Positions 1 to 21,839 of a stretch of 21,839 nt of DNA are shown in pieces; position 1 is the stretch's first letter; each line of letters starts with the position of its first letter. The notes beneath the pieces were generated by a model. The model did not search any database. It was not told the DNA's origin and saw nothing but the letters and a program-made list of their open reading frames with translations. Source of the DNA: a virus; IMG/VR virus record IMGVR_UViG_3300030419_000500, positions 1 through 21,839 of that record; one strand, 5' to 3'. A program made the translations under genes and the position numbers.

Positions 1-2
1 TA

Positions 3-2885
3 GATATATATGACCCAGCTGATAATACCACTTATACTACAACACGTGCTACAGCTATAACAGTAGCTTCTTCAACAAGCTATAGTGGTACCAGTAATGG
101 TGACTGCTTAGGTATGGGTAGAGAGACAGTAACTATAGGTACAGGTACAGATAAGTTTGGCACATCACCTCCTAACATGAGTGCTGATGGTAAGAAAAGA
201 CTTAGATATGAAGTAGATACTAGGTGTCAACCTCAACCTACAGGTACAGTAGATGATAGTTATACATACCATGATTCATATCAACCATTTGTTAAGTTAC
301 AGTTTGGTGGTGAAGGGTATGAAGTTGATGATACTCATCAATATACATCAGCTAAAGGTGTAACTACAACTATGACCATTAAAGAAGTTGTTAATGTTAC
401 ATCACGTTGTAACATAGCTGGAGTACGTCCTGAAGCTACATCTTCTAGTGCAGAGGAACATGTATCAGCAAGTGGTATATTAGGTCAGATTAAAGCAACT
501 TTAGATGCTATATCTGGTACAGGTATTACATGTACTATTGTAGGTAATGGGATACATTTATATAGAGCAACACCATTTGGAGTAACTACACCTGAGCAAC
601 AGTTAATGGGTGTTACTACAACTGAAGCTAATAATATAGCAGAGTTACCACGTACATGTCGTCACGGATATACTGTTCGTATAGTTAATAGTGGTGAGGA
701 TATGGATGATTATTATCTTCGCTTCCAAGCGGAAGGTATATCAGCTGATATCGTACAGACTGCTACATATGCAAGATCTGGAAATACTGTAACTGTAACA
801 TCAGAGAACCACGGACTTGCTAATGGCAGTCAAGTTATTTTAGATTTTACTAGTGGTGCAGCAACAGATGGTTTCTACACTATTCAAAGTGTAGCTGATG
901 CTAATACCTTTACTATTACAGATTCTGCATCAGGTACAATAAGTGCAGGTGAAACTGTTACAATACATCCAGCTCGATTCGGAGAAGGCGTGTGGGAAGA
1001 GGTAGCAGCTCCTGGTATAACAACTACTTTAGATGATACTACAATGCCTCTGAGTCTAACCAGAGTGCTTCCTAGTACACAACATACAATAGCTACATCT
1101 GCTGTTAATACTAGTAATGAACAGATCACTATATCCAACCATGGAATGTCTACAGGACAAACCTTATTATATGATAATGGAGGTGGTACTGCTTTAGCAG
1201 GATTGGTAGATGATACTGCTTATTATGTTATTAAAGTAGATAATAATACAATTAAATTAGCAACTAATTCATCTAACGCAACAGCTGGTACTGCTATTAA
1301 TTTGACAGGTACTGGTAATAATGCCCAGACTCTTACGTTAGGTTACTTCTCTATTAATGGTGCAGCCAATACACATCATTCTAATGGTGCTTTCAGGTTT
1401 GATTATCCAGACTGGGGTAAGCGTGATGTAGGTGATGACATAACAAACTCTGCTCCGTCCTTTGTTGGATATCCTATACAAGGTATGCAGTTCTTTAGAA
1501 ATAGAATTGCATTACTAAGTGAGGAGAATGTTATCTTATCTAGAGTTAATGACTTCTATAATTTCTGGGTAAAAACTGCTATGGCAATTTCCAATGCAGA
1601 CCCTATTGATTTACAGTCAAGCTCTACATTCCCTACTAAATTACATGGTGCAGTAGAAGCTGCAGGTGGTTTAGTTCTATTCAGTGCTAGTGAACAATTC
1701 TTATTAAGTTCTGGTGCTGAAGCTTTACTTACACCTGAAACTGCTAAGGTTACTTACTTATCTTCTTATGCTTATAATCCTGATACTGTTCCCATATCTT
1801 TAGGTACTAGTATAGGTTTCTTAAATAGTACTGCTAGACAGGCTAGATTCTATGAGATGCAAGGTGCGTCTACTAGAGAAGCTCCTGATGTACAAGAGCT
1901 TTCAAAAATCATCGCAAAAATTTTCCCAGAAAATATAACTAATGTAACTGGATCTACCGAAAACCAAATCCTTTTATTCTCCACAGATAGCACCTTACAT
2001 ACAGCAACTAATGAAGTATGGGGTTATAAGTGGTATATGTCTGGAGATGAACGTAAGCAGTCTGCATGGTTCAGATGGACACTACCTAATAATATTGTAT
2101 TTCAATCTATGATGGATGATAAATATTATGTCATATTAAATAATGGGTCTGATTATACCCTTGAAAAATTTGACATAAAATTGTCTTCAGATACAACAAT
2201 GATAGGTACAGCACCTGATGAAAATAGGGTACATTTAGATACTAAGAAAACTTTTGCATCTAGTGCTTTAACTTATAATACTGCAGCTGATACTACAACC
2301 TTCACATTAGGCGCTGGTTATTATAGCTCACGTACACTTACAGCATACTGTACTACAGACAGCGATTCAGCTGGTAAGAGTTATGATATAAAAGCTGCTG
2401 ATATATCTGGATCTAATCCTAATAAAGTTATAACACTTCCTGGTAATTGGAAGACTTCTACTGAAGCTGGTGCATCTACTAGTTCTGTAAATACAGATGT
2501 TGTTATTGGATATGAATATGAATTTGAAGTAGAGCTTCCTAAGGTATATTTAGCTAGATCAGAAGCTGATAAAATGGGTACAGAGACTAGAGGTTCATTA
2601 GTATTACATAGAATGAACTTTGAATTCGGAGATGTAGGTGTTATAGATGTTACATTAAAACGTAAAGGTAGAGATGATTATACCTATACAGTTGAATCAT
2701 TAGAATGGGATAATATAGCAGCAAGTACTGCAGCAATAGCTGATGGTTATATGCATACTATTCCAGTATATGATAGAAATACTAATTTAAGCGTATTTAT
2801 TAAATCAAATCACCCGTCTCCAGCTACAGTTCACTCGATGAATTGGGAAGGAGACTATTCACCTAGATATTATCAACGTGTCTAA
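3..2885 (+). CDS. gp12: Tail tubular protein B (T7 gp12-like nozzle protein), 5' partial
   Basis: This is the tail nozzle protein, which in T7 forms the hexameric distal tail tube. The frame is open to the left edge with no stop, so the ATG at 114 is internal and the true start lies upstream. At least 960 codons are present, longer than T7 gp12 (about 794 aa). Family hallmarks are a central stretch with GDDITNSAPSFVG, FFRNRIALLSEENVILSR and DPIDLQSSS (about 1390-1620), then the QFLL and LTPETAK strings. The C-terminus has GSLVLHRMNFEFGDVGV, PVYDRNTN, HPSPATVHSMNWEGDY and a final RYYQRV. Two beta-rich, Thr/Ser/Gly-rich modules appear inserted at about 765-966 and 1088-1341. The 3' end overlaps the next gene by 8 bases. 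Identification is by remembered family pattern. Confidence 0.93.
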   Translation, partial: DIYDPADNTTYTTTRATAITVASSTSYSGTSNGDCLGMGRETVTIGTGTDKFGTSPPNMSADGKKRLRYEVDTRCQPQPTGTVDDSYTYHDSYQPFVKLQFGGEGYEVDDTHQYTSAKGVTTTMTIKEVVNVTSRCNIAGVRPEATSSSAEEHVSASGILGQIKATLDAISGTGITCTIVGNGIHLYRATPFGVTTPEQQLMGVTTTEANNIAELPRTCRHGYTVRIVNSGEDMDDYYLRFQAEGISADIVQTATYARSGNTVTVTSENHGLANGSQVILDFTSGAATDGFYTIQSVADANTFTITDSASGTISAGETVTIHPARFGEGVWEEVAAPGITTTLDDTTMPLSLTRVLPSTQHTIATSAVNTSNEQITISNHGMSTGQTLLYDNGGGTALAGLVDDTAYYVIKVDNNTIKLATNSSNATAGTAINLTGTGNNAQTLTLGYFSINGAANTHHSNGAFRFDYPDWGKRDVGDDITNSAPSFVGYPIQGMQFFRNRIALLSEENVILSRVNDFYNFWVKTAMAISNADPIDLQSSSTFPTKLHGAVEAAGGLVLFSASEQFLLSSGAEALLTPETAKVTYLSSYAYNPDTVPISLGTSIGFLNSTARQARFYEMQGASTREAPDVQELSKIIAKIFPENITNVTGSTENQILLFSTDSTLHTATNEVWGYKWYMSGDERKQSAWFRWTLPNNIVFQSMMDDKYYVILNNGSDYTLEKFDIKLSSDTTMIGTAPDENRVHLDTKKTFASSALTYNTAADTTTFTLGAGYYSSRTLTAYCTTDSDSAGKSYDIKAADISGSNPNKVITLPGNWKTSTEAGASTSSVNTDVVIGYEYEFEVELPKVYLARSEADKMGTETRGSLVLHRMNFEFGDVGVIDVTLKRKGRDDYTYTVESLEWDNIAASTAAIADGYMHTIPVYDRNTNLSVFIKSNHPSPATVHSMNWEGDYSPRYYQRV
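765..966 (+). other. Inserted beta-rich module 1 within gp12-like gene
   Basis: This stretch encodes a module running from about YARSGNTVTVTSENHGLANG to SGTISAGETVTI. It interrupts the gp12 core between YYLRFQAEG and the GEGVWEEVAAPG strand. Similar 'NTVTVTSxxHGL...DFTSGxATDGxY...DANTFTITDSASG' modules are familiar in marine phage structural proteins. T7 gp12 has no counterpart that I recall. Boundaries are approximate. Confidence 0.6.
1088..1341 (+). other. Inserted beta-rich module 2 within gp12-like gene
   Basis: This stretch encodes a second module, roughly QITISNHGMSTGQTLLYDNG through YYVIKVDNNTIKLATNSSNA to TGTGNNAQTL. It splits the core between TMPLSLTRV and FRFDYPDWGKRDVGDD. The HG-STGQ...GGGTAL-GL...YYVIKVD-NTIKLA pattern recurs in marine phage and adhesin-like proteins. 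It is probably a surface-exposed Ig-like decoration. Boundaries are approximate. Confidence 0.6.
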
Positions 2886-3327
2886 GTACATTCACCCAAT
2901 TACAATGGAAGCTGCTGTTGAAGTAGCTTCTAATCTTCGTAAAGATGACTATAGAGAAGTGTTTGAAGGTCACGGTCATTATCCACTTCTCTATCTTCCT
3001 CTTGCTGCTTTTAATGGAGACTCAGTTTGGTTTGAAGTGCCTAACGGCAGGACTGCTGGTATGGCAGGAGTACAAAAAGGTGGTAAAATATGGATGTTAT
3101 GCACCGATGCTATCCATGACTACCCTCTTACCTTCGCCCGAGAAGCCAAACGATTTATAGAAAGCAGAGAAGAGAAACTCCTTTGGAACATTGTAGATAA
3201 ACGGAATACCGCTCATCTTAAACTTCTAAAGTTTCTAGGATTTAAGTTCTTACGGGAACTGGAACATGGTCCTAACAAATTAACCTTTATAGAATTTTGC
3301 CGTGTGCGAACCAATTTCAATAGCTAG
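2878..3327 (+). CDS. gp13: gp13-like protein (internal virion protein A family, GNAT-like fold)
   Basis: This 149-residue protein is close to T7 gp13 (about 138 aa) in size and lies at the equivalent position between genes 12 and 14. The C-terminal half has a GNAT-like acetyltransferase signature, RNTAHLKLLKFLGFKFL, followed by TFIEFCRV. The same pattern occurs in the phage gp13 family, whose members help virion assembly and need not be active enzymes. The frame starts with GTG at 2878, overlapping the previous stop by 8 bases. A GGAAGGAG purine run lies 24 bases upstream (2846-2853), far for an ordinary ribosome site. An ATG nine codons in (2905) is the alternative start. It overlaps the next gene by 26 bases, which suggests translational coupling. 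Confidence 0.8.
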   Translation: MSKYIHPITMEAAVEVASNLRKDDYREVFEGHGHYPLLYLPLAAFNGDSVWFEVPNGRTAGMAGVQKGGKIWMLCTDAIHDYPLTFAREAKRFIESREEKLLWNIVDKRNTAHLKLLKFLGFKFLRELEHGPNKLTFIEFCRVRTNFNS

Positions 3328-3970
3328 TGCAGCAATCAGTGGAATGGGACAAATAGCGTCTCATCAAGCTCAAAGTCAAGCAGTAGCGGGAAGAAATAGA
3401 GCAAGGCTCCGTAACTTCCACGAACAAAATGAAATGTACAAACGTGATGTCATGTTCGACAGAGCGCAGTACAAAAATGATATGGCTTTAGCGGATATTG
3501 ATCAAGATAAAGTTTATCAAGCTATGATTGATCAATGGACGCAAACCGATCAACAATTAGATAGAATATTTGCTGAAGGAGATCAGAAAATAGAGAAAGC
3601 TGTAATTGAAATGTATAAAAATGACTATGCTGGTACTCAGACAGGTAAAACTGCAGCTAGATTAGCAGGTCAAAGTGCTAGAGAACTTGGACAATATAAG
3701 TCTGGAGTACTACATAAGATGATGATGGCTCAGAAAGAAGGAGAAACTTCTAAAGAAATGACTTGGAATAAAGCTCAACAGGATTCTCGTAGTATATATG
3801 AGAAAGTACGCTTTGCTCCTATACATGGTCCTACACCTGTAGCTCCAGAATTAGAAGCTAAACCTTCTTCTGCTGGATTACTACTTGGATTAGCAGGTAC
3901 TGCTATAGGCGGATTTGAAGATTTTAGAGATTTCAAAGCTTCAGGTATAGGAAGTGGAGACGGTGGTTAA
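3302..3970 (+). CDS. gp14: Internal virion protein B (T7 gp14-like)
   Basis: This 222-residue ejection protein compares with about 196 aa for T7 gp14, which on infection enters the outer membrane as part of the DNA-translocation channel. It begins MCEPISIASAAISGMGQIAS, the Cys/Ala/Gly hydrophobic N-terminus usual for this family. A long, charged, Gln-rich helical region follows, with QAVAGRNRARLRNFHEQNEM and DQDKVYQAMIDQWTQTDQQL. Near the C-terminus is an Ala/Gly/Leu hydrophobic patch, SAGLLLGLAGTAIGG. The start is GTG at 3302, inside the end of the gp13-like gene. It is followed 2 bases later by the gp15-like gene. The assignment rests on position, the N-terminus and length. Confidence 0.88.
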   Translation: MCEPISIASAAISGMGQIASHQAQSQAVAGRNRARLRNFHEQNEMYKRDVMFDRAQYKNDMALADIDQDKVYQAMIDQWTQTDQQLDRIFAEGDQKIEKAVIEMYKNDYAGTQTGKTAARLAGQSARELGQYKSGVLHKMMMAQKEGETSKEMTWNKAQQDSRSIYEKVRFAPIHGPTPVAPELEAKPSSAGLLLGLAGTAIGGFEDFRDFKASGIGSGDGG

Positions 3971-3972
3971 TT

Positions 3973-6198
3973 ATGACATCATCATTTGATCGTAACATTG
4001 AGCGGATGAGATCTGCTGAACGCAGAAATCTTCAACAATCTACCAGTCAAAGAACAGCTATGGCTGATCTAAGAGGTCGGAAACAGATTGAAAATGCTCG
4101 AGATATAGCTGAAAAGCTGTCAGGATTCTCTGATTCCTTAAAAGATTGGAAAGAAAGAGATATAAAACAAAAGCAATATGAAGGTAAACTTGCTGCAAGA
4201 GAAGCACGTGTAGAAAATGCACAGAAACTTTTTGAATTAAGTGAAGAGTTAAAAACTGTTAAGGAACAAGATACTAGATACCAAGAAATTAAAGCAGAAA
4301 TGCTTAGATTACAAGGTCCAAGTGCTTATCCAGATGCAGATCGTATTGCTAAACTCTCTCCTTGGCAACAAGTAGGGTATGCTCAAGAGAAATTAAGATT
4401 ATATAATGAGAGTTATGATGCTAAATTACAACATGCTATGGCTAATAGTACAAAAGCTATTACTATTGCAGGTGTAACTTTCACTCCAAAAGAATTGCAT
4501 GATAATAATATAACAGATCCTGTTCTTAAGGATGCTGCTATACAAGTAATCGGTAATGATATAAGAGAAGCTGCTGAACTTGATAGATTCTCTCCTGAAA
4601 TGCTTAAGTTAGCAGGTACTTCTGATGCTATGACTAAAGCTAAGGATGCTCAGTTAGCTACATATAGACAAAGATATAATGTAGAATCATCTGCTAATAC
4701 TAGAGGTAAAGCTTTATTAGAATGGAATAATAGTGCTAAGACTGGTGATGATATTTATCGTTATCTTCTTGTAAATGGTGCTACTGTAGATGGAAGTGGA
4801 AATGTATTAGGTAATGCTGGAGCATGGAAACAATTTGAATCACAAATAGTTTCAGAAGGTGTAGCAAGCGATAATCCAGATTATGCAGAAGATCTATTAA
4901 ACCAAGCTATGCCTGATTCTTTAGCTGCTAAATTAGGAGCTAAGAAAGGTACTACATTTGCACAACAATGGCCAACTAAAGCTAATACTTTAAGAGGGAA
5001 GATTAAAGATGGTATCAAAAAGAAAGTAGATGCTGAAAATGATTTTCTTAAAGCAGCTGGTACAGATCTAGAAAATAAATTTATTGCAAGAGCACGTACT
5101 GGAGATTTAACTGAAAAGGATGTATCTGCAGTTGAAAGAGATTTTAATGAATTAGGATTAACAGTACCTGATGTTGTTAAAAATTATAAAACTCTTAGTG
5201 ATAGAAATCAGAGAGAAGATGAAAAAGAAATTAAAGATCTTATAGCTTCACAAAGAGGTTATATATCTAATGCCCAATTAGATAGATTCCATCCTAAAGC
5301 AGCTGCAAAATATAGAGATAAAGCTACTAAATTAGAGAAAGCTGCACTAAAAGAATTTGGTGCAAATGATAAAATAGAAGGTGCTCTTAATACAGTCTTC
5401 ACAGGCATGGGTATAAAAACCAATGAAAAGAGTTTAGCTTGGATAGAAGCTAATGAGAATGCCAAACAAGATTATGCAGAAAAATATAATAGATATATTG
5501 CGATGAATTATAGACCAAAATATGCTCATTATTTAGCTTTATATGGTAAACCTGGGGAAGTTAAAGATCCTGAAACTAATGAACCACTATCAGATGAAAT
5601 AGGTGTTATTACTGAAATTCGTAATTCTGGAGCAGAGAATAAGTATACTGTAACAGGTATGAATATAGAAAAAGAATTAAAACCAGAACAATATAAAGTT
5701 AGACAAATCCATTTAGCTAAAGAAGAGATACGTGATAACCGAGGTATACTTACTCAAGGTATTGTAGGTGGTGATTATGGGCATCGTCAGATTACTACTA
5801 TCAAAAATAATATAGATAAGTTTGGTCCTAAAGGACTTTATATGGATGAACGTGCTTATAGCTATTATGAAGGTATCTCTAGAGGTAGAGATGAAAGTGC
5901 TTATGGTATAATAGATGCTCAATTAAAAGCTTTAGGTCATCCTGGTTTAATACCTGACAATAGATCTACATTAAATACTGTTACAACTGGTAAAGATGAA
6001 AATGGTGCCAACATTGAAGATGATGATGGTGTCTATCTAACTTATGGAGGAAATGCAAGTCGAGCATTTAACTTCCCTTCCCCTCTATCTACTATATATG
6101 GAATGAATTATCTTAGAGATGGTGTATTTTATGGCGGAGGTTATTCGTCTATTTGGGACAATCCTGATAATATAATTGTACCATTGGAGGGAGTTTAA
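3973..6198 (+). CDS. gp15: Internal virion protein C (T7 gp15-like)
   Basis: At 741 residues this is almost the length of T7 gp15 (747 aa), a core protein ejected into the host that forms a tube across the periplasm. The sequence is largely charged and helical. An N-terminal 120-residue stretch rich in Lys, Glu and Arg, with coiled-coil character, spans roughly residues 10-115. The C-terminus (ASRAFNFPSPLSTIYGMNYL) resembles marine T7-like gp15 proteins. The ATG at 3973 follows the gp14 stop by 2 bases, with a purine-rich GGTGG about 6 bases upstream. Its stop overlaps the gp16-like start (TAATG, 6196-6200). Function is inferred from gene order and size; I see no catalytic motif. Confidence 0.88.
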   Translation: MTSSFDRNIERMRSAERRNLQQSTSQRTAMADLRGRKQIENARDIAEKLSGFSDSLKDWKERDIKQKQYEGKLAAREARVENAQKLFELSEELKTVKEQDTRYQEIKAEMLRLQGPSAYPDADRIAKLSPWQQVGYAQEKLRLYNESYDAKLQHAMANSTKAITIAGVTFTPKELHDNNITDPVLKDAAIQVIGNDIREAAELDRFSPEMLKLAGTSDAMTKAKDAQLATYRQRYNVESSANTRGKALLEWNNSAKTGDDIYRYLLVNGATVDGSGNVLGNAGAWKQFESQIVSEGVASDNPDYAEDLLNQAMPDSLAAKLGAKKGTTFAQQWPTKANTLRGKIKDGIKKKVDAENDFLKAAGTDLENKFIARARTGDLTEKDVSAVERDFNELGLTVPDVVKNYKTLSDRNQREDEKEIKDLIASQRGYISNAQLDRFHPKAAAKYRDKATKLEKAALKEFGANDKIEGALNTVFTGMGIKTNEKSLAWIEANENAKQDYAEKYNRYIAMNYRPKYAHYLALYGKPGEVKDPETNEPLSDEIGVITEIRNSGAENKYTVTGMNIEKELKPEQYKVRQIHLAKEEIRDNRGILTQGIVGGDYGHRQITTIKNNIDKFGPKGLYMDERAYSYYEGISRGRDESAYGIIDAQLKALGHPGLIPDNRSTLNTVTTGKDENGANIEDDDGVYLTYGGNASRAFNFPSPLSTIYGMNYLRDGVFYGGGYSSIWDNPDNIIVPLEGV

Positions 6199-9100
6199 TG
6201 GATACTTTAAATATACAAGGTGGTAATACAAATTCAAATGAAGACACTACTTTTGAATTAGAAGGTTATGAAGAACATATGGAGAATCTTGATAACCAGT
6301 ATAAGGATGATTCTCAATGGCAACCACCTGCTGAAACTGAAGCAGAAGTTGAGACTGCACAACCTGCAGTACAACAACCTACTGAACATCCTAGACATCA
6401 AGCTTTTCAAGAATTAGATATACCTTCAGATAGGCAACCACAAGCTGTAGATCAAACTACAACTGAAGGTCAACCACAAGATCAACAAGTACAACAGGTA
6501 GATCAGGAGCAAGAAAGTACAGGTAATAAACTATTTGATCGTGGTATAGCAAGACAGAATCGCAATTGGCGCTATGATGAGAATGGAGATATTCTTATAG
6601 AAACTCTTACAGATGGTGAAGAGCGAAGACTTATTGATCTACCTAACGGTGCAGAAAAAATTAAAGTAAATTCTTTAACTAAAACATTTATACATGAAAA
6701 AGAGAAAGAAGTTATAAGGTTATTAAGTAGTGCTAATTTAGAGAATAAGTTACTTGCTTTTGAAATGATCAGCCAAGATCAAGAGTTAGTAGATAGATAT
6801 GATCGTAATAAAGATGGTAAGATGACTTATGCTGACTTCTTTGATACTACTAACCTTAATTATGGTGATGGTATGAGTGAAGAAGAAGATGCAATTGCTA
6901 CAGCAGAATGGTTAGCAGGGTTACAAGCAAAAGATAGTGGTTCTCGTGCTAGAGCTATATGGCAAAAGTATGGTGCTGGACAAGATATGGTACTATATAC
7001 AGCTAAAGTTAGAGAAGGTTACTTTGATCCTACTGCAGAAGAAAACTGGAAATCATCTGGTGGAGGCGCTTGGTTTGATATTGGTGCTATATTAGCAGAA
7101 ACTGGTGGAAGCTTTAGAGATATAGCTGATGGTGCTGCAGAAGGAGATTGGAATGTTTGGAAGAATTGGCATAAAGATTCTAAATATGATGATGATCTTT
7201 TACAACATAAGAATCCTTTATCACTTGAATGGCAGGTTAATAATCCTATAGCTATAACTGAGAATAGTAGAGATATTTATGCTACTACATTCTGGAGTAC
7301 TGCTTTAGCCGGAACTGTTGGAACTGGAGCAGTCATAGCACCTTTAGCTAAAACAAGTGCTGTAGCTGCTAAAGTTATAGGAAGTGCTAAGACTGTAAAA
7401 GGTGCGATAGTTGCTGATACTATAGCACCTGGATTATTCCGTGACTTTACAGAAGACGGTATTGGAATGATGAGGCAGAAAGGTCCGATAGAATGGATGA
7501 ATACTAATCTAGGTTCAGAAGGTGAGGTTGTTGTACCATCTATAGCTAATGGTATGAATAACCCTTGGGCAAAGAAAATAGATAATACTATACTTGAAGG
7601 TGGTTTAGCTTGGGGATCTGCTAGAGTTATAGGATTTTTAGGTAGAAATATTTTTGGTAAAACAGGCTTTTTAAGACAAGGTTTACCTAATGGTGTACGA
7701 AGAGCGCAGACAAACTTAGATCAATTCAGAATGGGTGCCAGAGATTGGTCCACTAAAAAGTATTCTGAAATGATTAGTGAAGAAAGTTTATTCAGAAAAG
7801 GTCAGCAACAATTAAATGATATATATGAAGCTGGTGTAGAACAAGCACGTAAAACTGGTGATTCTTTTAAAAATGCTTTTTCTACTGATGGAGCAACACA
7901 AGCAGATCTATTTAATGGATATGGAGTTTATAAGAATGGAGGTTTTTTAGGTGGTCAAGGTTGGACTAAAGCTAGAAGTGGTGTACGACAAGTTTTAAAT
8001 GACTTAGATCAAATAAGGCATAGAATCGGACTTCGTGTAAAAGGTGGTACCGACTCTTTATTCTCTCAAGTTGAATTAGCTAGAGCTGCTAAAAGTGGTA
8101 TATCTCCAGGGCAATTAGATTTATTTGCTAAGGATTTTGTTGAGGATAATATTCTTAGTAGACAGTTAGATGAGCTTAACCCTTTAAAAGGTAAGTATAC
8201 TAGAAGATATAGTTCTGATAGTGCCCAACAATCTATTCAAGAACTTATGGGTAGAGATGCTGGAGCTATGAGTCAAGATGAATTTTGGGGTTCTAAATTC
8301 CTTGACAGAGAATTTAAGATAGGTGATTATAATAATTTAGATTCCTTTAATAAATGGGCAGTTAGAGAAATTGAAGTAGCAGATGCTGTTAATGAATCTC
8401 TATTATTACAATTAAGAGATGCAGCTAATTCAGCTAGTGAAATGGTTGGTAAAACTGACTTATTTGCAGTAGATGGACCAGTTTCAAGAATAGCTGATAA
8501 CTTAAAAGTTGGTTTATCTCAAGTTAAAAAAACTCAATACACATGGGATAAAGCACGTGAGCTACTCAAAAACTCGAAAACTGGTACTTTAACTCAAGCT
8601 CAATTAGATGAACTTACTGCTGATGTTGCTTTAAGATCTAGATCAATGGATACTGAAATTAAGCAAGGTATTAATCATATGGTTAATATGCTTAGAAAAG
8701 AAGGTAATGATGATCTGGCTGCAGCGGTATTAGATGTATTCAAAGTATCAAATGATGTTCATAACTGGAAAGATTTTGATGCTTGGATGAGGCAGAAGAT
8801 TAAAGGTGGTGAGTTTCAAGGTAAAGTTAAGACTGGTGCATTAATTAGAGAGCTACAAGGTGTTATGGTAAATAGCATCCTAAGTGGTCCTAAAACGCCT
8901 CTTAGAGCTATACTTGGTACTACTACTAATGCTTATCTCAACGCTATTAACGAAGCAGCTGGAGCTGTTTTACGGGCACCATTTACTAATGATGTAGTAA
9001 CTAGAAAAGCTTCTATAGCAAAACTCAAAGGTATGTTTGAATTGGTACCTGAAGCTTTTGATGTCTTTAAACAGAATTGGGATGCTAAGTTCAACGCTGA

Positions 9101-10886
9101 TTTTGCTGATATAAGAACTAGATATAGTGAACCACCTACTAAAGGTGATAATCTTTGGGCAGCTCAAGGTAGATGGGTAGAAGCTAGAGGTACAGATGGT
9201 GATAAAGCTGCTTATAATATAACAAATATAGCTAGAACTTTAAATAATAACAAACTATTAGGCTGGTCTCCACGTGTACTTGCCGCTACTGATGATACAT
9301 TTAAGTGGTTAATGACTAGAGCTAGATCAAAAGAACTAGCTATGCGTGAAGTATTAGAAGGAGCTGGTGATGACGTTGTTGAATTTACACCTCAAATACT
9401 AAAGGCAGCTGAAGATAGGCACTATGCTAATATGTTAGATGGCTTTGGTGAGATTGATGTATCTAAGAACTCTTGGCTTAATAAGCAATTTAAAGAAGTA
9501 ACACTTACATCTGAATTAACTGGATTTGCTCAAAAACTCGATTCATTAATGAACGAGACTCCGTTATTAAAACCTTTCTATCTATTTGCTAGAACAGGTA
9601 TTAATGGATTGAATCTTAGTTTCAAAAATACCCCATTATTAGGTGCTCTACATAAAGAATCTTTAGCTATACTTAGGCATACTGGAGATAATTTCGACGA
9701 TTTAGCTAGATATGGTATTGAGAATGCTAATGATTTAAAGAATGCTAGGAACTTACTTGCCGGCAGACAAGCTGTAGGTAGTGCTACTGTTATGACTATG
9801 GCTGGTATGTACACAGCAGGTCAGTTGACTGGTAATGGTCCTGCAGATAGATCATTAAGGCAACAATGGATCAATGCTGGATGGAAACCTAACCATGTAT
9901 ACATAGGTAATGTAGGATTCGATTATAGATCACTAGAACCATTCAATGTTATATGGTCTTCTATAGCTGATATAGGAGATAATATAGAATTAATGGGACC
10001 AGAATGGGCAGAACAAAGATTACAAGCTGTAGCGTTTGTTATCGGTAGAGGTCTAACAGGTAAAACTTATATGTCTGGTTTAGATCAAATGATGCAAATT
10101 ATGCAGAAACCTTTAGGTCCAGAAACTCAAAAGGTATTTGCTAATATTATGAATAATAGTGTACCACTTGCAGGTATGAGAAATGAATTTGGTAAATGGG
10201 TAAATCCTCATATGAAGGAATTAAATTCTGATATGTGGACTTCTATTAGAAATAGAAACCAAGCTACTGAATTTTTAGCAGGTGAAGGTAAACTTCCAAA
10301 TAAAAGTGACTTACTGAATGGCACTCCAATTAATAACTGGAATATAATAGGTAGATCTTTTAACGCTGTATCTCCAATTTCTATGGATATTAGAAGAAGA
10401 ACACCTGGTAGAAAACTATTATTATCAAGTGGGTATGATTTAAAATCTGCAACTTATTCTTATGGTGGCTATTCATTTTCTAAAGATGCTCATGTTAGAG
10501 CACACTTTCAGAATGCTATAGGTACTGTTCCAGTTACGGTTGGATTTAAAAAGTTTAAGAATGTAGAAGAAGCTTTAGATTATATAGCTACTCGTAAAGA
10601 TATCAAAATATCTATGCAACAAATGCAAGCAGATTCTAAGAGTCCAGCTAATAAAGATTTAAATCCTAATAATTATCCTCATAATACTGTTATCGATAGG
10701 TTAATGAATCAAGCTAGATCTAAAGCTTGGGCAAAAATTAATGATCCTAAACACCCTGGATATGATAGAGTTCAAGCATTAAAATCTAAAAAAGATGGTC
10801 ATACTAATAGGACTAGAGATAGTAGATCTGAAATTTTAGAATTAAGTTTTCCTAGTAAACAGATAGAACAATTCCCTAAGAACTAA
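6198..10886 (+). CDS. gp16: Internal virion protein D (T7 gp16-like), with EF-hand-like loop
   Basis: This is the largest ejection protein, 1562 residues against about 1318 in T7, expected in the virion core and in the periplasmic/inner-membrane conduit. Residues 1-110 are a low-complexity Gln/Glu/Pro/Thr segment. Residues 202-213 read DRNKDGKMTYAD, matching an EF-hand/dockerin-type calcium loop. A hydrophobic Ala/Gly/Val stretch lies around residues 365-414 and could meet membrane. The C-terminal third has PLAGMRNEFGKWVNPHMKEL and NAVSPISMDIRRRTPGRKLL, familiar from marine T7-like gp16 proteins. I do not see the transglycosylase motif found at the T7 gp16 N-terminus. A GGAGGG ribosome site (6187-6192) precedes the ATG, which overlaps the gp15 stop by one base. 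Confidence 0.9.
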   Translation: MDTLNIQGGNTNSNEDTTFELEGYEEHMENLDNQYKDDSQWQPPAETEAEVETAQPAVQQPTEHPRHQAFQELDIPSDRQPQAVDQTTTEGQPQDQQVQQVDQEQESTGNKLFDRGIARQNRNWRYDENGDILIETLTDGEERRLIDLPNGAEKIKVNSLTKTFIHEKEKEVIRLLSSANLENKLLAFEMISQDQELVDRYDRNKDGKMTYADFFDTTNLNYGDGMSEEEDAIATAEWLAGLQAKDSGSRARAIWQKYGAGQDMVLYTAKVREGYFDPTAEENWKSSGGGAWFDIGAILAETGGSFRDIADGAAEGDWNVWKNWHKDSKYDDDLLQHKNPLSLEWQVNNPIAITENSRDIYATTFWSTALAGTVGTGAVIAPLAKTSAVAAKVIGSAKTVKGAIVADTIAPGLFRDFTEDGIGMMRQKGPIEWMNTNLGSEGEVVVPSIANGMNNPWAKKIDNTILEGGLAWGSARVIGFLGRNIFGKTGFLRQGLPNGVRRAQTNLDQFRMGARDWSTKKYSEMISEESLFRKGQQQLNDIYEAGVEQARKTGDSFKNAFSTDGATQADLFNGYGVYKNGGFLGGQGWTKARSGVRQVLNDLDQIRHRIGLRVKGGTDSLFSQVELARAAKSGISPGQLDLFAKDFVEDNILSRQLDELNPLKGKYTRRYSSDSAQQSIQELMGRDAGAMSQDEFWGSKFLDREFKIGDYNNLDSFNKWAVREIEVADAVNESLLLQLRDAANSASEMVGKTDLFAVDGPVSRIADNLKVGLSQVKKTQYTWDKARELLKNSKTGTLTQAQLDELTADVALRSRSMDTEIKQGINHMVNMLRKEGNDDLAAAVLDVFKVSNDVHNWKDFDAWMRQKIKGGEFQGKVKTGALIRELQGVMVNSILSGPKTPLRAILGTTTNAYLNAINEAAGAVLRAPFTNDVVTRKASIAKLKGMFELVPEAFDVFKQNWDAKFNADFADIRTRYSEPPTKGDNLWAAQGRWVEARGTDGDKAAYNITNIARTLNNNKLLGWSPRVLAATDDTFKWLMTRARSKELAMREVLEGAGDDVVEFTPQILKAAEDRHYANMLDGFGEIDVSKNSWLNKQFKEVTLTSELTGFAQKLDSLMNETPLLKPFYLFARTGINGLNLSFKNTPLLGALHKESLAILRHTGDNFDDLARYGIENANDLKNARNLLAGRQAVGSATVMTMAGMYTAGQLTGNGPADRSLRQQWINAGWKPNHVYIGNVGFDYRSLEPFNVIWSSIADIGDNIELMGPEWAEQRLQAVAFVIGRGLTGKTYMSGLDQMMQIMQKPLGPETQKVFANIMNNSVPLAGMRNEFGKWVNPHMKELNSDMWTSIRNRNQATEFLAGEGKLPNKSDLLNGTPINNWNIIGRSFNAVSPISMDIRRRTPGRKLLLSSGYDLKSATYSYGGYSFSKDAHVRAHFQNAIGTVPVTVGFKKFKNVEEALDYIATRKDIKISMQQMQADSKSPANKDLNPNNYPHNTVIDRLMNQARSKAWAKINDPKHPGYDRVQALKSKKDGHTNRTRDSRSEILELSFPSKQIEQFPKN

Positions 10887-13820
10887 ATGGCACATCAAAA
10901 AGTAACAAAAACATACTCCCAAAATACGGGAGTTGCGAATACATTTAGCTACTCAGGGAGTTTTGATGTATTCAAAGGAAAAGAAGTTGTAGTAAAATTA
11001 GATGCAGTAATATTAACATTTACTGATACTACTATAAATGAATCCGCCTCACCCCGAGAATATACAGTAGACACATCAGCTAAAACCATACATATTGGTG
11101 GTGCTGATTTGTCTAGTGGTAGTATAGAAATAAGACCTGTAACAGATTTAGGTCAATTAGATAATGTAGCACCAAAAGCGAAAGCTGAATTCACCCCAGG
11201 TGCATCAATTACATCAGCTGATTTAAATAATAATCAGACTCAGCTTCTACGGAAGGCTTTAGAGTATGATGCTGATAAACTTGATTCAACTGGTGGCACC
11301 ATGACGGGTCACCTGACAATGGGTGAAGATACGACAATTGTATTTGAAGGTGCAACAGACGATGCTTACGAAACTACTCTCACAGTTACTGATCCTACAG
11401 CTGATCGTACTATTACCTTACCTAATGTATCTGGTACTGTTGTAACTACAGGAGATACAGCAACAGTTACAGCCACAATGTTGGCAGCTAACTCTGTTGA
11501 TTCTTCTGAATTAGTAGATGGAAGTATAGATTCAAGTCATATATCTAGTAATGCAGTTACAACAGCTAAGATAACAGCAGATGCTGTGACTGGAGCAAAG
11601 ATAGCAGATGATGCAATAGATTCAGAACATTATACAGACGGTAGTATAGATACAGCTCATATTGGTGACAGCCAAGTTACTACTGCAAAGATAGCTGCAG
11701 ATGCTATAACTAACGCAAAGATAGCAGATAATTCAATTGATTCAGAACATTATGTAAATGGATCAATAGATTTAGAACACATGTCAGCTAACTCAGTTAG
11801 TACTGATCAATATGTAGATGCAAGTATCCAGAATGCTCATATAGATAATGATCAAATAGACAGTCAACACTATGTTGCAGGATCTATTGATACTGAACAT
11901 ATAGCTGATTCACAAATTACAACTGCAAAGATAGCAGCAGATGCAATTACTGGAGCTAAGATAGCTGATGACGCTGTAGATTCTGAACATCTAGCAGCAG
12001 ACTCAATTGATGCTGAACATTATGCAGCAGGTTCTGTAGATACTACAGCTCTTGGTGCTGATTCAGTAACAGGTGCTAAGATAGCAGACGATGCTATAGA
12101 CTCAGAACATTATGCAGCTGATTCTATTGATGCAGAACATTATGCAGCTGGGTCTGTAGATTCCACAGCTTTAGCTTCTAACGCTATAACTACAGCTAAG
12201 ATTACAGATGCTAACGTAACTACAGCTAAGGTTGCAGACGATTCAATTACTATTGCTAAGATAGGATGTGAACAAACAACTATTTCTGATAGTGACTCAC
12301 ATATTCCTACATCAGGAGCTGTTGTAGATTACGTTGCAGCACAAATTGCACCTATTGGCGGTCTTGAAGTTATTGCAGATGATGAATCATTCCCTAACAC
12401 AATTCCAGCAGCTGGTGTTGTAATTAGTATTACTGATGCATCTGGCTTACAAATCAACTCTAGTGGTGTTTCTACTAATGGTGATACACTTGATAATTCA
12501 ACTGTAACAATTAATGGATTTCCATCTTCTCTAAGAGGAGGTGTTGGTAGTAATGCTGACCCTTATGTATTAGGATCTGGCGCAGGTCTAATGGTTCAAT
12601 CTACTGGATCAAGTCAGACTTATAATTACCATAAAGCACTGTTGAAAGAATCAGACTTTGTACAGTTAAGTGATGATATAAACGACTTTAATAGTAAATA
12701 TCGGATAGCAAGTTCAGCACCTGGATCTGACAATGATGAAGGTGACTTATACTTTAATACTTCAACCAATAAGATGTACGTCTATGACGGCTCTGCATGG
12801 GGTGAAGTTACTTCTACAGGTGATTATAAATTCTTAACAATAAAAGATCACGATCAAGCAGTCGGTGGTTCTGGACCAACATTCAATGGTTCTAATGAAG
12901 AATTTGATTTGTTTGATGGATCATCTGACGCAAGTATTACTAGTGCGGCTCAGTTATTAGTAGTTCTTAACGGTGTACTTCAGAAACCTAATAGTGGTAG
13001 TTTTAGTGGAAGTGAAGAAGGTTATTACTTAAATGATACACATGGTATTAAATTCTGTGATCCTCCTCCAAGTGGTTCAACACTATTTGTAACTCAACTT
13101 GGTACAGCTACAACTGTAAACGTACCAGCTGATGGTTCAGTAGTTGCTGCTAAGATTGGATCAGGTGCTGTAACAACAGCTAAGCTTGCTGATGCAAATG
13201 TCACTACAGCTAAGATAGCAGATGATGCAATAACAGCAGCTAAAATTGGTCCCCTAGCTGGTGACGTTTTCTTTGATAATGGTACTAATTCTGGGAGTGA
13301 TATTCTTTGGGATGAATCAGATAATGCTTTAGAATTTTCTGATGGTGTTAGTGCAACATTTGGAGACGGTGGAGATTTAATAGTAGGGCATGACTTCACT
13401 AATCATGTAGACAAAAGTTTAATTTCTTCGTCAACAGATTTAGATATATCTACTAACAAAGTGACCTTCATGGATCAGAATCGTGATCCAATTCTTACGG
13501 TTGACTCATCAAATTCCAAAGTTATTATTGCTGATCATTTAGAACCTGAAGCAGATAGCACACATGATTTAGGAACTAACTCAGTTAGATTCAGAAATGC
13601 ATATATTGATACTCTCTATGGAGATGGATCAAACCTAACTGGAATAGCTACTGGTGTTGTAGGAGGAGGTAGTGATGAAATATTCTGGGAGAATGGTCAA
13701 ACAGTTACTACTGACTATACTATTACAAATAACAAAAACGCCATGTCTGCAGGACCGATCACTATTAATAATGGTGTCACGGTTACTATAGGCGATGGAG
13801 AAACCTGGACAATCGTATAA
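10887..13820 (+). CDS. gp17: Tail fiber protein with T7 gp17-type N-terminal anchor and repeat shaft
   Basis: This 977-residue tail fiber mediates host adsorption. Residues 1-128 match the T7 tail fiber N-terminal domain: DVFKGKEVVVKLDAVILTF, YTVDTSAKTIHIGG, EIRPVTDL and FTPGASITSADLNNNQTQLL. That domain docks the trimer on the tail nozzle. A TGGTMTGHLTMGED linker follows. A degenerate repeat shaft rich in SIDSEHY, GSID and TAKIADDAI spans about residues 201-461. Next is a mixed-beta region with QLLVVLNGVLQKPN, GIKFCDPPPSGSTLFVTQ and a second short repeat patch. The end is DEIFWENGQTVTT and NAMSAGPITINNGVTVTIGD, a common fiber C-terminal module. The ATG abuts the gp16 stop (TAAATG). It is the only fiber-like ORF here with the tail anchor. 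Confidence 0.95.
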   Translation: MAHQKVTKTYSQNTGVANTFSYSGSFDVFKGKEVVVKLDAVILTFTDTTINESASPREYTVDTSAKTIHIGGADLSSGSIEIRPVTDLGQLDNVAPKAKAEFTPGASITSADLNNNQTQLLRKALEYDADKLDSTGGTMTGHLTMGEDTTIVFEGATDDAYETTLTVTDPTADRTITLPNVSGTVVTTGDTATVTATMLAANSVDSSELVDGSIDSSHISSNAVTTAKITADAVTGAKIADDAIDSEHYTDGSIDTAHIGDSQVTTAKIAADAITNAKIADNSIDSEHYVNGSIDLEHMSANSVSTDQYVDASIQNAHIDNDQIDSQHYVAGSIDTEHIADSQITTAKIAADAITGAKIADDAVDSEHLAADSIDAEHYAAGSVDTTALGADSVTGAKIADDAIDSEHYAADSIDAEHYAAGSVDSTALASNAITTAKITDANVTTAKVADDSITIAKIGCEQTTISDSDSHIPTSGAVVDYVAAQIAPIGGLEVIADDESFPNTIPAAGVVISITDASGLQINSSGVSTNGDTLDNSTVTINGFPSSLRGGVGSNADPYVLGSGAGLMVQSTGSSQTYNYHKALLKESDFVQLSDDINDFNSKYRIASSAPGSDNDEGDLYFNTSTNKMYVYDGSAWGEVTSTGDYKFLTIKDHDQAVGGSGPTFNGSNEEFDLFDGSSDASITSAAQLLVVLNGVLQKPNSGSFSGSEEGYYLNDTHGIKFCDPPPSGSTLFVTQLGTATTVNVPADGSVVAAKIGSGAVTTAKLADANVTTAKIADDAITAAKIGPLAGDVFFDNGTNSGSDILWDESDNALEFSDGVSATFGDGGDLIVGHDFTNHVDKSLISSSTDLDISTNKVTFMDQNRDPILTVDSSNSKVIIADHLEPEADSTHDLGTNSVRFRNAYIDTLYGDGSNLTGIATGVVGGGSDEIFWENGQTVTTDYTITNNKNAMSAGPITINNGVTVTIGDGETWTIV
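11487..12267 (+). repeat. Degenerate in-frame repeats encoding the fiber shaft
   Basis: Tandem units of about 10-20 residues vary around SIDSEHYxxGSIDTxHIxxxxITTAKIAxDAITGAKIADDAI. The units are conserved in protein but vary in codon choice. For example, SIDAEHYAAGSVD occurs at 12003-12041 and again 120 bases later (12123-12161), with 4 of 13 codons changed, all synonymously. A shorter relative with AKIGSGAVTTAKLADANVTT lies near 13137-13245, and another begins the gene at 15827. The pattern resembles the phage tail repeat class and probably forms a repetitive trimeric fiber shaft. Confidence 0.85.
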
Positions 13821-13827
13821 ATTATGG
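13818..13827 (+). promoter_or_regulatory. Repeated stop/start junction TAAATTATGG
   Basis: The stop of the tail fiber and the start of the next gene form TAAATTATGG. The same 10 bases recur at 16877-16886 and 17081-17090, always at the stop/start join of cassette genes. Two of the three lack a clear Shine-Dalgarno sequence, so re-initiation after termination is a possible mechanism. Confidence 0.5.
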
Positions 13828-14372
13828 CAATAACAATTACAGGAAATTCTGGTATATCAATGCCCGACGAAGGTATAGAAGCCAAAGATTTAGGTAATGG
13901 AGCTATTATTCAAGTTGTATCAACTACTAAACAAGATGTTTATTCACAAGAAGGAGATTCTTCTAGTTGGACTGCTGTAACTGGATTATCGGCTAGTATA
14001 ACCCCTTCAAATGCTACAAATAAAATATTAATTCAGGTTCAAATCTATAGCTCTAATGATTCAAATGATTATGCAAATGTTTTTAGGTTATATAAGGCAG
14101 GTTCTCATCTAACGGGAGCTAGTGGAACTGGAGCTTCAAATAGAGATGGTGCCTTTTTAGCGCATAGACAAGGAGATCAAGGGGTTGATCCATATTCACT
14201 ATCAAACTCTTACTTAGATACCGCAGGGGGTACAAGTGCTATTACTTATCAATTATATATGAAAGTAGAAGACAATTCAAATGGGTATATCAATAGAACA
14301 GGTAACGATTCGGATCATTGGTATTCTGCTAGATGTTCATCCACTATTACAGTAATGGAGGTAGTTGCATGA
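13824..14372 (+). CDS. Fiber-like protein, probable receptor-binding beta module (182 aa)
   Basis: This is a small, Ser/Thr/Asn-rich, beta-strand-rich protein. After a short leader MAITITGNSGISMPDEGIEA, it has GAIIQVVSTTKQDVYSQ, then VTGLSASITPSNATNKILIQ, and it ends in STITVMEVVA. The 'IIQVVSTTK...VTGLSxSITPSxATNKILI' pattern is familiar from marine phage fiber ends and probably makes a jelly-roll-like head domain. It lacks the T7 anchor, so it must attach through another protein or act as a separate chain. The start follows the tail fiber stop by 3 bases with no clear ribosome site, in the context TAAATTATGG. The stop overlaps the next start (ATGA). Function is inferred from sequence style and position. 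Confidence 0.75.
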   Translation: MAITITGNSGISMPDEGIEAKDLGNGAIIQVVSTTKQDVYSQEGDSSSWTAVTGLSASITPSNATNKILIQVQIYSSNDSNDYANVFRLYKAGSHLTGASGTGASNRDGAFLAHRQGDQGVDPYSLSNSYLDTAGGTSAITYQLYMKVEDNSNGYINRTGNDSDHWYSARCSSTITVMEVVA

Positions 14373-15061
14373 CATTAAAACTAAACGGTTCCTCATCAGG
14401 GAGCGTATCAATAGATGCTCCTGCTAGTACAACAAGTGGAGCAGATATAACATTTGCATTACCTGTAGCTGATGGATCATCAGGTCAAGCTCTTACTACT
14501 AATGCTAGTGGTCAATTAGCTTTTAGTAGTAATCCAGGTACAGGTAGAAAGGTATTAGAACAATTTTATTCTCCTTGTGATGGTTCAGTTATAACATTAC
14601 AAGATGGTAACCATACATTAACTGGACCTTCTGCTCACTATGATACCACTGATTCTTTTGCTGATGTAGTAGGATCAAGTTTCACTTATACACCTCCTAC
14701 AGGTGCAACACAAGTTATATATGAACTGGCAATAGCAGAACGGAATGATGGTGGAAGTGGACCAATTATTAGTTATAAGTTATTACTTGATAGTGATGAA
14801 GTAACTAAAGGGAGAACAGTTTCTAGAGGTCCTTCTAGTTATGAAACAACTGTCATTGTCAAATGGGCATTTAATATTGGTGGTTCTGCTGATACAACAG
14901 TTGGTAGAGTAGCTAGTTGGACTAGTGATAAAACTATCAAAGTACAAGTTAGTAGATATAGTTCCAGTTTTCCAGCGATAATACATGAATTTTCTCACTG
15001 GGGTACTTCTAGTGATGATTCATTAGTCTTACCACGTTTAGGAATTACAGCAATAGGATAA
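14369..15061 (+). CDS. Fiber-like structural protein (230 aa)
   Basis: I place the start at the ATG at 14369, not the in-frame ATG at 14333. The 14369 start has a strong GGAGG (14357-14361) seven bases upstream and forms an ATGA overlap with the previous stop. The earlier ATG would lie well inside the preceding gene. The protein opens MTLKLNGSSSGSVSIDAPAS, then FALPVADGSSGQALTTNASG, a leader module common in marine phage tail fibers. A beta-rich body follows with FADVVGSSFTYTPPTGATQV, VIYELAIAE and KWAFNIGG. There is no tail-anchor domain and no chaperone domain. It is probably another distal fiber or receptor-binding chain; the receptor cannot be told from sequence. Confidence 0.75.
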   Translation: MTLKLNGSSSGSVSIDAPASTTSGADITFALPVADGSSGQALTTNASGQLAFSSNPGTGRKVLEQFYSPCDGSVITLQDGNHTLTGPSAHYDTTDSFADVVGSSFTYTPPTGATQVIYELAIAERNDGGSGPIISYKLLLDSDEVTKGRTVSRGPSSYETTVIVKWAFNIGGSADTTVGRVASWTSDKTIKVQVSRYSSSFPAIIHEFSHWGTSSDDSLVLPRLGITAIG

Positions 15062-15065
15062 ACAT

Positions 15066-15824
15066 ATGAGCACAATTAAAACAACGAATATTACTCATGG
15101 GAGTAATTCAGGTACAGTTAACTTAGCTTTGGCTAGTGATGGTAAGACAACTCTTGGTTCAGCTCTTAATGCTGTAGATATTGCTCATGCTGATAAATCA
15201 GGAGCAGCTAACCTAAGATTAACAAGTGCTGGTTCTGTAATCTTAGGTAGAGATACAGCTGGAGCTCAGGATTTAACTGATCCAGGTGTTCTTTTTGATA
15301 GACAGAATAGTACTTTCAATGGTGTATGTATTGTTAAGAATGCAACCAATTGGGGAACTGCTTTATATGTACATAGAACATCAACAGCAGGAGTAGGTAC
15401 ATTCTCTGAATATGCTTATGATGGTTCAACATGTGGTTCTGTATCTAGTAATGGTACCTCTAATGTTTCATTTAATACGTCTTCTGATTACAGATTAAAA
15501 CAAGATATTGTTTCTATTACAGATGGTATTACGCAGATCAAGAAGTTAACACCAAGAAGATTTAAATGGAAATCAAGTCTTGATTTAGGTTTTCAAGATG
15601 GATTCATTGCTCATGAAGTGCAAGAATCTGGTGCTATTAATGGGATAGTCCAAGGTACTAAAGATGGTACAAGGAAAAAATATGATGATCCAAGTACTGA
15701 TGAGCCTGATTATCAAAGTATGGATTATGCAAAATTAACACCACTTCTTACTGCTGCATTAAAAGAAGCAATTGCTAAAATAGAAACTTTAGAAACAAAA
15801 GTAGCAGCATTGGAGGCTAAATAA
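15066..15824 (+). CDS. Fiber-like protein with C-terminal S74 intramolecular chaperone
   Basis: This 252-residue protein has a fiber-like N-terminus (TTNITHGSNSGTVNLALASD) and a C-terminal S74 intramolecular chaperone, the domain of endosialidase-type fibers. The domain starts at residue 140 with SDYRLKQDI. It carries the conserved Ser (S140), Arg (R143) and Lys (K145) expected for self-cleavage before the serine. Further hallmarks are LTPRRFKWK, GFIAHEVQE, the MDYAKLTPLLTAALKEA helix and a C-terminal coiled coil, IAKIETLETKVAALEAK. By family knowledge, the chaperone trimerises the beta-helical part and is then released. That would leave a short mature fiber of about 139 residues. The start follows the previous stop by 4 bases without a strong ribosome site. 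Confidence 0.88.
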   Translation: MSTIKTTNITHGSNSGTVNLALASDGKTTLGSALNAVDIAHADKSGAANLRLTSAGSVILGRDTAGAQDLTDPGVLFDRQNSTFNGVCIVKNATNWGTALYVHRTSTAGVGTFSEYAYDGSTCGSVSSNGTSNVSFNTSSDYRLKQDIVSITDGITQIKKLTPRRFKWKSSLDLGFQDGFIAHEVQESGAINGIVQGTKDGTRKKYDDPSTDEPDYQSMDYAKLTPLLTAALKEAIAKIETLETKVAALEAK

Positions 15825-15826
15825 CT

Positions 15827-16879
15827 ATGGCATTAACAGAAGTCAATTCTTTAGGTATAAAGGATGGTGAAGTAAAAACAGCTGATATTGCTGCAGATGC
15901 AGTTACTGGAGCTAAGATTGCAGATGATGCTGTAGGCGCTGAACATATAGAGCAGTTAGACGCTAATATATCTTTTGCAGATAGTACTAAACTTCTATTC
16001 GGTGCAGGAAATGACCTTGAAATCTTCCATGATGGATCTAATTCATATATTGCAGAAGTTGGTACAGGAGATTTAGTTGTAAATTCAAATAGTACTATTT
16101 CATTAAATCCAAATGCAGGAGGTGAATACGGATTTAGAGTCCATTCAAATGGAGCTGTAGAAGGCTACTATGATAATGCAAAGAAATTTGAAACCACTGC
16201 TAGTGGAATAACGGTAACAGGTGGTGTTACTACTACTACAGCATCTACATTTGTAGGTAATGTAACCTTTGATAATGGTACAAATGCTGGTAAAGATATA
16301 GTTTGGGATGAAGGAAATGATAGATTAGTATTTAAAGATAGTGTAAATGCATTTTTTGGTGATGGTTTAGATCTTAGACTCTATCATGATGGTAGTAACT
16401 CATATATCCAACATGGTACAACAGGTAATTTACGTTATCAATCTGGTAACCATGATTTCTATAACCAAGCTGGTGATGAATTCCAGTGTAGAATGATTCA
16501 AAATGGTTCAGTTGAGCTTTATCATGATGGTAGTAAAAAGTTTGAAACAACTTCAACTGGAGCTACAGTAACTGGTTCAATATCAACTGCTAACACTGCT
16601 AAAGCTTGGATTGCAATGAATATGTCATCTGGTAGTTCATTAGATTCTTTTGGTGTTAGTTCTATTTCTGATGAAGGAACAGGTACATTTGATGTAAACT
16701 TTTCTACTGCACTTAGTAATAATAATGCCGCAGCTTTTGCAAGTGTTAGTGACTCAGCTTTACATGCTCAAATTGTAGATGGTGATTCCGATGGTAATGG
16801 TTTCCGATATAGATGTTTAGATGGTGGTGGTTCATTAACTGATGATCCACATACTTCATTCATAATCTTTGATAATTAA
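15827..16879 (+). CDS. Fiber-like protein with duplicated DGSNSYI modules (350 aa)
   Basis: This 350-residue fiber-like protein begins with AKIADDAV repeats (residues 17-40) related to those in the anchored tail fiber. Two related modules of about 87 residues follow (48-134 and 166-252). Each has a 'DL-(I/L)-(F/Y)HDGSNSYI' motif and ends in KKFETT-(S/T)G-TVTG. The linking segment VTFDNGTNAGKDIVWDEGND has a clear paralogue in the tail fiber at about 13264-13320. The C-terminal 95 residues (KAWIAMNMSSG, GTGTFDVNFSTALSNNNAAA) resemble a common phage fiber tip domain. A TGGAGG ribosome site lies 10 bases before the ATG. No anchor or chaperone domain is seen. The assignment as fiber component is solid; the exact role is inferred. 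Confidence 0.8.
   Translation: MALTEVNSLGIKDGEVKTADIAADAVTGAKIADDAVGAEHIEQLDANISFADSTKLLFGAGNDLEIFHDGSNSYIAEVGTGDLVVNSNSTISLNPNAGGEYGFRVHSNGAVEGYYDNAKKFETTASGITVTGGVTTTTASTFVGNVTFDNGTNAGKDIVWDEGNDRLVFKDSVNAFFGDGLDLRLYHDGSNSYIQHGTTGNLRYQSGNHDFYNQAGDEFQCRMIQNGSVELYHDGSKKFETTSTGATVTGSISTANTAKAWIAMNMSSGSSLDSFGVSSISDEGTGTFDVNFSTALSNNNAAAFASVSDSALHAQIVDGDSDGNGFRYRCLDGGGSLTDDPHTSFIIFDN
15971..16581 (+). repeat. Internal duplication in fiber-like gene
   Basis: Two diverged copies of a module lie at about 15968-16228 and 16322-16582. Each encodes an HDGSNSYI strand pair and a KKFETT-(S/T)G segment. A 17-base string, TATCATGATGGTAGTAA, also occurs exactly twice (16382-16398 and 16520-16536). It marks related strands within the second copy. 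Confidence 0.7.
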
Positions 16880-16886
16880 ATTATGG
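16877..16886 (+). promoter_or_regulatory. Repeated stop/start junction TAAATTATGG (copy 2)
   Basis: This is an exact copy of the junction, between the 350-aa fiber-like gene and the 66-aa gene. No purine-rich ribosome site is visible upstream (CATAATCTTTGATAAT). Confidence 0.5.
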
Positions 16887-17083
16887 CACATTCTGATAAA
16901 AGAATAGTTTATACAAGGAGTGATGGTGGTATTAGTATCCTTACTCCTATCGAAAATAGCGGTCTAACCGTTGAGCAAATACAAGCAAAAGATGTGCCTA
17001 AAGGTAAAACATCTTATATTATAAACGCTTCTGAAGTTCCAACTGATAGGAGCTTTCGAGATGCTTGGACTTATACGGAGTAA
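16883..17083 (+). CDS. Small protein of the tail-fiber region (66 aa), possible assembly chaperone component
   Basis: This small soluble protein reads KRIVYTRSDGGISILTP, then LTVEQIQAKDVPKGKTSYII and a terminal DRSFRDAWTYTE. The ordered pattern 'VSILxP...LTxExIxxKDVPxGxxYxIxxxSExPxDRxFRxAW' is familiar in small phage proteins next to tail fiber genes. They are usually found with the kind of protein encoded just downstream, as here. That pairing and the position suggest a role in fiber assembly or a minor structural role. No catalytic motif is visible. The ATG follows the previous stop by 3 bases in the context TAAATTATGG, with no obvious ribosome site. Confidence 0.72.
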   Translation: MAHSDKRIVYTRSDGGISILTPIENSGLTVEQIQAKDVPKGKTSYIINASEVPTDRSFRDAWTYTE

Positions 17084-17090
17084 ATTATGG
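17081..17090 (+). promoter_or_regulatory. Repeated stop/start junction TAAATTATGG (copy 3)
   Basis: This is an exact copy of the junction, between the 66-aa and 85-aa genes. Here a GGAG lies just before the stop codon (17077-17080), at normal spacing to the ATG at 17087. Confidence 0.5.
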
Positions 17091-17344
17091 GATTTGGAAT
17101 AGATATCGCTAAAGCTCGTGAACTTCATAAAGATAAAATCCGTATAGCTCGTAAACCGAAGCTAGAAGAATTAGATATTGAATTCAATAAAGCTTTAGAA
17201 ACAAGTGCAGATACCACTTCAATCGTATCTAAAAAACAAGCTTTAAGAGATGCTCCAGCAAACGCAGCTATAAATGCAGCTAAAACTACTGAGGAGCTGA
17301 AAGCTTCTTGGGATACTGATGTTCTAGGAAAAACTCCTTATTAA
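17087..17344 (+). CDS. Probable tail fiber assembly chaperone-like protein (85 aa)
   Basis: This 85-residue, probably all-helical protein contains DIAKARELHKDKIRIARKPK, then LEELDIEFNKALETSADT, KKQALRDAPANAAINAAKT and TEELKASW. The layout 'A..-H.DKIR.AR.P.LE.LD.EF..ALE......I..KKQALRDAP...AI..A.T.EELKA.W' is typical of phage tail-fiber-assembly-type proteins in many podoviruses and prophages. It follows the 66-aa gene with a TAAATTATGG junction; here a GGAG (17077-17080) gives a proper ribosome site. Its stop overlaps the next start (TAATG). A chaperone role is known for related proteins but inferred here. Confidence 0.75.
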   Translation: MGFGIDIAKARELHKDKIRIARKPKLEELDIEFNKALETSADTTSIVSKKQALRDAPANAAINAAKTTEELKASWDTDVLGKTPY

Positions 17345-17733
17345 TGATAAAAATACCTAGTGCTAACCTACCCAAGGCATTAGATATCCCTCAGTTGTAC
17401 TTTAAACCGCCTACAGCGGACGTTCCTGCCTATAAACCTATGGTTATACCTCCAGCTGATTTGGAGCGTCCTAAGGACACTGAGGCGGAACCTACAACTG
17501 AAGAGCCAGAACCACCTAAGTTAACAATTCCTGTATTAGACATACAAATGCCAATACCTGAAACAGCGGTAGTGGTAACGGCTGTAACAACAGCTGTAGT
17601 GGCAGTGGCAACCACCTCTGTTACTCAAACATTATTTGAACCAATTAAAAAGAAAGTTCAGAAGCAGTTACAAGCTAAAGTCAACAAATGGAAAGAAAAC
17701 CGGAAGAAAAAAAAGGACTCCTCGGAAAGCTAA
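17344..17733 (+). CDS. Proline-rich single-span membrane protein (129 aa), function unknown
   Basis: Residues 1-72 hold 17 prolines spread evenly (IPSANLPKALDIP, KPPTADVPAYKP, EEPEPPKLTIPVL), which suggests an extended chain. Residues 74-98 are a hydrophobic Val/Ala/Thr stretch (TAVVVTAVTTAVVAVATTSV) long enough to cross a membrane. The tail after residue 100 is strongly basic (KKKVQ...KWKENRKKKKD), which predicts a cytoplasmic C-terminus and an exported proline-rich N-terminus. Similar proline-rich ORFs occur in cyanophages, usually without a known function. It overlaps the upstream stop by one base and the downstream holin-like gene by 46 bases. It could be a lysis or envelope-interaction protein, or a minor virion component. 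Confidence 0.7.
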   Translation: MIKIPSANLPKALDIPQLYFKPPTADVPAYKPMVIPPADLERPKDTEAEPTTEEPEPPKLTIPVLDIQMPIPETAVVVTAVTTAVVAVATTSVTQTLFEPIKKKVQKQLQAKVNKWKENRKKKKDSSES

Positions 17734-17999
17734 AAGATGCTGCCGTAGATCAAGAACACCAAATCCAAATTCTCGGAACATTCGTCAGACTTGGCGTTGT
17801 TGTTTGGTCTGGATTTATTATAACTTTAAATTATGTAGAAATACCTATGGTCAAGAAATCTGGTAACTCAGATATCACGTTTGTGGCAAGTGTGTTTACG
17901 GGTGCACTTGCGACTTTTGGCTTGGCTACTGGTAATTCTAAAGATAAGGGTAACAACACACCCGTCAACTGTCCTATGGTAAAGAAAAAGGAAGTATGA
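17688..17999 (+). CDS. Two-span membrane protein, candidate holin (103 aa)
   Basis: This 103-residue protein has a charged N-terminus (MERKPEEKKGLLGKLKD) and two predicted membrane spans. The first is near residues 31-50 (TFVRLGVVVWSGFIITLNYV) and the second near 62-81 (DITFVASVFTGALATFGLAT). A short basic tail follows (PMVKKKEV). The size and topology fit a class II holin such as T7 gp17.5, and the position after the fiber genes and before the terminase also matches T7 17.5. Similar ORFs recur in cyanophage podoviruses. The start lies inside the previous gene, and the stop forms an ATGA overlap with the next. No experimental support can be read from sequence, and an endolysin partner is not in this window. 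Confidence 0.65.
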   Translation: MERKPEEKKGLLGKLKDAAVDQEHQIQILGTFVRLGVVVWSGFIITLNYVEIPMVKKSGNSDITFVASVFTGALATFGLATGNSKDKGNNTPVNCPMVKKKEV

Positions 18000-18367
18000 A
18001 GAAATGGCTATTACTCTTCCTACTAGCATCACCCATGGTAGCGAGAGCCGAATTAGTGACTCCCCAATTCACCCAGGGGTCGATGAATTCAACAACGACA
18101 ACTCAACAGGATATAGAAGAAGATATAACGATCACCAAGTATGGTTCAGTTCTAAGCTCGTGGAGTGGAGAGAATATTACACATACTTCAGCAACTTCTG
18201 GAGGAATAGTAGATTCAGATTCAGTATTCACGATCCATACAGTAGGAGACCCATTCACTCTAGAAATAACAACCAGAGCAGCAACTCAAGTACTAGAAAC
18301 ACAGGAAATCGAAAGAACTATCGAAACTACTGCTACTACTACCTCGCTCTCTGTCTTCTCTCAATAG
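17996..18367 (+). CDS. Secreted Thr/Ser-rich protein (123 aa), function unknown
   Basis: The N-terminus MKKWLLLFLLASPMVARA is a textbook Sec signal peptide, with probable cleavage after residue 18. The mature part of about 105 residues is rich in Thr and Ser, with ELVTPQFTQGSMNSTTTTQQ, GSVLSSWSGENITHT, FTLEITTRAATQVLETQEIE and a terminal ATTTSLSVFSQ. I recall similar secreted ORFs beside the same neighbours in cyanophage genomes, with no assigned role. The start has an AAGGAAG just upstream and overlaps the holin-like stop (ATGA). From 18004 onward it shares DNA with another open frame, which carries the next gene. It is probably periplasmic or envelope-located. A lysis role is possible from context but unproven. 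Confidence 0.72.
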   Translation: MKKWLLLFLLASPMVARAELVTPQFTQGSMNSTTTTQQDIEEDITITKYGSVLSSWSGENITHTSATSGGIVDSDSVFTIHTVGDPFTLEITTRAATQVLETQEIERTIETTATTTSLSVFSQ

Positions 18368-18915
18368 GTTTACCTGTTCGTGCAGAACCAGAAGTACAGA
18401 ATACCTCAAATCCAGTTGCTGCTGCTACTGGTAACGTTACAAACCAAGCTGTACAATTTCAAAACAATGGAGCACCCAGTAGACAAATAATGGGTCCGAA
18501 TATTAGTTGTAATGGTAGTACTATGACATTCTCCCCGTTTTATATGGGGAATCATACTACTCCATTCGATGAGAATATGGATCAATCTAGCTATACTGTA
18601 GCTGAAAACTGGGGTTTCCAAATTAATTTTATGGTTCCATTAGATGGATCTATTGTAGAAAGATGTAAATCAATAGCAGCCAGGCAGGAAGCTAAGATGG
18701 CTCTAGACTATGAATTAGTTAGAGCTAAGGAATGTGCAAACCTTCAACAAAAAGGTTTTATGATAGTGCCTGGAAGCCGTGTATATAAAATGTGTAGTGA
18801 CATCATTCCTATATCTACATACCTCAAAGCACAAGCTAAAGTCCAAGCTTGTAAGGAACCACCTAAGCCTTGGTGGAAACCATGGCATAAATCTCAACCC
18901 AAATGTAAATCATGA
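18004..18915 (+). CDS. Exported cysteine-containing protein, start unresolved (open frame shown)
   Basis: The coding signal in this frame is convincing from about 18340. A hydrophobic segment LALCLLSIGLPVRA (residues 114-127 counted from 18004) looks like a signal peptide cut before EPEVQ. A mature domain follows with NVTNQAVQFQNNGAPSRQ, MGPNISCNGSTMTFSPFYMG and WGFQINFMVPLDGS. Six cysteines (169, 221, 244, 264, 283, 301) suit an exported, disulfide-bonded protein. The tail is PPKPWWKPWHKSQPKCKS. Related ORFs accompany the preceding gene in cyanophages. In-frame starts are ATG 18004, GTG 18160 and ATG 18490; none sits just before the signal-like segment. The first 360 bases overlap the preceding gene in another frame. 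The stop overlaps the 51-codon gene (ATGA). Confidence 0.65.
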   Translation: MAITLPTSITHGSESRISDSPIHPGVDEFNNDNSTGYRRRYNDHQVWFSSKLVEWREYYTYFSNFWRNSRFRFSIHDPYSRRPIHSRNNNQSSNSSTRNTGNRKNYRNYCYYYLALCLLSIGLPVRAEPEVQNTSNPVAAATGNVTNQAVQFQNNGAPSRQIMGPNISCNGSTMTFSPFYMGNHTTPFDENMDQSSYTVAENWGFQINFMVPLDGSIVERCKSIAARQEAKMALDYELVRAKECANLQQKGFMIVPGSRVYKMCSDIIPISTYLKAQAKVQACKEPPKPWWKPWHKSQPKCKS

Positions 18916-19067
18916 TCGTACTTATTAAACCCATCCTTTTCGCCTTTTTAAAGTCAGATTCAGTTAAAAAGCTTGTAATAGATTTATTAGAAGCATATGT
19001 TGCTAGAACTGATAATAAGCTAGACGATCAAGCACTTAAGATTGTAAAAGAAAAACTATTCTCATAA
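18912..19067 (+). CDS. Short conserved-looking protein (51 aa) between exported protein and small terminase
   Basis: ATG at 18912 opens a 51-codon frame, MIVLIKPILFAFLKSDSVKK then LVIDLLEAYVARTDNKLDDQ and ALKIVKEKLFS. It overlaps the upstream stop as ATGA (18912-18915) and its own stop overlaps the small terminase start as TAATG (19065-19069). It therefore fills the space exactly, which supports it being real. The N-terminus is hydrophobic (ILFAFL). The rest is an amphipathic helical region with alternating charges, so it may sit on a membrane. I recall very similar tiny ORFs at this place in cyanophages, without a known function. Confidence 0.78.
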   Translation: MIVLIKPILFAFLKSDSVKKLVIDLLEAYVARTDNKLDDQALKIVKEKLFS

Positions 19068-19315
19068 TGGCTAAAGCCACAGAAGAGCAGTTTAATGAAC
19101 TGCATAACCTCGTCACCACCGAATTCCTTAAAAGGGTTAAGGGTGGCGAGGCTACCACACAAGATCTCAAAGCAGCCTGTGACTGGTTAAAGACAAATGA
19201 TATAAGTGGTGTTGCTTATAATGGTAATGCCTTAGATAAATTATCTAAAATTATCCCCAAAGTTGATCCTGAACTTGTAGCGAGGAGAATGAATGGCAAG
19301 CCAGTCTACCGCTGA
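19067..19315 (+). CDS. terS: Small terminase subunit (DNA maturase A, T7 gp18-like)
   Basis: At 82 residues this is near T7 gp18 (89 aa). The sequence EEQFNELHNLVTTEFLKRVK, then GEATTQDLKAACDWLKTNDISGVAY and VDPELVARRMNG, matches the podovirus small terminase pattern: short helices with the conserved 'DLKAACDWLKTNDI' stretch. The small subunit recognises phage DNA and brings it to the large ATPase subunit. The start overlaps the 51-aa gene stop (TAATG) and the 3' end overlaps the next gene by 23 bases. The coding DNA near 19108-19151 has an unusually GC-rich run that could form a strong hairpin. The large subunit is not adjacent but about 2 kb downstream. Confidence 0.85.
   Translation: MAKATEEQFNELHNLVTTEFLKRVKGGEATTQDLKAACDWLKTNDISGVAYNGNALDKLSKIIPKVDPELVARRMNGKPVYR
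19108..19151 (+). other. GC-rich inverted repeat inside the small terminase gene
   Basis: CCTCGTCACC (19108-19117) pairs with GGTGGCGAGG (19142-19151), giving a 10-bp stem with one G-U pair in RNA and a 24-base loop. No U-run follows, so it is not an intrinsic terminator. It stands out in an AT-rich region, but it is also made of sensible codons and may be chance. Confidence 0.45.
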
Positions 19316-19550
19316 ATACTATAGGAATAATCCTAAAGCCAGAAAAAAGCGTATTGAACAACAGAAACGCTATAATAAGACTCGAAATGGAGCAAGGATA
19401 GCTCGTGAAGCTACTCGTTTAAATCGTAAACTCGGCACTTACGGTAATGGAGACGGATTAGATTCTGCTCACTACAAAGGTAGTAGAACCGATGGTCGCC
19501 CACAAAGTCAATCTACTAATCGTAGAAGCCGTCTCAAAATTAACAAATAG
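19293..19550 (+). CDS. Small basic protein (85 aa), possibly nucleic-acid-binding
   Basis: This 85-residue protein is strongly basic: by my count 23 Lys/Arg (27 percent). It opens STAEYYRNNPKARKKRIEQQ, continues with a basic helical section (KRYNKTRNGARIAREATRLN), then GTYGNGDGLDSAHYKGS and a basic tail, STNRRSRLKINK. The 'YYRxNPxARKKR...NRKLGTYGNGDGxDxSH...QSxxxNRxR' pattern is familiar from short phage ORFs near terminase and structural genes, which have no firm function. No metal-binding or catalytic set is clear; His60 in SAHYKG is the only histidine. The start lies within the small terminase gene with AGCGAGGAGA about 10 bases before it. Binding DNA or RNA is inferred from charge. Confidence 0.72.
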   Translation: MASQSTAEYYRNNPKARKKRIEQQKRYNKTRNGARIAREATRLNRKLGTYGNGDGLDSAHYKGSRTDGRPQSQSTNRRSRLKINK

Positions 19551-19558
19551 GAATTATT

Positions 19559-20158
19559 ATGTCATTACTTGGTCCTCTTCCTAATAAGAAGAAAAAAACA
19601 AAAAGAGATTCTATTGGTCGTAAAAAACGCTCAAAGTCTAAGTCATCTATGTCTCGTTTAGGACTTAATACTTCTGAATCTCTTATTAATAAAACTGATA
19701 AAACAAAACTTAAAATCCCTAAACTTAAGTCTAAGACAACAGTTAAGTCTAAGATAAAAGCACCTAAGCAGACTCAGAAAGATAAAGATGATGCAAGAAA
19801 AGAATCTGAATTAGCAAGTTTATTCAAGAAGAGACCTGAAGGTGGTTATTCTAAATCTAATACCAAAGATCCTGGTCCAGGTGTAAATCCAAAGACAGGT
19901 AAAAAAAGAACAGCTACTCTTGAAGAAGATAGGAAAACAAATAAATCTAAGCCTAAGAAAAAGAAGAAGTCTGAGATGAATAAAGAAGAGTGGTTGAAAG
20001 CAACTCGTAATAGTCCAGCAGCTAAAGCAGGATTCGATCCAGAAGAACGTTGGGAGCAACAGCAAAAACATCGTAAATGGAAAGCAGATAGAGCAGCTGG
20101 GAAACATCGTAAGAAGAACCTAACTAATGCAGAGAAGTTAAAACTTCGCAGGAGGTAA
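19559..20158 (+). CDS. Very lysine-rich basic protein (199 aa), unknown function
   Basis: My hand count gives 49 Lys and 16 Arg in 199 residues (33 percent) against about 22 acidic residues, a net charge near +43. Repeated short Lys/Ser/Thr blocks (KKKKTKRDSIGRKKRSKSKS, KLKIPKLKSKTTVKSKIK, NKSKPKKKKKSEM) resemble disordered histone-H1-like tails. The only segment likely to fold is near residues 139-182, NKEEWLKATRNSP then PEERWEQQQKHRKWKADRAA. A ribosome site AGGAATTATT lies just upstream of the ATG, 8 bases after the previous stop. Plausible roles are DNA condensation, capsid-interior charge balance or a packaging accessory; none is shown. The charged opposite-strand frames beneath it are shadows of the biased composition. 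Confidence 0.75.
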   Translation: MSLLGPLPNKKKKTKRDSIGRKKRSKSKSSMSRLGLNTSESLINKTDKTKLKIPKLKSKTTVKSKIKAPKQTQKDKDDARKESELASLFKKRPEGGYSKSNTKDPGPGVNPKTGKKRTATLEEDRKTNKSKPKKKKKSEMNKEEWLKATRNSPAAKAGFDPEERWEQQQKHRKWKADRAAGKHRKKNLTNAEKLKLRRR

Positions 20159-20161
20159 TCC

Positions 20162-21364
20162 ATGTTAAAACCTGTATTAAGTCAAGGGTTAAAAATGTTA
20201 ACCAAAAGTATGAGTAAAAAAGCTGTAGCGGAAACTACTCAAATTATTGGTAAACAGACTATGGAACAGATGGGTGATTTAGTTATTAAAAACCCTGAAA
20301 GACTTGGATATGTTGTTGAAGCTGTTAATAAAAGAAATTTTAAAGCTTTAAATGAGTTACAACAAGAAGCTGCAAACAATGCTTTTAATAGCCGTTCAGC
20401 TGCTTTAAAAGAGAATTTTATTAGCGGTAATCAGAACTTAGATTGGGTAACACATACTAGTTCTCCATTAGGTAAAAAAGGTATGAGAAAAAATCTCAAA
20501 TCTTTTGGGTATAGTCAACGTCAGATAGATCCATCAATAGCTCCAAAAGAGATACAAAATAGATGGGATCAAGAAATGGGTAGTAGGACTTGGGATGGAG
20601 AAGAACAATTAGTTGTATCTGGAGGATCTACACCAACTAAAGCTTCGGATATTTCTGTAGAAGGTCAAAGACCTCTTCAACTTCAAGATAAATCTAAAAA
20701 TCAGGCACGTAAGAGATCTAATCAAAAGAATATTAGAGATCCTCATGCATTTACGTCGCCTGAAGCAGCAGATAATTTCAAAAAGTTAGATGCAGAAGCT
20801 AAAGCAGCTAGTAGAAAATTACAAGAAGAAGCAAAAGCTAGAGGTGAAACTGTACGAGCTGGAGAACAGTTAGTACATGTTGAGCATGATATCGCTTTAA
20901 GAGCAAAAGGTCATTGGGATCGTGTAGGTTATAAAGGTAATGATCCTGGTAATTTATTTGTACAATATGATGCAGATGCTAGACAATTTAAAGATAATAT
21001 AGAAAATTGGTTATATCCAAAATCTAAAACTTTAGGTATTCGAACTGATAAAACTAACATGAGAGATTTAATCATATTTGATGTTAATACAGGTGAACAA
21101 ATTACAGTAATTAAAATGCCAGATGATTTTACTAAAGCTATGTCTGGAATACCTCAAGAAATAAAAAATCTTCTAAAAGAACTTGCTGCCAAAGCTAAAC
21201 GTAAATCTAAAGTAACTAAATATAATACTGGAATACTACATTCTCCTATAGATGAAAATACAGATCCAGCATTTGCTAGTGTTGTCAATCAGTTGAAAGA
21301 TAATCCTAATGCATTTGATAGATCTGGAATGGGTGGTAGAACTTATATATCAGATAGAGACTAA
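20162..21364 (+). CDS. 400-aa protein with HNH-like motif, upstream of large terminase
   Basis: I do not recognise the whole protein. Residues 1-235 are helical and polar, with a Lys/Arg/Gln-rich section at about 175-230. Residues 238-278 read like an HNH nuclease core: VHVEHDIALRAKGHWDR, then YKGNDPGNLFVQYDADARQF and KD. This gives H242, N264 and K277 in HNH-like spacing ('EH-I...DPGNL...R.FKD'). The usual final His is Ala or Asp here, so activity is uncertain. The C-terminal part has MRDLIIFDVNTGEQITVIKM. A GGAGGT (20151-20156) lies 5 bases before the ATG. The stop overlaps the large terminase start (TAATG). HNH genes beside terminases are common in other phages, which supports but does not prove the reading. 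Confidence 0.7.
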   Translation: MLKPVLSQGLKMLTKSMSKKAVAETTQIIGKQTMEQMGDLVIKNPERLGYVVEAVNKRNFKALNELQQEAANNAFNSRSAALKENFISGNQNLDWVTHTSSPLGKKGMRKNLKSFGYSQRQIDPSIAPKEIQNRWDQEMGSRTWDGEEQLVVSGGSTPTKASDISVEGQRPLQLQDKSKNQARKRSNQKNIRDPHAFTSPEAADNFKKLDAEAKAASRKLQEEAKARGETVRAGEQLVHVEHDIALRAKGHWDRVGYKGNDPGNLFVQYDADARQFKDNIENWLYPKSKTLGIRTDKTNMRDLIIFDVNTGEQITVIKMPDDFTKAMSGIPQEIKNLLKELAAKAKRKSKVTKYNTGILHSPIDENTDPAFASVVNQLKDNPNAFDRSGMGGRTYISDRD

Positions 21365-21839
21365 TGACAGACGTAGTAACCGCCTTACAAGAAGATTTCA
21401 AGCTTTTCCTACAAGCTTTGTGGGACCAGCTTGATCTTCCGTCCCCTACAAGAGCACAATATGCAATCGCAGACTATCTTCAATATGGACCTAAACGTCT
21501 TCAAATTCAAGCTTTCCGTGGTGTTGGAAAGTCTTGGATCACAGGAGCCTTCGTCCTCTGGACTCTCTTTAAAGATCCTGAAAAGAAAATAATGATAATT
21601 TCTGCCTCTAAAGAGAGAGCAGACAACATGTCCATTTTCCTACAGAAACTTATTATTGAAACCCCATGGCTAAATCATCTTCGCCCGAAAGCAGACGATT
21701 CTCGCTGGAGTCGCATCAGCTTCGACGTAAACTGTTCTCCTCACCAAGCGCCAAGCGTAAAGTCGGTGGGCATAACTGGACAGCTAACAGGAAGTCGCGC
21801 AGATTTGATGATTTTGGACGACATAGAGGTACCTGGAAA
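21364..21839 (+). CDS. terL: Large terminase subunit (DNA maturase B, T7 gp19-like), 3' partial
   Basis: The frame runs from ATG 21364 off the right edge (158 complete codons). It starts MTDVVTALQEDFKLFLQALW, and residues 28-34 (PTRAQYA) fit the expected adenine-binding Q-motif region. Walker A is AFRGVGKSW (residues 50-58). Walker B with its acidic pair is LMILDDIE (148-155). Between them, MIISASKERADNMSIFLQKL is the conserved helix after strand 2, and SVGITGQLTGSRADLMI leads into Walker B. Together these identify the packaging motor ATPase of T7-type phages; the nuclease domain is beyond the window. The start overlaps the previous stop (TAATG). Third-position G/C is higher than in the upstream gene. 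Confidence 0.96.
   Translation, partial: MTDVVTALQEDFKLFLQALWDQLDLPSPTRAQYAIADYLQYGPKRLQIQAFRGVGKSWITGAFVLWTLFKDPEKKIMIISASKERADNMSIFLQKLIIETPWLNHLRPKADDSRWSRISFDVNCSPHQAPSVKSVGITGQLTGSRADLMILDDIEVPG

Follow-up and report, generated by a model that had tools for sequence, protein, structure and literature searches.

The window, by which we mean the whole 21,839-nucleotide stretch of DNA analyzed here, comes from a 25-kb virus record in IMG/VR, and the named phages most closely related to it are T7-like phages of Prochlorococcus, with NATL1A-7 ranking first (74% DNA identity to the window). It harbors a run of four consecutive overlapping genes (gene A, gene B, ORF1 and ORF2; Table 1), the first three of which are laid out likewise in P-SSP7. 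A 46-nt overlap joins genes A and B, whose homologs P-SSP7_042 and P-SSP7_043 are noted in GenBank with one and two transmembrane regions, respectively; gene B is holin-like by size only. The TGA of gene B and the ATG of ORF1 overlap as ATGA, and 8 bases 3' of the ORF1 ATG the Lys-Trp codons of ORF1 (AAA/TGG) form a second ATG that lies in the −1 frame. In T7-like phages the ORF1/ORF2 pair sits between the tail fiber genes and the small terminase gene, a slot that holds the endolysin in P60. An Rfam search of positions 17300-19100 returned no match, and a search for RNA structure near the tandem start gave no signal (z = −0.40).

Table 1. Features of the ORF1/ORF2 locus in the window (position 1 is the first base of the window).
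Feature	Coordinates	Strand	Description
Gene A	17344..17733	+	129 aa; phrog_9426; function unassigned
Gene B	17688..17999	+	103 aa; DUF6450 (PF20048)
Shine-Dalgarno-like AGGAAG	17989..17994	+	1 nt 5' of ORF1 ATG, 9 nt 5' of ORF2 ATG
Tandem start ATGAAGAAATGG	17996..18007	+	ATG 17996 (ORF1) and ATG 18004 (ORF2, frame −1)
ORF1	17996..18367	+	exported-looking beta-rich protein, 123 aa; phrog_650
ORF2	18004..18915	+	303-aa precursor; phrog_1755/phrog_848; Syn9 gp165, T4-GC 235 family
Overprinted ORF2 leader	18004..18342	+	free of stops, with little further constraint; Arg/Asn/Ser-rich, net charge positive
GTG, possible secondary ORF2 start	18160..18162	+	homologous to the S-RIP2/S-TIP37 ATG at −193
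ORF2 signal-peptide h-region and c-region LALCLLSIGLPVRA	18343..18384	+	h-core and A-x-A conserved in relatives with 23-43 aa leaders
Mature ORF2 domain (predicted)	18385..18912	+	176 aa

An earlier, sequence-only reading of this DNA had described an overprinted pair of genes for secreted proteins. Both of its members, ORF1 with its signal peptide and a frame-1 ORF ending at 18915, are present, and the 364 bases that it counted as shared if ORF2 starts at ATG 18004 are correct, amounting to 364 of the 372 nt of ORF1. The ORF2 frame is open from 5' of ATG 18004 through the stop at 18913-18915. ORF1 matches the phrog_650 profile over nearly its full length (E=5.7e-30), begins with the signal peptide MKKWLLLFLLASPMVARA and ends in the conserved C-terminus SLSVFSQ, and ORF2 matches the phrog_1755 (E=4.9e-50) and phrog_848 (E=1.1e-44) profiles. 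Judged from their sequences, both products look exported: the predicted cleavage sites, ...PMVARA/E in ORF1 and ...LPVRA/E in ORF2 (5' of the Glu at 18385), are both A-x-A sites of the signal peptidase I type. The mature ORF2 domain contains four invariant cysteines in a 60-row alignment. In family searches neither protein matches any family of known function; in Pfam, ORF2 has no match and ORF1 gives sub-threshold chance hits only, and a PDB sequence-profile search yielded no significant match for either. The model of ORF1 consists of two ~22-residue strands around a small beta domain (pLDDT 76, pTM 0.35), and its fold matches, which are weak and non-significant (best Foldseek E 0.028, best Z 4.1), are to ring-formers with long beta-hairpins such as the phi29 collar, pore-forming proteins and FliF rings; the modeled likeness to ring-forming proteins may serve as a lead only. 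The AF2 model of ORF2, of modest confidence (pLDDT 66), contains one long helix, and a fold search with it found nothing.

With the window proteins as tblastn queries, relatives of ORF2 were found in 452 phage records and relatives of ORF1 in 57. The sequence-only reading had proposed comparing the frame relation and the start of the second gene in homologous loci, and we did so for 252 loci containing both genes, drawn from IMG/VR contigs, named phages and the window's own record. In 248 of these loci the frame of ORF2 is −1 relative to ORF1, and the arrangement as a whole is far from what chance would produce. Two of the exceptions are P-SCSP phages, where ORF2 is in the other frame and has a plain ATG (MTRSTLLALSLLCLSLVSNKARA followed by EGD); the other two are the T4-like contigs L194 and L234, possibly through contig errors or real rearrangements. 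Among the compared loci we found no relative in which ORF2 plainly starts 3' of the ORF1 stop, and in nearly all loci of the first round the ORF1 stop ends 25 nt past the first base of the LALCLLS segment. A search of the available literature found nothing on the ORF1/ORF2 overlap.

In complete loci ORF2 has a canonical in-frame start inside ORF1, at a position that is specific to the lineage (counted here from the end of the ORF1 stop). Most T4-like phages have an ATG at −166 (ATG in 75 of 78 T4-like loci), a few having none at exactly that position, and the start lies at −178 in P-HM2 and −172 in S-TIM5. It is a GTG or ATG at −112 in P-SSP7-type loci, an ATG or GTG at −67 in P-SSP3-type loci and an ATG at −193 in S-RIP2 and S-TIP37, and is found at −64 in DSL-LC02 and S-H38; −56 is also among the start positions of related phages. 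A −1-frame ATG requires a Trp or Cys codon after A in ORF1, and the listed starts fall on Trp codons. In the window clade the available starts are at −208 (GTG 18160) and −364 (ATG 18004), and these are the only ATG, GTG or TTG codons in the ORF2 frame 5' of LALCLLSIGLPVRA; that none lies between 18163 and this segment had been noted from the sequence. To describe ORF2 as having no obvious start codon was wrong in kind: its starts are canonical but far upstream.

The leaders that precede the common signal-peptide core accordingly measure 23, 27, 30, 42-43, ~60-70 or 127 residues. Those of P-SSP3 (27 aa) and P-SCSP1d (23 aa) are ordinary signal peptides that end at the same site, and these short forms support export of the long-leader versions, for which cleavage is predicted; a simple cut-site rule predicts the cut slightly too early, by a few residues, in NATL1A-7, 9515-10a, S-RIP2, S-TIP37, Syn9 and P-HM2. 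The Pro codon ahead of the Trp at −112 is CCG or CCA in 40 of 40 cases, and the remainder of these genes seldom uses CCG. Among 61 loci of the window clade, 42 have AGGA, GGAG or GAGG within −18 to −5 of the second ATG; no Shine-Dalgarno core was found before the starts at −208, −112 and −67. On a quick, unrooted ORF2 tree of 69 rows, with many weak branches and long branches that meet, the start class changes 11 times, compared with a minimum of 6 and a shuffled mean of 36.8, so repeated movement of the start is probable, its direction not being given by an unrooted tree. The loci form a natural series of one overlap, in which translation comes to a single signal-peptide core from various start sites in the neighboring gene.

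Which of these starts are used is indicated by the sequence data alone, through the avoidance of stop codons in the ORF2 frame. A −1-frame stop arises wherever a T-ending ORF1 codon precedes AA, AG or GA, so the shunning of such codons marks translation in the −1 frame; we compared their observed and expected counts, which, the loci being related, are not counts of independent events. No −1-frame stop is present in 63 of 64 window-clade ORF1s, where shuffling of synonymous codons leads one to expect 3.4 per gene, and the +1 frame of the same genes is as expected (14.0 vs 13.2). Observed/expected counts upstream and downstream of the inferred start are 70/63.9 and 0/45.5 around −166 in T4-like loci, 52/61.8 and 0/26.6 around −112 in the P-SSP7 type, and 48/74.9 and 0/10.6 around −67 in the P-SSP3 type. 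In these three groups avoidance is absent or weak upstream of the start and complete downstream of it. Around −208 in the window clade the counts are 0/89.6 upstream and 0/173.3 downstream. Position bins repeat the step in avoidance, with one stop among 57 representatives of the window clade. As controls in the same window-clade loci, ORF1 gives 1/304, ORF2 past the overlap 1408/1217 and the DUF6450 gene 341/350, so that the neighboring genes are without stop avoidance.

The same preference is visible within single alignment columns. Codon 54 of ORF1 ends in T in 0 of 43 cases when the next codon would create a −1-frame stop and in 9 of 12 when it is harmless, and the corresponding figures for codon 84 are 0 of 34 and 21 of 24; upstream of GTG 18160, same-column tests at ORF1 codons 23, 28, 31 and 54 likewise point to avoidance. 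Such within-column contrasts make it less likely that the avoidance stems from common descent of the loci or from a general codon bias. The second frame of the overprinted pair is held open by selection. We also considered the leader as a conserved functional domain and rejected this, since it is little constrained beyond staying open: in the leader region, the relative synonymous diversity of ORF1 in the window clade resembles that in clades that have no overlap there, and the exceptions (the first ~20 codons and the final ~60 nt) show constraint outside the window clade as well. Because the avoidance extends 5' of GTG 18160, where ATG 18004 is the sole start, the window clade appears to start ORF2 at ATG 18004.

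Taking the sequence comparisons together, we hold it highly probable that ORF2 is initiated at the canonical ATG 18004 and that the locus is a real, conserved, out-of-phase overlap of two genes for exported proteins; the window clade is this overlap taken to near-complete overprinting. A start at ATG 18004 with a long Arg/Asn-rich leader was among the options listed in the sequence-only reading, and stop avoidance across the whole of ORF1 supports it. ORF1 and ORF2 would be read from one mRNA in different frames, with ribosomes that arrive at the tandem start, or re-initiate there after the gene B stop, choosing either frame; as gene B stops inside the tandem-start motif, coupled re-initiation in either frame is plausible. 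Translation from 18004 would read ORF1 to its end in the −1 frame, yielding a basic leader under weak constraint, and then reach the conserved signal-peptide core, where a cut of the signal peptidase I type (VRA/E) would free the mature domain. Over evolution the start would have hopped within ORF1, with leaders ranging from an ordinary 23-30 residues to 127. Against this model, signal peptides rarely have a leader as long as 127 residues, the frame relation is broken in L194 and L234, and a few T4-like loci have no ATG at exactly −166. The AAA at ORF1 codon 3 was considered as support for the second ATG and set aside; clades that start ORF2 elsewhere conserve it just as well, so the tandem ATG by itself is no evidence.

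The alternative that survives best is that ORF2 begins at GTG 18160, which lies 61 codons 5' of the signal-peptide segment, and that ATG 18004 is used little or not at all. S-RIP2/S-TIP37-type loci have an ATG at the homologous position (−193), and all but one of 65 loci of the window clade have ATG or GTG there. However, one relative has CTG there, the Shine-Dalgarno core is absent in 65 of 65 loci, and ORF2-frame stops are avoided 5' of the GTG too. We therefore regard it as unlikely to be the main start, although it may contribute as a secondary one, and only in that lesser part does the earlier proposal of a GTG 18160 start stand. A fusion product made by programmed −1 frameshifting from ORF1, another of the options raised, would account for the −1 frame of ORF2 in nearly all loci, but a scan for slippery sites near the junction found no conserved X_XXY_YYZ heptamer in any clade, the avoidance sets in far upstream, and in three other clades its onset is at a canonical start codon. 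In the P-SCSP phages, moreover, ORF2 occupies the other frame and has an ATG of its own, and in a fusion the basic residues flanking the second hydrophobic segment would come to lie on the periplasmic side, contrary to the positive-inside rule. Frameshifting is accordingly very improbable. Slighter still is the chance that ORF2 starts at a non-canonical codon near the signal peptide: such a start would yield a signal peptide of ordinary length, but the n-region has no conserved near-cognate codon, the conserved ones being placed either inside or past the hydrophobic core (−19, −4) or at variable sites far 5' of it (−172, −142), and the stop avoidance back to 18004 would be left unexplained. 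The suggestion that an assembly or sequencing indel lies behind the ORF2 frame, for which we found no support, can be dismissed as next to impossible, the same frame relation recurring in more than 200 IMG/VR contigs and in independently sequenced isolates (NATL1A-7, 9515-10a, P-SSP7, Syn9, P-HM2 and others).

These results correct the annotation of a protein pair in hundreds of cyanophages. Nested starts are already used in the GenBank records of Syn9, P-HM2, P-SSP3, P-GSP1, P-SCSP1d, NATL1A-7 and 9515-10a. Those of P-SSP7, SS120-1, NATL2A-133, S-RIP1, S-RIP2, S-SBP1 and S-TIP37 begin ORF2 at a later codon, with loss of the signal peptide; ORF1 is absent from the annotation of NATL1A-7 and 9515-10a, and ORF2 from that of S-RSM4 and S45-C4. 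By dropping either gene or clipping the ORF2 signal peptide, such records have hidden the exported look of both proteins.

The nearest known counterparts are Syn9 gp166/gp165 and P-HM2 T4-GC 236/235, which belong to the same two families (phrog_650 and phrog_848/phrog_1755) with the same −1 overlap and have ORF2 annotated from the nested ATG at −166/−178. They differ from the window clade in the length of ORF1 that is overlapped, about 166-178 nt as opposed to 364 of 372 nt. In the close window relatives NATL1A-7 and 9515-10a, ORF2 is annotated as "gp165" from the same second ATG; the records differ from the window pair in the omission of ORF1. In P-HM2 we also observed that PHM2_197 (L093:910-1467; T4-GC 237, phrog_564), a gene that precedes ORF1 in T4-like cyanophages, weakly matches the ORF1 family (phrog_650, E=1.6e-4) and may be a paralog.

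The sequence-only reading had likened the arrangement to the nested Rz/Rz1 genes while finding neither a lipobox nor spanin anatomy in the products. The likeness to lambda Rz/Rz1 and other two-component spanins, a class of gene pairs in which start-codon misannotation is reported to be common (PMC6139136), holds for the nesting of two overlapping envelope-directed genes and goes no further, and the absence of spanin anatomy is borne out. Neither cleavage site has the Cys of an o-spanin lipobox, and neither protein has the uncleaved N-terminal anchor and periplasmic coiled coil of an i-spanin: both have A-x-A sites, ORF1 is modeled as beta-rich, and the long modeled helix of ORF2 follows a cleavable-looking signal peptide. 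P-SSP7, P-HM2, P-SSM2, Syn9, S-ShM2, S-SM1 and S-SM2 have been listed as phages without recognizable spanins, and the authors of the list suggest that the task could fall to proteins with a different topology, outer-membrane proteins included (PMC6139136). We found ORF2 in all seven, and the presence of several pair-bearing phages on this list makes the pair a concrete candidate for how spanin-less cyanophages might breach the outer membrane. It is a long shot that the pair is an unrecognized outer-membrane disruption system, in which ORF1 would form a ring or beta-barrel in the outer membrane and ORF2 would be its periplasmic partner, together substituting for spanins at a ratio set by the common initiation site. 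An envelope role at lysis is our guess as to the function most worth testing; marine T7-like cyanophages are reported to have been engineered (PMC8776855). Two observations count against such a role: in T4-like phages the pair is not adjacent to known lysis genes, and a search for the pair in Syn5 and P60, both likewise listed as spanin-less (PMC6139136), found it absent from both. As a separate observation, Syn5 gp47 (L266:36392-36652) and P60 gp38 (L267:34061-34324), proteins of ~86 aa assigned to phrog_12220 and encoded between the tail fiber and small terminase genes, have an N-terminal hydrophobic segment and a coiled-coil-like remainder, an i-spanin-like anatomy.
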